Origin: a virus
Length of the DNA: 54,741 bases
IMG/VR virus record: IMGVR_UViG_3300029442_000007
Location: 1 to 54,741 of that record
Direction: 5' to 3' (one strand)
The position numbers and the translations under genes were made by a program. Of the stretch, positions 1 to 54,741 are shown in pieces. Numbering within the stretch: position 1 is the stretch's first letter; every line of letters begins with the position of its first letter. Below the pieces are notes generated by a model. The model searched no databases. It had not been told where the DNA came from and worked only from the letters and a program-made list of their open reading frames with translations.

Positions 1-2
1 AG

Positions 3-77
3 GCAACGCATAAGGACAATAAGCAGTATCTTGCGGAGTATAAAGGATTTATCAAGTATCTAAAATCGTTAAAGTAG
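3..77 (+). CDS. C-terminal fragment of a pentapeptide-repeat protein
   Basis: The last 24 codons match the C-terminus of the complete gene at 35484-36005. The fragment is cut only by the window edge. In a circular version of part A it would be the same gene. Confidence 0.85.
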   Translation, partial: ATHKDNKQYLAEYKGFIKYLKSLK

Positions 78-97
78 GAATAGGGGAGGGGTAAATG
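76..97 (+). promoter_or_regulatory. Recurrent stop/Shine-Dalgarno/start cassette, copy 1
   Basis: This 22-bp cassette carries a stop codon, the purine run AGGGGAGGGG and an ATG. It recurs exactly at 386-407 and 36004-36025. Looser versions precede the genes at 35484, 39142 and 39346. It initiates the next gene and gives repeated homology inside part B. Confidence 0.8.
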
Positions 98-340
98 AAA
101 ATCAATGATAAAGAGTTTGTGGAAAGAGTAACGAGCGAAACCAAAATATTATTGAAAGAAAAAGACGGGTCTGTAATAACATTAGAGTTTTCAGATGGTA
201 TTGTGTTGGAAATTGTGCAAACCAAAGAAGAAAATTACGGCTCTCGTTTGTGGCTTTACGATAAAGATGGGGAGGGTATGAGTGTTAATGAACAGGATTT
301 TGCTAATTATATCAGAGAGTATTACAAAAAACATTTTTAG
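95..340 (+). CDS. Hypothetical protein, 81 aa
   Basis: This small acidic protein starts at an ATG 6 nt after AGGGGAGGGG. I recognise no family. Its first residues (MKINDKEFVE) resemble those of the part A protein at 1171 (MRINHKTFVE), but little else matches. Base composition is B-like. It is followed by AGGAGG and a tiny ORF. Confidence 0.7.
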   Translation: MKINDKEFVERVTSETKILLKEKDGSVITLEFSDGIVLEIVQTKEENYGSRLWLYDKDGEGMSVNEQDFANYIREYYKKHF

Positions 341-348
341 GAGGACTT

Positions 349-393
349 ATGAAAAGAATAAGATTGGTTATTGTTAAAATAGCAAAGGAATAG
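349..393 (+). CDS. Tiny coupling ORF, 14 aa
   Basis: AGGAGG lies 5 nt before this ATG. The peptide MKRIRLVIVKIAKE ends in a TAG inside the purine-rich ribosome site of the next gene (ATG 405). Similar mini-ORFs occur at 39098-39145 (MRYITLVIAIERRGK) and 49737-49802, each ending in the next gene's Shine-Dalgarno. I infer a translational-coupling leader rather than a functional peptide. Confidence 0.45.
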   Translation: MKRIRLVIVKIAKE

Positions 394-407
394 GGGAGGG
401 GTAAATG
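386..407 (+). promoter_or_regulatory. Recurrent stop/Shine-Dalgarno/start cassette, copy 2
   Basis: This is identical over 22 bp to 76-97 and 36004-36025. It lies where base composition changes from B-like to A-like, so it is the likely left seam of part A. Confidence 0.8.
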
Positions 408-527
408 ACTATAATATGCTGTAAATGCGGAGACGACATCAACGCGAAAAATCAAGATAATATGTCGGAAAATCCGGACAGCCCTCTCTGTGAGGATTGT
501 TTCGCAGGGAAGGACGGAGAAAAATAA
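405..527 (+). CDS. Small zinc-ribbon-like protein, 40 aa
   Basis: Starting from the cassette ATG, this protein has two Cys pairs (CCKC near residues 5-8 and CEDC near 29-32) spaced like a zinc ribbon. Composition becomes A-like inside it. The next zinc-binding gene follows after 13 nt. No specific function can be assigned. Confidence 0.6.
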   Translation: MTIICCKCGDDINAKNQDNMSENPDSPLCEDCFAGKDGEK

Positions 528-540
528 AAAAGGGGTAAAA

Positions 541-747
541 ATGGACAATCTGTCTTGTAATAAATGCGGAATCGACGTCGGGTATTGCGGTCATTGCGGA
601 ATTAAACTAAAGGCAGGGGACGATATTACTTGCCTGCCGATCGGATACCACTACTGCCGGAAATGCGACTCGCCTTCGAAAGTAATCGACCGGAACGCGC
701 CGGAGACACCGACGAAAAGAGAATCAGGCAAGAAGGGGAAGCAATAA
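541..747 (+). CDS. Small multi-cysteine zinc-binding protein, 68 aa
   Basis: The ATG at 541 follows AAAAGGGG. The protein has CNKC, CGHC and CRKC motifs, enough for one or two zinc knuckles, then a basic tail. It is the last gene before the terminase promoter. An early regulatory or nucleic-acid-binding role is possible but not shown. Confidence 0.6.
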   Translation: MDNLSCNKCGIDVGYCGHCGIKLKAGDDITCLPIGYHYCRKCDSPSKVIDRNAPETPTKRESGKKGKQ

Positions 748-751
748 AGGC

Positions 752-779
752 TTGACAAGTTTTTTGATTATAGTATAAT
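752..779 (+). promoter_or_regulatory. Sigma-70-type promoter for the packaging/head genes
   Basis: TTGACA (752-757), a 16-bp spacer and TATAAT (774-779) are both perfect hexamers. The predicted start falls at about 785-787, almost on the ATG at 786, so the terminase mRNA may be leaderless. The palindrome CTTGACAAG (751-759) covers the -35 box and recurs at the promoter at 29475. Confidence 0.85.
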
Positions 780-785
780 GACCTT

Positions 786-1166
786 ATGAAAAAGGGAAAA
801 GAAGTCGGTCTTGACAAAACTGACAAAAACTACACTAAAAAGGACGCGATACTCCGGTCTATAATCTCAGGGACGTCAATCTCTACAGCCTGTGAGGGCG
901 CGGACATATCTCGCGAGACCTTCTACACGTGGCAACGGACGGACGAACGATTCAAGACCGCTCTGGAATCCTCGAAGGACGCGCGAATCAATTACATCGA
1001 GGACGCGTCATTCAAGACCGCTCTGGACGGAAACGCGACAATGCAAATATTCCTTCTCTGTAATCTCAAGCCGGAAAAATACAAGTCAATCAATTCAACG
1101 ATTCATTCCTTCTCAAAGGATATGGACGAATCTCTCGAAAGGATAGCGAAAATCTTGAAAAATTAA
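786..1166 (+). CDS. Terminase small subunit (HTH DNA-binding)
   Basis: This 126-aa protein has a helix-turn-helix near residues 15-50 (AILRSIISGTSISTACEGAD, then SRETFYTWQ), typical of homeodomain-like TerS proteins. In the family it binds phage DNA and passes it to the large subunit. It lies two genes upstream of TerL. No Shine-Dalgarno site precedes the ATG, which sits at the expected transcription start. Confidence 0.75.
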   Translation: MKKGKEVGLDKTDKNYTKKDAILRSIISGTSISTACEGADISRETFYTWQRTDERFKTALESSKDARINYIEDASFKTALDGNATMQIFLLCNLKPEKYKSINSTIHSFSKDMDESLERIAKILKN

Positions 1167-1170
1167 AACT

Positions 1171-1356
1171 ATGCGAATCAATCATAAAACGTTCGTCGAG
1201 TTGGAACGACAAGCAGTCGTTCGTTTTGTTAAAGAGAATAATCTCGAAGGTCGTGCTGATATTGTCTGCTGTTCACAAATTGAAATCTATATCGAACGGG
1301 ACGGGCTTCATATCCGGAATGAAATCAAGTTTCGAAAAGAGGGGACTCCGAAATGA
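1171..1356 (+). CDS. Hypothetical protein between terminase subunits, 61 aa
   Basis: This small basic protein overlaps TerL by ATGA (1353-1356), so the two are translationally coupled. I recognise no domain. Its N-terminus (MRINHKTFVE) resembles that of the part B protein at 95. The ribosome site is weak. Confidence 0.6.
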   Translation: MRINHKTFVELERQAVVRFVKENNLEGRADIVCCSQIEIYIERDGLHIRNEIKFRKEGTPK

Positions 1357-2780
1357 ATTGTCTTGAGTTCGCAGGTTTATTCAAGGACGACAGCGGACAG
1401 CCTCTCAAGTTATTCAAAGCGCAAGAGAAAATCTTTTCAGCAATCGTCAATCGAGAGCCTTCCCGAATCCCTGTAATATGTCCGACTCAATACGGAAAGT
1501 CTGAAGCCTGTGCAATCGCGACAATAACTCGTTCGTGTTCGAAGCGCGAAAAATGGTGCATTGTCGGCGCGACGGAAAAGAAAGCCGAAATCATAATGTC
1601 TTATGTTCTCCGGCATACGTTCGATAACGCGCTCTGGTATTCTCAATTAGTCTCAAACACTCCGCTCGAAAGATTGAAACAGGAACGAAGCAAGTCTCGC
1701 CTCACGTGGAGAAATGGCGGAGAGGTATTCATTCTATCCGCTCAAACGAAACAAACAAACGCGAAGTCCGTCATTGATTCTCTCTCAGGTTTTGGATCTC
1801 CGAACATTATCCTCGACGACTCTCCGTTGATTCCGAACGATATTTATTCAATGGTGAAAAGAATGTTAGGTGGCAAGAGAGACAATTTTCTTTTGGAGAC
1901 AGGAAATCCGTTCCGACGGAATCACTTTTTCAAACTCTGGAAGTCCACGAAGGCGGACAAAAGAATCTTTTGGGATTGCTACGACTCGATAAAAGAAGGG
2001 AGATACTCTCAAGAATACATTGACGAAATGCGAGAGGAAATGTTTTTCAAGGTTCTCTACGAATGTCAATTTCCGGACGAGGACGATATTGACGAGGCAG
2101 GTTGGGGGATTCTCGTCGCGACGGAAATCATTTCGAGGGCTATGGAGTCCGCGCCTGTATCGAGGACAGGAAAGAAAAAACTCGGAGTCGATATAGGCAG
2201 AGGGGGAAACTACTCGTCCTATGTAATTCGAGACGACAATTACGCGTGGTTAAAGGACAAGGACAGAATCAGGGACACAATGAAGGTCGCGGACAAGGTC
2301 GAGGACATTATGAAGGACGAAGGAATAGAGTCTCATAATGTTTTTCTCGGTGTCTCTGGTATCGGTTGGGGAGTATTCGACAGGCTGAAACAGAAAAAGA
2401 TTCTCACGAACGCAGTCCTTGAAGGCGGTTCGGCGACAGAAGATAACAAATACGCAAACAAACGCGCCGAAATGAATTGGAGAATGAGAGAATGGATTAT
2501 GAGAGGCGGAAGGCTCGAAAAGAAAGAGGAGTTCTTTGAAATAGCAAATAATCGGTATAGAGCGAATAATGCCGGAAAGACTCAAATGATGTCTAAGGAA
2601 CAAATGCAGGTTCTCGGAATAGAATCTCCGGACGTATCGGACGGACTATCCTTCACGTTCGCGCGGAACGACTTCGCGTCAGTCATAAAGGCAGAGGACA
2701 TAAAATCACTCGGACAGGTTGAGAGCGCTTCAATCGGCGCGTCGTCAATTGACTCAGGCTTTTCAATGCGGAACTTTTAA
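1353..2780 (+). CDS. terL: Terminase large subunit (ATPase and nuclease)
   Basis: This 475-aa DNA-packaging motor has an ATPase domain with a Walker A loop (PTQYGKSE, about residues 44-51) and the Walker B strand NIILDD (151-156). The second acidic residue is Asp where most families have Glu. A RNase H-fold nuclease follows, with first catalytic Asp in LGVDIGRGG (D280) and a late Asp in SPDVSDGL. Length and order fit TerL, and it lies between TerS and the portal. Confidence 0.9.
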   Translation: MNCLEFAGLFKDDSGQPLKLFKAQEKIFSAIVNREPSRIPVICPTQYGKSEACAIATITRSCSKREKWCIVGATEKKAEIIMSYVLRHTFDNALWYSQLVSNTPLERLKQERSKSRLTWRNGGEVFILSAQTKQTNAKSVIDSLSGFGSPNIILDDSPLIPNDIYSMVKRMLGGKRDNFLLETGNPFRRNHFFKLWKSTKADKRIFWDCYDSIKEGRYSQEYIDEMREEMFFKVLYECQFPDEDDIDEAGWGILVATEIISRAMESAPVSRTGKKKLGVDIGRGGNYSSYVIRDDNYAWLKDKDRIRDTMKVADKVEDIMKDEGIESHNVFLGVSGIGWGVFDRLKQKKILTNAVLEGGSATEDNKYANKRAEMNWRMREWIMRGGRLEKKEEFFEIANNRYRANNAGKTQMMSKEQMQVLGIESPDVSDGLSFTFARNDFASVIKAEDIKSLGQVESASIGASSIDSGFSMRNF

Positions 2781-2812
2781 CACTATACGCGCTATGCGCG
2801 AAGGACGGAAAA

Positions 2813-5131
2813 ATGGAAAACGAAAAGAAGCCTTCAATCCTCACGAATATCTCGGACAGATTCAAGTTCGGATTCTTAGGGAAAGTCTATCAGGTAAAAC
2901 CGCCTGACAAGCAAGAAGTCCCTTACATTGACGCGGAGTTCGCAGTTGACGAGACCGCAATCTATAAGCGGTTGAAATTAGTTCCTTACACTCCGGACGA
3001 CCTTCTCACAAAGAAAGGTTTCCCGATTCTCCAGAAAATGCTTTTCGACCCCGAAATCGAGGGCGCGGTTGATTCACTTCTCAGGGTCCGTCTCTCGTCG
3101 GGGTGGGAAGTGAACGCAGGAAACGACGACGAGGTCTCTATCGAACAGAGAGACTTTGTGGAATGGAATCTCGACAACATTGAAGGTTCTTTCGACGACG
3201 ACCTTCGGGAAATAATGAACGCAGTTCCTCTCGGTTGGTCTCTTTGCGAGTTGGTCTGGTATGAAATTACTTCCGGACGATTCGCAGGGAAAATCGGACT
3301 TCGTGCAATCAAGTCTCGCAATCCTAAATATTTCAATCTCTGGACGGACGACTTCGACAACGTTCGGGATTATGGAGTCGTCAACATATCCTCATTCGGT
3401 TATGGGGAAGGCTATCCGCGCGAGAAGTTCATAATCTACGCGTGGCAAAAACAATATGAAAACATTTTCGGGAAATCGGCAATCCGCTCTCTCTACGACT
3501 ATTGGTTCTTGAAACAGGTATTCACTCGCGCGTGGGGGATCTATATGGAGAAGTTCGGACATCCTTTCCCGATTGTGAAATATCCTCAAGGAATGGACGA
3601 CACGTCTCGCGGAAACATTCTACAAATGATTCGTCAAATCAGAATGGAGACGGGCTTGATGATTCCGGATTCTTGCGAGTTCGAACTTCAGTCGGCTATG
3701 GCTTCCGGAACGAGTGACCCTTTTTCGTCGGCTATGGATTGGTTCAATACTCAAATCCGGAAAAGAATACTCGGACAAGACCTGACCGGAGAGAGCGGAA
3801 ATAAGTCCGGTTCTTATTCTCTCGGACAAGTTCATTTCGATATACTGCTTATGTTCGAGGAACAATTAGGAATCGACCTTGCAAACAAAGCAGTCAATCC
3901 TCAAATCATTCACAGGCTCATTGACATCAATTATCGGAACACAACGGACTACCCTGAGTTCAGATTCAAACCTCTCATTCAAGACGACCGCGAAGCAATC
4001 ATAAAAACATACTTCGCAGGGGTTCAGGCGAATATCATCAAGCCTATACCAGAGGACGAGAAAGTCATTCGCGAATACCTCCATTTGCCTTCTCGCAATA
4101 CTGACGCGCCTGTCGAACAGACCGCGACAGCAAAAGCGCCGACAGCGACGAAGCCGGAAGCCATTCCGGAAGCAACGAAGGAGAAGGAGTTCGAATACAA
4201 AGAGTTCGCCGACCAGATAATAACCGGAGTCCCGAAACGCGCTCTCACAAAGTTCGAGGAATCCGTCGACTTCGCGGAAATTAAAATGACAATGGAACAC
4301 GAGGTCGCGTCCGGCTCTCTGGTAGTCGCGAAACTGATACAGGATTCCGTCAAAGATTTAATCTCACAGATAGACAAAAAGAAAATCATCACCGAAAAGA
4401 ATCTCTCTGAGATAGACAAACTCAACTTGAAATACACCGGAGACATCAAAGCGGAGTTCGAAAAGATACTTCTCGAAGCCTACAAGAAAGGAATGAGGGA
4501 CGGAAGGCGAGAACTGACAACTAAAAAGAAGGCTCTCAAGTTCAAAGAGTTCTCTTGTTTCGCGGACTACAGGGAAGTCAAACCTTCTCAGGCAATAGAC
4601 TATTTCAAACAGAAAGCCTTTTATATGGCAGGGGTCGAAAGAGACAACGTTCTCAAGAAAGTCAAATCAGTTCTATTGAACGGACTGAAGCAGGGTTCGA
4701 CTCAGAAAGAAGTCATCAACGAAATAGACAACGCGATGACGGAATACATAGCAAAGTCCGGAAGCGCTGAATCGGAAATCGCGGACGAGATAACAGGCGC
4801 GAGAATTGAGACAATCGTCCGGACAAACTACGCGGACGCGTTGACTCAAGGACGGAAAATGTTTTTTGAATCCCCTGAACTTGACGGGTATGTCGTCGCA
4901 TATCAGTATTCCGCAATAATGGACGACAGAGTCCGTCCGAATCACGCGTGTTGTGACGGAAAATTCTTTTCAATCAATTCTCCGGTATGGAAGGAGTTGA
5001 CCCCTCCGAACGGATTCAATTGTCGTTGTATGATTGTCCCTATTACTACTGATGATGATTGGAGTGAGGACACTAAGGGCGCTTGTTGTAAAGCGGACGT
5101 CGGATTCTCTAAAGTCGGGGGGAAAGAATGA
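2813..5131 (+). CDS. Portal protein fused to MuF/SPP1 gp7-like minor head protein
   Basis: This 772-aa protein joins two normally separate head proteins. Residues about 1-430 resemble DUF935 (Mu gp29-like) portals, the ring through which DNA enters. A charged Ala/Lys/Glu linker follows. The C-terminal part (about 560-765) carries the minor-head signature: DDRVRPNHACCDG, then PPNGFNCRC. The ATG follows AAGGACGGA. It overlaps the next gene by ATGA. No stop or restart lies between the two parts. Confidence 0.85.
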   Translation: MENEKKPSILTNISDRFKFGFLGKVYQVKPPDKQEVPYIDAEFAVDETAIYKRLKLVPYTPDDLLTKKGFPILQKMLFDPEIEGAVDSLLRVRLSSGWEVNAGNDDEVSIEQRDFVEWNLDNIEGSFDDDLREIMNAVPLGWSLCELVWYEITSGRFAGKIGLRAIKSRNPKYFNLWTDDFDNVRDYGVVNISSFGYGEGYPREKFIIYAWQKQYENIFGKSAIRSLYDYWFLKQVFTRAWGIYMEKFGHPFPIVKYPQGMDDTSRGNILQMIRQIRMETGLMIPDSCEFELQSAMASGTSDPFSSAMDWFNTQIRKRILGQDLTGESGNKSGSYSLGQVHFDILLMFEEQLGIDLANKAVNPQIIHRLIDINYRNTTDYPEFRFKPLIQDDREAIIKTYFAGVQANIIKPIPEDEKVIREYLHLPSRNTDAPVEQTATAKAPTATKPEAIPEATKEKEFEYKEFADQIITGVPKRALTKFEESVDFAEIKMTMEHEVASGSLVVAKLIQDSVKDLISQIDKKKIITEKNLSEIDKLNLKYTGDIKAEFEKILLEAYKKGMRDGRRELTTKKKALKFKEFSCFADYREVKPSQAIDYFKQKAFYMAGVERDNVLKKVKSVLLNGLKQGSTQKEVINEIDNAMTEYIAKSGSAESEIADEITGARIETIVRTNYADALTQGRKMFFESPELDGYVVAYQYSAIMDDRVRPNHACCDGKFFSINSPVWKELTPPNGFNCRCMIVPITTDDDWSEDTKGACCKADVGFSKVGGKE

Positions 5132-7176
5132 CTAAAAGAATATCCTTTTGTCTTATCGTAAAGAACGAGGAAAAAAATCTCGGACGTTGTCTTGAGTCAA
5201 TCAAGCCCGTAGCGGACGAGATAGTCGTCATTGATACAGGCTCGACGGATAGGACTAAGGAAATTGCGATCAGTTATGGAGCAAAAGTCTTTGAAAAGGA
5301 ATGGACGGACGACTATTCTGAAGCGCGGAACGAATACTTCAAACACGCGACCGGAGATTTCATATTCTCAATAGACGCGGACGAATGGGTAAACAAGTCA
5401 AACTATCCGGAGTTCCAAAAGATAAAAGAAAGAGACCTCGCGTTGTATTCGACAATGATATTTTCAATCAAGACCTCAGGGGACATTCTCTATTCGTCGA
5501 ACTTCAGATTGTTTCCGAATGATACTCGTCTCCGGTGGGAGTTCATTGTTCACGAAAATCTCAGGGACGACGGGAAAGTATTTCAAACCCTTCCGTCGAA
5601 ATTGTTCCTCTTACACTCCGGATATATGGTCGAGGAAATACAGAGGAAAAAAACAGCCGAAAGGAATCTCCGTCTCTTGAAACGTCAAATAGAAAAGACT
5701 CCAGATTCTCTCTATTTCCTCTATCATTTAGGGAATGAACTCTATCACTCTGGAGACTCAAAAGCCTCTCAAAAGTCATTCTCACGCGTTTTAGAGGCAC
5801 TTTTAAGGACTCCGGATAGCATTTATTGTCAATATCTACCTTCCGTCTACGAGGGACTCGCTCTCTGTGCAATCGACCTCAATGAATCGGAATCAATTGA
5901 GGCTCTCTCGAAGGTCGATACAATCTCTCCGAACTTTTATATTCAATTGTCTCGTCATTTCAAACTACAGGGACAATTCGGAAAGGCGCACGAACTCGCG
6001 GACAAAGCAATCAACGTCATTTCGCAGGTAAAAAATCTTATTACATACGACGACGGGGACGTATCGTTCAAACCTTACGTCAACAAAGCGGACATATATC
6101 TCAAAGAGGGAAATCCTGTCAAGGCTTACGACTATTTCCGACTCGCATATCTCGAACGCGAGAATAATGTCGTCATTCGTATCCTTGCCGGACTTGCGTC
6201 TCAGGTCGGACGATTCAAGGACGCGGAAAAGTTTGTAGGCTTAGCAATCAAGAACGACGACACAACGGAGAACAGGCTTCTCCGCGCGGATATAGACATT
6301 AACTCCGGAAAAATAGAAAAAGGCTTTGAGACCTATTTCAAAGAGGGGACTCCGGAGCAGATATACGACCTCGCAAAAGTTCTCACTAATTCACAAAGCC
6401 CCGAACTCTCCGAAAAACTTCTCGGACATATTGAGAATCGTTTCGAATACCATTCATTCATAAAAAAGGAAACTCTCTCGGATTGCGTCACGATAGTCAT
6501 TCCGACACTCTGGAAGGCTGACAAAGGCGAGTTCGGAAGGACTCTCCGAAACCTCTCTGCTTGTCCGGCAGTCTCAAAGATTGTTATTCTCGACAACGCG
6601 AAATCCGGCTCTCCATTTCCTATTCCGGAGAAAGTGGACGTTCTCTCAGGTTTGAATCTCTACGTCAATCCCGCGTGGAATTACGGAGTCGAAACCTCTA
6701 AGACGAAATACTATTTGTTATTGAACGACGATTGTATCGCGGACGCGTCAGTCGTGGAGTCTTGCGTTCAGATACTCGAAAACTATCCGGACTATGACGT
6801 TGTAGTCTCTAAGACCTCAGAGGAACACTACGACGACTATATCTCAAGCCTCGAAAAAACGGACAGGGTAGAGTTCGTCAATGTTCCTATTTCGAAAATA
6901 TTCGGCGGTTGGTTTATTCTCGGAAGGGTCGAAGGTTGGAAGTCTATTCCTGATAATTCTGCTCTCCGTATATTCTACGGAGACGATTATATTTACGACC
7001 AGACTATATTCAGACGTAAGAAAAAAATATGCAAACTTGTCTCCGGACACGTCTCTCATTTCGCGTCTACTACCTGCAATTCGGAAGGAATATACGGGAC
7101 TCCTGAACTACTCGAAGCGCGGAAGGTTTACTCGAATATAAGACTGATAGAGTTCAAAAGTGAATTAAGGTATTGA
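5128..7176 (+). CDS. Two-domain GT2-type glycosyltransferase with TPR-like middle
   Basis: This 682-aa protein begins with a GT-A domain: FCLIVKNEE, VIDTGSTDRT and the DAD metal site (residues 83-85). The middle has TPR-like helices (LYFLYHLGNELYHSGD and following). A second GT-A-like domain starts near residue 450 (VTIVIPTLW, LLLNDDC). The N-terminal half resembles the protein at 53703. A glycosyltransferase between portal and scaffold suggests virion glycosylation, but the acceptor is unknown. Confidence 0.8.
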   Translation: MTKRISFCLIVKNEEKNLGRCLESIKPVADEIVVIDTGSTDRTKEIAISYGAKVFEKEWTDDYSEARNEYFKHATGDFIFSIDADEWVNKSNYPEFQKIKERDLALYSTMIFSIKTSGDILYSSNFRLFPNDTRLRWEFIVHENLRDDGKVFQTLPSKLFLLHSGYMVEEIQRKKTAERNLRLLKRQIEKTPDSLYFLYHLGNELYHSGDSKASQKSFSRVLEALLRTPDSIYCQYLPSVYEGLALCAIDLNESESIEALSKVDTISPNFYIQLSRHFKLQGQFGKAHELADKAINVISQVKNLITYDDGDVSFKPYVNKADIYLKEGNPVKAYDYFRLAYLERENNVVIRILAGLASQVGRFKDAEKFVGLAIKNDDTTENRLLRADIDINSGKIEKGFETYFKEGTPEQIYDLAKVLTNSQSPELSEKLLGHIENRFEYHSFIKKETLSDCVTIVIPTLWKADKGEFGRTLRNLSACPAVSKIVILDNAKSGSPFPIPEKVDVLSGLNLYVNPAWNYGVETSKTKYYLLLNDDCIADASVVESCVQILENYPDYDVVVSKTSEEHYDDYISSLEKTDRVEFVNVPISKIFGGWFILGRVEGWKSIPDNSALRIFYGDDYIYDQTIFRRKKKICKLVSGHVSHFASTTCNSEGIYGTPELLEARKVYSNIRLIEFKSELRY

Positions 7177-7201
7177 CAGAATGAAAATGGTTTTGTAGTA
7201 T
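7173..7201 (+). promoter_or_regulatory. Sigma-70-type promoter for a short structured RNA
   Basis: TTGACA (7173-7178), a 17-bp spacer and TAGTAT (7196-7201). The -35 overlaps the stop of the glycosyltransferase gene. Predicted start is about 7208, at the 5' edge of the structured RNA; readthrough would serve the capsid operon. Confidence 0.7.
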
Positions 7202-7207
7202 ATGGAA

Positions 7208-7272
7208 GGTCGCTTTTGATTCCTCTGGAATCGGACGTATGTCCGGCGCAGAATATCAAAGGCGACTTTTTT
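7208..7272 (+). ncRNA. Candidate 65-nt small RNA ending in an intrinsic terminator
   Basis: An outer 12-bp helix pairs GTCGCTTTTGAT (7209-7220) with ATCAAAGGCGAC (7255-7266), with one G-U pair, followed by six T. It encloses two hairpins: TTCC/GGAA (7220-7230) and CGGAC-GTAT-GTCCG (7232-7245). The promoter places the RNA start at its 5' edge. It may be an sRNA or an attenuator for the scaffold/capsid genes starting at 7287. Confidence 0.6.
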
Positions 7273-7286
7273 ATTAAGGGGAGATT

Positions 7287-9173
7287 ATGCCGACGAAAAG
7301 AGAACTCGATACACTCGTCTCGAAGGTGATGACTGAGAAGGGTTGGAGCAAAGACCGCGCGACAAAGTTCGTCGCAGGTGGAGTCTGGAACACTGAATCG
7401 TTTATGTCTCCGTCGGCTTCCGATGTTCACGTCAACGGGTCAATCAACGCAAAGCCTGACAAGAATCAGAAAGGAAGTTTTCGGGCTGTTCCTGTATTCA
7501 AGGTCGGGACTTGGAAAGGTAAGCCCTATTCAATATCCGACCTCGACGAAATCGCAAAGAACACAAACTCTCTCATTCATTCAAACGTTCACAATCCGCC
7601 TATAAAACTCGGACACAACGAACAGCAGATTCTCTTGAAAATGGACGGGCTTCCAAATGCCGGACACGCGGTCAATTTTTATCGTCTCGGAGATACTCTG
7701 TTCGCAGACTTCGCGGACGTTCCGGACAAAGTCGACGACCTCATTCGCGCGAAAAGATATACGGATATATCAATCGAACTCTACGATAATCTCGTTATGC
7801 CTGTAACCGGAGAAAAGGTCGGACTCGTTGTCCGCGCGGTTGCATTACTCGGCGAGGACGTTCCGGCAGTAAAAACACTCGGGGACATTCACAAGATTTT
7901 CTACTCAGAAGGACTTTTGTCCTCTGTCATTACATTCTCAGAAAAAGAACTCAAGGAGGCTTCAATGAATTGGACACTCGACGAAGTGAAAGAAAAGTTT
8001 CCCTGCTGTGTTTCCGAAGTGAAAAAGTTTATGGACGACACGAAGGCGGAGACTATCGCGCCGGATAAACTCGGCGAGATAATCGCGACTCATAACTTGA
8101 AAAAATACGCAGACGACCCGAAGTGTCCGCAGGGTTTCAAATGGGACGCGGAGAAAGCGGAATGCGTTCCGGTCTCGGCTTCCGCCGGAGCAGTCAACGA
8201 CCCGAAGGACGAGAGACATATTTGCCCTGAGGGTTTCAAATGGAACGACGATTCGAAAAAATGCGAACAGGTGATTGAGAACAAAGACGCGAAGCCTGAC
8301 GCAAAGCCGGACGCGAAACCTGCTGACGACAAGAAGCCCGACGCGAAGCCTGAGGACAAAAGCCAAATCGCAAACGACAATCCGGACGAGGACGTCGAAC
8401 TTTGCGAGACTATAACGAACTCTCTATTTGCTAAGAAATACAAAGACGCGTCTCTGGACGAGAAAAAGAAAATCGACGAAATGAAGGACGGAATCAAGGC
8501 GGTCATCGCGAAGCACAAAAAAGGCGCAGACCCGAAACCGACGGACGCGGAAAAGACGAAAGCACTCAAGGCGAAGCCGACGGATAATTGGACGGACGAG
8601 GAAGGCGACTACGCGAAAGACCAGAAAGACCTTGAGAACGAATACAAGGAGTTCAAAGTCAAGAAGGACAAGAAGGACGCGGAAGGAAAAGCAAAGGACG
8701 ATAAAATCGCGGAAATGTCCGCAATCATTAAGCACTCGGAAAAGGAAAAAGTGAAAGGGATAATCGCAGACCTCACGAAGTCAAACCGCGACGTATTACT
8801 TCCGAAGTTCGACAAGGAAATCACCGCGTTCACTGAGGCTCTAATCGAAGCGCCTCTCGTCACGAAGTTCGACGACAAAGAGACCGACGTTCTCTCTCTC
8901 ATCATAAAGTTCCTGAAGGACTTAGCGACTGAGAAGCGCGTCATATTCTCGGAAATAAGCAAGTCAATCAAACTCTCTGAGGAAACAATAATCTCGGACG
9001 AGGAAAAACAAAAAGAGATTTCAAAGTTCTCAGACGTGAAAAAGGGTGTCGAGGTTTCAAACGTTGAGGTGTCGCTCTTAGCGACTAAAATCAGCGCGAG
9101 AGACCATATTGCTTATAGCAAAGCACTCTCACTCGCTTCGAAAGAACTCGGATTAGATATAAAATCTAAATAA
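7287..9173 (+). CDS. Prohead protease/scaffold-like protein
   Basis: This 628-aa protein lies just before the decoration and capsid genes. Residues about 45-205 resemble the Mu I-type protease/scaffold N-terminus (PIKLGHNEQ, RYTDISIELYD). Two modules follow (CPQGFKWD near 278 and CPEGFKWN near 311), then a repetitive Lys-Pro-Asp-Ala linker and a long charged helical region fitting a scaffold. I could not assign a catalytic triad. The ATG follows AAGGGGAG. The two Cys modules are unusual. Confidence 0.65.
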   Translation: MPTKRELDTLVSKVMTEKGWSKDRATKFVAGGVWNTESFMSPSASDVHVNGSINAKPDKNQKGSFRAVPVFKVGTWKGKPYSISDLDEIAKNTNSLIHSNVHNPPIKLGHNEQQILLKMDGLPNAGHAVNFYRLGDTLFADFADVPDKVDDLIRAKRYTDISIELYDNLVMPVTGEKVGLVVRAVALLGEDVPAVKTLGDIHKIFYSEGLLSSVITFSEKELKEASMNWTLDEVKEKFPCCVSEVKKFMDDTKAETIAPDKLGEIIATHNLKKYADDPKCPQGFKWDAEKAECVPVSASAGAVNDPKDERHICPEGFKWNDDSKKCEQVIENKDAKPDAKPDAKPADDKKPDAKPEDKSQIANDNPDEDVELCETITNSLFAKKYKDASLDEKKKIDEMKDGIKAVIAKHKKGADPKPTDAEKTKALKAKPTDNWTDEEGDYAKDQKDLENEYKEFKVKKDKKDAEGKAKDDKIAEMSAIIKHSEKEKVKGIIADLTKSNRDVLLPKFDKEITAFTEALIEAPLVTKFDDKETDVLSLIIKFLKDLATEKRVIFSEISKSIKLSEETIISDEEKQKEISKFSDVKKGVEVSNVEVSLLATKISARDHIAYSKALSLASKELGLDIKSK

Positions 9174-9191
9174 ACGGAGAGGTGATTTTCA

Positions 9192-9566
9192 ATGGCACAG
9201 GATACTCAGGTCAATCCTATAGGTTTTTCAGCCGGACAGGATTTCGTCTCGGCTGACCTCTACAAAGCGGTCAAATACGTTTCCGGCGCGGTTGTTCTCG
9301 CCGACGTAAACGACCTCGCTGTTGGGGTTCTCGTCAATCTCGGAGTAAACGGAAAGACAGGGACTCAGGTCGCTGTCGCAATATTCGGAACGACAAAAGT
9401 TCTTGCCGGAGGGTCTATATCCGACGGGGACAGGCTTATCTCCGGAGTCGGCGGAGCAGTCGTCAAGGCTACTCTCACGACTGGAGTCAAATCAATCGGT
9501 TTCGCTATGGCGGACGCTTCTACTTCCGACATAATCGAAATGTTCATCGAGAAACTAATCTACTAA
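9192..9566 (+). CDS. Capsid decoration protein (DUF2190-like)
   Basis: This 124-aa beta-rich, Gly/Val-rich protein has the family layout: a phased start (SADLYKAVKYVSG), then LAVGVLVNLG and a late AMADASTSD. In relatives such proteins stabilise the capsid surface. It precedes the major capsid gene by 19 nt. Confidence 0.65.
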   Translation: MAQDTQVNPIGFSAGQDFVSADLYKAVKYVSGAVVLADVNDLAVGVLVNLGVNGKTGTQVAVAIFGTTKVLAGGSISDGDRLISGVGGAVVKATLTTGVKSIGFAMADASTSDIIEMFIEKLIY

Positions 9567-9585
9567 AAAAAAGGGGTGATTCATA

Positions 9586-10581
9586 ATGACGACATTACTT
9601 TTGATACTCAAAGGAATCGTCGAGACGTATATGTCCTCAAGGGGACTTATCTGTTTTGCGAATCCGCAAGGACAGGACGTTCACGTCGACAGCGCGTTGA
9701 CAAACGTCTCGGTCAAATACCAGAACGCAGACCTCGTCGGAGATAAGATATTTCCGGTCATCTCGGTCAAAAAGGATTCCGACCTGTATTTCAAATACGG
9801 AAAACAGGATTTCAGAATCTATGACGACCTGAGAGCGCCGGGCGCGAGGGCGAAAAGGTTCGAATGGAAAATAGAGAAGTCGCTTCCCTATGCACTCAGG
9901 GAACACTCTCTCGAAGAGCAGTTGGTCGACGAAACGCGCGACAATTGCGACGACCCGATAAAGTATGACGCGGACTCGACGGAACTCGTCACGAACGCGC
10001 TTATGTTGAGGGTTGAGTCAGACGTCGCAGTAATGGCGAATGACATCTCGAACTACGCGTCGGGACATTATCAGACACCGACTCTCGCGTGGGACAGGGC
10101 GAACTCGATACCGCTTGACGACATCGACAACGCGAAGGAAATTGTTCGGCAGAAAATATTCCGCAAACCGAACACTCTCGTCGTTTCCGAAGCGACTCAC
10201 AAAGTTCTCAGGAAACACCCGCAGTTGCTCGACCTTTTCAAATACACGAAGGGCGGAACTCTGCAGGTCGACCAGTTAAAGTCGGCTTTCGAAGTTCAGA
10301 ACTACGTCGTGTACGGAGCAGGTGTTCTCACTTCCGCAGAGGGACAGTCTGAAACCTTCGGTCAGTTGTGGGGGAAAAATGCGGCTCTGCTCTATGTATC
10401 CCCGACTCCGGGACTGAAGCAGATTTCCTTTGCTTATATATTCCGGAAAACAGGCTACAGGCTCGTCGAAAGGTGGAGAGAGGATTCAACACGTTCCGAC
10501 TGGATTCGGGTCTCGGATAAATACGAGATCAATCTTATCTCGAATGTCGCCGGAGACCTCATCACCGGAGCAATCTCATAA
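9586..10581 (+). CDS. Major capsid protein
   Basis: This 331-aa protein resembles major capsid proteins of the lambda-E-like/Mu T-like group. It has an N-terminal strand region (KYQNADLVGDKIFPV), the early arm YFKYGKQDFR, and the late YIFRKTGYRLVERWRED. The ATG at 9586 follows AAGGGGTGATTCAT. An internal ATG at 9631 would remove a hydrophobic 15-residue start. A stem-loop follows the gene. Confidence 0.85.
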   Translation: MTTLLLILKGIVETYMSSRGLICFANPQGQDVHVDSALTNVSVKYQNADLVGDKIFPVISVKKDSDLYFKYGKQDFRIYDDLRAPGARAKRFEWKIEKSLPYALREHSLEEQLVDETRDNCDDPIKYDADSTELVTNALMLRVESDVAVMANDISNYASGHYQTPTLAWDRANSIPLDDIDNAKEIVRQKIFRKPNTLVVSEATHKVLRKHPQLLDLFKYTKGGTLQVDQLKSAFEVQNYVVYGAGVLTSAEGQSETFGQLWGKNAALLYVSPTPGLKQISFAYIFRKTGYRLVERWREDSTRSDWIRVSDKYEINLISNVAGDLITGAIS

Positions 10582-10593
10582 TCGAAACGGAAT

Positions 10594-10621
10594 GGGGGGA
10601 CGCGTTCAATCGCGTTCCCTC
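10594..10621 (+). other. Stem-loop after the capsid gene
   Basis: GGGGACGCG (10596-10604) pairs with CGCGTTCCC (10611-10619) around TTCAAT, extended by two more pairs. No T tract follows, so this is more likely an mRNA-stabilising or processing hairpin than a terminator. It would help keep capsid mRNA abundant. Confidence 0.55.
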
Positions 10622-10655
10622 TCCGTCGGTCTCATAAGAATCAGGGAGGCTCACA

Positions 10656-11018
10656 ATGCCGGACGTAATCGAAACCGAAAGTCAAATGATTTACAGCATA
10701 GCCGGAAAGAAACTAACTTTTGTTTCCGGACAGGCTTCAGTCTCTCAGACTTTAATCTCCGCAATCACCGGAAAGAAAATCCGCGTCAAGTCCGTTATGC
10801 TAAATAATGCCGGTGGTTCGGACATTTCCGTCAATCTCACAATCACAATCGGCGGTTCGATTGTTTCGAAGTTCAAACTTCTCTTGAAAGCCGGAGCGAT
10901 ATTCTCGAAAAAAATGTCTCCGGATTATATCGAGGGCGACGTCTCGACTGCTGTCGGACTCTTTCTCTCCGCTTCCGGCGCGGTAAATTACGACGTCGAT
11001 TACGAGGTGGTTTCTTAA
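10656..11018 (+). CDS. Hypothetical structural protein, 120 aa
   Basis: Starting after CAGGGAGG, this Ser/Val/Ile-rich, probably beta-sandwich protein (KKIRVKSVMLNN, SVNLTITIGG) lies between the capsid and beta-helix genes. A head-surface or fibre-base role is plausible from position only. Its stop overlaps the next ATG (TAATG). Confidence 0.6.
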   Translation: MPDVIETESQMIYSIAGKKLTFVSGQASVSQTLISAITGKKIRVKSVMLNNAGGSDISVNLTITIGGSIVSKFKLLLKAGAIFSKKMSPDYIEGDVSTAVGLFLSASGAVNYDVDYEVVS

Positions 11019-11257
11019 TGAGATACGAATGCTTATATACTTCAAAAGATAATAAGTTTATAGTTGCAAAGCCCTCTCCTGCAGTATGGGGAGAAGGTGA
11101 GAAAGCATTGGCAACATTTAGAATAGTGCAAGAAGAATTAAATGTTGATGAGTTAAAAGCGAAGTATGATAAAGTTTTGGCAGATGCGAAAGCGGTTTCA
11201 GATTCTCTCATTGCTAAACGGAAAGCGGAAGCCGAAGCAAAGGCGGTGAAAAAATGA
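11018..11257 (+). CDS. Small charged protein, 79 aa
   Basis: The C-terminal half is a Lys/Glu/Ala-rich helix or coiled coil (KAKYDKVLADAKA). Base composition changes from A-like to B-like at its start. It overlaps the beta-helix gene by ATGA, so the two probably moved together. Function unknown. Confidence 0.6.
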   Translation: MRYECLYTSKDNKFIVAKPSPAVWGEGEKALATFRIVQEELNVDELKAKYDKVLADAKAVSDSLIAKRKAEAEAKAVKK

Positions 11258-12846
11258 GCATTCCGACAATCTCAAGTGTGCAGACGGGTGGCGGTCCTAA
11301 CAATTTTCAGATAGATTTTTTAATCACAGGAACGGACTTTGATACAGCGAGTAATGTCACGATAGCAGGAATGGGCGATATTGGTTTTGATATAATAGAC
11401 GCAAATAATATTATAGGGCATATTGGGGTTGGTTGTCCTGTTGTAACGGGTGCAAGTTTAACAGTCACTAATCCCGACGGAACAAGCGACCCTGCTGGAA
11501 GTATAACAATGACTGACGCATATACTTACCAAGTAGGAACAGGGAAAAGATTTTCAGTAATAGGCTCGGCAGTTTCCGCCCTTGTAAGTGACTGGGCTAA
11601 TAATGGAATCGCAAATCCCGGTTCTCCTGTAATTTCCGTTGACCCTGAAACTTATGCAGGCTCAATAGTTTGCGATTTTACAGGACTTGCTTATGCGACA
11701 TTTACTATCACATCTGTTTCAATAGTCCCGTCAAGTGGAACGGCTATTATTGACGGGCATCATCATTTGCTTCCAGTGGATTATGATGATGTTGGCATAA
11801 CTATTTTGGCTAATATAGGGAAAGATGCACAATGGTTATTTTTTAATAATTTTGAAATCAAAAATTGTGAGGTGAAAGGACTTCAGGCAACAGGGGATAT
11901 GGGGAGTAATCATACTTATTTAAGTATTCACGATTGTGGGACAGGAATATATTGCTCCCTCTTTTCACAAGGAGGTTTTACAAATAATAATAATAATGTA
12001 GTGCATAACACAATTTATAATTGTGTAACAGCAATGGCAGGTTCTCCAGCTCCAGCGATTGTTCAATACAATAATATACACGATTGCACAAATGGAATAA
12101 GTGTTGGTTGCGGTGAATCTAACCCCTTAGTAGCATCTATCGCATATAACACTTGTTACAATATAACGGGATGGGCGGTATCGGTTGCAGATAATACCCA
12201 AGGGGGCCCAAGGCCAGATGTAAGTGAGAACATTTGTTATTCTTGCGGTGGCGGAGTATTTTACCACAACAATAATGCTTTGCAAAACGTTGGTATTTTC
12301 GGGGGAGGCAATTTAGTTTGGGAATGCGGAACACCATACGGATCTGATATCCAGCCCTGTTTGGGAAATGCAGGGATAGGTTATTTTAATCCTAATAGTC
12401 CGAATGCAATTGACACAGGAGTAGGAAATGGAACATCATATACATATTTAACACGACCGCTTACTCAATACACGATAGCAACGGACAAGGTGAAATATAA
12501 TGTTCTGGACACTGCAACCTTCACAGGCTCAATCACATCAGTCCTCGCAATCACCGGAGCGAACGTTCTCGTCGAGGTTGTGCTGAAGTCCGGCGGAACT
12601 CCGACGACTATTTTCTCGGGGACTACTGACTTCGTCGCAAACACTCCAAAGGCACTCTCTACAATCGCCGGACACGCGTTGACGTGGACTATGCCGGACG
12701 GGAATGAATACATTGTGAGACTCAAGGTCTCAGGCGGATTTCCGGCTGTAGACAATCCGACGTTCGTCGACAATATAATCGAGGTCGGAATTGCCGGAGT
12801 CGTCGCTTCAAGCGGTTCTAATTTATTTATAGTCAACGGAGAATGA
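11254..12846 (+). CDS. Beta-helix surface protein with TIG-like and Ig-like ends
   Basis: This 530-aa protein has an IPT/TIG-like N-terminal domain (about 1-90), a right-handed beta-helix (about 110-400, NNNNNVVHNTIYNC and similar rungs), and an Ig-like C-terminal domain from about 412. Such folds usually bind glycans or cell surfaces. Lying between capsid and connector genes, it may be a head fibre. DNA is AT-rich and B-like until about 12490, then A-like. Confidence 0.7.
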   Translation: MSIPTISSVQTGGGPNNFQIDFLITGTDFDTASNVTIAGMGDIGFDIIDANNIIGHIGVGCPVVTGASLTVTNPDGTSDPAGSITMTDAYTYQVGTGKRFSVIGSAVSALVSDWANNGIANPGSPVISVDPETYAGSIVCDFTGLAYATFTITSVSIVPSSGTAIIDGHHHLLPVDYDDVGITILANIGKDAQWLFFNNFEIKNCEVKGLQATGDMGSNHTYLSIHDCGTGIYCSLFSQGGFTNNNNNVVHNTIYNCVTAMAGSPAPAIVQYNNIHDCTNGISVGCGESNPLVASIAYNTCYNITGWAVSVADNTQGGPRPDVSENICYSCGGGVFYHNNNALQNVGIFGGGNLVWECGTPYGSDIQPCLGNAGIGYFNPNSPNAIDTGVGNGTSYTYLTRPLTQYTIATDKVKYNVLDTATFTGSITSVLAITGANVLVEVVLKSGGTPTTIFSGTTDFVANTPKALSTIAGHALTWTMPDGNEYIVRLKVSGGFPAVDNPTFVDNIIEVGIAGVVASSGSNLFIVNGE

Positions 12847-12847
12847 A

Positions 12848-13360
12848 ATGACAGGCGACGGAAACTACATATCAATCGCGGAAATCAGCGCGGATTTTCC
12901 TCTGACAGATAAAATCTCGAAGGCTTCATTTCCTACTACTGCAATCTCTCTTGTCATAAAGGAAGCGGAGAACGCAGTCGAGGGAAAGTTGATTCCTCTC
13001 GGTTATGCGAGAGCAGACCTGTCAAACGCGCCTGTAATAAAATCTCTCTGTTTCCTCTATTGCAGGTATGGAGTCATTAGAGATATTTTTACGAACATCA
13101 GTCCGTCGGAGTCAGACGTCGAAGCCTACCAGAAATGGTTAGATCAATTTACTGCAAAAGTAAAAGACATTGTCGACCCGAACTCAGTCAATCAATTGAC
13201 GGACGCGAACGGAAACATTATTCCAAAGACAAACAAAGACCGGAGATTCATTGTCGAATCTACTACGAAGGAAGCGAAACGTATTATCACTACGGACAAT
13301 GATACAACGTGGAATATAGACGACTCGAACTCCGCGCCTGAAGTCGTCGGGAATCGCTGA
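12848..13360 (+). CDS. Head-tail connector (DUF1320, Mu gp36-like)
   Basis: This 170-aa helical protein has the family pattern (YISIAEISADFP, then AENAVEGKLIPLGYA and LCFLYCRYGV). Family members form a connector ring under the portal. It is followed within 2 nt by the morphogenesis gene, in the usual Mu-like order. Confidence 0.75.
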   Translation: MTGDGNYISIAEISADFPLTDKISKASFPTTAISLVIKEAENAVEGKLIPLGYARADLSNAPVIKSLCFLYCRYGVIRDIFTNISPSESDVEAYQKWLDQFTAKVKDIVDPNSVNQLTDANGNIIPKTNKDRRFIVESTTKEAKRIITTDNDTTWNIDDSNSAPEVVGNR

Positions 13361-13361
13361 A

Positions 13362-13907
13362 ATGCCTTTGAAAATATCTATCACGTTAGACAAAAAGCAA
13401 CGCGCTCAAATGGTCGCGAGGGTTCGCGAGTTGAAAACTGCTATGTATGAAACAAAAACACCTATGTCAAAGGTCGCGACTATTCTATATCAATCAGTAA
13501 TGAAAAACTTCTCAGAGGAAGGGAGCGAAAAAGGAAAATGGACTCCGCTCTCTCCGATTACTACCGGAAAGAGAAGGCAGAGGGAAGGAGCGAGTCGCAG
13601 GGTTTCGAAACTCGTTCACGTCACAGGAAAGTCGGCTTCGTCCTTCAAGCATAGGATTCTCCAAGATACCGGATTTATGAAATCAATGATTTCGACTCAT
13701 TTCGATAATTCGTCAGCAGAAGTCGGTCTCTATGGTGAAATGGCAAAACTCGGAATGGTTCACCAGAAGGGAACAAAGAGGGCGGGGGTGAGTCATAATG
13801 TTCGGATTCCGGCGCGTCCCTTCATTACTCTCCGACCGGAATATCGTCAGAGAATAGTCAACGTCATTAGTCAATGGTTAAAGCCTAAGCAGGGAGCGAC
13901 TCAGTGA
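13362..13907 (+). CDS. Phage virion morphogenesis (gpG-like) protein
   Basis: This 181-aa basic protein resembles Mu gpG / P2 tail-completion proteins: a middle GKWTPLSPITTGKRR, LQDTGFMKSMI, and the terminal IPARPFITL motif. Family members act in head-tail joining. It overlaps the next gene's GTG start. Confidence 0.75.
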   Translation: MPLKISITLDKKQRAQMVARVRELKTAMYETKTPMSKVATILYQSVMKNFSEEGSEKGKWTPLSPITTGKRRQREGASRRVSKLVHVTGKSASSFKHRILQDTGFMKSMISTHFDNSSAEVGLYGEMAKLGMVHQKGTKRAGVSHNVRIPARPFITLRPEYRQRIVNVISQWLKPKQGATQ

Positions 13908-14365
13908 GTTCTCATACTCTCAACATATTCAAAGCAGTCAAGACGATTCTCGAAGCCTCAAAAGCGAATCCGTCGGGGACTCTGCACTATATCAAAAATA
14001 TCTACGAGGGGTGGCGGAATCGTGAGGATATTGGGACGTTCCCTGTAATTATAATCGAGCCGAATCACGAGCCGGAGGGTCGGCATACTATCCCGAATAT
14101 GATTCGTTCCGTTTTTGAAATCACAATCGTTCCATTTATGGAAGTTTACAATCCGAACAATCAAATCACCGGAGACAATGGAGCGAAAGGAATTATGGAC
14201 TTGACTACTGATATTAAAAATGTTTTAAGTGTAGACAAGAGCCTCGCAGGGACAGCGCTCAAATTAGAGTTTCCAACTTGCGACTATTATTTCGAAAACT
14301 TTCCTTATAGATACGCGGAGTTGTCCCTGCAAGTTGAATATATTTCACAAGATACTCAAAGATAA
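13904..14365 (+). CDS. Tail terminator/completion protein (Mu gp37-like)
   Basis: This 153-aa protein starts at GTG (13904-13906) overlapping the previous stop. It has the alpha/beta layout of tail-terminator proteins (FPVIIIEPNHEPE, then AELSLQVEYIS). The call rests largely on position between the gpG-like protein and the tail tube. Confidence 0.6.
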   Translation: MSSHTLNIFKAVKTILEASKANPSGTLHYIKNIYEGWRNREDIGTFPVIIIEPNHEPEGRHTIPNMIRSVFEITIVPFMEVYNPNNQITGDNGAKGIMDLTTDIKNVLSVDKSLAGTALKLEFPTCDYYFENFPYRYAELSLQVEYISQDTQR

Positions 14366-14377
14366 ACGGAGGTAATT

Positions 14378-15340
14378 ATGCCATACGCAATAGAGCAAAA
14401 ATGGATAGGTCTCGCGAAAGAAATGCACAGAGGGGTCGCAGTAACTCCGCCGACCAAATATATCGCGGTCGCGCCTGACTCCGAAGCGGACTACAAGGAA
14501 AATCTAATCGACGACGAGAACGTCCGCGGACTGCTTGAAGCAAAGTTTCCGCCTTCCGCCGGAATCAAAGAAGGCTCTCTCAAACTCTCCGGAATAAATG
14601 TTCAGTCAGATAATATCGGAGAAATCCTCAATTCTCTACTCGGCGCGTGTTCTACGACCTCTCCGACAACCGGAGTCTATGACCACGTATTCACAAGGGA
14701 CTCGAACTTGATTCAAATGCCCTCATATTCAGTCTCAATCAATCGCGGACTGAACGCGAAGGTCTACAATCTCGGAGTCGTCAAGTCTCTCGCATTGTCC
14801 GGCTCAGTCGACGGGAAACTTAATGCGGACGTTGATTTCCTATTCCAAACGGAAGCCTCATATCCGACTCCGCCTACTCCGACGTGGGTGAATCCGACTC
14901 CGTTTATGTTCTACAATACGACTTTCAAGATTGCAGGGGTTTCGTCTCTGGTCGTGAAGGATTGGACTCTGAACGTCGACAATCAGTCATTCGGACAGAG
15001 AGTTCAGAATCAGTCTCAAGACATCAAGGACGTTCTGACATTCGCAAAGATTCTCACGACGGGGTCGTTCAATCTCTATATTGAGGACGAAGTCGAGAGA
15101 GCAAAGTTCCTCGCGAATACCGCGTCGAGTTTTGAGATTGATATTGTCGGGACTGCTATCGGGTCTACTGGTTATTCGAATACTCTCAAGATAGTCATTC
15201 CTGAGATTCACTACACCGCGCTTCCGTTCGGAAATCTCGACGGACTTCTCGGCTCTCCGGTCGCGTTCAATGCGTATTATAATTTAAGCGCCGGAAAGTC
15301 AATCGGATTCGAACTAATCAACGGGGAAGCGACTTACTAA
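14378..15340 (+). CDS. Tail tube protein
   Basis: This 320-aa beta-rich protein follows AACGGAGG. It has features of long-tailed phage tube proteins: a start with KWIGLAKE and YIAVAPDSEADY, repeated beta segments (VKSLALSGSVDGK), and YSVSINRGLN. It ends the first structural block and is followed by a strong intrinsic terminator. Confidence 0.7.
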   Translation: MPYAIEQKWIGLAKEMHRGVAVTPPTKYIAVAPDSEADYKENLIDDENVRGLLEAKFPPSAGIKEGSLKLSGINVQSDNIGEILNSLLGACSTTSPTTGVYDHVFTRDSNLIQMPSYSVSINRGLNAKVYNLGVVKSLALSGSVDGKLNADVDFLFQTEASYPTPPTPTWVNPTPFMFYNTTFKIAGVSSLVVKDWTLNVDNQSFGQRVQNQSQDIKDVLTFAKILTTGSFNLYIEDEVERAKFLANTASSFEIDIVGTAIGSTGYSNTLKIVIPEIHYTALPFGNLDGLLGSPVAFNAYYNLSAGKSIGFELINGEATY

Positions 15341-15376
15341 AAAATAATCAATGTCGACAAGTGTGTCGGAGTAATT

Positions 15377-15413
15377 CGTCCGGCTTGTCCTTAGAGGGCG
15401 AGTCGGACGTTTT
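15377..15413 (+). terminator. Intrinsic terminator after the tail tube gene
   Basis: CGTCCGGCTTGTCC (15377-15390) pairs with GGGCGAGTCGGACG (15396-15409), 14 bp including G-U pairs, around TTAGA and followed by TTTT. A smaller hairpin (CGACA/TGTCG, 15355-15368) lies upstream. Lysis and tail genes beyond need readthrough or another promoter. Confidence 0.8.
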
Positions 15414-15427
15414 GTAAAGGGGGTCTA

Positions 15428-15634
15428 ATGCCGGATAATGACGAGCATATTTCAAAAGGTTGTGAGTTTGGTAGAATGACGCGAGTTATCGCAACGGAGG
15501 CAAAAACTGACGTGAACAAAGTCGTAGACAAACTCAATCAGATTTACACTCTGCTAATAACTACACTTGTCTCCGTTCTCGGAAGTGTAGTCGTCGGAGT
15601 TATTGTCTTTTGGGCTACGGTCGGACACAAATGA
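15428..15634 (+). CDS. Small membrane protein, holin-related candidate (XhlA-like)
   Basis: This 68-aa protein has an amphipathic N-terminal half (TKTDV-type helix NKVVDKLNQ) and one C-terminal transmembrane helix (ITTLVSVLGSVVVGVIVFWA), the layout of XhlA-type lysis accessories. A strong AAGGGGG site precedes it. It overlaps the next membrane gene. Confidence 0.65.
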   Translation: MPDNDEHISKGCEFGRMTRVIATEAKTDVNKVVDKLNQIYTLLITTLVSVLGSVVVGVIVFWATVGHK

Positions 15635-15837
15635 ATATTCTCAGAGCAATCGGAAAAATAGTCTCGTCAAGGAAAGGACTACTCTGGATTGTTTATTCCA
15701 TCACTATCTCGGCTATGGCTTTTTATCTCAAGGGGACGTATGCTGAATGGGGGGGATATTTTCTCGGCGGAATAACATTTTTCGGAATCGGTATTCAGCA
15801 CGACAAGAAAATCGCTCAAACTGAGGCGGTCAAATGA
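15631..15837 (+). CDS. Holin candidate, two membrane segments
   Basis: The ATG at 15631 overlaps the previous stop (ATGA) and is preferred over an upstream TTG. Two hydrophobic segments (LLWIVYSITISAMAFYL and GGYFLGGITFFGIGI) and a charged tail fit a small holin. It lies directly before a putative endolysin. Confidence 0.65.
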   Translation: MNILRAIGKIVSSRKGLLWIVYSITISAMAFYLKGTYAEWGGYFLGGITFFGIGIQHDKKIAQTEAVK

Positions 15838-16367
15838 TAGAGGCTCTTTTCAAGTTTCCTGACAGCAGTCTCGACGGTTTTGACAAACTATTCAACGTCA
15901 ATCATTGGTTATTCCAGAAAGGAAACTTTCTCAGCGACCTCGACATCAACGGGAAAAATTGCGCGAATATAATTATGTCCGCGTGTTCCGCATACAATAT
16001 CAATCAACGTTTTATCCTAATGACACTCCAGAGAGAACAGGAATTGATTGAACTTGAAGGGGTCGTTCGGACTACTCAGCCGGACGAGAATACAATGAAT
16101 CGAGCGACTGGTTGCGGTTGTTTCGACGACGGAACGACTCTCTCGAAGTTCGCAGGTTTCGAGAATCAAATCAATTGTGCTTGTGCTACGTATCGACATT
16201 GGTTTCGGGTCTACACTCCGGACGTTATCGCGGAACTCGTATCTCCGGACGTCGAGCCTTCGTGCATTTGCAAAAGCGCGGTCTCTTACTCTTTAATCAA
16301 ATACACTCCGCATATAGAATCTCTCCGGCTCTCTGAAAAGGTCTACGAAAGATATTTCGGGGGATAA
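15834..16367 (+). CDS. Putative endolysin, lysozyme-fold
   Basis: This 177-aa protein lacks a signal peptide and directly follows the holin candidate. The helix FILMTLQREQELI (about 60-72) resembles the catalytic-Glu helix of transglycosylase/muramidase-like enzymes, with Glu68 or Glu70 as candidate. CGCF and CAC motifs follow. Position supports peptidoglycan cleavage; the exact family is uncertain. Confidence 0.55.
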   Translation: MIEALFKFPDSSLDGFDKLFNVNHWLFQKGNFLSDLDINGKNCANIIMSACSAYNINQRFILMTLQREQELIELEGVVRTTQPDENTMNRATGCGCFDDGTTLSKFAGFENQINCACATYRHWFRVYTPDVIAELVSPDVEPSCICKSAVSYSLIKYTPHIESLRLSEKVYERYFGG

Positions 16368-17096
16368 ATGGGACATACTCGAATCGGGGTCATAGTAATC
16401 GCTTTTCTTTGCCTCTTTACAATCGGGGTCGTTTGTCCCGTTCTCGACCAGCCACGCAGGGACGAAAAAGCCCTCGTTGGAATCGTCCTCGACTCAATCA
16501 GTATCATCAAAAATCTCAATGAAGGACACAAAAAAGAAATCGACAAACTCAATTCAGAAATAAACTCAGTCAAGAAGGTCGACAAGAGGTGGAGACGCGC
16601 CTTCGCGATATATCAATTCTATGTTGATTGTGGTATGATTTACGAATACGCGTGGATTAACCCTCAATTCCTCTATGACTTTTTGCTCTACGGGGACAGA
16701 TACAGGAGTCTCGCGCCTGATTATGACTATGATACTCTCGACCCTGAGGGTCTCTACTGCTTGTGGACTTCAAGGGAAGGAAACTTCAATCCGTCTCGAT
16801 TTTTTATTTACGAAAACAAGAACAAGAAAAAAGGGAAAGACCGCTTCATAATGCAAATGAACTCCGTCCACTATGACGAGAAAGACCCTAAAAAAAATCT
16901 TTGGAGACGTGTCGAAGTTCTATATCCTCACTTGAAATCTCAATCGGATTGGAGTGTTGAAAAAAATGTCGCGGTGTGGTATCTCTGGTTAGGAGAACAG
17001 GCAAAGAGAAAAAATCCTGATACTTGCTGGAAAATCTATTGTAGAAGTCGGCAAGAATGCAAAGACCTATATTCGAGGGTGGTCGCTGTGAAATGA
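16368..17096 (+). CDS. Membrane-anchored transglycosylase-like protein
   Basis: This 242-aa protein has an N-terminal transmembrane helix (about 5-25), a short coiled coil, then a lysozyme-like region: LWTSREGNFNPSRF (candidate Glu137) and NVAVWYLWLGEQ. The part B protein at 40608 has the same layout with MWISAESGFN and NIVVWYLWLDKQ. It overlaps the VRR-NUC gene. Confidence 0.55.
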   Translation: MGHTRIGVIVIAFLCLFTIGVVCPVLDQPRRDEKALVGIVLDSISIIKNLNEGHKKEIDKLNSEINSVKKVDKRWRRAFAIYQFYVDCGMIYEYAWINPQFLYDFLLYGDRYRSLAPDYDYDTLDPEGLYCLWTSREGNFNPSRFFIYENKNKKKGKDRFIMQMNSVHYDEKDPKKNLWRRVEVLYPHLKSQSDWSVEKNVAVWYLWLGEQAKRKNPDTCWKIYCRSRQECKDLYSRVVAVK

Positions 17097-17410
17097 AAAA
17101 ACTCAATTTGAAATGTGTCGAACTGACTGAGACTGACATCAAACATCAGATTCGCGATTACTTGAGAGCGCGGAATATCTTTAATTTTCCCATTCTACAA
17201 ACTCTCGGCACTTACAAGGGAGCGCCTGACCGGATAATTTTCTTTAAGGGAAAGACTATTTGTTGTGAAATCAAGAAGCCTTCCGGAGTTCAATCGGAAT
17301 ATCAAAAACAATTTCAGGTAGACGTAGAGCGAAGCGGTGGAATCTATATCATAGCGAAAAGCCTTGACGACGTAATCTCAGCACTATCGAGGGTTGAAAG
17401 TGGACTATAA
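17093..17410 (+). CDS. VRR-NUC domain nuclease
   Basis: This 105-aa protein starts at the coupled ATG (17093). It carries the VRR-NUC core: GAPDRIIFF (Asp46) followed by CCEIKKPSG (Glu59, Lys61), then QFQVDVERSGGIY. Standalone phage members act on branched or flapped DNA. Its place between lysis and tape-measure genes is unusual; a role in packaging or DNA repair is possible. Confidence 0.8.
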   Translation: MKKLNLKCVELTETDIKHQIRDYLRARNIFNFPILQTLGTYKGAPDRIIFFKGKTICCEIKKPSGVQSEYQKQFQVDVERSGGIYIIAKSLDDVISALSRVESGL

Positions 17411-17921
17411 AACGAAGGCTCTTTTCATAGTCTCGGTCGGTCTCGCTGTCTCTTTGTATTTTAATTTTCAGAAGCCTCGAATCGAGAAGCAAACAATCAC
17501 CGACACAAAAGAGGTCGAGAAATGGAAAGCGCAATATAATTCGCTTCAAGAAAAATACACGCGAGATATATCTCGGAACGTAAAAACTACCTGTTTGACT
17601 CATATCGTTTATAATTCGTCAGGGGTGAAAGTCTCTGAGGACATATCGTCGGAGACCCTCGACCTCAGCAAGATAGACTCATCAAATACGTCGTCGTCAA
17701 CGACCACAATCACTACAGAAGGAAAGACAATTGAAAAGACAAAAGAGGTCGTCAAATATAAGAGGACTTCTATTTTTCTCGGCGGTTTTGAATCAGGACT
17801 TCTCTCTGACTATGGAATCCGGACGGGAATGTCTGTTGACGATTACAATTTCGACGTATCCTATGGAATCATACGAAAAGAACTTATCGTCGGCGCGACT
17901 ATAACGATTATAACGTGGTGA
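17400..17921 (+). CDS. Membrane-anchored protein, possible spanin-like
   Basis: The GTG at 17400 follows CGAGGGTTG and is preferred over a TTG at 17394. One N-terminal transmembrane helix (ALFIVSVGLAVSLYF) is followed by a coiled coil and a beta-rich end rich in Ser/Thr. The layout resembles i-spanins or u-spanins, and lysis genes are nearby, but no family match is clear. Confidence 0.5.
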   Translation: MDYKTKALFIVSVGLAVSLYFNFQKPRIEKQTITDTKEVEKWKAQYNSLQEKYTRDISRNVKTTCLTHIVYNSSGVKVSEDISSETLDLSKIDSSNTSSSTTTITTEGKTIEKTKEVVKYKRTSIFLGGFESGLLSDYGIRTGMSVDDYNFDVSYGIIRKELIVGATITIITW

Positions 17922-17928
17922 GGGAAAA

Positions 17929-18123
17929 ATGAATCGATTCAAAGCGAAATTGTTGATTCGTAGATTCAAAAAAGGATATTCTCCGGACTTAGATACTACG
18001 TCTGAGAAATCAAAAAAAAGGTCGGTCGAGGAAATCGTTTTGTATGGACTCTACAAACAATATCCGGACAAATCGAAAGTCCTTCCGTTCATTTATAGTA
18101 GAATTAAAATTGAGGTGTTGTAA
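17929..18123 (+). CDS. Small basic protein before tape measure, 64 aa
   Basis: This Lys/Arg-rich protein follows GAGGGAAAA and overlaps the tape-measure ATG by TAATG. Its position is where tail-assembly chaperones normally occur, but no chaperone motif or slippery site is seen. The role is inferred from position only. Confidence 0.55.
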   Translation: MNRFKAKLLIRRFKKGYSPDLDTTSEKSKKRSVEEIVLYGLYKQYPDKSKVLPFIYSRIKIEVL

Positions 18124-20153
18124 TGGCTGACGAGCAAACTCTAACAATAAAAATAAAAGTTGACGCGGACACGAAAAAGATTCAAGTCATAGAGGGCGAC
18201 TTGAAAAAGTTTCAGGACGCAGTCGATAGCGCAGGGAAAAAGTCCTCAGACGGAAGCAAGGGACTCTCGTCAATGGAGAAAAATCTCAACGCGTTGACTG
18301 AGCCTCTCGGTCTGAATCTTGCCGGATTCGCAGGGGTCGCCGGAGCAATCGGACTCGTTGCCGGAACGATTGCAGGTGGAATCTCGAAATGGGAAGAAGA
18401 AAAGAAACTGAATCGAGAGGTCGCTGGTGTTGTCAGCGGTCTCGGATTAAACTATGAACAATTGAAAGCGAGTATTGACTCAAACCTTGAAAGCCTCAAG
18501 TCAAATACTAAGTTCACCGACGAACAGATGAAAAATAGTTTCACTCAAGCGCTCAAATATACCGGAGACACTACTCAGGCATATAAGTTGCTACAAATAG
18601 CGCAGAACGTCTCCGTCGGAACAGGAAAGACCCTTGAGGAAGTAATGGGGACTCTCGGTTCTGCTATGAAAGGCGGAGAGCGGACGACTAAGATCCTATA
18701 TCAAGAGTTCGGAAAACTCGGAGTTCAGGGAAAAGACGTTTCCGAAATGATTGACAATCTCGGCAACGCATACAAGAACAACGCGAAGGACGAGCAGTCA
18801 ATCGCAAAGACTACTACTGAACTCAAAGAGGGTTGGGAGGATACCGCGTCCGCAATCGGAGAACAGGTTGTCCCTTCTCTCATAGAAGTCGGAGAAGTTT
18901 TGAAACCTGTTGTTATAGGATTTACTAATTTCATTGGTTTGGTCGTTACCGGATTTATGCAGATAACCGACGCAATCGTTCTCGCTGTTACGCAATGGAA
19001 AAACATATTCACAATGAATATCAAGGGAATGGAAAAGGCGAACGACGATTTCGTCAAGAAGTCAGCGAAAAGATGGAACGACTACGGGACGTCAGTCATT
19101 AAAGCCTCTGAGAGAATGAACTCCGGAAAACAAAAAACGGACAAAGACTATGGAAAGTTTCACGCAAAGACCCTCAAGGACGAACTCGGAGACGAGAAAC
19201 AATTCGGAAAAGAGAAAGACGACCTCGCGCGGAAACTTGACAAGATTCAACAGGAGAACGAGAAAAATAGTTATTCCGAAAGAATGAAACTTCTTGACGC
19301 GGAAGTCGTCAAATATCGGAAAGCCGGAGCGGACGAGAAAGATATTGTTCAGTATTACGAAGCGGAAAAAAAGAGAATCACTCTTGACGAGGAATCTCGG
19401 AAAGGAAAGGCAAAGAAAGAACTCGAAACAATAGAGGCTGACGACGCGAAAAGAACTTCAGAGGGTCAAATCAGGCTACTTAAAGAGTCTTACGATTCCG
19501 ACCTTGAAAATTATCGAAATCAGTTAAGCAATAAAGAACTTACTCAGGCTGAATATGATTCGATTAGACTTGCGCGAGAGAAAAAACTCTCCGCAAACAT
19601 TACCTCGATTTATCAGGCTGAGTTCGAAACTCAAATGTCAATCCTCTCGTCATTTATGGGGTCGTTGACTGGCGCGTTTGGAGAGGCGACCTCAGTCGGA
19701 AAAGCCTCGGCAATTGCTCAAGCGACTATTGATACTTATGCCGGAGCGAATAAAGCCCTCGCGACATATCCGCCTCCGTTTTCATTTATCGCGATGGCTA
19801 CCGCTATTACTGCCGGACTAATTAACGTTTCTAAAATCGCTTCAATTCCTCTTATGGCTGAGGGCGGAATCGTTTCAAAGGGACAGCAGTTTATCGCAGG
19901 TGAAGCCGGAAAGGAAGCAATCATTCCTCTCGATTCTCCGACAGGAAAAAAACTTCTCGGAAGTGGCAATTCAGGCGGAGTCAATATCGAAAGTATTCAA
20001 ATCCTTTTTCCGAACGTCAGCAGTTTTGATGATTGGTTGAAGGCAGACCCGAAAATAATCAAGGACGTCGTTGAAAGAAAAATACTTCAAGCCTTTAATC
20101 AATTGTCTAAAGAGGGAAAAATGACTTCCGTTTCAAAGGTGAATAATATATGA
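18123..20153 (+). CDS. Tail tape measure protein
   Basis: This 676-aa protein has a helical start (IKIKVDADTKKIQ), hydrophobic Gly/Ala segments (GVAGAIGLVAGTIAGGIS), a long charged coiled coil, and the typical C-terminal GEAGKEAIIPLD. By the usual about 0.15 nm per residue, the tail should be roughly 100 nm. It overlaps the next gene by ATGA. Confidence 0.85.
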   Translation: MADEQTLTIKIKVDADTKKIQVIEGDLKKFQDAVDSAGKKSSDGSKGLSSMEKNLNALTEPLGLNLAGFAGVAGAIGLVAGTIAGGISKWEEEKKLNREVAGVVSGLGLNYEQLKASIDSNLESLKSNTKFTDEQMKNSFTQALKYTGDTTQAYKLLQIAQNVSVGTGKTLEEVMGTLGSAMKGGERTTKILYQEFGKLGVQGKDVSEMIDNLGNAYKNNAKDEQSIAKTTTELKEGWEDTASAIGEQVVPSLIEVGEVLKPVVIGFTNFIGLVVTGFMQITDAIVLAVTQWKNIFTMNIKGMEKANDDFVKKSAKRWNDYGTSVIKASERMNSGKQKTDKDYGKFHAKTLKDELGDEKQFGKEKDDLARKLDKIQQENEKNSYSERMKLLDAEVVKYRKAGADEKDIVQYYEAEKKRITLDEESRKGKAKKELETIEADDAKRTSEGQIRLLKESYDSDLENYRNQLSNKELTQAEYDSIRLAREKKLSANITSIYQAEFETQMSILSSFMGSLTGAFGEATSVGKASAIAQATIDTYAGANKALATYPPPFSFIAMATAITAGLINVSKIASIPLMAEGGIVSKGQQFIAGEAGKEAIIPLDSPTGKKLLGSGNSGGVNIESIQILFPNVSSFDDWLKADPKIIKDVVERKILQAFNQLSKEGKMTSVSKVNNI

Positions 20154-20524
20154 CGTATATCCCTTCAATGAAAATCACAGACGGAATCACGACAATCCTT
20201 TTCGATTCCGCTCAGGGATTCACGAAGGTCGACGAACTTTCGAAAATCAAAGCGCGTTCTCAAGACGGGACTCTCTACACGTATCGGAAATACTTCAAAA
20301 GGACGTGGACGATTCCTCTCTTGACACTCGACAAGGTTTCGTCAGATCAATTCAATCAATGGTGGAGCGACGTCACTCTCTTGACTTTCTTTCCGGACAA
20401 CGTAAATGGTCCGTATCAGTCCTATATCATTTTAATCACAAACGACGCGCGACCTCTTTCTGTAATGTCAGAATATACGTGGGAGCAATTATTCGACGGA
20501 AGTCTCACGATTGAGGAAGTATGA
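20150..20524 (+). CDS. Tail-tip protein, distal-tail-like
   Basis: This 124-aa beta-rich protein follows the tape measure and overlaps both neighbours. Segments KKYFKRTWTIPLLTL-like (YFKRTWTIPLLT) and FDGSLTIEEV resemble small distal-tail components. The specific role is inferred from gene order. Confidence 0.55.
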   Translation: MTYIPSMKITDGITTILFDSAQGFTKVDELSKIKARSQDGTLYTYRKYFKRTWTIPLLTLDKVSSDQFNQWWSDVTLLTFFPDNVNGPYQSYIILITNDARPLSVMSEYTWEQLFDGSLTIEEV

Positions 20525-22230
20525 TTCCAGTCTCAAGTTATTTATTCAATATGATAAACTCTCAGATTAGTTCTCCGCGAACGTCTCTGATATTGAAAAA
20601 CTTCCCTCTCTATACTTGCGACGCGCTTCCGGACTTGAGTCCGTTGAAATGGAATGCCTCAAATATCGGCGCGAGTCCGTCGGTCGCAGGTGGAATCCTC
20701 TCCGTCTCAGTTCCTTCCGGATTCGGTTATTCAATGGCAATTTCGAATCCTTCTAATAACTCCGCAGGGACGATTCTACGATTCAAGGCTCAGTTCTCCG
20801 CAGACGCGGAAATGATTGTGATTCTCGACGACGGGGTAGTCGCGAAAGGATTCCAGTTCTACGCGAACTATTCCGGCGGTTCTCCGTCAATGATAGTCTG
20901 TCCGGTCTCGTCGGAGCAGTTCTCTCTCGACCTCACAGCACTCCACGAGTTCATAATTACTATAATCGGAAACACTTCGACACTCTACGTTGACGGAGTC
21001 CTCGCCATAACATCAATCATTCCGGACACGAGTTCCGGCGGACACGTTCAATTCGGTTTCAGTTCAGGCTCAGGGACTCAGTCAGTCGACCTCTATCCTG
21101 TTTTCTTGACTACGGATATTTCGAAATATGTCAAGACGTTCGGAAGTATTCAACGCAGGGGAGACGCGGTTATCTCCGGAGACATCACGACAGAGGTCGA
21201 CAACACTCTCGGAATATGGAATGACATTCTCAAAAACTCCGAAAAATATCTTGTCTTAGACTCTGAACTCAGATTGTTTTTCGAGGACTCGTCCGTTCCG
21301 CCTCCGCCGGAGTTTATAACCTTACAGAAAGGAAAACTCTCGACCGCGCGTTTCAATGATACTTATGTCGATATTGGAATCAAGGACAAGTTCTATTTTC
21401 TCGGAATCAAAAAGGTAGGGACAGACGTCTCTCCGGTCTCGTTCACTAACGTCAATCCGGCAGACCTTCTCTGGTCTCTTTTAACTACCTATGGCGGACT
21501 CGATTCGACCGCTTCGACTGCAAACGTCGACATTGACTATTCCGCGTGGTCGAATTGGAAAACATACTGCACGTCAATCTCAATAAAACTCTCCGCGGAG
21601 TTCAAAGGAGAGGACGTTTTGACACTTCTCCAGACTTACATCAAGACAACGAACTCGGCTGTCTATTGCGAGAACGACGGACGGATTCGCGTTATCTATT
21701 GGGGGAATGGCGGGGTCGTCCCTGTCTTTTCTATCAATGGTTCGAAACAGGTCAACGTTTCAATCGTGGACGTTGACTCGACCGACCTTTACAATCAACA
21801 GGAAGTATTCTACGGATACGACCCATTGTCTCAAACGTGGAGCGGAAGTCATATCGAAAATAACACGACGAGTCAGTCCGCTTATGGTATAATCCCTAAT
21901 ATAATTCAGGACGCGACCATTTGGCATTACAACAGCGCCTCAGCGCTCAATCTTGCGCAGAGACTTATCGTCGATACTGCGTTCCCTGCAAAGAGAGTCC
22001 AGATCAAGACAATGCTCTCCGGATTCCTTCTGCAAGTTTTCGACGGAATAACTCTGACGGACAGAGTCCTCGGATTGACCGGACAGGCTGTTCGTCTCGA
22101 ACAATTCACGTATGATACTGACAAACTCGAAGTCGTAGCAACGGGAAAACTTCTTGATTCGGGATTCACTAACTACCTGAAACTCGACGACACTATTCTC
22201 GGTATGCTTGACTCAAATCTTTTGCTCTAA
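20521..22230 (+). CDS. Tail-tip/baseplate hub protein, 569 aa
   Basis: It begins with a Ser-rich segment and a concanavalin-like jelly-roll (FYANYSGGSPSMIV, STLYVDGVLAITS), followed by a hub-like region (QRRGDAVISGDITTEVDN, LTTYGGLDS). Jelly-roll modules often bind carbohydrates, so it may combine hub and receptor-binding functions. Confidence 0.6.
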   Translation: MIPVSSYLFNMINSQISSPRTSLILKNFPLYTCDALPDLSPLKWNASNIGASPSVAGGILSVSVPSGFGYSMAISNPSNNSAGTILRFKAQFSADAEMIVILDDGVVAKGFQFYANYSGGSPSMIVCPVSSEQFSLDLTALHEFIITIIGNTSTLYVDGVLAITSIIPDTSSGGHVQFGFSSGSGTQSVDLYPVFLTTDISKYVKTFGSIQRRGDAVISGDITTEVDNTLGIWNDILKNSEKYLVLDSELRLFFEDSSVPPPPEFITLQKGKLSTARFNDTYVDIGIKDKFYFLGIKKVGTDVSPVSFTNVNPADLLWSLLTTYGGLDSTASTANVDIDYSAWSNWKTYCTSISIKLSAEFKGEDVLTLLQTYIKTTNSAVYCENDGRIRVIYWGNGGVVPVFSINGSKQVNVSIVDVDSTDLYNQQEVFYGYDPLSQTWSGSHIENNTTSQSAYGIIPNIIQDATIWHYNSASALNLAQRLIVDTAFPAKRVQIKTMLSGFLLQVFDGITLTDRVLGLTGQAVRLEQFTYDTDKLEVVATGKLLDSGFTNYLKLDDTILGMLDSNLLL

Positions 22231-22240
22231 GGGGGTCTCT

Positions 22241-22756
22241 ATGGGCTGGACAAATCTATCATTCGGATTCAATGAGGTTCTCGCCTCTGCAAAATTGAAT
22301 CTCTTACAGGACAATCTCGTCGCACTTGCGACCGGCGCTGTCGGAGCGCCTTCTATACAACATAATGCAATCACTACTCATACCGCTCAGGTTATTCGGA
22401 GCGACGATTTTTCCCTCAATGCGAGTTCCTACCTACAGCGGGCAGGTGGCGCGTTCTCTCTCATTACTTCCGGCGCTGTCATAATTTCCGTCCGGTCTAC
22501 GTGGAGAAGCAACGCGAACGCGAATATCTACGGGAGAATCAACAGGGACTCCGGAACTGAATATCGCGCTTTCGGCTCTATTCTTTCAAATGGCGCTCAG
22601 ACCCTCTTTCTCGGTGGTTCGGCTCTATTTACCGGACTCTCAGCAGGTTCTCACGATTTCGGATTCGAAGTCCGTTGCGATTCCGGACAGGCTCAGAATC
22701 TTTGTGGCTCTCTCGGAGAATGGTTTTGTTTCGAAATGTTCGGTTTGGAGGTTTAA
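22241..22756 (+). CDS. Tail fibre/appendage protein, 171 aa
   Basis: The ATG at 22241 follows AAGGGGGT. It begins with a short helical fibre-base (FGFNEVLASAKLNLLQDNLV), then a beta-sandwich rich in Gly/Ser. It lies after the hub and before the ATP-grasp gene. Host attachment is likely but not proven. Confidence 0.55.
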   Translation: MGWTNLSFGFNEVLASAKLNLLQDNLVALATGAVGAPSIQHNAITTHTAQVIRSDDFSLNASSYLQRAGGAFSLITSGAVIISVRSTWRSNANANIYGRINRDSGTEYRAFGSILSNGAQTLFLGGSALFTGLSAGSHDFGFEVRCDSGQAQNLCGSLGEWFCFEMFGLEV

Positions 22757-22757
22757 T

Positions 22758-24068
22758 ATGTCTCGGAAGTTCCTATTTCATAGCAGATTCGGCGGAGTCG
22801 GTCTCGCGAAAAAACTCGTCGACGAAGGGTATGAAGTAATACTCTTTACACCGGAAAAGAATGACGGACTCCGGTATGAAGGAATATGCGAGAAGGCGGA
22901 GACCATAGAAAAATGGGAGAAGTCCGCAGTCAAAGGAACGGACATATTCATATTCGATTCCGTCGGTCTCGGAGAATACTCCGACGAACTACGTTCAAAG
23001 GGTCATTTAGTATGGGGTGGCGGAAAGACTCAAGACCTTCTCGAAGTCGATAGAATCGGCGCGATTTCGTTTATGCAATCTTGCGGAGTCAAAGTTCCGC
23101 CGACGTGGGCTTTCAAAAACAAAAAGGACGCGACTGATTTCCTTCAGGAGTTCGAAGGGAAATACGTTTTCAAAGCCTGTGATGACGACCTCGCTTCGTC
23201 GACTACTCATATCGGAGAGAACTCCGCTGAAATGACGTCGTATATCAACGGGCTTGAGTATGACGGAAAGTTTATCCTTCAATCTTTCATTTCCGGAATC
23301 GAACTCTCGACGGAAGTATGGTTCAATGGAAACTCCGACCCTGTGAGTCCTTCGAATCATACTATCGAGACAAAGCGCTGTTGGTCTGGAGACGTCGGGG
23401 TGAATACCGGCTCACAAAGTTCTCTACAATGGGCGCACAAAGGACTCGACTCGAAAGCAATCACAGAGGGACTCGGAAAATGTTTCGCGCGTCTCAAGGA
23501 AATGAAATACGTCGGTTGTCTCGACATCAACGCAATCATCAACGAGGGCGGACTTTATTTCATAGAAAATACCGCGAGACACGGATATGGAGCGGTCTAT
23601 GCGCTTCTACAATTATTAGGAATGAAATACGGAGACCTGATTATAGGATTACTCGTCGACGGAATGAAGGAAATGCAAATCGCGAGAAACAAATATGGAA
23701 TGACAATTCGAGTTTCGAAATATCCGTATCCGTTAGAGCCGACTAAAAAGACAGCGAAGGCAGTCCGTCAGATTTTTGGATCTCTAACTCTCGGGGAGAG
23801 GATAGACATTCGGGACAATGGCGCGACTTATTGGCTTCTCGATTCTTACAAGGACGACGACGGGAAGTTTTATACCGCAGGTATAGACGGAATCATTCTC
23901 GAACTCGGAACATCAGCGCCGACGATAAAAGCCGGAGAGAAGTTCCTCTACGATATTCTGAAACGGACTCCGCCTGTCGGTGACGCGCAGTATAGAATCG
24001 ACTCATTCGAGAGAGCAAAGAAAAACATTCCGGTCATCAAGGCTCTCGGCTATGAGACAGCGACCTGA
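22758..24068 (+). CDS. ATP-grasp enzyme, PurD/GARS-like
   Basis: This 436-aa protein resembles phosphoribosylamine-glycine ligases: Rossmann-like start, VDRIGAISFMQSCGVKVPPT, the lysine strand KYVFKACDDD, and the metal-binding strand LYFIENTARHGYG. ATP-grasp enzymes join acids to amines through acyl-phosphates. Next to tail genes, the substrate may be a virion component or cell-wall precursor rather than purine. The ATG at 22758 follows TTGGAGG. Confidence 0.75.
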   Translation: MSRKFLFHSRFGGVGLAKKLVDEGYEVILFTPEKNDGLRYEGICEKAETIEKWEKSAVKGTDIFIFDSVGLGEYSDELRSKGHLVWGGGKTQDLLEVDRIGAISFMQSCGVKVPPTWAFKNKKDATDFLQEFEGKYVFKACDDDLASSTTHIGENSAEMTSYINGLEYDGKFILQSFISGIELSTEVWFNGNSDPVSPSNHTIETKRCWSGDVGVNTGSQSSLQWAHKGLDSKAITEGLGKCFARLKEMKYVGCLDINAIINEGGLYFIENTARHGYGAVYALLQLLGMKYGDLIIGLLVDGMKEMQIARNKYGMTIRVSKYPYPLEPTKKTAKAVRQIFGSLTLGERIDIRDNGATYWLLDSYKDDDGKFYTAGIDGIILELGTSAPTIKAGEKFLYDILKRTPPVGDAQYRIDSFERAKKNIPVIKALGYETAT

Positions 24069-24274
24069 GGACGTCAAAAGAGGGCTTTCCCTTGCCTCTA
24101 AGACGACGATATAGTCGGACTCCATACTCTCTATCGTTTCGAAATATGCCCTCGTTAAAACGAAACCTCACGCGTTTCAGAGGGGTCTCCGGATAAAATA
24201 AGCCTAAAAAAGACCGAAAATCTCGAATCCCTTCAATAATAAGCCTTTTTCCCTCGTAAAATAAAATGATTATT
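24069..24274. other. Spacer between late and early regions
   Basis: No convincing gene is seen on either strand. A possible stem GTTTCG/CGAAAC and several short imperfect hairpins are present, but no clear terminator with a T tract. An 85-codon antisense frame lacks a ribosome site. Confidence 0.5.
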
Positions 24275-24316
24275 TCAAGTAAAATACTTGACACTATTCT
24301 CTATATTTGCTATACT
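24275..24316 (+). promoter_or_regulatory. Early promoter with inverted-repeat operator, copy 1
   Basis: TCAAGT-N5-ACTTGA (24275-24291) overlaps the -35 TTGACA (24288-24293); after 17 bp comes TATACT (24311-24316). The same operator/promoter geometry recurs at 26503-26544. A repressor bound here would occlude the -35 box. No obvious repressor gene was identified. Confidence 0.8.
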
Positions 24317-24359
24317 TTCAATGGAACAGAACTAAAATCAGAAACAGGGAGAAAAGAAA

Positions 24360-24899
24360 ATGAAAAAGTCAAACGAAATAAAAGCAAAGGCAATCGTTAA
24401 GGAAATTGAAAATCTAATGTCGGACGATAAGATTGACGAACTTATTTCCTACCTCGACGTCAACACAACAAATCTCGTTATAGAGGCACTCCGGAAACTC
24501 TACGCGAACGATTTCAAAACTGACAATTGGAGAACGAACGCAGTTCTCCGCAATCTCTACAAGAAGCCGAACACGATTGAGGTCGGAATGGGCGCGACCG
24601 AATACCTCTACTCCGACTCTCACGCGTTCACGATTGTCTCTATATCGAAGTCCGGAAAGGAAATCACTCTCCAGAGGGACAATGCGACGAAAACAAATAT
24701 TAAAGACCTCAAGTTTCACGTCGGCGGATTTTCCTCTCACTGCTCGAATCAGTCAATTCAGAAATATACCTACACTCCGAATCCGAAAGGAGCAACTCAG
24801 AGGGCGCGTCTCACGTCTAAAGGTTGGGCGACAATAGGTTCTAAACGCGCGAACATTGCAATCAATGTCCGCCACGAATACTACGACTACAATTTCTAA
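24360..24899 (+). CDS. Early hypothetical protein, 179 aa
   Basis: It starts after GGGAGAAAAG as the first gene of the early promoter. A helical N-terminal half (LMSDDKIDELISYLD) is followed by a beta-rich middle (TIVSISKSGKEITLQRDNA) and a His/Asn/Tyr-rich end. I recognise no family. Being the first early gene, it may be a host-takeover or regulatory protein. Confidence 0.75.
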   Translation: MKKSNEIKAKAIVKEIENLMSDDKIDELISYLDVNTTNLVIEALRKLYANDFKTDNWRTNAVLRNLYKKPNTIEVGMGATEYLYSDSHAFTIVSISKSGKEITLQRDNATKTNIKDLKFHVGGFSSHCSNQSIQKYTYTPNPKGATQRARLTSKGWATIGSKRANIAINVRHEYYDYNF

Positions 24900-24906
24900 T
24901 ACCGAA

Positions 24907-24944
24907 ACTCCGGATTCGTCCGGAGTCCGCCGAGTACGTCGGCG
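24907..24944 (+). other. Two tandem hairpins between early genes
   Basis: ACTCCGGA-TTCG-TCCGGAGT (24907-24926) is a perfect 8-bp stem, and CGCCGA-GTACG-TCGGCG (24928-24944) a perfect 6-bp stem. No T tract follows. They may separate expression of the first early gene from the rest or stabilise mRNA ends. Confidence 0.6.
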
Positions 24945-24982
24945 CTTACGAGGTCAGACTTCAGATTCAAGGGAGAAAGAAA

Positions 24983-25237
24983 ATGGAAAAACTAATGAAG
25001 GCAGTCTCAGAGGCTTCAATGCGGTTGATTGCTCTCCATATCGAGAAGGACAATATCAAAGACGAATCAATCATCAATGCAATATGCGAGAACGCGAAAG
25101 AGTATATGAAGTCGTCTCTCGATTCGAAAGTCGAAGCGATATCTCTTTGCAGTTCTACCGGAGAACTCCGCGCGGTATTGGCGACGTTCTCTATCGAAGT
25201 CTATCAACACGCAATCAGCACTCCGGCGGTGAAATAA
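24983..25237 (+). CDS. Early hypothetical protein, 84 aa
   Basis: This helical protein follows AAGGGAGAAAG. It contains ALHIEKDNIKDESIINAICE and an Ala/Val-rich end. No family is recognised. Its stop overlaps the next ATG as TAATG. Confidence 0.65.
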   Translation: MEKLMKAVSEASMRLIALHIEKDNIKDESIINAICENAKEYMKSSLDSKVEAISLCSSTGELRAVLATFSIEVYQHAISTPAVK

Positions 25238-25320
25238 TGGATTTCGGATTCCTTCTCACAAGTCTCGTTTTTGTAATTCCGGTCGCGCTTCTCATATTTC
25301 AAGTATCAAAGGAGAATTAA
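25237..25320 (+). CDS. Single-span micro membrane protein, 27 aa
   Basis: The sequence is essentially one transmembrane helix (FLLTSLVFVIPVALLIF) and a short charged tail. Start and stop are coupled to both neighbours (TAATG before; the next ATG is 1 nt after the stop). Such phage micro-proteins can modulate membrane targets, but no function is shown. Confidence 0.6.
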   Translation: MDFGFLLTSLVFVIPVALLIFQVSKEN

Positions 25321-25321
25321 A

Positions 25322-25843
25322 ATGATGAATCAAGTGAAAGCCTACAAGAATGGATTCCGAGTCAACGGGGGAAGGTTGCAGAGGTATTTCCTAACTCAAG
25401 GAGAGATTCTCGATTCAAAGAAGTCCCTCGTCAAAGTCTACTTTATATACGCGAGGGACTACGAAGGATTCTCGAAGGAAATCCGCGAACTCTTTGACGT
25501 CAGTAACGGGACAGACGTCACGACGGACTATTGCGAGAAAGACAGAATCGTCCTCGACTCTACTCAGCCTCATTTCAAGTCATTCGAACAGGTTCTCCAA
25601 ACCGGAAAGGCTGTCGTTCTCTCCAGATTCGCAGAGGCGGAAACGTTTATCTCTATAATCAAGGAAATGAAAGTCTCAGAGTTCCTCGCAATAATCGAGA
25701 GAGACAAACTGAGATACAGGGAAGCCGGATTCAATGACGACGCGGACTCTCTCTATGAAAAACAATGCGTCGTTCACGAACTTATCGGACACGCGTCCGC
25801 GTCTTATAAACGCGAACAGGAAAAGACAGGGGGAAAAATATGA
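25322..25843 (+). CDS. Early hypothetical protein, 173 aa
   Basis: It starts after AAGGAG. The alpha/beta sequence (SLVKVYFIYARDYEGF, KAVVLSRFAEAETF) is followed by a His-containing helix (CVVHELIGHASASYK). HELIGH resembles the HExxH zinc-protease pattern but has Gly-His order HELIGH, so a metalloprotease role is only a possibility. It overlaps the next ATG. Confidence 0.65.
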   Translation: MMNQVKAYKNGFRVNGGRLQRYFLTQGEILDSKKSLVKVYFIYARDYEGFSKEIRELFDVSNGTDVTTDYCEKDRIVLDSTQPHFKSFEQVLQTGKAVVLSRFAEAETFISIIKEMKVSEFLAIIERDKLRYREAGFNDDADSLYEKQCVVHELIGHASASYKREQEKTGGKI

Positions 25844-26019
25844 AGAAGTCTCAAATGGTAAAAGCATTAAACAAGGAACGCGCCGACCTTCCCGCGTGGG
25901 AGAACGATTGCATATATCGGACTTGCGGAAAGTGTTCAGAGGCGGACGTGAAATCCTGTTTCGAGGCTATGAAAAAAGATATTCCGGCGGACAAGTTATT
26001 CTCAAAAGGGGGTGAATAA
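25840..26019 (+). CDS. Small cysteine-containing protein, 59 aa
   Basis: ATG at 25840 overlaps the previous stop. Cys residues in CIYRTCGKCSEADVKSCF suggest a zinc or disulfide-bound fold. It overlaps the next ATG by TAATG. Function unknown. Confidence 0.55.
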   Translation: MKKSQMVKALNKERADLPAWENDCIYRTCGKCSEADVKSCFEAMKKDIPADKLFSKGGE

Positions 26020-26135
26020 TGAAAAGAGTTCTCTTTGTCTACGCGCGAATCAACGGAGTCGAGAAGGTCAGTCTCGACGCAGTCGCAGTCATCAAAGCCT
26101 CAAAGAACAAAAAATCGAAACAGGGGAGAAAATAA
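26019..26135 (+). CDS. Small basic protein, 38 aa
   Basis: The ATG at 26019 overlaps the previous TAA and follows AAGGGGGTG. The sequence begins with a beta strand (RVLFVYARINGVEKV) and ends with a basic tail. The next ATG follows the stop immediately. Confidence 0.5.
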   Translation: MKRVLFVYARINGVEKVSLDAVAVIKASKNKKSKQGRK

Positions 26136-26501
26136 ATGGAAACTACACTCAAGGACATTCTCGGATTCGACGTCGGTGAAATGGTTATGGTCTCTCACTC
26201 CGGAGACATTGGGAAGGTCGTCTCTGTCGACCTTGTGGACGCGTCCGCTTTTCTTGATTTCGCGTCCGGCTCTGACAGGGTGTTCCTTCGCGATTTAGTC
26301 CCTGCAAACTCGGAGACCTCTCCTGTGAAGTCCCTGAATCCTGTTGAAAGATTTATCTCGGAAAGACTCGTCTATATTTCGAGGAAACATACGGAAGCGA
26401 AAGGAAACAGGGAAAAAGAAAAGATTCTCGAAGTGGTATTCTCCGAACTATGCAACGTCAAGTCCTATTCTGAGTCGCTCAGAAGTTCGTCCGGAAAATA
26501 G
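26136..26501 (+). CDS. Early hypothetical protein, 121 aa
   Basis: The ATG follows CAGGGGAG. The first part looks like a small beta-barrel (VGEMVMVSHSGDIGKVVSV), then a charged helical end. It is the last gene before the second operator-controlled promoter. Confidence 0.6.
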   Translation: METTLKDILGFDVGEMVMVSHSGDIGKVVSVDLVDASAFLDFASGSDRVFLRDLVPANSETSPVKSLNPVERFISERLVYISRKHTEAKGNREKEKILEVVFSELCNVKSYSESLRSSSGK

Positions 26502-26502
26502 T

Positions 26503-26544
26503 TCAAGTTATTTACTTGACACAATGAATCACGTTTGATATACT
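26503..26544 (+). promoter_or_regulatory. Early promoter with inverted-repeat operator, copy 2
   Basis: TCAAGT-N5-ACTTGA (26503-26519) overlaps the -35 TTGACA (26516-26521); after 17 bp comes TATACT (26539-26544). The centre differs from copy 1 (TATTT versus AAAAT), so the arms are the conserved recognition element. Confidence 0.8.
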
Positions 26545-26588
26545 CAATCATTCTCAGTCGGCGGACTTAAAACGCGGGGAGAAAGAAA

Positions 26589-26798
26589 ATGGACAAACTA
26601 ACTAATCAGGAACTCCGTCAGGTTCTCGTCTTTTCAATCCTAATGCAGAAAGACGAGGGGATTCTCTGAAAAGCGCCTTCGTATATCCGCGAGAAGTTCT
26701 CGACCTGTCTCTCGGATTCTACACCGGAAAGGAATCTCGATTCGGAAGGACTCGCGAAGTTCAATCTCTACGTTTCAAGGTGGGGGGTGAAAATATGA
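26589..26798 (+). pseudogene. Small gene interrupted by an in-frame TGA
   Basis: The ATG follows CGGGGAGAAAG downstream of the operator promoter. After 26 codons comes TGA (26667-26669). The same frame then stays open for 42 codons (KAPSYIREKF onward) and stops at 26796-26798, overlapping the next ATG (26795) in the usual ATGA manner. The coupling argues that both halves were one gene. A one-base TCA-to-TGA change, sequencing error, or readthrough would explain it. Confidence 0.6.
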
Positions 26799-26971
26799 TG
26801 CTCGATATTATCATCACTAAACAGGATTTAGACGCATACGACCGCGCCGAAAAACATTTTTATCTAACCACTAAAGAAATCGCGCTTCACTCTGGACTCA
26901 CTATTGAGGAAGTCAAGTTCATTACTCAGAACTATTCGAAACTCAAAAAGGCATTTAGGGGGGAAAAATGA
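26795..26971 (+). CDS. Small HTH-like regulator candidate, 58 aa
   Basis: The ATG at 26795, after GGGGGGTG, is preferred to an upstream GTG at 26780. The segment LTTKEIALHSGLTIEEVKFI resembles a helix-turn-helix. It lies 250 bp downstream of the second operator and may autoregulate it, which is inference. It overlaps the next gene by ATGA. Confidence 0.6.
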   Translation: MMLDIIITKQDLDAYDRAEKHFYLTTKEIALHSGLTIEEVKFITQNYSKLKKAFRGEK

Positions 26972-27387
26972 ACGTCCTCAAAGGTATCGAATATACCAAA
27001 CTCGGATTTATGATCTACAATTCCAAACTCGGAAGGAAAGTCCGTCGTTCTCTTTGGCTCTGGAAAAAGTTCTCTCTCTACCTCGATTATGAAATGGACG
27101 AGGACTGTGAGAACTGTGACTATTGCGGAGCGACGGAATCGGACGGAGAAGGTGGATTCCACGCGTTCTGTGATTTTTTCGACGAGGAAATGATTGTAGA
27201 CGCGGAATGGTATGATTGCGATTCCGACGGGCGCGTTCCTCGGGGTGGTGGCTTCTGGTCTCCGACTCGCGCGAAACCTTGCGCGTATTGTCTTTCGGCT
27301 CTCGATATTTATTCCAAAGCAGATATATTCAAATATATCCTCTCGAAAGTATGGGGGGTGAAAACAAAGGGGGTGTCAAATGGGTAG
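26968..27387 (+). CDS. Cysteine-rich early protein, 139 aa
   Basis: A basic helical N-terminus (about 1-40) is followed by an acidic, Cys-rich region (DCENCDYCG, HAFCDFF, CAYC), likely zinc-binding. It overlaps both neighbours. No family recognised. Confidence 0.6.
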   Translation: MNVLKGIEYTKLGFMIYNSKLGRKVRRSLWLWKKFSLYLDYEMDEDCENCDYCGATESDGEGGFHAFCDFFDEEMIVDAEWYDCDSDGRVPRGGGFWSPTRAKPCAYCLSALDIYSKADIFKYILSKVWGVKTKGVSNG

Positions 27388-27565
27388 ACCAGTTAGGCAG
27401 TATGCACCAGAGGAAATATCCGTATCAGTCCGGATTCCTGTCATTCAATACGCAGTATTAAGGATAGAATCGGAACGGACGAATCGGAGTCTCGCTTCAA
27501 TACTCAAAGAAGGAATCTGGAAAATGGCGACAGAGATTTCAAATCGCAAACAAGGTAGAGGATAA
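27380..27565 (+). CDS. Ribbon-helix-helix DNA-binding protein
   Basis: This 61-aa protein fits the Arc/CopG fold: a beta strand (EISVSVRIPVIQ) then two helices (YAVLRIESERTNRSLASILKEG). RHH dimers often repress promoters, so it is a candidate for the TCAAGT operator, although no direct link is visible. It overlaps both neighbours. Confidence 0.7.
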   Translation: MGRPVRQYAPEEISVSVRIPVIQYAVLRIESERTNRSLASILKEGIWKMATEISNRKQGRG

Positions 27566-28407
27566 TGACAAGCGCGAAAATGGAAAAAAAGAAAATCACA
27601 AAGCGAGTCCGGCGCGTTATTCCGGACGACGTTCAAAACAAGTCAATCGCGGTCGCAATTGAGAAGGCTCAAGCGCTTCTATTGACGAAGGAAGTCGAGG
27701 GTCAAATCATTGACAAACTCGCATATTCATTTCCACAGAAAGACAAGAACGGGAAGGAACATTCAATCGACGGGCTGACCTTCTGGGGATACAAAGCCTG
27801 TGCAGAGAACGCGAGGGTCAACGCGTGGACTCCGGTATTTATGAAGCCGGAATATACTCCGCTCTCGAACGGAAAAGTCATTCTCAACGTCGGAGTAAAG
27901 AATCCTAAAACGAAGGCGGTCGAATATGGGAATTGTGTATTTGACCCGAACAGCAGATTCGACGAGAGAACAGCCCTCACGAACGCGAAGCGGTATGCAC
28001 TCGACAAACATATCTCCGTCCCTCAGCGCGTCGCGTTCATAGAATACCTTAAAGCCTATGAGCCTGAGAAAGTCCTTCAAATCACTTCCACGGAAGTCCA
28101 CGCGATCAAACCGAAGGAACTGACAACGTCCGTCACGAAAACACCGGACGACGCGCAGAAGGATATCGCTCTGAAGGCTGTATTCGCCCAGGTCGGAAAC
28201 ATAAAGACAAAGACCGGAGTCAATCTCGACAAGGAAAAAGTTAAGCAGTATTTCAAAAACAAATCCGGCGCTGTATCAATGCGAGACCTCTCCGTAGTCG
28301 AACTCCGGCAGGTATGGCAAGAACTCTATACAATCGGACAAGACCCGAAAGCACTCGCAAAGTTCGCGAAGGAAATCGAGTCCGTCGAGGTGATAAATGA
28401 AAAATAA
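27565..28407 (+). CDS. Single-strand annealing protein candidate
   Basis: This 280-aa protein lies directly upstream of, and overlaps, an exonuclease-like gene, as phage annealing proteins often do. It has an alpha/beta core (TNAKRYALDKHISVPQR) and a helical C-terminal region (QYFKNKSGAVSMRDLSVVEL). No ERF or RecT signature is certain. The call rests mainly on context. Confidence 0.45.
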   Translation: MTSAKMEKKKITKRVRRVIPDDVQNKSIAVAIEKAQALLLTKEVEGQIIDKLAYSFPQKDKNGKEHSIDGLTFWGYKACAENARVNAWTPVFMKPEYTPLSNGKVILNVGVKNPKTKAVEYGNCVFDPNSRFDERTALTNAKRYALDKHISVPQRVAFIEYLKAYEPEKVLQITSTEVHAIKPKELTTSVTKTPDDAQKDIALKAVFAQVGNIKTKTGVNLDKEKVKQYFKNKSGAVSMRDLSVVELRQVWQELYTIGQDPKALAKFAKEIESVEVINEK

Positions 28408-29500
28408 AAACGATTTTCCTCACGTCTCATTCACTCAGTTCGACGTCTACTCTCAATGCGCCGGACTCTATAAAAGACTCTACAAGACAGAGAGACCGCG
28501 CGACGACGGAAACCGGAACAGGATTTTCGGCTCTTTCCTTCACGAAGTCTACGCGTCGACGAACAGGTTTATCAAAGGACTCAAGGACAAGAAGTCTTTC
28601 GGACTTGAGGACATTGAGAAAATCTACTCCGACGAGTTCAAGAAGGTCAGACTCAGCCTTGAGGACTATCATACTGGCTGGAACTCTCTCCAGAAGTTCG
28701 CAGAGGAAACCTTCAATCAACGCGCGGAAATACTTCTCGTCGAGGACTCTCTCACTCTCGAACTCGTCGACGGAGACGAAGGAATCGCAATCCTCGCAAT
28801 TCCGGACAGGGTCGACGAGGTCGGAGACGCGCTCAAGATAATCGACTATAAATTGAGTCCGCTGATTCCTTCCGTCTCTGACGTGGAGTCGTCGCTTCAG
28901 TTGAATATCTACGCGTTCATTCTCCGTTCAATGTATCCGAACAAGCAAATCTATCTCGAACAATACTCAATGATTAAAGGAATTGGAATCAAAGCCTCTG
29001 TCAACGATTCAATTCAAGCGAAACTCTCCGGATATATGATTGACCTCTGGAGAAAAATGAAATCGGACACAGAGTTCACTCCGACGACCTGCAATCGCTG
29101 TCAGTATTGTCCTGAAGTATGTCCTCTCTATACGGATTATATGCGCCGGACATACGAGTCAAAAGGAATCACTACAATCGAACAGGCTGTCGAGACCTAC
29201 GAGAAAGTAAAAACGAACTTTAACATTCTCTCGAAAGAAAAGGACAATCTCAAATCCTACATCGAGAGCAAGTTCGACGAGAACGTCGGGACTCCGATTC
29301 AGGTCGGAACGAAGGTCGTCTCTCTGGAAGTCGGCTCAAGGTCGACGAGTAAAATCGACAAGGAACAAGTCTGCAAAGATTGTAAGGCGATAACATACGG
29401 TCGGTCATATTTCAACACAATTGAAATTGCTGAAATAAAGACCGGAACAGAAAAGAAGGAAACAAAGAAAGGACTTGACAAGAAAATCAAAAAATCGTAG
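28397..29500 (+). CDS. PD-(D/E)XK nuclease, RecB/Cas4-like with Fe-S cysteines
   Basis: This 367-aa nuclease has the motifs of the RecB/Cas4/AddB group: His49 (FLHEVY), Asp137-Asp140 (PDRVD), Asp150-x-Lys152 (IIDYK) and QxxxY at 168-172. Cys21 plus Cys232, 235, 238 and 242 fit an Fe-S cluster. It probably makes 3' single strands for the preceding annealing candidate. The late Cys-rich region is complete. Confidence 0.85.
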   Translation: MKNKNDFPHVSFTQFDVYSQCAGLYKRLYKTERPRDDGNRNRIFGSFLHEVYASTNRFIKGLKDKKSFGLEDIEKIYSDEFKKVRLSLEDYHTGWNSLQKFAEETFNQRAEILLVEDSLTLELVDGDEGIAILAIPDRVDEVGDALKIIDYKLSPLIPSVSDVESSLQLNIYAFILRSMYPNKQIYLEQYSMIKGIGIKASVNDSIQAKLSGYMIDLWRKMKSDTEFTPTTCNRCQYCPEVCPLYTDYMRRTYESKGITTIEQAVETYEKVKTNFNILSKEKDNLKSYIESKFDENVGTPIQVGTKVVSLEVGSRSTSKIDKEQVCKDCKAITYGRSYFNTIEIAEIKTGTEKKETKKGLDKKIKKS

Positions 29501-29503
29501 AAT
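29475..29503 (+). promoter_or_regulatory. Sigma-70-type promoter for structured RNA and replication genes
   Basis: TTGACA (29475-29480), a 17-bp spacer and TAGAAT (29498-29503). It lies across the end of the nuclease gene. Predicted start is about 29510. CTTGACAAG at 29474-29482 repeats the element at 751-759. Confidence 0.7.
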
Positions 29504-29541
29504 TGAAAACGGGAAAAAAAGAAAACGAATACAAAGTCCAA

Positions 29542-29622
29542 AGAGAGCGCGGAGTTCAAGAGGTCAAACTCTTGCAGGTTCAATCCTACGGATTTTCTAC
29601 CTGTTCCCGACTCCGCCTCTCT
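29542..29622 (+). ncRNA. Three-way-junction RNA ahead of the replication genes
   Basis: A 13-bp outer helix with one bulged C pairs AGAGAG/GCGGAGT (29542-29555) with ACTCCGC/CTCTCT (29610-29622). It encloses CAAGAG-GTCAAA-CTCTTG (29557-29574) and a hairpin pairing CAGGT/ACCTG with inner AATCC-TAC-GGATT (29575-29603). The size is tRNA-like, but no T-arm exists. The 143-nt gap is large for this genome. It may regulate the initiator gene or be an independent RNA. Confidence 0.6.
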
Positions 29623-29643
29623 AAATGGGAGAATCGAAACCGA

Positions 29644-30456
29644 ATGAAATATCTAATCGTAATCAATCAGAAAGAACTTATGAGAATCGCGCCTGAAATA
29701 ACCGAATCCGAAGCAATCGTTCTCGACTACCTGATTTTCTACTGCTCGTCTATCAACGAACGGATTGATTCACAAAGGATTCAAGGTTTTACTTGGATAA
29801 ACTATCAGACCATTCTCGACGACCTGCCTATTCTCTCCGGCAGAACTCCGGCTTCCATAACCGAAAAGATTAAACGACTTGAGGAAATGGGACTCATTCA
29901 AACCGACAAACAAATCGACTCCACGACCGGACACGCGCGAAAATACATTAAAATCACAGACAAAGCGCGTTCAATCTACGCAGACCCTAATCAGACCTCA
30001 TTTGGTTTTCTAAATGACCCTATTCAGAAAACTGAACGACCTCGTTTAGAAAACTTAACTAATACAGATACTATTGATACAGATACTAAAGATACTAAAC
30101 CCTTGCCGATTCAGAAATCCGAATCGGCTTCCGTCCGTCAATTCTCTGACTTCTTTGTCAATAAATATCTCAATGCCAAATGGAATACTTCTCATAAAAA
30201 GTATTTTTATTCCGGCGCGAAGGACACAAAACTCATTAAGACTCTACTCAAAAGATTCACTCTCGACGAACTCCAGACTTTCGCTGTCAAGTTCTTTAAG
30301 TCCGATGATAAGTTCATTACTTCGTCCGGATATACTATCGGAGTTTTCTATTCAATGATAAACAAACTACAAGTCGGAAACACAAAGCCGAAGTCATTAC
30401 TCGAACGAGAGAGGGGACTGAAATATGTTCCAAAGGGGAAACCCGTCAATGTATAA
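29644..30456 (+). CDS. Replication initiator/replisome organiser
   Basis: The ATG at 29644 is chosen because an upstream TTG (29503) would translate the structured RNA. The N-terminal winged helix (ESEAIVLDYL, then LSGRTPASITEKIKRLEEMGLI) is followed by a Thr/Asp linker and a helical C-terminal domain, like phage replisome organisers. It overlaps the DnaC-like gene, supporting an initiator-loader pair. Confidence 0.7.
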   Translation: MKYLIVINQKELMRIAPEITESEAIVLDYLIFYCSSINERIDSQRIQGFTWINYQTILDDLPILSGRTPASITEKIKRLEEMGLIQTDKQIDSTTGHARKYIKITDKARSIYADPNQTSFGFLNDPIQKTERPRLENLTNTDTIDTDTKDTKPLPIQKSESASVRQFSDFFVNKYLNAKWNTSHKKYFYSGAKDTKLIKTLLKRFTLDELQTFAVKFFKSDDKFITSSGYTIGVFYSMINKLQVGNTKPKSLLERERGLKYVPKGKPVNV

Positions 30457-31069
30457 ATGTAAAAAATGCAACGACTCATTTTTCGAATCTTTTGAGCGAG
30501 ACGGATATTCCTACGTCACGCGTTGCGACTGCTATTTTCTCTATTTGAAAAAGAAAAAGTTCGGACAGCACTACGAACTCAAGACTCTCGAAAACTACGA
30601 GGAACGTTCTCCGACAATGGCGGAAGCGAAACAAATCCTCTTATCATCACCGGAGAAGTCCTATTTCATAACAGGGTCGGTCGGACTCGGCAAGACTCAT
30701 TTACTCGTCGGAATCTTTGACGCAGTCCTTCACTTACGAAAGATTCAGCCGGAACAGATATTCGTTATGACCGAACTACAATTGCTCGATTCATTGAATA
30801 AAAAAACGGACGAGGTTGAGGACTTGTCAAGATACACGACGTTCATTATCGACGACATAGGAAAAACAAACCTCGCGAAATGGGACATTGAAAAGTTCTA
30901 CGCGTTCTACAATGAAATCTATCGGCAGAGTCGGACTCTCGTCGTCTCGTCGAATTATTCAATCTCGGACATATCGGAAATCTACGGGGGCGCAATTGCG
31001 CGACGGATAGACGAACTCGCTTCCGTAATAGAAATCAAAGCGCCGGAACAATCCGGTCTAATTCAATAG
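30449..31069 (+). CDS. DnaC-like helicase loader (AAA+ ATPase)
   Basis: This 206-aa protein (ATG 30449; an ATG at 30425 is also possible) has an N-terminal zinc site (CKKC and CDC), Walker A GSVGLGKT (76-83), Walker B FIIDD (132-136) and a sensor strand TLVVSSNYS. It should load the host replicative helicase at the origin together with the preceding initiator. Confidence 0.85.
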   Translation: MYKCKKCNDSFFESFERDGYSYVTRCDCYFLYLKKKKFGQHYELKTLENYEERSPTMAEAKQILLSSPEKSYFITGSVGLGKTHLLVGIFDAVLHLRKIQPEQIFVMTELQLLDSLNKKTDEVEDLSRYTTFIIDDIGKTNLAKWDIEKFYAFYNEIYRQSRTLVVSSNYSISDISEIYGGAIARRIDELASVIEIKAPEQSGLIQ

Positions 31070-31079
31070 AGGGGGTCAA

Positions 31080-31274
31080 ATGGTAGAAGCAAAGAAAAAA
31101 GAAAAGTCGGTTCGGTGTAAGGAATGCGCGAATCATAGAATTGATCTCCAGACTCCGGATATTCTCTGTTATGTCCGCCGGATTTTTCTCAAAGGCGGAA
31201 AGCCTCGTCGGTGTTCGTCTTTTATTCCGACAAAGAAGGTCAAAGTCGTATCGAAATCATTCGGGAGGTTTTAA
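31080..31274 (+). CDS. Small zinc-binding protein, 64 aa
   Basis: The ATG follows GAGGGGG. CKEC near the start and CYVRR...RRC later make a probable zinc finger with a basic tail. Such small proteins are typical of phage replication regions; no specific function is shown. Confidence 0.6.
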   Translation: MVEAKKKEKSVRCKECANHRIDLQTPDILCYVRRIFLKGGKPRRCSSFIPTKKVKVVSKSFGRF

Positions 31275-31276
31275 CA

Positions 31277-31597
31277 ATGGAAATCAACGAAGGGTGGGAA
31301 GTCGTAGACAAGGTCGCGGAACTCTGGAGATTCCGGATTCCGTCAGGGTGGCTCGTCAAACATTTCAAAATGTTCAGCCTCAGTCGCAGGGAAAGAGGCG
31401 CAGTCGGAATGATACCTCAGATAGTTCCGCTCAATGCTTCAATCACTATGACATTTGTTCCAGACCCGTCTCACGCGTGGAAACTCGACGATATTCCGTC
31501 TACAATACCAAACATCAACGAAGGCTCAAACAACGCGCCTAATCGAAACCTCAGCGCGATTTCAGGGGAGAAAAAGGAGACTACAAATGAAAATTGA
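31277..31597 (+). CDS. Hypothetical early protein, 106 aa
   Basis: The ATG at 31277 follows GGGAGG. The first 60 residues contain Trp-rich segments (GWEVVDKVAELWRFRIPSGW) and a basic region; the end is Asn/Ser-rich. Overlaps the next gene by 11 nt. No family recognised. Confidence 0.6.
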   Translation: MEINEGWEVVDKVAELWRFRIPSGWLVKHFKMFSLSRRERGAVGMIPQIVPLNASITMTFVPDPSHAWKLDDIPSTIPNINEGSNNAPNRNLSAISGEKKETTNEN

Positions 31598-31847
31598 ACA
31601 AATCAAGAAAATCCTCGACGCATTTGACAAGACGGAAAAGGTAGTCTCGGAAATGGAAGTCGACAAGACAATCCTTCAAGACGGATTCATTCGGCGCGAC
31701 GATATTGAAATCCGGAAGGCTTTCAAACTTCTCAGGGACTTCGTTCTCGATACTATCGTCGAGGACAACGCGACGGAAACATCAATCGACGAACTTAGAA
31801 TCCGGATTGACAAACTATTCGAGGAACTTGAAAAGAAAAAAAAATAA
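31587..31847 (+). CDS. Acidic coiled-coil protein, 86 aa
   Basis: This highly charged helical protein (IKKILDAFDKTEKVVSEME, then IDKLFEELEKKKK) follows AAAGGAG. A helical bundle or coiled coil is likely. Function unknown. Confidence 0.6.
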   Translation: MKIEQIKKILDAFDKTEKVVSEMEVDKTILQDGFIRRDDIEIRKAFKLLRDFVLDTIVEDNATETSIDELRIRIDKLFEELEKKKK

Positions 31848-31862
31848 CAAAGGGGGTTTCAA

Positions 31863-32129
31863 ATGGCATATCAGAATCCGAAATGTAATAAATGCGGAAA
31901 GGAAATATCGTTCGTTCCGGTGAAATGGTGGGACGGGACAATGAAAATAGTTCCGGTCGAAGTTGAGCCTCAGTTCGTTCTCACGCAGACACAGGAAAAG
32001 AACGACAAGAATCAGTTCATTTATATCTCACAGAAAATAGTTATCTCTCACTCGAAAAACTGCACAAGTTCACAGACTCAGACGGGGAAGTCGACTCAAG
32101 TTCCGGACGACGACAAACCGCCATTCTAA
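31863..32129 (+). CDS. Zinc-binding protein with SSB-like acidic tail
   Basis: This 88-aa protein has CNKCGKE at its start and HSKNC later, a probable zinc site. It ends PDDDKPPF, close to the SSB C-terminal tip (DDDIPF-type) that recruits repair and replication proteins. It lacks an OB-fold, so it may mimic or cooperate with SSB. The neighbours are replication genes. Confidence 0.6.
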   Translation: MAYQNPKCNKCGKEISFVPVKWWDGTMKIVPVEVEPQFVLTQTQEKNDKNQFIYISQKIVISHSKNCTSSQTQTGKSTQVPDDDKPPF

Positions 32130-32139
32130 AGGGGGACAA

Positions 32140-32511
32140 ATGAACACAGCGACAATCAGAGCAGTCATCAAACATCAGGTCGACAGGAACGCGAAACTCA
32201 TTCGCGCGAAAATAGAATGTTCGGACAAGCCTGTCAAGTCCGCCGAACTCGAACACTATTTCGGAGTCGCAGGTTCAATCGTCCGCGACTGCATACGAGA
32301 CCTCAGACGCGCCGGAGTTCTTATTATCGGAGACGACGAAGGATATTCAATCGTCAAGACATACGAGGAATATCAGCACTTGAGGAACTCTCTCCGGTCT
32401 CGGTGTCTCTCTATGTTCGCGACAATCAAGAAAATGGACGAGTCCGCGCTGAAACAATTCCAGAAGTCAGAGCCTCAAATCCGTGAGTTGACTATGGTCG
32501 GTGACGAATGA
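32140..32511 (+). CDS. Winged-helix DNA-binding protein candidate
   Basis: This 123-aa protein contains a likely winged helix (KSAELEHYFGVAGSIVRDCI, RDLRRAGVLIIGDDEGYSI) and a helical end. It overlaps the next gene by ATGA. A regulatory or replication role is inferred only from the fold and context. Confidence 0.6.
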   Translation: MNTATIRAVIKHQVDRNAKLIRAKIECSDKPVKSAELEHYFGVAGSIVRDCIRDLRRAGVLIIGDDEGYSIVKTYEEYQHLRNSLRSRCLSMFATIKKMDESALKQFQKSEPQIRELTMVGDE

Positions 32512-32831
32512 AAAGCGAAATCGAGAATCAATACGACGCAGTCAAAGTCCGGTTTCATTCTTGCGTCGTGAATCACCGGAAAGAACTACATCATATTTTC
32601 GGAAGGATAGGAGTTCGCAAATGCTGTTCGCTTCTAATCACCGGACTCACTCACGAACAGCATAGCGATTGGAGAGTCCTCAAGGCTCTCCGGACTGAGT
32701 GTCATTATACAAAGATTGCAGTCCTCAAGAATTACGTTCGCGGAGAAGGTTGTTTCAGTCCAGAGTCGGACGGAGTTCCTCTCTCCGCAGTATGTCTCGA
32801 ATGTCGTCTATTCAAAGGAGTCCGGAAATGA
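32508..32831 (+). CDS. HNH-like nuclease candidate
   Basis: This 107-aa protein has HHIFGR followed by LTHEQHSDW, a His-rich arrangement seen in HNH/His-Me finger nucleases, and CLEC near the end. It is not a certain HNH protein. It overlaps both neighbours. Confidence 0.45.
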   Translation: MKSEIENQYDAVKVRFHSCVVNHRKELHHIFGRIGVRKCCSLLITGLTHEQHSDWRVLKALRTECHYTKIAVLKNYVRGEGCFSPESDGVPLSAVCLECRLFKGVRK

Positions 32832-33376
32832 AAATAGTTCACAAATCAAAAGAAGTAGAATCGGCACTCGTCAAGGGGTGGGACAAGAATCCTCTCGACA
32901 TATCGGCGGAGGACTTCAATCGTCTCAAGGCTCAAATTGAGGCTCACGGACTCTACAAACCTCTCATTTGCGTCAAAGAAGGACTCGACTACATTGTAGT
33001 CGGCGGAAATATGCGACTCAAAGTTCTCAAGGCTCTACACGTCAATCCGGTATGGATAACTCAAATCGAAGTCAAAGACGAAAAGGAAAAACTCGAAATC
33101 AGTCTCTCCGACAATGACCGCGCCGGATTCTACAAAGAGGACGAACTCAGGTCTCAGGCTTCAGAACTCGGGGTCGACCTCATAAAGTTCAACGTCGGAA
33201 TCGAACTTCCCGTCCTCGAACTCGAAACACTCAAGGAAAAGACAGAAGGGATTCGGTATTATAACCGGACTCACGTCCTTCTCTCTTTTGACCCTGCTCT
33301 TTTATTAAAGATAGAGCCTTTATTGAAAAAGATAATCGAGGTCGACGGGGTGTCTTATGAAACAAGTTCAAACTGA
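32828..33376 (+). CDS. ParB/Srx-like protein
   Basis: The ATG at 32828 overlaps the previous stop. The ParB-fold core is visible: DFNRLKAQIEAHGLYKPLI, then VVGGNMRLKVLKAL. Phage ParB-like proteins include nucleases and DNA-modification factors. It overlaps a methyltransferase-like gene by 20 nt. Confidence 0.75.
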   Translation: MKIVHKSKEVESALVKGWDKNPLDISAEDFNRLKAQIEAHGLYKPLICVKEGLDYIVVGGNMRLKVLKALHVNPVWITQIEVKDEKEKLEISLSDNDRAGFYKEDELRSQASELGVDLIKFNVGIELPVLELETLKEKTEGIRYYNRTHVLLSFDPALLLKIEPLLKKIIEVDGVSYETSSN

Positions 33377-33911
33377 CAATTCCTATTTTCTCGACAAAGT
33401 AAAACTCCGGCTGAATAACCTTCCGGACAAAAAAACAATCTCCGTTCTCGAAATGTATTCCGGAGACTCTCTGCTCTGGAAAAGGATCAAGTCTCTCTCT
33501 CCAAAGACGATAGAAGTTCTCCGGATAGACAAGAAGCCGGACAGACAAGGAATCTATCTCCGCGGAGAAAATATCAAATATATTGAATTGGCAAAGAGAA
33601 CTCAATTTGATATAATTGATTTAGACGCATACGGAGTTCCGTTCGACTTGCTCGAATACATTTTCAAGAACGGAATCGAGGCTCGAATCTTCGCAACGTT
33701 TATTCAATCAATGTTCGGTTGTCTACCTCGCGGAATGTTGAATGCTCTCGGCTATACGGACGGAATGGTCGAGAAATGTCCGACTCTTTTCAATCGGGAC
33801 GGATTCGGAAAGTTCAAGCAGTATCTCGCAAATAACGGAGTCAAGGAAATAAAATACAGGTCGACAGACAAGAAAAACTACGTCGCGTTCGACACAAAGG
33901 GGAAAAAATGA
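33357..33911 (+). CDS. SAM-dependent methyltransferase-like protein
   Basis: This 184-aa protein has a Rossmann-type motif (ISVLEMYSGDSLLW) and a DPxG-like motif (FDIIDLDAYGVP), which resembles Trm1-type tRNA or DNA methyltransferases. Its short length suggests a minimal domain. It is coupled to ParB-like and radical-SAM genes. The substrate is unknown. Confidence 0.6.
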   Translation: MKQVQTDNSYFLDKVKLRLNNLPDKKTISVLEMYSGDSLLWKRIKSLSPKTIEVLRIDKKPDRQGIYLRGENIKYIELAKRTQFDIIDLDAYGVPFDLLEYIFKNGIEARIFATFIQSMFGCLPRGMLNALGYTDGMVEKCPTLFNRDGFGKFKQYLANNGVKEIKYRSTDKKNYVAFDTKGKK

Positions 33912-34702
33912 AAATCGAATACATTGAAAAAAAATCTCTATTGTATAAGTCAAAAGTCGAGTTTGAGGATTACGCGGTCAATCATATCACGAATTGTGTT
34001 CACAATTGCAAATATCCCTGCTTTGCACGTCTTATCGCGCAGAAGTCAGAAAAGGAATGGACTGAGACAATCAAGATTTCCTCGAATCACGTCCGTGTCA
34101 TCAAAAGAGATCTCAGGTCAATCACCGGAATCAATCAGGTTCATTTGTGTTTTATGTCGGATTGTTTTATGTATCAAGTTCCGGAAGTCTCGAAGGCTAC
34201 ACTGGAAATCCTCGAAGTCCTTCACGATTCAAAAGTCAAATATAAGACATTGACAAAGGGTGAAATGCCCTCGTCGGAAATAATCAGGATTGAACATTCT
34301 CGAAATCCGACTGACCTTTTCTCTGAACTTGATTCGGCTTATCCTATCAACGAATACGGAATATCTCTCGTCTCTCTCTCCGAATCGTATCGGAAAAAAT
34401 ACGAGCCGGAAACAGCGCCATTCGAAAAGCGCATAAAAGCCCTACAATCGCTCTCAGAAGCCGGACTCTACACCTATATCTATTGTGAGCCTTTCGCGCC
34501 TCTATTGACCTCTCAACGCGATTTTCGGGCGCTTCTTGACTCTGTTTCCTTCGTCAAAAAGATATATTTCGGGTCGTGGCAATACAACGACGAATATCAA
34601 TCAAAGCCTGAATACAAACCCTATATCAAATTGATTCAGGATTTTACCGCTCGAAACAATATCTCTCTGATGTTAAAGAAAGAATTGAAGTTCATAGGTT
34701 GA
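33908..34702 (+). CDS. Radical SAM-like protein with CX3CX3C
   Basis: This 264-aa protein has an N-terminal CVHNCKYPC motif (Cys30, 34, 38) next to NHITN and followed by FARL, as in radical SAM enzymes of the CxHxCxYCxAR type. The usual spacing is CX3CX2C; an extra Pro gives CX3CX3C here. YIYCEPFAPLLT and later TIM-barrel-like strands support the fold. It overlaps the methyltransferase-like gene by ATGA. Confidence 0.65.
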   Translation: MKIEYIEKKSLLYKSKVEFEDYAVNHITNCVHNCKYPCFARLIAQKSEKEWTETIKISSNHVRVIKRDLRSITGINQVHLCFMSDCFMYQVPEVSKATLEILEVLHDSKVKYKTLTKGEMPSSEIIRIEHSRNPTDLFSELDSAYPINEYGISLVSLSESYRKKYEPETAPFEKRIKALQSLSEAGLYTYIYCEPFAPLLTSQRDFRALLDSVSFVKKIYFGSWQYNDEYQSKPEYKPYIKLIQDFTARNNISLMLKKELKFIG

Positions 34703-34711
34703 GGGGGAAAA

Positions 34712-34957
34712 ATGACAAAGGACGAATTGAAGGTCGGTAGTCTGGTCGAAGTATCAGAGAGTAATCTAATGACAGGTTGTTTCCGCGCGGAATGGACTGG
34801 ACGAATCAAATCCTTTTTGACAATGCCTGTCAATATGCTTGACGAATCCGGACAGACGATTATGTCTCGATTCGGCGCAAAGATTGAGGACTTGTCGGAC
34901 AAAGAACTCTACGACCGCTTATTGATTCGAGTTCGTCCGGTGAATGTTTCGAAATAG
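34712..34957 (+). CDS. Hypothetical protein at the right end of part A, 81 aa
   Basis: The ATG follows GAGGGGG. A small beta-rich protein (LKVGSLVEVSESNLM, RIKSFLTMPVNML) with a charged end. It is the last A-like gene; composition changes right after its TAG. No family recognised. Confidence 0.6.
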   Translation: MTKDELKVGSLVEVSESNLMTGCFRAEWTGRIKSFLTMPVNMLDESGQTIMSRFGAKIEDLSDKELYDRLLIRVRPVNVSK

Positions 34958-34984
34958 GTGATCCCTACTGGGCGGGAGGGTGAA

Positions 34985-35155
34985 ATGAAAAAGTTTCTGT
35001 GGAGTTGGGGCATATTTTGTCTGATAGGGTATATAATTCTTGTGCCATTTTCAAGTATTAAATTTGATACGAATAACTATTATATACAAGTTGGGCTGTT
35101 GTTTCTTGCTTCTTACACAATGCCAGATTTTAAGAAAGAGAAGGAGGGAAAATGA
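34985..35155 (+). CDS. Small membrane protein, 56 aa
   Basis: The ATG at 34985 follows GGGAGGG; an upstream GTG (34958) lacks a good site. Two hydrophobic segments (FLWSWGIFCLIGYIILVPF and YIQVGLLFLASYTM) suggest two membrane spans. Overlaps the next ATG. First B-like gene after part A. Confidence 0.6.
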   Translation: MKKFLWSWGIFCLIGYIILVPFSSIKFDTNNYYIQVGLLFLASYTMPDFKKEKEGK

Positions 35156-35475
35156 GCGACAAGGTGAGGGCAGAGTTTTTCGTTGACCCGAAAAGAGAGG
35201 ATAGCCACAGATATATTATTACTATCGTTATCGGTGATGGATATTGGCAAAGGATGAGGGACTTAACCAAAGCCGAAGCCCTGTTAATCGCAGAACGCAT
35301 AAACTCTGACCCTGCGGAGATAGCAGAGAAGGCAAAGAAAGAGGAAAGGGAGAGGATAGAGGGGATAATTGCGGAAATGGGGGACAGGTTCTCCCGTTCA
35401 AATGATTACCTTGAAGTAGTAAATATACAACAAAGGGTATTGTTGGCAATTAAATCAGAGATAGCGAAGGAATAG
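35152..35475 (+). CDS. Hypothetical protein, 107 aa
   Basis: A beta-rich first half (HRYIITIVIGDGYW) and a charged helical second half. The layout is similar to the protein at 36872 (INSDPAEIAEKAKKEERERI versus INAPDPIAIRQQALKEVEQK), suggesting distant paralogs. The ATG follows AAGGAGGG. Confidence 0.65.
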   Translation: MSDKVRAEFFVDPKREDSHRYIITIVIGDGYWQRMRDLTKAEALLIAERINSDPAEIAEKAKKEERERIEGIIAEMGDRFSRSNDYLEVVNIQQRVLLAIKSEIAKE

Positions 35476-35483
35476 GGGGGGGT

Positions 35484-36005
35484 ATGAAAACTTACACGAA
35501 AGCGGAATTAGACGAAATCCTTAAACTGCACAAGTTATGGCTTGAGGATAATGGTAAGGGGGCGAGGGCTGACCTAAGCTGGGCTAACCTACGCTCGGCT
35601 AACCTAAGCTCGGCTAACCTAAGCTCGGCTGACCTAAGCTGGGCTAACCTACGCTCGGCTAACCTAAGCTCGGCTGACCTACGCTCGGCTGACCTAACCT
35701 GGGCTAACCTAAGCTCGGCTGACCTACGCTCGGCTGACCTACGCTCGGCTAACCTACGCTCGGCTAACCTAAGCTCGGCTAACCTAAGCTGGGCTAAAAC
35801 TGATAAAAGATATATACAAATTGCCTGTATCGGTTCACGCAAAGATATTACAACATACTGCCTTGAGGATGATAAAATAACCTGTGGATGTTTCGGCGGA
35901 ACACTTGCGGAGTTTCAAACAAAAGTAAAGGCAACGCATAAGGACAATAAGCAGTATCTTGCGGAGTATAAAGGATTTATCAAGTATCTAAAATCGTTAA
36001 AGTAG
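35484..36005 (+). CDS. Pentapeptide-repeat protein
   Basis: This 173-aa protein starts after AGGGGGGG. Residues about 29-103 are 15 consecutive A(D/N)L(S/R/T)x pentapeptides, which fold as a quadrilateral beta-helix; Trp falls in repeats 1, 5, 9 and 15. Some relatives mimic DNA and protect gyrase, but no function is shown here. The C-terminal 24 codons are duplicated at 3-77. Confidence 0.85.
   Translation: MKTYTKAELDEILKLHKLWLEDNGKGARADLSWANLRSANLSSANLSSADLSWANLRSANLSSADLRSADLTWANLSSADLRSADLRSANLRSANLSSANLSWAKTDKRYIQIACIGSRKDITTYCLEDDKITCGCFGGTLAEFQTKVKATHKDNKQYLAEYKGFIKYLKSLK
35568..35792 (+). repeat. 15-bp coding tandem repeat, about 15 units
   Basis: Units such as GCTCGGCTAACCTAA repeat in frame within the pentapeptide gene with few changes. 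The low divergence at DNA level suggests recent expansion by slippage or recombination. It is not a CRISPR array: there are no unique spacers. Confidence 0.9.
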
Positions 36006-36025
36006 GAATAGGGGAGGGGTAAATG
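35929..36025. repeat. 97-bp exact direct repeat, copy 2
   Basis: Identical to 1-97. It ends at the ATG of the next gene (36023-36025), after which the two loci diverge. It marks the probable right junction of the bracketed 35.9-kb unit. Confidence 0.97.
36004..36025 (+). promoter_or_regulatory. Recurrent stop/Shine-Dalgarno/start cassette, copy 3
   Basis: Identical over 22 bp to 76-97 and 386-407. It serves the gene at 36023 and forms the right edge of the 97-bp repeat. Confidence 0.8.
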
Positions 36026-36673
36026 CACAAGGTGAAAGAAGGCAAATATGGGTGGCAAATATTTTTCAAGCACTTTATTCTTGAATTGCACTTATTTAAG
36101 TTTTCGTTGGCGATTACTATTAAGAGGGGGTATTTTCACCTTGCCTTTCCATTGCTGTTTTCAGTTTATATAACCGACAAGGGTGATACGGATTTTGGCA
36201 AAGAATTATCCTTATCTGTTTTTAATGGTGGTATATTCTGGAACATTTGGACGGATGGTTTGATTTTTAATAGCAAGACTCCACAATATAGGCGGGGGAG
36301 TTGGTATCCGTTAGATACAATCTTGGGGAATAGAAAGTATTCAAGCAGGGTAATTGAAGAAAGGTCAATGCTAATTCCAATGCCTGAAAAAAGTTATGAG
36401 GCTACTATCCAACTTTGTGAGGACACATGGAAACGACCTCGTTGGTTTGCTAAAACGATTACAAGGATTGACGCAAAAATACCCGAAGGGATACCACACG
36501 AGGGCAAAGGCGAGAATGAGTGGGACTCTGGGGGGGACCGCACTTACGGGATGTGTTGCCCTGCAAAAGATATATTTGATGGTGTTGGCAAAATAGTCGC
36601 TGATTGCTTGAGAACACGAGTAAGGCATGGCGGTTGGAAAGATTATAAATGGGTAAAGGAGGCAACCAAATGA
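36023..36673 (+). CDS. Hypothetical protein, 216 aa
   Basis: The protein has Trp/Phe-rich beta segments (KYGWQIFFKHFILELHLF, YPLDTILGNRKYSS) and a Lys/Trp-rich end. No family recognised. Overlaps the next ATG by ATGA. Confidence 0.65.
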   Translation: MHKVKEGKYGWQIFFKHFILELHLFKFSLAITIKRGYFHLAFPLLFSVYITDKGDTDFGKELSLSVFNGGIFWNIWTDGLIFNSKTPQYRRGSWYPLDTILGNRKYSSRVIEERSMLIPMPEKSYEATIQLCEDTWKRPRWFAKTITRIDAKIPEGIPHEGKGENEWDSGGDRTYGMCCPAKDIFDGVGKIVADCLRTRVRHGGWKDYKWVKEATK

Positions 36674-36875
36674 GCGATAGGAAAATACCCAAAGGAAAGT
36701 TTTGCAACGGGTGTTTTTCCTTATGGATGATAATGCTTGCGATGGTTGGCATTGCGAAAACATATTTTTTTATAGCGAGGCGGGTTGCCCTATGTTGGGT
36801 ACAAATAATTACAGCATTATGAATGAAAAGTTTAGGATTAAGAAATGCCCTGCCTGTCTAAAGGAGGACAAATGA
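36670..36875 (+). pseudogene. Frameshifted zinc-binding gene
   Basis: From ATG 36670 the frame reads MSDRKIPKGKFCNGC, then runs into a low-quality sequence and stops at 36822. Adding one base in the TTTTT run (about 36709-36714) opens a frame with CDGWHC, CP and CPAC motifs that ends at TGA 36873-36875, overlapping the next ATG (36872) as usual. A homopolymer indel in the genome or in the reads, or a -1 shift, fits. Confidence 0.6.
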
Positions 36876-37219
36876 CAAACGAGCCGAAAGTGAGAGCGGA
36901 CATATCAGGCGAAAACATATACGTTCATATTAAATACGAAAATGAAAGTGAAATGATATACGGTTTAATCGCTCCAACATATAAGGTTAAAGCGAATGAA
37001 AAGATAAATGAGTTAATCGCCTCTAAAATCAACGCACCTGACCCGATAGCCATTAGACAACAGGCGTTGAAGGAAGTGGAGCAGAAAGTAATTCAGGAAA
37101 GAAATATTAGTGTGGTTAAAACTCGAACGACAGGATATGAAACGGCAGAGTTAATAGGATTTGACAAAGCAATTGGAGTTATCAAACAAGCCATAGACCA
37201 ATTACGAAGGAAAAGATAG
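36872..37219 (+). CDS. Hypothetical protein, 115 aa
   Basis: The ATG at 36872 follows AAAGGAGG, preferred over 36845. A beta-rich N-terminus (ISGENIYVHIKYENESEMIY) and a helical C-terminus match the layout of the 35152 protein. Confidence 0.65.
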   Translation: MTNEPKVRADISGENIYVHIKYENESEMIYGLIAPTYKVKANEKINELIASKINAPDPIAIRQQALKEVEQKVIQERNISVVKTRTTGYETAELIGFDKAIGVIKQAIDQLRRKR

Positions 37220-37273
37220 CAGAATTTATCGGGAAAGATTTTAATGAAAGCGATAGATAAAATAGGAGGATAG

Positions 37274-37489
37274 ATGAAACTAACAATATATTCTAAAACC
37301 GGGAAAGTTTTAAAGATCTATTCTGCGTGGTCTATAGATGAAACAAATAATCCACACCAAAACGGCGGGAGCAAGGCTATCAGTGGAGAATGTTTTAGGT
37401 TGGATAATGGAAGTGGAGATGGGAAATATAAAGTTGTATATATATCCGATGGTCAAGAATACATATTAGAAGAAAGCGTGAAGGAATGA
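37274..37489 (+). CDS. Hypothetical protein, 71 aa
   Basis: The ATG follows TAGGAGG. Small beta-rich protein (KLTIYSKTGKVLKIYS, KYKVVYISDGQEYIL). A 9-codon ORF (37244-37273) ends in its ribosome site. No family recognised. Confidence 0.6.
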   Translation: MKLTIYSKTGKVLKIYSAWSIDETNNPHQNGGSKAISGECFRLDNGSGDGKYKVVYISDGQEYILEESVKE

Positions 37490-37523
37490 TTGCACAGAGA
37501 ATACAGAATAAAGGAGTAAATAA

Positions 37524-37817
37524 ATGGCCGACATAACGATGTGTTCGGATACTGACTGCCAGAAACGTTTTCAATGTTATAGGTATGTGGCTGAGCAGGA
37601 CGCTCGGCAATCGTGGTTTGTTCAATCTCCACGCAAGAAAGACAAATGTGAAGAATTTTGGGCCGCCGGTATTGATGAGATCAAAGCCTATAAAAAAAGA
37701 TTGAAAAATTACAAAACTCAAAAACCCCAGTCAAATAAGGAGTTAGAAAAAGAACTTGAAGAAGAATCTAGCATAGCTAGAAAATTTTTCTTGACACGAT
37801 TTAACAAAAAAGAATAG
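37524..37817 (+). CDS. Small cysteine-rich protein, 97 aa
   Basis: The start has CSDTDCQKRFQCYRY, with the pattern C-x4-C-x5-C, and CEEFW later; a charged helical tail follows. A metal-binding fold is likely. Its last codons overlap a promoter. Confidence 0.6.
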   Translation: MADITMCSDTDCQKRFQCYRYVAEQDARQSWFVQSPRKKDKCEEFWAAGIDEIKAYKKRLKNYKTQKPQSNKELEKELEEESSIARKFFLTRFNKKE

Positions 37818-37820
37818 AAT
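37767..37820 (+). promoter_or_regulatory. Hairpin plus sigma-70-type promoter
   Basis: A perfect hairpin TCTAGC-ATA-GCTAGA (37767-37781) is followed by AAATTTTT, a weak terminator. TTGACA (37791-37796), 18 bp and TAGAAT (37815-37820) follow. The predicted start is near 37827, so the next gene should use GTG 37843 rather than ATG 37819. Confidence 0.6.
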
Positions 37821-37842
37821 GGGTGCTGACTGGGGAGGGCGT

Positions 37843-38199
37843 GTGAAACTAACCAAGCGAGAATATGTAGACCTCGTATCTAAGATAACGTGGAAAATCG
37901 AAGACAACGGTCTCGAACATAAAATGTTCATGAGTTTTACCGGAGCATTTGAAGATCAAACATATAGGATGGTTGTATTCTTTACAAAGAACAGCATACC
38001 GCACTTTGTTGCTCTATACTCAGACGGGACTGCTGTTGTAGTTGATAACAGTATCGGGCTGGATTGTTTTGATGTGGCGCCAATATTAGGAAAGTGTTTC
38101 AGTGATAGTGATAAGATGGCTGTGTGCGATGCCCTTTTAAAACACAATGAGGCCGCCATAGCAATTAGAGAAGTGTTTGGCAGCGTCATAGGAGAATAA
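37843..38199 (+). CDS. Hypothetical protein, 118 aa
   Basis: GTG at 37843 follows GGGGAGGG; ATG 37819 lies upstream of the predicted transcript start. The protein is alpha/beta (FTGAFEDQTYRMVVFF, HFVALYSDGTAVVV). No family recognised. Confidence 0.6.
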   Translation: MKLTKREYVDLVSKITWKIEDNGLEHKMFMSFTGAFEDQTYRMVVFFTKNSIPHFVALYSDGTAVVVDNSIGLDCFDVAPILGKCFSDSDKMAVCDALLKHNEAAIAIREVFGSVIGE

Positions 38200-38679
38200 A
38201 TGCACTTTAGAACTTTTTATTTATTTTCCAAAAAGGGGAAAGAAACCTCAAAACAAGCATTAAAAAGAATTTATGGTAAGCTCACCGAGGATATTACCAC
38301 TGGCGACAACAAGATTTGCGATAGCTTTGTCGTAGGCGGAATGTACTCTGGCGTTTTAAATATGTTGCAATATGATCCGACTCTTATCAATAAAGGTAAT
38401 CTAGAGATATACGGAAAGAATGGCTACGCTCTGCTCAAAGAGGTTCAAGCAAGACACATGGGCGTGCAAAAAAAATTATTCCCAAAGATCAAACAACCAA
38501 TATTTTACAGAGATAGTTATGCAAATAACCCATGCGGAGACGATGTACTGCTCATAAATAAAGATATATTAATGGTGATTCGTGGTACTGAGATCCAAAG
38601 CATAAACACGACTAAGATGCTGTTTGGTAAAAACATGATTGGTAGAGTGTGGGTTATCAATCTTGACTGCCGCACATGA
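38200..38679 (+). CDS. Hypothetical protein, 159 aa
   Basis: Starts directly after the previous stop. Segments RIYGKLTEDI and GDDVLLINKDILMVIRGTEI suggest an alpha/beta fold. No motif identifies its function. Confidence 0.6.
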   Translation: MHFRTFYLFSKKGKETSKQALKRIYGKLTEDITTGDNKICDSFVVGGMYSGVLNMLQYDPTLINKGNLEIYGKNGYALLKEVQARHMGVQKKLFPKIKQPIFYRDSYANNPCGDDVLLINKDILMVIRGTEIQSINTTKMLFGKNMIGRVWVINLDCRT

Positions 38680-38688
38680 TGGAGGTTT

Positions 38689-38784
38689 ATGCAAGAAGAA
38701 ATCGTGGTATCATTTCAAATAGTATTTTGGAACCTTGTTGTGTTGACCACTGCGCTGCTTTTGCTTGGTATATTTAGCTCATGA
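38689..38784 (+). CDS. Single-span membrane micro-protein, 31 aa
   Basis: Preceded by GGAGG. Almost the whole sequence is hydrophobic (IVFWNLVVLTTALLLLGIF). It overlaps the deaminase-like gene by ATGA. Confidence 0.6.
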   Translation: MQEEIVVSFQIVFWNLVVLTTALLLLGIFSS

Positions 38785-39101
38785 CTATAATGGATATGGC
38801 CATAAGGAAGGCTAAGCAATCAAAGTGCCGGTATAAGATATCTGCGATAGGGCTGAACTACAAAGGAGAAGTTGTCGGGAGCGCAGTCAACAAACCAAGG
38901 TTTGATAGGCAACACGGTGGTCTTCATGCAGAAACAAATCTTATACGCCGTTATGGATCTAGACTCAAAACAATAATTATTTGCAGAGTAGGGGATGCCG
39001 GGGATTTGCTTGCCATTGACCCGTGCAAAAATTGTCAAAAGGTGGCTGATAAAATGGGCATTAAGATAGTAAGCATTCAAAAAGAGGAGGCCGCAATATG
39101 A
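38781..39101 (+). CDS. Cytidine-deaminase-fold protein
   Basis: This 106-aa protein has the zinc-site layout of the deaminase superfamily: HAE (49-51) and PCKNC (81-85). Length fits a minimal deaminase. It may act on nucleotides or RNA/DNA bases; the substrate is not evident. Coupled to the genes before and after. Confidence 0.75.
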   Translation: MTIMDMAIRKAKQSKCRYKISAIGLNYKGEVVGSAVNKPRFDRQHGGLHAETNLIRRYGSRLKTIIICRVGDAGDLLAIDPCKNCQKVADKMGIKIVSIQKEEAAI

Positions 39102-39145
39102 GATATATTACGCTGGTGATAGCGATAGAAAGGAGGGGTAAATGA
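39098..39145 (+). CDS. Tiny coupling ORF, 15 aa
   Basis: ATG 39098 overlaps the deaminase stop. The peptide MRYITLVIAIERRGK ends in TAA inside AAGGAGGGG of the next gene. It resembles the mini-ORF at 349-393 in position and sequence. Confidence 0.45.
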   Translation: MRYITLVIAIERRGK

Positions 39146-39333
39146 GAAAATGCGGGTTAGAATTAACGATTGCAGATAGCGAAGGGGAACCTCTTGAATG
39201 CTCTTTACTGAAGGGACATCGGGGTTCTCACGCAACTATTGTCGAAGCCTATATGGATAGCGACCAGAAGGCTATAGACAACGAAAAGTATGTTTATTAT
39301 AAAATAACTTGGAAGAAAGAGATGGAGGAATAG
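39142..39333 (+). CDS. Hypothetical protein, 63 aa
   Basis: The ATG follows AGGAGGGG. Contains two Cys and a His pattern (CGLELTI, CSLLKGHRGSH), which could bind metal. Followed by another stop/Shine-Dalgarno cassette. Confidence 0.6.
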   Translation: MRKCGLELTIADSEGEPLECSLLKGHRGSHATIVEAYMDSDQKAIDNEKYVYYKITWKKEMEE

Positions 39334-39345
39334 GGAGGAGGTCGA

Positions 39346-39504
39346 ATGAGAAAATGGGAATATAAAACAGCAATACACAAGGGGTGGCTTCTGGATGATT
39401 TATTAAACGAATATGGAGAAGACGGATGGGAACTTGTTTCAGTTAACATCGCATCCACAGGGCCAGACGGTCTTTATTGCGTATTTAAACGGGAGGTCGA
39501 ATGA
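39346..39504 (+). CDS. DUF4177-like small protein, 52 aa
   Basis: It starts MRKWEYKT and contains LNEYGEDGWELVSV and a late YCVFKRE, the signature of DUF4177. Family function is unknown. Preceded by GGGAGGAGG and overlapping the exonuclease gene. Confidence 0.75.
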   Translation: MRKWEYKTAIHKGWLLDDLLNEYGEDGWELVSVNIASTGPDGLYCVFKREVE

Positions 39505-40031
39505 AAGATATAATGATAGACGTGGAAACACTTGGAACAGCTCCAGGCTCTGTTGTCACACAAATTGGTGCCGTATATTTTGACAGAGACACTGGTGAAC
39601 TTGGTAGCGAAATGCTAGTTAACCTTAACATAGATGATTGCCTCAATGCCGGTCTGGTTGTTGATGGCGGGTCTCTTAAGTTTTGGTTTGACCAACCACG
39701 AGAAAACGCATCATTCACGAAGAATGCTGTACCTCTCACAAAAGGATTACAGACGCTGAGAGATTTCTACGATGGTAAAGCTCTCGTGTGGTCACATGCA
39801 ACTTTTGATTTTCCCATTCTGCACAGCGCATATAGGGCGATTGGTCAGAAGCTCTGCTTCCCATATCGCAACCTGCGTGACATTCGCACACTGGTAGACT
39901 TGTCCAATAGGCCGTTTACGAAAGATAAGGACGGAGATCCTAAGAATCACAATGGGCTTGATGATTGTAAATATCAGGTAAAATATTGCGTGGAGTGTTT
40001 TAATATTCTCAGGGCAGGGAGGCCTGTGTGA
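39501..40031 (+). CDS. 3'-5' exonuclease, Rv2179c-like (DEDDh)
   Basis: This 176-aa protein has the DEDDh residues of Rv2179c-like exoribonucleases: DVE (Asp7, Glu9), a middle Asp in HATFDFPIL, and HNGLDD. Family members degrade RNA or DNA from 3' ends and are common in phages. Overlaps both neighbours. Confidence 0.85.
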   Translation: MKDIMIDVETLGTAPGSVVTQIGAVYFDRDTGELGSEMLVNLNIDDCLNAGLVVDGGSLKFWFDQPRENASFTKNAVPLTKGLQTLRDFYDGKALVWSHATFDFPILHSAYRAIGQKLCFPYRNLRDIRTLVDLSNRPFTKDKDGDPKNHNGLDDCKYQVKYCVECFNILRAGRPV

Positions 40032-40204
40032 AAACAATAACCTTATTTGGCATGAACAGCAATGAGGTGATAGCGTACGCTAATGTTAAGACTGTCGATG
40101 TTTTTGGCAATCGAACAGAAATCACGCTTGATAATGGTGATAAGATACATACTACTTTATGGTACATTGTCACAGAAGAATCCCAAAGGTTGTGGGGGGG
40201 GTAA
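40028..40204 (+). CDS. Small beta-rich protein, 58 aa
   Basis: GTG at 40028 overlaps the exonuclease stop. A beta-rich protein (VIAYANVKTVDVFGNRTEIT) ending in LWGG. No family recognised. Confidence 0.55.
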   Translation: MKTITLFGMNSNEVIAYANVKTVDVFGNRTEITLDNGDKIHTTLWYIVTEESQRLWGG

Positions 40205-40207
40205 AAA

Positions 40208-40471
40208 ATGGCAGTTAAAAAGTGGGTTAGTAGGAGCGGAGCGATATTTGAGGAGGTTGCTATCTCAGGCCTTTTGGCCCTGCATAGCGAGGGGAAACTG
40301 TGTTGCAAGTTAATCACGCCGGGCAAGATTGGACTTCAGTATAACATCAAGGCTTATATAGGAAAGATATACTGGTTTAAGCCAGAACATCTCACCCCAT
40401 GGGAGGAACCGAATGCAGATAAAGGTGTCAAGCCGGGAAGCGTGTTACCTGAAAAGAGTGTTGGAGCATGA
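40208..40471 (+). CDS. Hypothetical protein, 87 aa
   Basis: The ATG follows GGGGGG. Contains a segment resembling a small beta-barrel (KIGLQYNIKAYIGKIYWF). Its 3' end overlaps the next gene by 59 bp in another frame. Confidence 0.5.
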   Translation: MAVKKWVSRSGAIFEEVAISGLLALHSEGKLCCKLITPGKIGLQYNIKAYIGKIYWFKPEHLTPWEEPNADKGVKPGSVLPEKSVGA

Positions 40472-40607
40472 CAGAGACGGATTAAAAAACTTAGCACACG
40501 AGGAAGAATTAGCTGAGGCAGATAGAAAATGTAATATTGAAGAATATAAGTGTGCTGTTGGAATACTAAGACAAATACGAAAGAAACAATATGCCACCGG
40601 AGGTTAG
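40413..40607 (+). CDS. Hypothetical charged helical protein, 64 aa
   Basis: The ATG follows GGGAGG. Mostly helical and charged (HEEELAEADRKCNIEEYKCA). The 59-bp overlap with the preceding gene is longer than usual here, so one of the two may have a different extent. Confidence 0.5.
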   Translation: MQIKVSSREACYLKRVLEHDRDGLKNLAHEEELAEADRKCNIEEYKCAVGILRQIRKKQYATGG

Positions 40608-41297
40608 ATGCCAAAGTTGCTAGTATTGTTAATGCTTCTGCTTACATCTTTTTCGTTAAGATGCGATGACAAAGATATTATACGGGAATTAAAAGATAAG
40701 ACAAGGGAGATAAACAATGCCAGGATAGTGGTCGGGACTCTAGAAGATGAGAAGAATAGTCTAGAATACTCGCTCATAGTGTACCAGCACTACGCATCAG
40801 CTGGCACCATAAGCAAGAACAATATCACATCTGAAAGTTTATACAATATAGAGCGGTGTTTAAAGAAATATAAGTTTTTAGCCCCGCACTATAATTTTGA
40901 CACATTCAAACCTATAGTTTTAGGTAATATGTGGATATCGGCCGAGAGCGGGTTTAACACATCATCAACATGTAAGTATACCAATGTTGGCGGTATTGCT
41001 CCCGGAAGCATAGATTTATGGGTGATGTGCATGAACCAATGTCATTACAATGAACCGATACCAAGTAAGAACTACTGGCGCATAGCTGATAGAATGTTTC
41101 CATATTTAGCGGATAGGCCAGACAGCGACCCCGAGAAAAACATAGTGGTTTGGTATCTGTGGCTAGATAAGCAATCGGAGAAGACCAATAATGGGGTTTG
41201 GCAACTTTACAATAAGTGGAGATTCGGTATTAAGGGCAAATTGAAACCAAGATTAGATGTAATTGAGTTGTATGAAAAGTTAAAAATTATAAAATAG
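40608..41297 (+). CDS. Secreted transglycosylase-like protein
   Basis: This 229-aa protein has an N-terminal signal-type hydrophobic segment (LLVLLMLLLTSFSL) and a short coiled coil. The lysozyme-like region has MWISAESGFN (candidate Glu113) and NIVVWYLWLDKQ. The part A protein at 16368 has the same organisation. Peptidoglycan cleavage is inferred. Confidence 0.55.
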   Translation: MPKLLVLLMLLLTSFSLRCDDKDIIRELKDKTREINNARIVVGTLEDEKNSLEYSLIVYQHYASAGTISKNNITSESLYNIERCLKKYKFLAPHYNFDTFKPIVLGNMWISAESGFNTSSTCKYTNVGGIAPGSIDLWVMCMNQCHYNEPIPSKNYWRIADRMFPYLADRPDSDPEKNIVVWYLWLDKQSEKTNNGVWQLYNKWRFGIKGKLKPRLDVIELYEKLKIIK

Positions 41298-41306
41298 GAG
41301 GGGTCT

Positions 41307-41903
41307 ATGCCGTATGAATTAGATATTATATTTGACAATGGGCGATATGCTTTTAACATATACGAAATAGACCGCATGGACAGGTCTAGAATTTTGGTTA
41401 CAGAATTCGCCTATTCTGCCAAGAAAATACAGTTTTCCGTTTTGGATAATAAAATTTCACCTGCGTCTCCGGCGCACACGCTAGCTGTAGAGTGGTTGAC
41501 GACCGGTAAGCGCAGGATATCGTTATTAAGTGGCTTTAATGGGACGGAGATGACGTCCAATTCGTTTATTGTAACAGTGGAAGAAAAAGATAATTTGGTA
41601 GAATGTCTTGATGAAATGGGGCGTGAACAAATGACACCTAAAATGTGGGTGTCAATGGCTCTTACGCCTAGAGCTAAAGCTCACCTAATTAAGACTTTGA
41701 CCGGCAAAAACATATTAACGCTGGCAGAGAAGTCTTTAGGCAACACCAGATATAAGAAGTTTTTGATAGACCTAGTAAGATTTTACGATGAGGTTGCGGT
41801 TCCCAAAGACATCAGACCCTGGGACAGCGTGGTTGAGGAAGATGCTCTTTGGAAGGAAGAGGTAGCGGCAATAAAGAGCGGCAAGCTTAAGGAGGCTGTA
41901 TGA
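41307..41903 (+). CDS. Hypothetical protein, 198 aa
   Basis: Starts after TAGGAGGGG. N-terminal beta-rich half, C-terminal helical half (TPRAKAHLIKTLTGKNI). Overlaps the next ATG. No family recognised. Confidence 0.6.
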   Translation: MPYELDIIFDNGRYAFNIYEIDRMDRSRILVTEFAYSAKKIQFSVLDNKISPASPAHTLAVEWLTTGKRRISLLSGFNGTEMTSNSFIVTVEEKDNLVECLDEMGREQMTPKMWVSMALTPRAKAHLIKTLTGKNILTLAEKSLGNTRYKKFLIDLVRFYDEVAVPKDIRPWDSVVEEDALWKEEVAAIKSGKLKEAV

Positions 41904-42613
41904 ACATGCAAATGTTTCTTAATTTTTTACGAACCAAAATAGCCCCGAATATGTTTGAAAAGATTATCGTTGATAATCTTAGATTTGCGGCTATATATGA
42001 TTGGATGTTAAACAATGATTCATTGTATTATAAGGCAAAACGCCAAGAAGATTCCATGAGTGATAGTGGATATCACAGGTTATCACCTGAGGAATTTAAC
42101 ATTTTGGTGGACAATCAAATCCTGGAGGTCACCACAAAACTTCCGTCATTTGTTATAGCATCTTTAATGCCTACGGGGAGGGATAAAATTATGGGAACCA
42201 TTAAGGAAATGAGAGACTATATAGTTAATTCAAAATGGGAATGGGAAATGCTGTCTAATACAGATGATTCTGTAGCATTCAGCATTGAAAATATAGTCTT
42301 CAGAATTAAAATGGAGGATGATAAACTCCAGTTTTTAAAGCCCTTGGAGGGAATGAGCTTAAACCTGGCCGCCGGGAAGCCATTAACGTCTTCAGATAAG
42401 TTTGATTCATTGATAAACCTTGTATATAAAACATATCCGCAAGATATAGAGATGAAGATTGCCGCTGAGGTATCTGATACTGATCTTGCAGACGAACTGC
42501 TCGACCAAATGCTACAGAATAAAATGTCTGCGTGGAGAAGGTTTATACGTGAAGACTTAACAAACAAGATTAAAGATAGTAAGGTAACCCCAACAGCGCC
42601 AGAAGGTAATTAA
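41900..42613 (+). CDS. Hypothetical protein, 237 aa
   Basis: Coupled by ATGA to the preceding gene. Mainly helical with a short beta region (DDSVAFSIENIVFRIKME). No recognisable domain. Ends a gene block before a noncoding stretch. Confidence 0.6.
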   Translation: MNMQMFLNFLRTKIAPNMFEKIIVDNLRFAAIYDWMLNNDSLYYKAKRQEDSMSDSGYHRLSPEEFNILVDNQILEVTTKLPSFVIASLMPTGRDKIMGTIKEMRDYIVNSKWEWEMLSNTDDSVAFSIENIVFRIKMEDDKLQFLKPLEGMSLNLAAGKPLTSSDKFDSLINLVYKTYPQDIEMKIAAEVSDTDLADELLDQMLQNKMSAWRRFIREDLTNKIKDSKVTPTAPEGN

Positions 42614-42885
42614 TTATTTACAAACATTGCTAAATATCCGTTGAAATTTGATCAAATTATGAGTATATATTAGTATATATCTAAAAAGGGGAAAAGAAAA
42701 AAGATGTTATTTGTATGGGTGTTAGATGGTGGGTGTTAGATGGTGGGTGTTAGTGTAAAGATGATGGGTGTGAAGAAGAAGAGAAGAAGACCTTGTAATA
42801 ACAACACACGAGGTTGTGATGATGGATGAGGGGTCCGGGGAGAAGGAAGAAGAGAAGGGGTGTATTCACTTTTTAAAGGAGGTAT
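42614..42885 (+). other. 272-bp noncoding spacer with G-rich repeats
   Basis: Besides the promoter candidate, this region has a 14-bp unit GGGTGTTAGATGGT repeated at 42717-42730, 42731-42744 and partly 42745-42753, then purine-rich sequence. The leader before the gene at 42886 is long. No ORF of note is seen. Confidence 0.6.
42641..42669 (+). promoter_or_regulatory. Possible promoter with palindrome
   Basis: TTGAAA (42641-42646), 17 bp and TATATA (42664-42669). The perfect palindrome AATTTGATCAAATT (42645-42658) lies in the spacer and may be an operator. Confidence 0.45.
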
Positions 42886-43152
42886 ATGGAAGACCAATAC
42901 AAAGTTACTATAGCCCCAACTAAATATTCATATAGAATCAATTGGTTTACATGCTTTAAGTTTTTACTGTCACTGCCCATCTGGCCTATAGCGCTAGCGG
43001 TTAATATCTTTGGATATCTTATTGGCACAGGTTGCATTCTGTATAGTTCTAGTGATTGGAAAGAATGCTGGGCTAGATTACGTGATGATTGTTACGGTGA
43101 TGCTCTTATTAAATGGAATTACAAATTTATAACAAAGGAGAAAATACAATGA
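42886..43152 (+). CDS. Membrane protein, 88 aa
   Basis: Starts after AAAGGAGG. One or two membrane segments (FKFLLSLPIWPIALAVNIF and YLIGTGCILY) and a charged end. Overlaps the next gene. Confidence 0.6.
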   Translation: MEDQYKVTIAPTKYSYRINWFTCFKFLLSLPIWPIALAVNIFGYLIGTGCILYSSSDWKECWARLRDDCYGDALIKWNYKFITKEKIQ

Positions 43153-43319
43153 AAAATAAAAAAAATACGTATGCGGTTGTAATGGTATGTAATAACTGTG
43201 ATGCAGTATCTACCATATTGGTCCCAAAGGGAATTTTGGTTGCTAATTCCGCAAACGGGGCCGGGGACGCAAAGTGCAAAAATTGTGGTTGCGTCGGTAC
43301 ACTGTATAAAGAAGATTAA
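43149..43319 (+). CDS. Small zinc-ribbon-like protein, 56 aa
   Basis: ATG at 43149 overlaps the preceding stop. CNNC near the start and CKNCGC near the end form a likely zinc ribbon. Confidence 0.65.
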   Translation: MKNKKNTYAVVMVCNNCDAVSTILVPKGILVANSANGAGDAKCKNCGCVGTLYKED

Positions 43320-43323
43320 TCCA

Positions 43324-43536
43324 ATGATAGCTAAATTAGAGATGGGAATATTGAGCGGGTGCCAAGAGGTACAAGAGTTCACTCCGTATCTTTATTTTTC
43401 TCTTGACGTTTGCGTTGAAGCTATGTATACTGGTGGTATAGATAACATTACACAGAAAGCATATAGGATTAGATTTAGGCGGTGTAATATGATTAACAGA
43501 GATGTTTGCATATACAAGTTTGAGGCGATAGTATGA
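43324..43536 (+). CDS. Hypothetical protein, 70 aa (uncertain)
   Basis: This frame has an ATG but a weak ribosome site. It contains Cys and aromatic residues. A promoter candidate (43403-43431) lies inside it, so it may be noncoding in part. It overlaps the next ATG. Confidence 0.4.
   Translation: MIAKLEMGILSGCQEVQEFTPYLYFSLDVCVEAMYTGGIDNITQKAYRIRFRRCNMINRDVCIYKFEAIV
43403..43431 (+). promoter_or_regulatory. Possible internal promoter
   Basis: TTGACG (43403-43408), a 17-bp spacer and TATACT (43426-43431). It would transcribe the gene at 43533 and following genes. It overlaps a possible ORF, which lowers confidence. Confidence 0.4.
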
Positions 43537-43880
43537 GAATGTGGATGGTTAATCCAAAAATACTGTGTAGGAAGCACTTACTCGGCGAACATGTTGAAAC
43601 CCATATGTTCGTTGGATCCATTAAAAAAGATCATAAAATGGACGGATATATCACCGGTGGTTTGCTTGATGTTGGCAAACTATCTTCCAGACATGATGAA
43701 CTGGCGAAGGAAATGATCGATCGTGGATATAAACATAATAGTCCAATAGATCAATTAGGCAAGAAGTTAATTACTTCTGACCGTAAAATTAATATAGAGG
43801 AGAATTTAAAGGATCTGCGAAACAGATGCGGAGAATGTAAAAGGTTACAGGAACATAGTTTGTGCGAGGAGGTAAAATGA
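43533..43880 (+). CDS. Pyr_excise-family (T4 DenV-like) protein
   Basis: This 115-aa protein starts MRMWMVNPKILCRKHLLGEHVETH, followed by a block ending RHDELAKEMIDRGYKHNSP, the hallmark of phage proteins annotated as pyrimidine dimer DNA glycosylases. T4 DenV repairs UV damage, but many relatives are not biochemically tested. CGEC and C...C occur at the end. Confidence 0.7.
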   Translation: MRMWMVNPKILCRKHLLGEHVETHMFVGSIKKDHKMDGYITGGLLDVGKLSSRHDELAKEMIDRGYKHNSPIDQLGKKLITSDRKINIEENLKDLRNRCGECKRLQEHSLCEEVK

Positions 43881-44281
43881 AAAATCCAAGTAATGTAAAT
43901 ATATGGGGAGCATTTATATTAAGCGGGTGTCTTATAGTTGTGTTATTTATTAGTAGCATTCTACAGCAACGTACCATAGACAGTTTAAAAAATCAGATCA
44001 ATAGGGATGGCCTAGGGCAGATGTTTACCACAAACACAATTGATAATCGATGCGATGATATAGATAAAGACATTAATACAATATGGAAAAAGGTAGGGTT
44101 AGCCGTTAAAGACAGGGCGAAGTATGTAGAAAATCCTGAGCTTTATCAATCTGATGCTTCTAGGGACGCAGAGAAAAAAGAACTAAGCAATATAGAAAAT
44201 CAGATAGAGGCGCTTAAGGATAAACAAATCGCAATTAGGCACAAGTATGGAGAAGATGTGGATTATGGATGTGACAAATGA
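43877..44281 (+). CDS. Membrane-anchored coiled-coil protein, 134 aa
   Basis: The ATG at 43877 follows GAGGAGG. A transmembrane helix (WGAFILSGCLIVVLFISSI) is followed by a charged coiled coil. Overlaps the next gene by ATGA. Confidence 0.65.
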   Translation: MKNPSNVNIWGAFILSGCLIVVLFISSILQQRTIDSLKNQINRDGLGQMFTTNTIDNRCDDIDKDINTIWKKVGLAVKDRAKYVENPELYQSDASRDAEKKELSNIENQIEALKDKQIAIRHKYGEDVDYGCDK

Positions 44282-44544
44282 AAAAGTTTAAAGACATGAC
44301 ATTATGGGAACAATATAACAGCATGAAAAATTCATTCAGGTTTATGTGGTGGATGTTAATTATTACAGGAGTGACGGTATGGCTTCCTGGCATCTGGTAC
44401 TTCACAGTAGCAATATCCTCATGTATAATTGCACTTGTATGGCTGCACTTTAGAACTAAGGCCGCAATTAAGCATATGCGAAGTGCAACTACAGAAGAGA
44501 TGGATGATTTTGTAAGACGCAGAATGGAGGCCTACCACAAATGA
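44278..44544 (+). CDS. Membrane protein, 88 aa
   Basis: Two membrane segments (FMWWMLIITGVTVWLPGIW and FTVAISSCIIALVWLHF) followed by a basic charged helix. Coupled to the next gene. Confidence 0.65.
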   Translation: MKKFKDMTLWEQYNSMKNSFRFMWWMLIITGVTVWLPGIWYFTVAISSCIIALVWLHFRTKAAIKHMRSATTEEMDDFVRRRMEAYHK

Positions 44545-44767
44545 AAGCCACAAGGCGGAAGAAATTTAACATCGATGCCTTAGAGCCTATCATAGATAAG
44601 GATATTTGGCCTATAGTTAAAGCTATTAATGATAAAGGTATTGTTACTGAGATGTCCTGGGACTGCACGGTGGAATGTCCATCAATATAGATGATGAACT
44701 AGTTTACCATAGGGCTTGGGATAAGAAAACTCTGGATGAAATTATTAAAAGATTAAAGGAGATATAA
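44541..44767 (+). pseudogene. Probable frameshifted small gene
   Basis: The first frame (ATG 44541) codes KATRRKKFNIDALEPII and stops at 44690. A second frame begins near 44675 with MSINIDDELVYHRAWDKKTL and ends at 44767, next to the following ATG (44768). The two parts read as one domain if one base is shifted near 44668-44675. Two separate ORFs remain possible. Confidence 0.5.
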
Positions 44768-44938
44768 ATGAAACAGAATATTTCAGCTTATTTGATACCA
44801 TCTATAGTTTGTGAGGGGCGAGAAAATCTAAATATAAGGTGTATTATGGGCGGTGTCAAGCGTGATATTTTTGCTGGAACGTATACTAAAGAAGTAGCTG
44901 AATATTTAAAAAATAAAATTAATAAAAAGGAGGATTAA
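44768..44938 (+). CDS. Hypothetical protein, 56 aa
   Basis: Starts right after the preceding stop, following AAAGGAG. Contains CEGRENLNIRC and a charged helical tail. No family recognised. Confidence 0.55.
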   Translation: MKQNISAYLIPSIVCEGRENLNIRCIMGGVKRDIFAGTYTKEVAEYLKNKINKKED

Positions 44939-44940
44939 TA

Positions 44941-45141
44941 ATGGCCCTATTTGATAAATGCCCGCATGTGTGGAAGGTAATTGATAAAACTATTCTTGAA
45001 TCTCCATGTGAATTATTCGCTAAAATGACAAAAGGGACCGATGCTAAACTGAAATCTGAGCCAGAAGATTTTTTCAAACAAACCTATATCTGCATAATGG
45101 TGTGTGAGAAGTGCGGAGAAGTAAACAAGACAGTTGTTTAA
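44941..45141 (+). CDS. Small zinc-binding protein, 66 aa
   Basis: Begins MALFDKCPHVW and ends with CEKCGEVNKT, a split zinc-site arrangement. The ATG follows AAAGGAGG. Confidence 0.6.
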   Translation: MALFDKCPHVWKVIDKTILESPCELFAKMTKGTDAKLKSEPEDFFKQTYICIMVCEKCGEVNKTVV

Positions 45142-45151
45142 GGAGGGTTCT

Positions 45152-45496
45152 ATGCGCTTAGACGGAACTCCTGAACCTATTGTTACATTTCGAGGGTGGA
45201 AAGAATCCACAGGGTTTAATAACATGATTAGGACTGTGGTTTATGATTTTGCTATTTTGCACCCTAGAGTATATGGATCAGAACTAAGACGTATAAAATA
45301 CACAACGATTCAACCTGATGGATATTGGCATTCAGATGATTTTAGTAACTACTCATTTATAAGTGACATCTATGATTATGTCGTACTTGCTATTCCTGAG
45401 CCAGAATTTATGGACAGATTACTTGCCAAGTGTCCTGTGGCCATGTATCTTCGTGATAAGACAGATGTAATAAAGCTATATGCGATGGCCAAATGA
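45152..45496 (+). CDS. Hypothetical protein, 114 aa
   Basis: The ATG at 45152 follows AAGGAGGG. A mostly beta or alpha/beta protein (RTVVYDFAILHPRVYG, DYVVLAIPEPEFMDRLL). No family recognised. Overlaps the next gene. Confidence 0.6.
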   Translation: MRLDGTPEPIVTFRGWKESTGFNNMIRTVVYDFAILHPRVYGSELRRIKYTTIQPDGYWHSDDFSNYSFISDIYDYVVLAIPEPEFMDRLLAKCPVAMYLRDKTDVIKLYAMAK

Positions 45497-45966
45497 AACC
45501 AGACTTTATTCAAAGTCAAGATGAAATACAGCAGGAGCGGTTATATAACGCAACACATAAGAATATTTTTATTGTAGTTATGAAGGTTTTTATCTTTCTA
45601 TTTTGTTGTTTATTCGCCTTTGCGGCGTTCCAGACCATTATAGTATTAACACCAATTTTATTAAAGGATCCTTTAGTTACAGTATTTTTGGCGTTAATGT
45701 CGCTACCGGTAGTGGCGCTTTTGTGGATGGGTGTTAAGCACGTCTTCGCTAAATTGATGAATGCTATAGAAAACGTCAAGGTGGATGAGGGGAATAGAAT
45801 ATGTCATAAGGTTCAAGACGCTAGTAATTTCGTGCCACACTCTCAAAATGAGGTTAAACACGGAGTGTCAGCATTCTCATGGATAGGCATGGTTATATTA
45901 GGGATTTTGAGTGCTGTTTTTGTATCAAAGATATTTAAAAAACATGTTGATAAATCTGATAAATAA
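45493..45966 (+). CDS. Three-span membrane protein, 157 aa
   Basis: Hydrophobic segments near residues 28-55, 60-80 and 130-147 (IFLFCCLFAFAAFQTIIVL; FLALMSLPVVALLWMG; GMVILGILSAVFVS). No function visible. Confidence 0.65.
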   Translation: MKPDFIQSQDEIQQERLYNATHKNIFIVVMKVFIFLFCCLFAFAAFQTIIVLTPILLKDPLVTVFLALMSLPVVALLWMGVKHVFAKLMNAIENVKVDEGNRICHKVQDASNFVPHSQNEVKHGVSAFSWIGMVILGILSAVFVSKIFKKHVDKSDK

Positions 45967-45993
45967 GAGTATATATAATTGGAGGGTAAATGC

Positions 45994-46389
45994 TTGATTA
46001 ATACAATTTTAGTAGGGATTCTGATAGGCGCCACCCTCGCTTTAATAGCAGAGCTTTGGTTTGATAACAAGAGGGTTCGTGGGCTTCTTAAGGCCGCCCT
46101 CTTTATTAGGAACAAAGATCGCCAAGTTGTAATGCTGCACAGCGAGTTTATTCAGAAGCTTGTTCATGATGAGATTGTCGCAAAGCACATGCAGTCTAAA
46201 GAATTTAAAGATGAAGAGGAATATAAGAAATTGTACGCCAACATCAATAAGTTAATAGATGAAATAATTATTGGAGAACAGATTTTATTCCCTGCGTTGG
46301 TAAAGGCTGGGTTAATAGAAAAGAATTCAATAAAAATGCAAGAGCGGGAGGCTTTATTCAATGCCAACAAAACAGACGAAAAGAAATAA
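45994..46389 (+). CDS. Membrane-anchored protein, 131 aa, odd start
   Basis: TTG at 45994, 7 nt after GGAGGG, gives an N-terminal membrane helix (INTILVGILIGATLALIAEL) and a charged helical rest. The ATG at 45990 in the expected place opens only a two-codon frame (ATG CTT GAT TAA), so either TTG is the true start or a frameshift exists near 45992. Overlaps the next gene by 29 nt. Confidence 0.6.
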   Translation: MINTILVGILIGATLALIAELWFDNKRVRGLLKAALFIRNKDRQVVMLHSEFIQKLVHDEIVAKHMQSKEFKDEEEYKKLYANINKLIDEIIIGEQILFPALVKAGLIEKNSIKMQEREALFNANKTDEKK

Positions 46390-46669
46390 ATATCTTCCTA
46401 GTATATTGGAGGAAGCTGATAAGCTTGTCAATGAGGACCGTCAGAAACAATACGGTCACCCATACGATAATTGGAATCACATAGCAAGCATAGCCTCGGC
46501 AATACTTAAGAAGCCGCATACAGCGGAAGAGTGTATAGTTGTCTTATTGGCCACAAAGTTAAGCCGAGAAATATTTAAAACCAAGAGAGATAATTTGATC
46601 GATGCGGCAGGTTATTTAAAAATTTGGGATATAGTTAAGACAATGAGTAAACATGACTCAAACAGATAA
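46361..46669 (+). CDS. DUF6378 protein
   Basis: This 102-aa protein fits DUF6378: DRQKQYGHPYDNWNHIASIA and RDNLIDAAGYLKIWD. Members resemble all-alpha nucleotide pyrophosphohydrolases; a nucleotide-metabolism role is plausible but untested. The Shine-Dalgarno site lies in the preceding gene. Confidence 0.75.
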   Translation: MPTKQTKRNKYLPSILEEADKLVNEDRQKQYGHPYDNWNHIASIASAILKKPHTAEECIVVLLATKLSREIFKTKRDNLIDAAGYLKIWDIVKTMSKHDSNR

Positions 46670-47087
46670 TCAAATAGCACATGTTTTTAGTTGGTGGTGG
46701 AAATTTAAAAGTAAGGTTGCGGATGCATGGTTTTTCATCACGGATTTGAAGCACAGATATAAACACGGGTGTTCTGAACGTGAGTTGTATGCTTTGGACT
46801 ATCACGCTTCTAAATGGTTAGTTAAAAGATTGACGGCCATGAAAGAGTATGAAGAAAACAATAAAGAAAACGAAGGGTGTGAGGATTGTGAGCATGCGCA
46901 TAAGGAATGGATAGTAGAGTTAGATAAAATGATAGCGGCTTTTAATTTAATTATATGGAACAATGAATGGCATCCAGAAGATCCAAATTTTCATTCAATA
47001 GATATAAAAGATAATCCGGACGCAAAAAGGGTATATGACGAGGGCATGGAAAGTTTTAAGGCGCATTTTCAAGATCTTTGGATATAG
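46653..47087 (+). CDS. Hypothetical helical protein, 144 aa
   Basis: A basic/aromatic N-terminus (FSWWWKFKSKVADAWFF) and a charged region with CEDCEHAH, possibly metal-binding. Overlaps the preceding gene. No family recognised. Confidence 0.6.
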   Translation: MTQTDNQIAHVFSWWWKFKSKVADAWFFITDLKHRYKHGCSERELYALDYHASKWLVKRLTAMKEYEENNKENEGCEDCEHAHKEWIVELDKMIAAFNLIIWNNEWHPEDPNFHSIDIKDNPDAKRVYDEGMESFKAHFQDLWI

Positions 47088-47095
47088 GAGGCGCA

Positions 47096-47188
47096 GTGAT
47101 AGAGATAGGCCCAAATCTATCAGGTTTGATAAAAAGTTCATTTGAGATTATTGTAGTAATTGTAGTGTTGTATTTTTTACTTCGTTAG
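47096..47188 (+). CDS. Membrane micro-protein, 30 aa
   Basis: GTG at 47096 follows AGGAGG. One hydrophobic helix (FEIIVVIVVLYFLL). Function unknown. Confidence 0.55.
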   Translation: MIEIGPNLSGLIKSSFEIIVVIVVLYFLLR

Positions 47189-47196
47189 GAGGTCTG

Positions 47197-47388
47197 ATGA
47201 AAAAAAAGAAAGAGGATGAAAGATGTTGCGGTAATTGCGGAAATTCGATATCAGTTACTAGAACCGTATGTAATAGGATATGCTCTTCAACGCAGAGCTC
47301 CAACACCCCAAGACTTAGGAAGTGGGAGCCACTGCCGGTTGGGTTTGTACGCCCACCAATAGATATGGAGATTGAGATAAATGAATAA
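47197..47388 (+). CDS. Small zinc-binding protein, 63 aa
   Basis: Follows TAGGAGG. Contains CCGNCG and CNRIC, a likely zinc site, then a Pro-rich end. Overlaps the Band-7 gene. Confidence 0.6.
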   Translation: MKKKKEDERCCGNCGNSISVTRTVCNRICSSTQSSNTPRLRKWEPLPVGFVRPPIDMEIEINE

Positions 47389-48847
47389 TTATTTTGGATT
47401 TTTCTCGGATGGTGACTACAGAGTTATAGAAGTAGTAGACGAGCAGGAATACAAACAATATTTAAGAGCGGTTAATCAAAAATACCCAAAAGCTTTTGTC
47501 TCAGAAATGTTCGAGGCTAGCTCTGGAGAGGAGGCCAAACAAAAGTTTAAAGATAAATTAGGAGTTCATTCTAAACAAGAAAAAGAAAAAATCGAGGCTA
47601 AAGAGAAGGAGGAAGCAGAAATGAAACGAAAAGAGGAGGCAGTAAAAATGGACGAAAATAAAGCGTTGATGGTAAAGATTTTCAAATGGGGAGCGGCAGT
47701 TGTAGGCGTTATATTAGCCATAATACTCTGCACCAACCTGTTTAAAAATCTGTCAGCAGACAAGGTAATGTGTATACAGAATCCTATCACAGGCTCTTTA
47801 ACATGGTACACGGAGCCGGGTCTTAAGTGGCAGGGCTTCGGGAAGGTAACGAAGTTTGAGAAGCTGGAAACTTATGAATTCCAGATTCCAGTAAGATTTA
47901 ATGACGGCGGACACGGAACGGTGGTAGGTTCCATTAACTATGAAGTTCCGCTCGATGTTCCGTCTCTTACATCATTGCTTCAGAAGTATGGTAGTCAGGA
48001 AGCAATACAAAAGAACCTTGTAGAGGTTGTTACCAATAAGTGTGTGTATATGACTGGCCCGCTTATGTCTTCGAAAGAAAGCTATGCTGAAAAACGCACG
48101 AGCTTAATATTCTATATCGAGGATCAGATTAAGAATGGTGTTTATCGCACAACTCAGGAAGAGGTAAAAACTAAAGACCCCATTACCGGGGCAGATAAAA
48201 CCATCACCGTCGCTAAGATTGTGATAGATAAGGACGGCAAACCGATGAGGCAGGAAGATGCTATACTGACAGGGTATGGTATCAAAACTAGCAATTTCGC
48301 AGTAACCAAGCTTCCCTATGATGATGCAGTAGAGAAACAGATTACACAACAGCAGGGCATCACAATGTCTGTGCAGACCGCAATGGCACAGGCCAAAGAA
48401 GCGGAACAGAATGCAATCACCGTAGGTAAACAGGGTGAGGCTAATGCGGCGAAAGCAAAGTGGGAACAAGAGGTTGTTAAAGCGAAGGCTGTCGTAGAGG
48501 CTCAACAGCAACTCGAAGTTGCGACCCTTCAGAAACAGGCTGCAGCGCAAGAGAAGGAAAAACAGATCATGCTTGGTGAGGGTGAGGCTACCAGGAAGAA
48601 GCTTGTGATGGCGGCCGACGGTGCGCTTGAGAAAAAGATAGAGGCGCTCGTAGCAATTAATAGCCGTTATGCACAGGCGATGGAAGCTTATAAGGGAGCG
48701 TGGGTTCCTAGCGTCGTGATGAATGATGCGAAGGGAGCCACTGCAGGATCAGGAGCGAACGATCTAATCGAGCTTCTGAAAGCAAAATCCGCAAAAGAAT
48801 TATCGATAGATATGACGATACCTGATAGAAAGAAAGAAGATAAATAA
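47381..48847 (+). CDS. SPFH/Band-7 (prohibitin/flotillin-like) membrane protein
   Basis: This 488-aa protein has a charged N-terminal part (1-95), a membrane helix (104-121), a Band-7/SPFH domain (about 128-330; MCIQNPITGSLTWYTEPG) and a long Ala/Glu/Gln-rich coiled coil. SPFH proteins form rings on membranes and recruit proteases; phage members may protect the phage cell or regulate lysis. Followed by a structured noncoding region. Confidence 0.85.
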   Translation: MNNYFGFFSDGDYRVIEVVDEQEYKQYLRAVNQKYPKAFVSEMFEASSGEEAKQKFKDKLGVHSKQEKEKIEAKEKEEAEMKRKEEAVKMDENKALMVKIFKWGAAVVGVILAIILCTNLFKNLSADKVMCIQNPITGSLTWYTEPGLKWQGFGKVTKFEKLETYEFQIPVRFNDGGHGTVVGSINYEVPLDVPSLTSLLQKYGSQEAIQKNLVEVVTNKCVYMTGPLMSSKESYAEKRTSLIFYIEDQIKNGVYRTTQEEVKTKDPITGADKTITVAKIVIDKDGKPMRQEDAILTGYGIKTSNFAVTKLPYDDAVEKQITQQQGITMSVQTAMAQAKEAEQNAITVGKQGEANAAKAKWEQEVVKAKAVVEAQQQLEVATLQKQAAAQEKEKQIMLGEGEATRKKLVMAADGALEKKIEALVAINSRYAQAMEAYKGAWVPSVVMNDAKGATAGSGANDLIELLKAKSAKELSIDMTIPDRKKEDK

Positions 48848-48854
48848 CAAAATA

Positions 48855-48928
48855 CCGTGCTGGGCGACAGTTAGCCCGATTTGACTGAGCAAGGGGAGGC
48901 GCCTAGCGCTTCCCCACTCGGTCCACGG
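48855..48928 (+). ncRNA. Candidate structured leader RNA
   Basis: CCGTG (48855-48859) pairs with CACGG (48924-48928), enclosing GGGC/GCCC (48862-48877) and a long arm: CTGAG/CTCGG plus GGGGAGGCGC-CTA-GCGCTTCCCC (48885-48921). The Shine-Dalgarno site and ATG 48940 follow at once, so it could control translation; no T tract follows. No known riboswitch class recognised. Confidence 0.5.
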
Positions 48929-48939
48929 AATGGAGTGAA

Positions 48940-49389
48940 ATGTCAGTAAGAAAAAAGTTCGACAAAGAATTATATAAAGAAAACGATGAGATAGCTAAAC
49001 GCATAGCGTCTCTTGTGGCTACCAAAAAATACGGCTATGAAGTAAAACAAAATCCAGACCAATATGGTGTGGATCTTTTGTTATTTAAAAACGGTTTAAT
49101 ATCTGGTTATGCTGAAGCTGAAATTAAAACGGTATGGGACACGTTTAATTTTCCGTACGAAAATATACAGTTTCCAGAACGCAAGATTAAGTTTACAAAT
49201 CTAGGATTGCCAACAATGTTTTGCATGGCTAATTCATTGAAGGATAGGGCGTTGGTGGTTTGGGGGAAGGATCTGAGAGCAAGCCCAATAGTGGAGGTCT
49301 CTAACAAGTATAATGCTAAGGGCGAGTTGTTCTTTCAGGTTCCGTTAGAAAAAGCCATATTTTATACTATTAAATTAAGGACGGAATAA
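48940..49389 (+). CDS. PD-(D/E)XK-like nuclease candidate
   Basis: This 149-aa protein has PDQYGVDLLLF (Asp45) followed by AEAEIKTVW (Glu61-x-Lys63), the nuclease motif spacing. A resolvase or restriction-like role is possible. Its start lies 12 nt after the structured RNA. Confidence 0.6.
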   Translation: MSVRKKFDKELYKENDEIAKRIASLVATKKYGYEVKQNPDQYGVDLLLFKNGLISGYAEAEIKTVWDTFNFPYENIQFPERKIKFTNLGLPTMFCMANSLKDRALVVWGKDLRASPIVEVSNKYNAKGELFFQVPLEKAIFYTIKLRTE

Positions 49390-49390
49390 T

Positions 49391-49744
49391 ATGGAATTTA
49401 AAACGTCATTGTCTAAAATATATAGTAATTCAATTTATTGGGACGTTTATAACGATGACGAAAAACTCATTGGCACATTCGGTGTATTATGGTTAGATCA
49501 GAAGCTTTATACAGATATAGAATTGAAAAAGAAATATAGGGGTAAGGGGTATTTTAAATTGGTGTACGATTATTTTATTAATCACCTTTGGGATGACATG
49601 TGGCATACACAAACATTATATGCTTTTGTTGGGAAAAATAACATAGCATCACAAAAAGCCCATCAGAAATATGGATGTAAGTTGGTTAAGACGAATAGAC
49701 ATACTTATATTTACTTAGTTAAAAAGGCGGTTAAGAATGGCTGA
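49391..49744 (+). CDS. GNAT N-acetyltransferase
   Basis: This 117-aa protein has the acetyl-CoA loop YRGKGY (49-54) and the late NNIASQKAHQKYGC. Phage GNATs can modify host proteins, toxins or DNA precursors; the substrate is unknown. Overlaps a tiny ORF. Confidence 0.8.
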   Translation: MEFKTSLSKIYSNSIYWDVYNDDEKLIGTFGVLWLDQKLYTDIELKKKYRGKGYFKLVYDYFINHLWDDMWHTQTLYAFVGKNNIASQKAHQKYGCKLVKTNRHTYIYLVKKAVKNG

Positions 49745-49802
49745 TATGCCGGTTCAAGTGCATTTGAAGAGTATTATACTTGTTAACAAGGAGGAAATAT
49801 GA
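49737..49802 (+). CDS. Tiny coupling ORF, 21 aa
   Basis: ATG 49737 overlaps the GNAT stop; the peptide ends LKSIILVNKEEI with TGA over the AAGGAGG site and ATG of the next gene. Third mini-ORF of this type. Confidence 0.45.
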   Translation: MADMPVQVHLKSIILVNKEEI

Positions 49803-50173
49803 GTGAAGACACAGAAATGAAAGACGCAAAGGAATGTAATTGTAACTGTGAAAAGGAAGACCCTCGTGCACCGGCATATAAGGATGATGTGGCTAATCTA
49901 GCGTTCAATCATCTACAAATGATAGCTGCGCTTGAGGCGAGAGTATCTGAACTAGAGAAAAAGATTGCGGCATTAAGTGCTACACCTGAAAATCACTATC
50001 ATTATCACTATGATATGAAGGGTGATTTGCCTCCGGCTTATAATCCGGGGTATCCGGTTAATCCGTATCCGATATCACCGTCGTGGCCAGACAGGCCCAA
50101 CTATCCGATTATAACTAGTGAAAATGATAAAAAGAATTGTGACTACCATAATCTATCAGGAGATGTAAAGTGA
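49799..50173 (+). CDS. Coiled-coil, proline/tyrosine-rich protein, 124 aa
   Basis: It has a Cys-rich start (CNCNCEKE), a leucine-rich coiled coil (LEARVSELEKKIAAL), HYHYHYD, and a Pro/Tyr-rich tail (PPAYNPGYPVNPYP). The layout could be structural, but position in an accessory region gives no support. Confidence 0.6.
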   Translation: MSEDTEMKDAKECNCNCEKEDPRAPAYKDDVANLAFNHLQMIAALEARVSELEKKIAALSATPENHYHYHYDMKGDLPPAYNPGYPVNPYPISPSWPDRPNYPIITSENDKKNCDYHNLSGDVK

Positions 50174-50301
50174 ATATAGAGTGGGACATTAAAATAAAGA
50201 ACGTCGGTGGCGGCTTTATCATTGAGGTTCCGTCTGATGCGGAAGAGGGGAGATATAATCAGATTGTGATAGAGGAGAGAGACACGATAGTGCTCGTTTA
50301 G
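50170..50301 (+). CDS. Hypothetical protein, 43 aa
   Basis: GTG 50170 overlaps the preceding stop. Short beta-rich protein (IKNVGGGFIIEVPSDAEE). The TAG touches the next frame. Function unknown. Confidence 0.5.
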   Translation: MNIEWDIKIKNVGGGFIIEVPSDAEEGRYNQIVIEERDTIVLV

Positions 50302-50309
50302 ATGAAACC

Positions 50310-50486
50310 ATGGCCGCTAGAGATTTAATCTTTCGTATATTGTCGGCTGTCGGATATTCTTTTAGTGATCACAGCGCATATAATATCAAGGTGTCAATAG
50401 AGGATAAAGATGGCGACGAAGTAGAAGTTAGGCCAGGTAACTACACCATAGATAAGGTAAAAGATTTAAATGAGGGCGCTGAATGA
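50310..50486 (+). CDS. Hypothetical protein, 58 aa
   Basis: ATG 50310 has no clear ribosome site but ends in ATGA overlap with the next gene. The frame upstream of the ATG is open through 50270, so a frameshift from the preceding gene is possible. Confidence 0.5.
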   Translation: MAARDLIFRILSAVGYSFSDHSAYNIKVSIEDKDGDEVEVRPGNYTIDKVKDLNEGAE

Positions 50487-50716
50487 ATATCGAAAAGTAT
50501 GAATATTACGGAGTTAATGTCTCGGTATTTTCGGAACTAAAAGGTAAACACAAGGAGATGTGCTTATGTTGGAAATGTGCCCTTCTAATAATCGACCCGG
50601 CATATCCAGCACAGAACTGTGAAATTGCCCGTGAGAATTATGAGCTGTGTAAGAAGCACCACGTTGTGACTCCAGTATTTGAATGTCCAAAATTTATTTC
50701 AAAGGAGAAGATATAA
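50483..50716 (+). CDS. Cysteine-rich protein, 77 aa
   Basis: Contains CLCWKC, C-x5-N, CKKHH and CPKF, a likely zinc-binding fold. Overlaps both neighbours (ATGA; TAATG). Confidence 0.6.
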   Translation: MNIEKYEYYGVNVSVFSELKGKHKEMCLCWKCALLIIDPAYPAQNCEIARENYELCKKHHVVTPVFECPKFISKEKI

Positions 50717-50880
50717 TGGAAAATTTAATGAGGATTGCAGGCGAGATCAAGGCTCTGCCGATAGAAGACAAGCGTAGACTAGCGGCTGTTATGGCAGGGG
50801 CTGTTTCACAACACATGGATGTAACTAAAATAAGGGACACACATGATTTAGAAATAGCTCTCATAGCATCAATGGGATAG
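50716..50880 (+). CDS. Small helical protein, 54 aa
   Basis: Follows AAAGGAG. Helical (LPIEDKRRLAAVMAGAVSQH). It is the last gene before the tRNA cluster. Confidence 0.6.
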   Translation: MENLMRIAGEIKALPIEDKRRLAAVMAGAVSQHMDVTKIRDTHDLEIALIASMG

Positions 50881-50966
50881 GTTATAAAAATCCTTATATA
50901 GTGTAAGAGGATACGGTCCGGGGTAGTGTAATGGTAGCACGGGTGGCTTGTGTCCGGGGAGCGATA

Positions 50967-51156
50967 ATGAGATTTAGTAAGATTTGGATGATACCGAAGG
51001 GTGAATTAATTAATATAGTGTAAATTGAGGCGTAAGGTTAATAGACCAGATTTAGTGACCTTAAATAATGAAATAGGAACATTGGGATATGTTGGTACTG
51101 GCAGAAAATACGGAGTAAGTGACCATGCTGTTAGAAAATGGGTTGGTTTGAAATGA
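50967..51156 (+). pseudogene. Decayed HNH homing endonuclease remnant
   Basis: ATG 50967 after GGGGAG encodes MRFSKIWMIPKGELINIV, like the start of phage HNH endonucleases, and then stops. In the next frame, 51019-51156 encodes the typical end: RRKVNRPDLV, then GRKYGVSDHAVRKWV. The HNH centre is missing. It lies in the tRNA interruption and ends at the base before tRNA-Gln. Confidence 0.75.
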
Positions 51157-51227
51157 TACAGGGTCATCTAAAAGTAGGATGGATCCCTTTGAAGGATCCT
51201 ATGAAGGTGCGAGTCCTTCCCCTGTAG
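51157..51227 (+). tRNA. tRNA-Gln (UUG)
   Basis: Acceptor TACAGGG/CCCTGTA, D-arm ATCT/GGAT, anticodon stem GATCC/GGATC with loop CTTTGAA (anticodon UUG), T-arm GAAGG/CCTTC with loop TGCGAGT. First pair U-A and discriminator G are glutamine identity features. CCA is not encoded (GCTA follows). Confidence 0.85.
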
Positions 51228-51349
51228 CTAAAACAAATAAGTATCAAAAGGATTCTTACATTTCAAAGACAAAAGAAACAAGTTTGCCAATTTTTTTGTG
51301 AACCACCTAATCCCGGTTCGAGTCCAGGCCCCGGAACCAAGGAGAACGA

Positions 51350-51715
51350 ATGAATATTTTAGTTGTAGAAGACGACCCCAATAGGATAGCGTGGTTTAAG
51401 AATAAAATATCTGTTGGTCTCGATATATGTACCACAGCCAAAGACGCTGTCGCTCGTGTTAATTCAAAGAAATATGACTTCATATTCTTGGATCACGATT
51501 TGGGCGGTCGTGTCTTCGTTCCTTCAGAAGATGAAGAAACAGGATACACTGTGGCAAAAGCCATAGCAGAATCCAGTAATAAAAATACGGATGTTATAGT
51601 GCATAGCATGAACCCGGTCGGAGCCGAAAACATTTGTAGAGTTCTACCGCAGGCTCTCAGGAGGCCCTTCGGCACTTTTGATTTAAGGCAGGTTGATGAT
51701 GATGGACAAAAATAA
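51350..51715 (+). CDS. Receiver-like protein, cREC family
   Basis: This 121-aa protein looks like a response-regulator receiver (VVEDDPNRIAWF with Glu7, Asp8, Asp9) but has LDHDLGG (Asp48-His49-Asp50) and VIVHSMNPVGA, the signature of the cyclic-phosphate-processing receiver family. It probably acts on RNA or nucleotide phosphates instead of phosphosignalling; it follows the tRNA cluster directly. Confidence 0.75.
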   Translation: MNILVVEDDPNRIAWFKNKISVGLDICTTAKDAVARVNSKKYDFIFLDHDLGGRVFVPSEDEETGYTVAKAIAESSNKNTDVIVHSMNPVGAENICRVLPQALRRPFGTFDLRQVDDDGQK

Positions 51716-51797
51716 AATAACTGTAATAGACATTGTCTCTATATTGGAAATAGTACTCTTGATAGCGGCTTTACTATATCTCGGTCTTAGACATTAA
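51702..51797 (+). CDS. Single-span membrane micro-protein, 31 aa
   Basis: One of three consecutive ATGs (51696, 51699, 51702) starts this frame. One hydrophobic helix (IVSILEIVLLIAALLYLGL). Overlaps the receiver gene. Confidence 0.55.
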   Translation: MDKNKITVIDIVSILEIVLLIAALLYLGLRH

Positions 51798-51813
51798 TCT
51801 TCACGGAGGTCTA

Positions 51814-52056
51814 ATGGGGAAAAAGGAAAGGTTGCAAGAAAAAGCCGATATATTGCAGGATAAAATCAACAAGGTAGAAGGCGAGTTAAATGAGCTGGAT
51901 TTAGAGGATAAGGAAAACGAATTGCAAGAGGCTCAGGATTTGGTGGCGAATATAGAATCTCAGTTAGAGGATATGATATCTTCCATAGATGAGCTGGAGA
52001 TCGAGAAGACAAGGCTGGAATCACAATTAGACGCTATACAAGATCAAATGGACTAG
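51814..52056 (+). CDS. Coiled-coil protein, 80 aa
   Basis: Follows CGGAGG. Nearly all heptad-like charged and leucine-rich helix (LQDKINKVEGELNELDLED). Function unknown. Confidence 0.65.
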   Translation: MGKKERLQEKADILQDKINKVEGELNELDLEDKENELQEAQDLVANIESQLEDMISSIDELEIEKTRLESQLDAIQDQMD

Positions 52057-52130
52057 TTGCTTCTGAAATCCAACACCTTGCCGTAAAATAATTGCACTAC
52101 CGAAGGGAGCAAACAGCCACATCAGAGTGC

Positions 52131-52394
52131 ATGGAATGTGGCGGACTAGAGGTTGGCAATTGTGTTGGGTTACAATGGAGGCTGGCGGTGACACATGATA
52201 AAACAAACGGCAGTATTTATATATATTTGATACCAAAAGAAAGGATGAAATCACTGCATTATAACACAGCTCTGAAGCCGGTTACTAAATCGTGCATGGT
52301 AGCGGTCGACACTGACAAAGACGGCAACACGCTTGGCGTAGAAATCATCTATGAGAAGCATCAAAAGATACACTCATTCATCGTACCCAAATAG
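52131..52394 (+). CDS. DUF2283-like protein, start uncertain
   Basis: The region SIYIYL and VAVDTDKDGNTLGVEIIY resembles DUF2283. ATG 52131 is chosen; TTG 52092 and GTG 52128 are alternatives and the ribosome site (GAAGGGAG at about 52101) is far away. Confidence 0.5.
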   Translation: MECGGLEVGNCVGLQWRLAVTHDKTNGSIYIYLIPKERMKSLHYNTALKPVTKSCMVAVDTDKDGNTLGVEIIYEKHQKIHSFIVPK

Positions 52395-52400
52395 GAGAGC

Positions 52401-52571
52401 ATGAATATATCCGTTGACGACATAGAAAAGGGCATACACGATATAGTGAAACAGCCGGACGGCATTAGGCGTCTTGCTGAGGTCATTCATTTAATTCTGA
52501 GTGATATGGAATCAACAGCAATGAATACGAAAAAGGCTGTTATTGTTATTAATCAACACAAGGACAACTAA
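52401..52571 (+). CDS. Hypothetical helical protein, 56 aa
   Basis: Follows TAGGAG. Helical (DDIEKGIHDIVKQPDGIRRL). TAATG overlap with the HNH-AP2 gene. Confidence 0.6.
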   Translation: MNISVDDIEKGIHDIVKQPDGIRRLAEVIHLILSDMESTAMNTKKAVIVINQHKDN

Positions 52572-53059
52572 TGCAGAACAATGCGAAACATAAAATAGAA
52601 CAGTTGGGGATGTCTGAGGGCAAGGCTCGTAGACGGCTTGAGAAGAAGTTTATATTTATGCTTATAGAGAAAGCTGGTATGAATGTTTGTTATAAGTGTC
52701 TTAAGCCAATGACAGCGGATACGTATTCTGTAGAACATAAGAAGGAATGGTTGTATTCAGAGGATCCGGTAAATGCTTATTTTGATATGGCTAATATAGC
52801 GTTTTCCCATAGGAAATGTAATAGGGGAACCAGAGGAATGGTCAGGAAGTCCAGGGGCACTATTTATAAAGGCATATTCAAGATTAACGATGACAAGAGA
52901 AGTAAGCTTTGGAGAGCCAATGTTTACGTGAACGGAAAGCGACATTATGTAGGAAGTTACGCCACGGATAAGGAAGCCGCCATAGCGTATGATGAGGCCG
53001 CTGTTAAATTGTTGGGCGACAGGTGTATAACTAACAAGGCGCTTCATCTTCTCCCTTAA
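52571..53059 (+). CDS. HNH homing endonuclease with AP2 DNA-binding domain
   Basis: This 162-aa protein has an HNH domain with zinc-type Cys pairs (CYKC at 40-43, SHRKCN at 79-84), EH at 55-56, and an AP2 domain (about 98-150; WRANVYVNGKRHYVGSYAT). This is a typical freestanding phage homing endonuclease, inserted next to tRNA/tmRNA genes. Confidence 0.85.
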   Translation: MQNNAKHKIEQLGMSEGKARRRLEKKFIFMLIEKAGMNVCYKCLKPMTADTYSVEHKKEWLYSEDPVNAYFDMANIAFSHRKCNRGTRGMVRKSRGTIYKGIFKINDDKRSKLWRANVYVNGKRHYVGSYATDKEAAIAYDEAAVKLLGDRCITNKALHLLP

Positions 53060-53081
53060 AAGCATTATTCTATAATGCTTT
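53059..53081 (+). terminator. Hairpin after the HNH gene
   Basis: AAAGCATTAT-TCT-ATAATGCTTT is a perfect 10-bp stem right after the stop codon. Only three T at its end, so a weak terminator or mRNA end. The following 140 bases before tRNA-Asn hold no gene that I can see. Confidence 0.55.
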
Positions 53082-53221
53082 CCAGTCACTATACTCTCTC
53101 AACAACGTGAAAACGCATTATTATATAAGTGGTTTTAGAGGCTGTTTTCGTGAAAAGTGGACTTCAAACGCTCAACACCTTAAGAATAAGCCTTATGCCA
53201 TAATGTGTTTTAAGCATATTT

Positions 53222-53297
53222 TCCCGAGTAACTCAGCTGGCAGAGTGCGAAACTGTTAATTTCGATGTCCCACGTTCGATCCGTGGCTCGGGAGCCA
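53222..53297 (+). tRNA. tRNA-Asn (GUU)
   Basis: Acceptor TCCCGAG/CTCGGGA, D-arm ACTC/GAGT, anticodon stem CGAAA/TTTCG with loop CTGTTAA (GUU), T-arm CCACG/CGTGG with TTCGATC, discriminator G and encoded CCA. All stems are fully paired. Confidence 0.95.
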
Positions 53298-53307
53298 ATA
53301 TCAATGT

Positions 53308-53644
53308 GGGGGTGACTAGTATCGACCGGAAGTTGAAGTCTGTATTGCCTGTTGAGGTTGAGTCTCCTCGTTAAAAAGATTCAAAAAACAAAAGCTAACT
53401 CAAACTTAGCTCTGGCAGCTTAGCTGTCACGCCCACTTTTCCTTGCTCACGTGGTTAAAATGGGCGTCATTACAGTGAGATATATCTACTAGTGCGTATG
53501 AGAGTAGACGAAAAACAATACGCTGAGGCGTGTCAAGGTTTGCGCATTTGTCTTTGATGCCCTAAAGCTACAATTGCGCTACACAGGTAGATATACATGC
53601 GGACGCTTTTTGGGACCCGGGTGCGAATCCCGGCACCTCCACCA
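53308..53644 (+). ncRNA. ssrA: tmRNA (transfer-messenger RNA)
   Basis: The 5' end GGGGGTG (53308-53314) pairs with CACCTCC (53634-53640), including the G3-U70 alanine identity pair. GACTAGTATCGACCGG follows as in tmRNA. The T-arm is CCGGG/CCCGG with TGCGAAT, then encoded ACCA. A tag reading frame (53394-53423) encodes ANSNLALAA and TAG. ACGCCCA/TGGGCGT forms a downstream pseudoknot-type stem. It would rescue stalled ribosomes with host SmpB. Confidence 0.95.
53394..53423 (+). other. tmRNA tag reading frame
   Basis: GCT AAC TCA AAC TTA GCT CTG GCA GCT TAG, preceded by ACAAAA. The tag ANSNLALAA ends in ALAA, the degron recognised by ClpXP-type proteases in many bacteria. Confidence 0.9.
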
Positions 53645-53652
53645 AATTACTA

Positions 53653-53681
53653 TTGACAAGCAATATTACATGTGGTATACT
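53653..53681 (+). promoter_or_regulatory. Sigma-70-type promoter
   Basis: TTGACA (53653-53658), a 17-bp spacer and TATACT (53676-53681). It starts 9 bases after the tmRNA and should transcribe the glycosyltransferase gene from about 53688. Confidence 0.8.
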
Positions 53682-53702
53682 TTTATCAATTAAGGAGACG
53701 AG

Positions 53703-54741
53703 ATGAAAACTATTTCAGCATGCATAATTTGTAAAAACGAAGAGCCAGTTCTAGATAAAATGTTTAATAGTATTAAGTCTGTAGTCGATGAAATCATTTT
53801 TGTAGATACCGGCAGTACAGATAAGTCTAAAGATATAGCCGCTAAATACGGCGCAAAGATATATGATTTCCCATGGACTGGTTCTTTTTCTGATGCACGT
53901 AATGAAGCCATGAAACATGCAACGAAGGATTTTATATTTCAAATAGATTGTGATGAAACCCTAACATCTCAGAGCGTTGCAGAGTTGCAAAGATTAAAAA
54001 ACTGCGATCTGAAATTATATAATGTCACCATGCACAATTTTTTAGATACCGGTGATATGGTCGTGAGCAATAATTTTAGATTATTTCCCAATGATAAAGA
54101 GTTAGTGTATGAATTGCCGATACATGAGAATGTATCTGACTATAAAAATAAATATAAAATAGACGGTACGTCAATTATATTAGATCACTACGGATACACT
54201 AAATCCGAGAAAGATAGAAAGGGCTCTGATAAACGAAATTATGATATGCTTAAAGAGTGTGTTGATAAAGAACCCAATAACCCTTACTTTATATATCATT
54301 TTGCGCAACAGTGTTTTCTTGCTAAAAAATATGAAGATGCATATAAGTTTTATATGCAAGTTGTTGATATATTAAAAGCTGATCCTAAACATTTTTATGC
54401 AAACTATCTTCCGCTTTCATATGACGGAGCAGCTGTTTGTGCGACGACAATCAATGATATTAATAAAATTAATGCGCTTAAGGATGTTGAAACAACGTCA
54501 TCAGCATTCTATTTAAATTTAGGTACGTTCTGCGAAAACGCAAATCTATTAGATGCAGCGATAACGCTATATGATAAAGCGTGCTACTGTACTAAGTTAA
54601 TAGGAAAATTGTTGAGCTATGATAATGGCGCAATGACGTGGAAACCATATGCTAGCTTAGGCAATGCATACTTTAAGGCCGGGAAGATAAGCAAGGCAAT
54701 AGATGCATACAGGCTGGCATTAAGCGAGAACCAAGTTTTGC
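53703..54741 (+). CDS. GT2-type glycosyltransferase with TPR, cut by the window end
   Basis: The ATG follows AAGGAGACG. The GT-A domain has ISACIICKNEE, VDTGSTDKS and the DCD metal site (82-84), then TPR-like helices (YFIYHFAQQCFLAKKYEDA). It resembles the N-terminal half of the part A protein at 5128. No stop before the window edge. Confidence 0.85.
   Translation, partial: MKTISACIICKNEEPVLDKMFNSIKSVVDEIIFVDTGSTDKSKDIAAKYGAKIYDFPWTGSFSDARNEAMKHATKDFIFQIDCDETLTSQSVAELQRLKNCDLKLYNVTMHNFLDTGDMVVSNNFRLFPNDKELVYELPIHENVSDYKNKYKIDGTSIILDHYGYTKSEKDRKGSDKRNYDMLKECVDKEPNNPYFIYHFAQQCFLAKKYEDAYKFYMQVVDILKADPKHFYANYLPLSYDGAAVCATTINDINKINALKDVETTSSAFYLNLGTFCENANLLDAAITLYDKACYCTKLIGKLLSYDNGAMTWKPYASLGNAYFKAGKISKAIDAYRLALSENQVL

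Follow-up and report, generated by a model that had tools for sequence, protein, structure and literature searches.

Directly ahead of a phage replication-initiator gene lies a 94-nt element that folds as a three-way junction and that, judged from the sequences of two phages, is a real, uncatalogued structured RNA, because a relative (IMGVR_UViG_3300025162_000138, here G003) keeps both its fold and its place with different letters in two of its arms. We think it fairly probable that the two sequences are the only members so far of a new family of 5′ leader RNAs that act in cis in phage replication-initiator operons. The element was found in IMG/VR record IMGVR_UViG_3300029442_000007, analysed over its full 54,741 nt (54.7 kb; ‘the window’). 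This uncultured phage encodes a Mu-type portal, a major capsid protein and tail genes, together with two tRNAs and one tmRNA called by ARAGORN.

The sequence-only reading had placed the element in a gap of 143 nt, and that is the distance between the end of a RecB-like exonuclease gene at 29500 and the ATG of the initiator at 29644; the initiator is followed by a dnaC-like gene. The features of the region are as follows:

28397–29500: RecB-like exonuclease gene, directly upstream of the gap
29475–29503, plus strand: sigma-70-type promoter TTGACA-17-TAGAAT (11 of 12 consensus positions), with a predicted transcription start at about 29510
29510–29536, plus strand: unpaired, A-rich 5′ lead of the predicted transcript (from the sequence), A-rich in G003 as well
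29542–29556, plus strand: 5′ strand of helix P1 (from the fold), with a bulged C at 29548
29557–29574, plus strand: P2 hairpin, 6 bp with loop GUCAAA (from the fold)
29575–29603, plus strand: P3 hairpin, CAGGU..AAUCC UAC GGAUU..ACCUG, conserved in sequence in G003
29604–29608, plus strand: single strand J3/1, UUCCC (from the fold)
29609–29622, plus strand: 3′ strand of P1 (from the fold)
29626–29631, plus strand: P0, a 4-bp extension in which UGGG within this interval pairs with 29537–29540 (from the fold)
29627–29631, plus strand: ribosome-binding site GGGAG, overlapped by P0
29644–30456, plus strand: replication initiator, 270 aa (phrog_428, E 1.6e-11)
30010–30096, plus strand: direct and inverted repeats within the initiator gene, candidate origin iterons
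30425–31069, plus strand: DnaC-like helicase loader (phrog_50, E 9e-23), 53% identical in G003

The junction occupies positions 29537–29630 and has a minimum free energy of −41.0 kcal/mol in the window, with a z score of −5.3 to −5.9 and one dinucleotide shuffle in 4000 as good. When the whole 54.7 kb was scanned in 100-nt windows with correction for GC content, it ranked third by structure, and the two places above it are intergenic too. The 13-bp closing helix described earlier was recovered as the 13 Watson-Crick pairs of P1 (29542–29547 and 29549–29555 with 29610–29616 and 29617–29622), with one C bulged and an extra U-G pair (29556/29609) adjoining. The two inner hairpins had both been called perfect, which is correct for P2; P3 is interrupted, consisting of 5 bp, an internal loop of 2/4 nt and a further 5 bp. 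The first bases of GGGAG are 2–38% unpaired in the window fold, and the spacing from this site to the ATG is long, at 12 nt.

A consensus promoter had been placed about 30 nt upstream of the structure, and the 11/12 site is indeed found 32 nt upstream of the junction. Sites matching at least 11 of 12 positions number eight on the plus strand of the record and one on the minus strand, with 0.63 expected per strand; given the count on the plus strand, most of these sites are probably real. The leaders that follow other clear promoters (752, 24288, 26516 and 53653) run for some 0–40 nt to the start codon, which makes a folded leader of roughly 135 nt an exception. Since this promoter lies ahead of the junction and no terminator separates it from the gene, we infer that the element is transcribed as part of the 5′ leader of the initiator mRNA.

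G003 was reached via portal proteins: a capsid search gave one relative, and a two-sequence portal profile then gave 26 more, G003 among them. Both phages have the order promoter, A-rich lead, three-way junction, ribosome-binding site, initiator and dnaC, and the promoter-like site of G003 (TGGACA-17-TATACT) stands at the same place as that of the window. Folded alone, the G003 leader gives the same junction (z −5.87), which was also formed by 8 of 8000 shuffles of that leader, and no alternative fold common to the two leaders was found. Their Smith-Waterman score is 187, against 102 ± 16, and none of 6000 shuffles scored as high; on sequence grounds, the two leaders are homologous. A covariance model built from the window sequence alone found a single match in 410 kb of relatives, the G003 site, with an E-value (1.1) that is weak taken alone; when the 18 kb locus was searched with filters off, the E-value was 8e-4. 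A descriptor search for P1, P2 and P3 among the relatives ranked G003 first as well. Within the G003 leader J3/1 has 6 nt (UCUCCA), giving this strand a length of 5–6 nt; P0 is not kept, the bases at its position lengthening P1 by A-U pairing, and the start codon is paired with sequence further downstream.

In an alignment of the two sequences (one homologue) that was fitted to the structure, 13 of the 30 modelled pairs are changed on both sides, and 96.5% of scored cells are paired (2 of 57 unpaired), compared with 29–46% in slid-alignment controls; a plain MAFFT alignment misplaces P2. Nearly all of the compensating changes are held by P1 (7 of its 14 pairs) and P2 (5 of 6, with a GAAA loop in G003), and the base of P3 keeps its sequence: the elements CAGGU, AAUCCU and UCUACCUG are identical in the two phages. 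The one homologue found therefore displays, at the same gene position, the compensating changes of a conserved structured RNA, rather than the uncompensated breaks that had been named earlier as evidence to look for against it.

The suggestion that the element fits no riboswitch class agrees with the Rfam searches. No family matched positions 29475–29643 at the gathering cut-off (4227 models, riboswitches and ribozymes included), G003 was likewise without a match, and a permissive search up to E 10 gave chance-level results (best E 2.6 for the window and 2.3 for G003). The reported lack of a T-arm is also borne out, since ARAGORN and Rfam (RF00005) call no tRNA or tmRNA at the element; the string GGTTCAATCC resembles part of a T-arm but forms none. 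A tRNA or tRNA-like identity, which would need a cloverleaf with a T-arm, was rejected by the same two methods. A literature search for three-way-junction RNAs of phages or replication initiators found no match.

The following sequence of events would account for this arrangement. Transcription would start near 29510, and after an A-rich lead of about 30 nt the three-way junction would fold, its closing helix stopping 5 nt short of the initiator's ribosome-binding site, in a message that continues into the dnaC-like gene. P1 and P2 would act as scaffold, because only their pairing is kept; P3, as a sequence-conserved arm on that pairing-only scaffold, would be the likely contact for a trans-acting factor. 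The simplest candidate is a protein from the phage's own replication module, which may be the DnaC-like protein or the initiator, through its conserved C-terminal part. The frequency of ribosome loading, and hence the amount of initiator, would then depend on such binding or on the folding. The leader probably gates the ribosome-binding site next to it, P3 being the part that is recognised, and the RNA probably governs the onset of phage DNA replication. P0 might itself hide the ribosome-binding site, which we put forward as a hypothesis only, since P0 is not conserved in G003. The earlier proposal of a new phage RNA that controls the initiator accordingly stands as to place and conservation; as to regulation, we infer action in cis, with translation as the controlled step. 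In its fullest form the proposal is of a new class of phage RNA: a leader folded as a three-way junction, with P3 constant in sequence, would sense a factor of the phage or of the host and gate initiator synthesis accordingly. In this form it is plausible but tentative.

A rival reading is a trans-acting small RNA or processed RNA, cut from the initiator message or ending at the junction and acting elsewhere, or else an intercistronic processing or stability element. The 13-bp P1 with P2 stacked upon it (about 19 stacked pairs) could be cut by RNase III; the element has its own promoter, P1 of G003 is followed by UAUUUUA, and relatives G001 and G010 carry simple hairpins at another intercistronic place, between their recombinase-like and exonuclease genes. 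We nonetheless regard this reading as unlikely: neither the window nor G003 has a terminator-like site after the junction, and a plain processing hairpin would need no sequence conservation in P3. (The hairpins in question are strong and differ in sequence; they lie at L003 11958–12038 in G001 and at L051 ~17660–17735, minus strand, in G010.) An attenuator, with the junction alternating with a terminator or antiterminator, has a possible parallel in the distant relative G011, where a promoter, a structured leader of about 130 nt and a GC stem with a U-run precede the initiator. At the junction itself a scan found no GC stem with an immediate U-run in the window or G003, on which basis an intrinsic terminator or attenuator was rejected, and the similarity of the G011 leader to the other two is not significant, so that attenuation appears improbable. 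For the latter reason G011 was also turned down as a third member of the family. Its leader (L041 159–353), which has a strong promoter and two interleaved helices ahead of the GC stem, is possibly an attenuator of another design.

The sequence-only reading had further suggested an origin element, and a DNA site of this kind (an origin, or a cruciform bound by the initiator) would fit a window core whose pairs are all Watson-Crick, which adjoins the initiator and which gives the same fold as single-stranded DNA (−20.1, z −4.2). Against it stand the promoter upstream and, in P2 of G003, a G-U pair and an RNA-type C(GAAA)G loop. The initiators themselves are 59% identical over their last ~107 aa, whereas their N-terminal halves are unrelated; since the RNA is kept all the same, it follows the operon and not the DNA-binding domain. 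Direct repeats are also found in the coding sequence of both initiators, ~420–460 nt from the start, and origins of the lambda type have their repeats inside the initiator coding sequence, as in lambda O. For these two reasons an origin at the junction is doubtful and an origin inside the gene looks likelier, and we give the DNA reading a small probability. Smaller still is the chance that the fold is incidental to coding sequence, with the initiator starting at TTG 29503 or a small leader gene covering the gap. The gap is open in frame with the initiator from that TTG (317 aa), with a codon score like that of real genes (0.20–0.33), and a 40-aa open frame runs over the G003 junction. Yet shuffled sequences reach such a score in 18% of cases and lack stops in 18%, the TTG lies ahead of the predicted transcript start and has no ribosome-binding site before it, and the G003 initiator frame contains five stops in the 165 nt before its ATG; the shuffles and these stops led us to reject an N-terminal extension of the initiator. 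The window frame that matches the open frame of G003 moreover has none of the usual start codons, and a comparison of peptides from the two phages showed no clear similarity (best score 25, in other frames).

Several known systems come close to the proposed cis-acting leader. The replication-initiator mRNAs of plasmids, such as IncI/IncB repZ and pT181 repC, have structured leaders, and share with the window a promoter-proximal folded leader just before the initiator ribosome-binding site. Those leaders depend on an attenuator, on a leader peptide or on antisense RNA, whereas the window has no antisense promoter of at least 9/12 (minus strand, 29408–30422), no conserved leader peptide and no terminator; the first of these results led us to reject an antisense-controlled rep leader, and antisense promoter sites in G003 reach 9/12 at best. 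The lambda oop/O region resembles the window in that a phage RNA immediately precedes the initiator gene and candidate origin repeats lie inside that gene. The oop RNA, however, is a simple antisense RNA with a terminator, made from the opposite strand, whereas the promoter and junction of the window are on the sense strand. Purine and TPP riboswitches (Rfam) share a P1 closed by two hairpins with a possible expression platform adjoining; the window differs from them in having no Rfam match and in carrying its conserved sequence in a hairpin arm instead of at the junction. Phage-associated structured RNAs known from comparative genomics, namely manA, wcaG and c4 antisense RNA (PMC2864571), belong to other genes and have other folds, and the element matches none of them in Rfam, c4 (RF01695, PMC2864571) included.

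Searches for further members returned G003 alone. No match was obtained with 1.6 kb around the element as a nucleotide query against phages, with the window initiator, exonuclease, terminase and DnaC as single queries against viral contigs, with the window initiator against genome contigs and phages, or with the G003 initiator against phages. The exact P2 and P3 strings are absent from viral contigs, and a P3 motif pattern matched genome contigs 22 times (about 37 expected, by our own estimate) with none of the matches folding with the junction. A two-member model (R2) found only G003 among the 27 relatives, mostly fragments, and nothing in 392 and 398 genomes of two phyla (~790). On present evidence the family is narrow, and its reach now looks limited to two phages of one uncultured group. 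To our knowledge, few structured leader RNAs are known on phage replication initiators. If the proposed control is real, the choice to replicate would be made at the RNA level. The element also shows that RNA control of replication can be sought in uncultured phages, and it offers for testing a defined stretch of 94 nt in two natural variants, with one conserved arm.

Other sites in the record deserve mention. A second strong three-way junction (48853–48931; −43.8 kcal/mol, 0 of 4000 shuffles) precedes another gene, lying just before an ATG at 48941, and has no Rfam match up to E 1. At 7173–7275, in a 110-nt gap before the head-protease gene, a promoter (TTGACA-17-TAGTAT) precedes a long hairpin that has a T-run at its end; the arrangement resembles a short RNA gene that carries a terminator of its own. 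Two related glycosyltransferase-like genes (5128–7176 and 53703–54741) lie near opposite ends of the record. The stretch 51310–51340, shortly after the tRNA-Gln gene, resembles the 3′ part of a tRNA (cccggttcgagtccaggccccggaacca) and is not called as one. Finally, a small gene that follows a good promoter (26589–26795) contains an in-frame TGA (...DEGIL*KAPSYI...) where a relative (L003:10559–10756) has ...NDGIIGKAPSYV...; because this phage otherwise uses TGA as an ordinary stop, we ascribe it to a nonsense change or a sequencing error.
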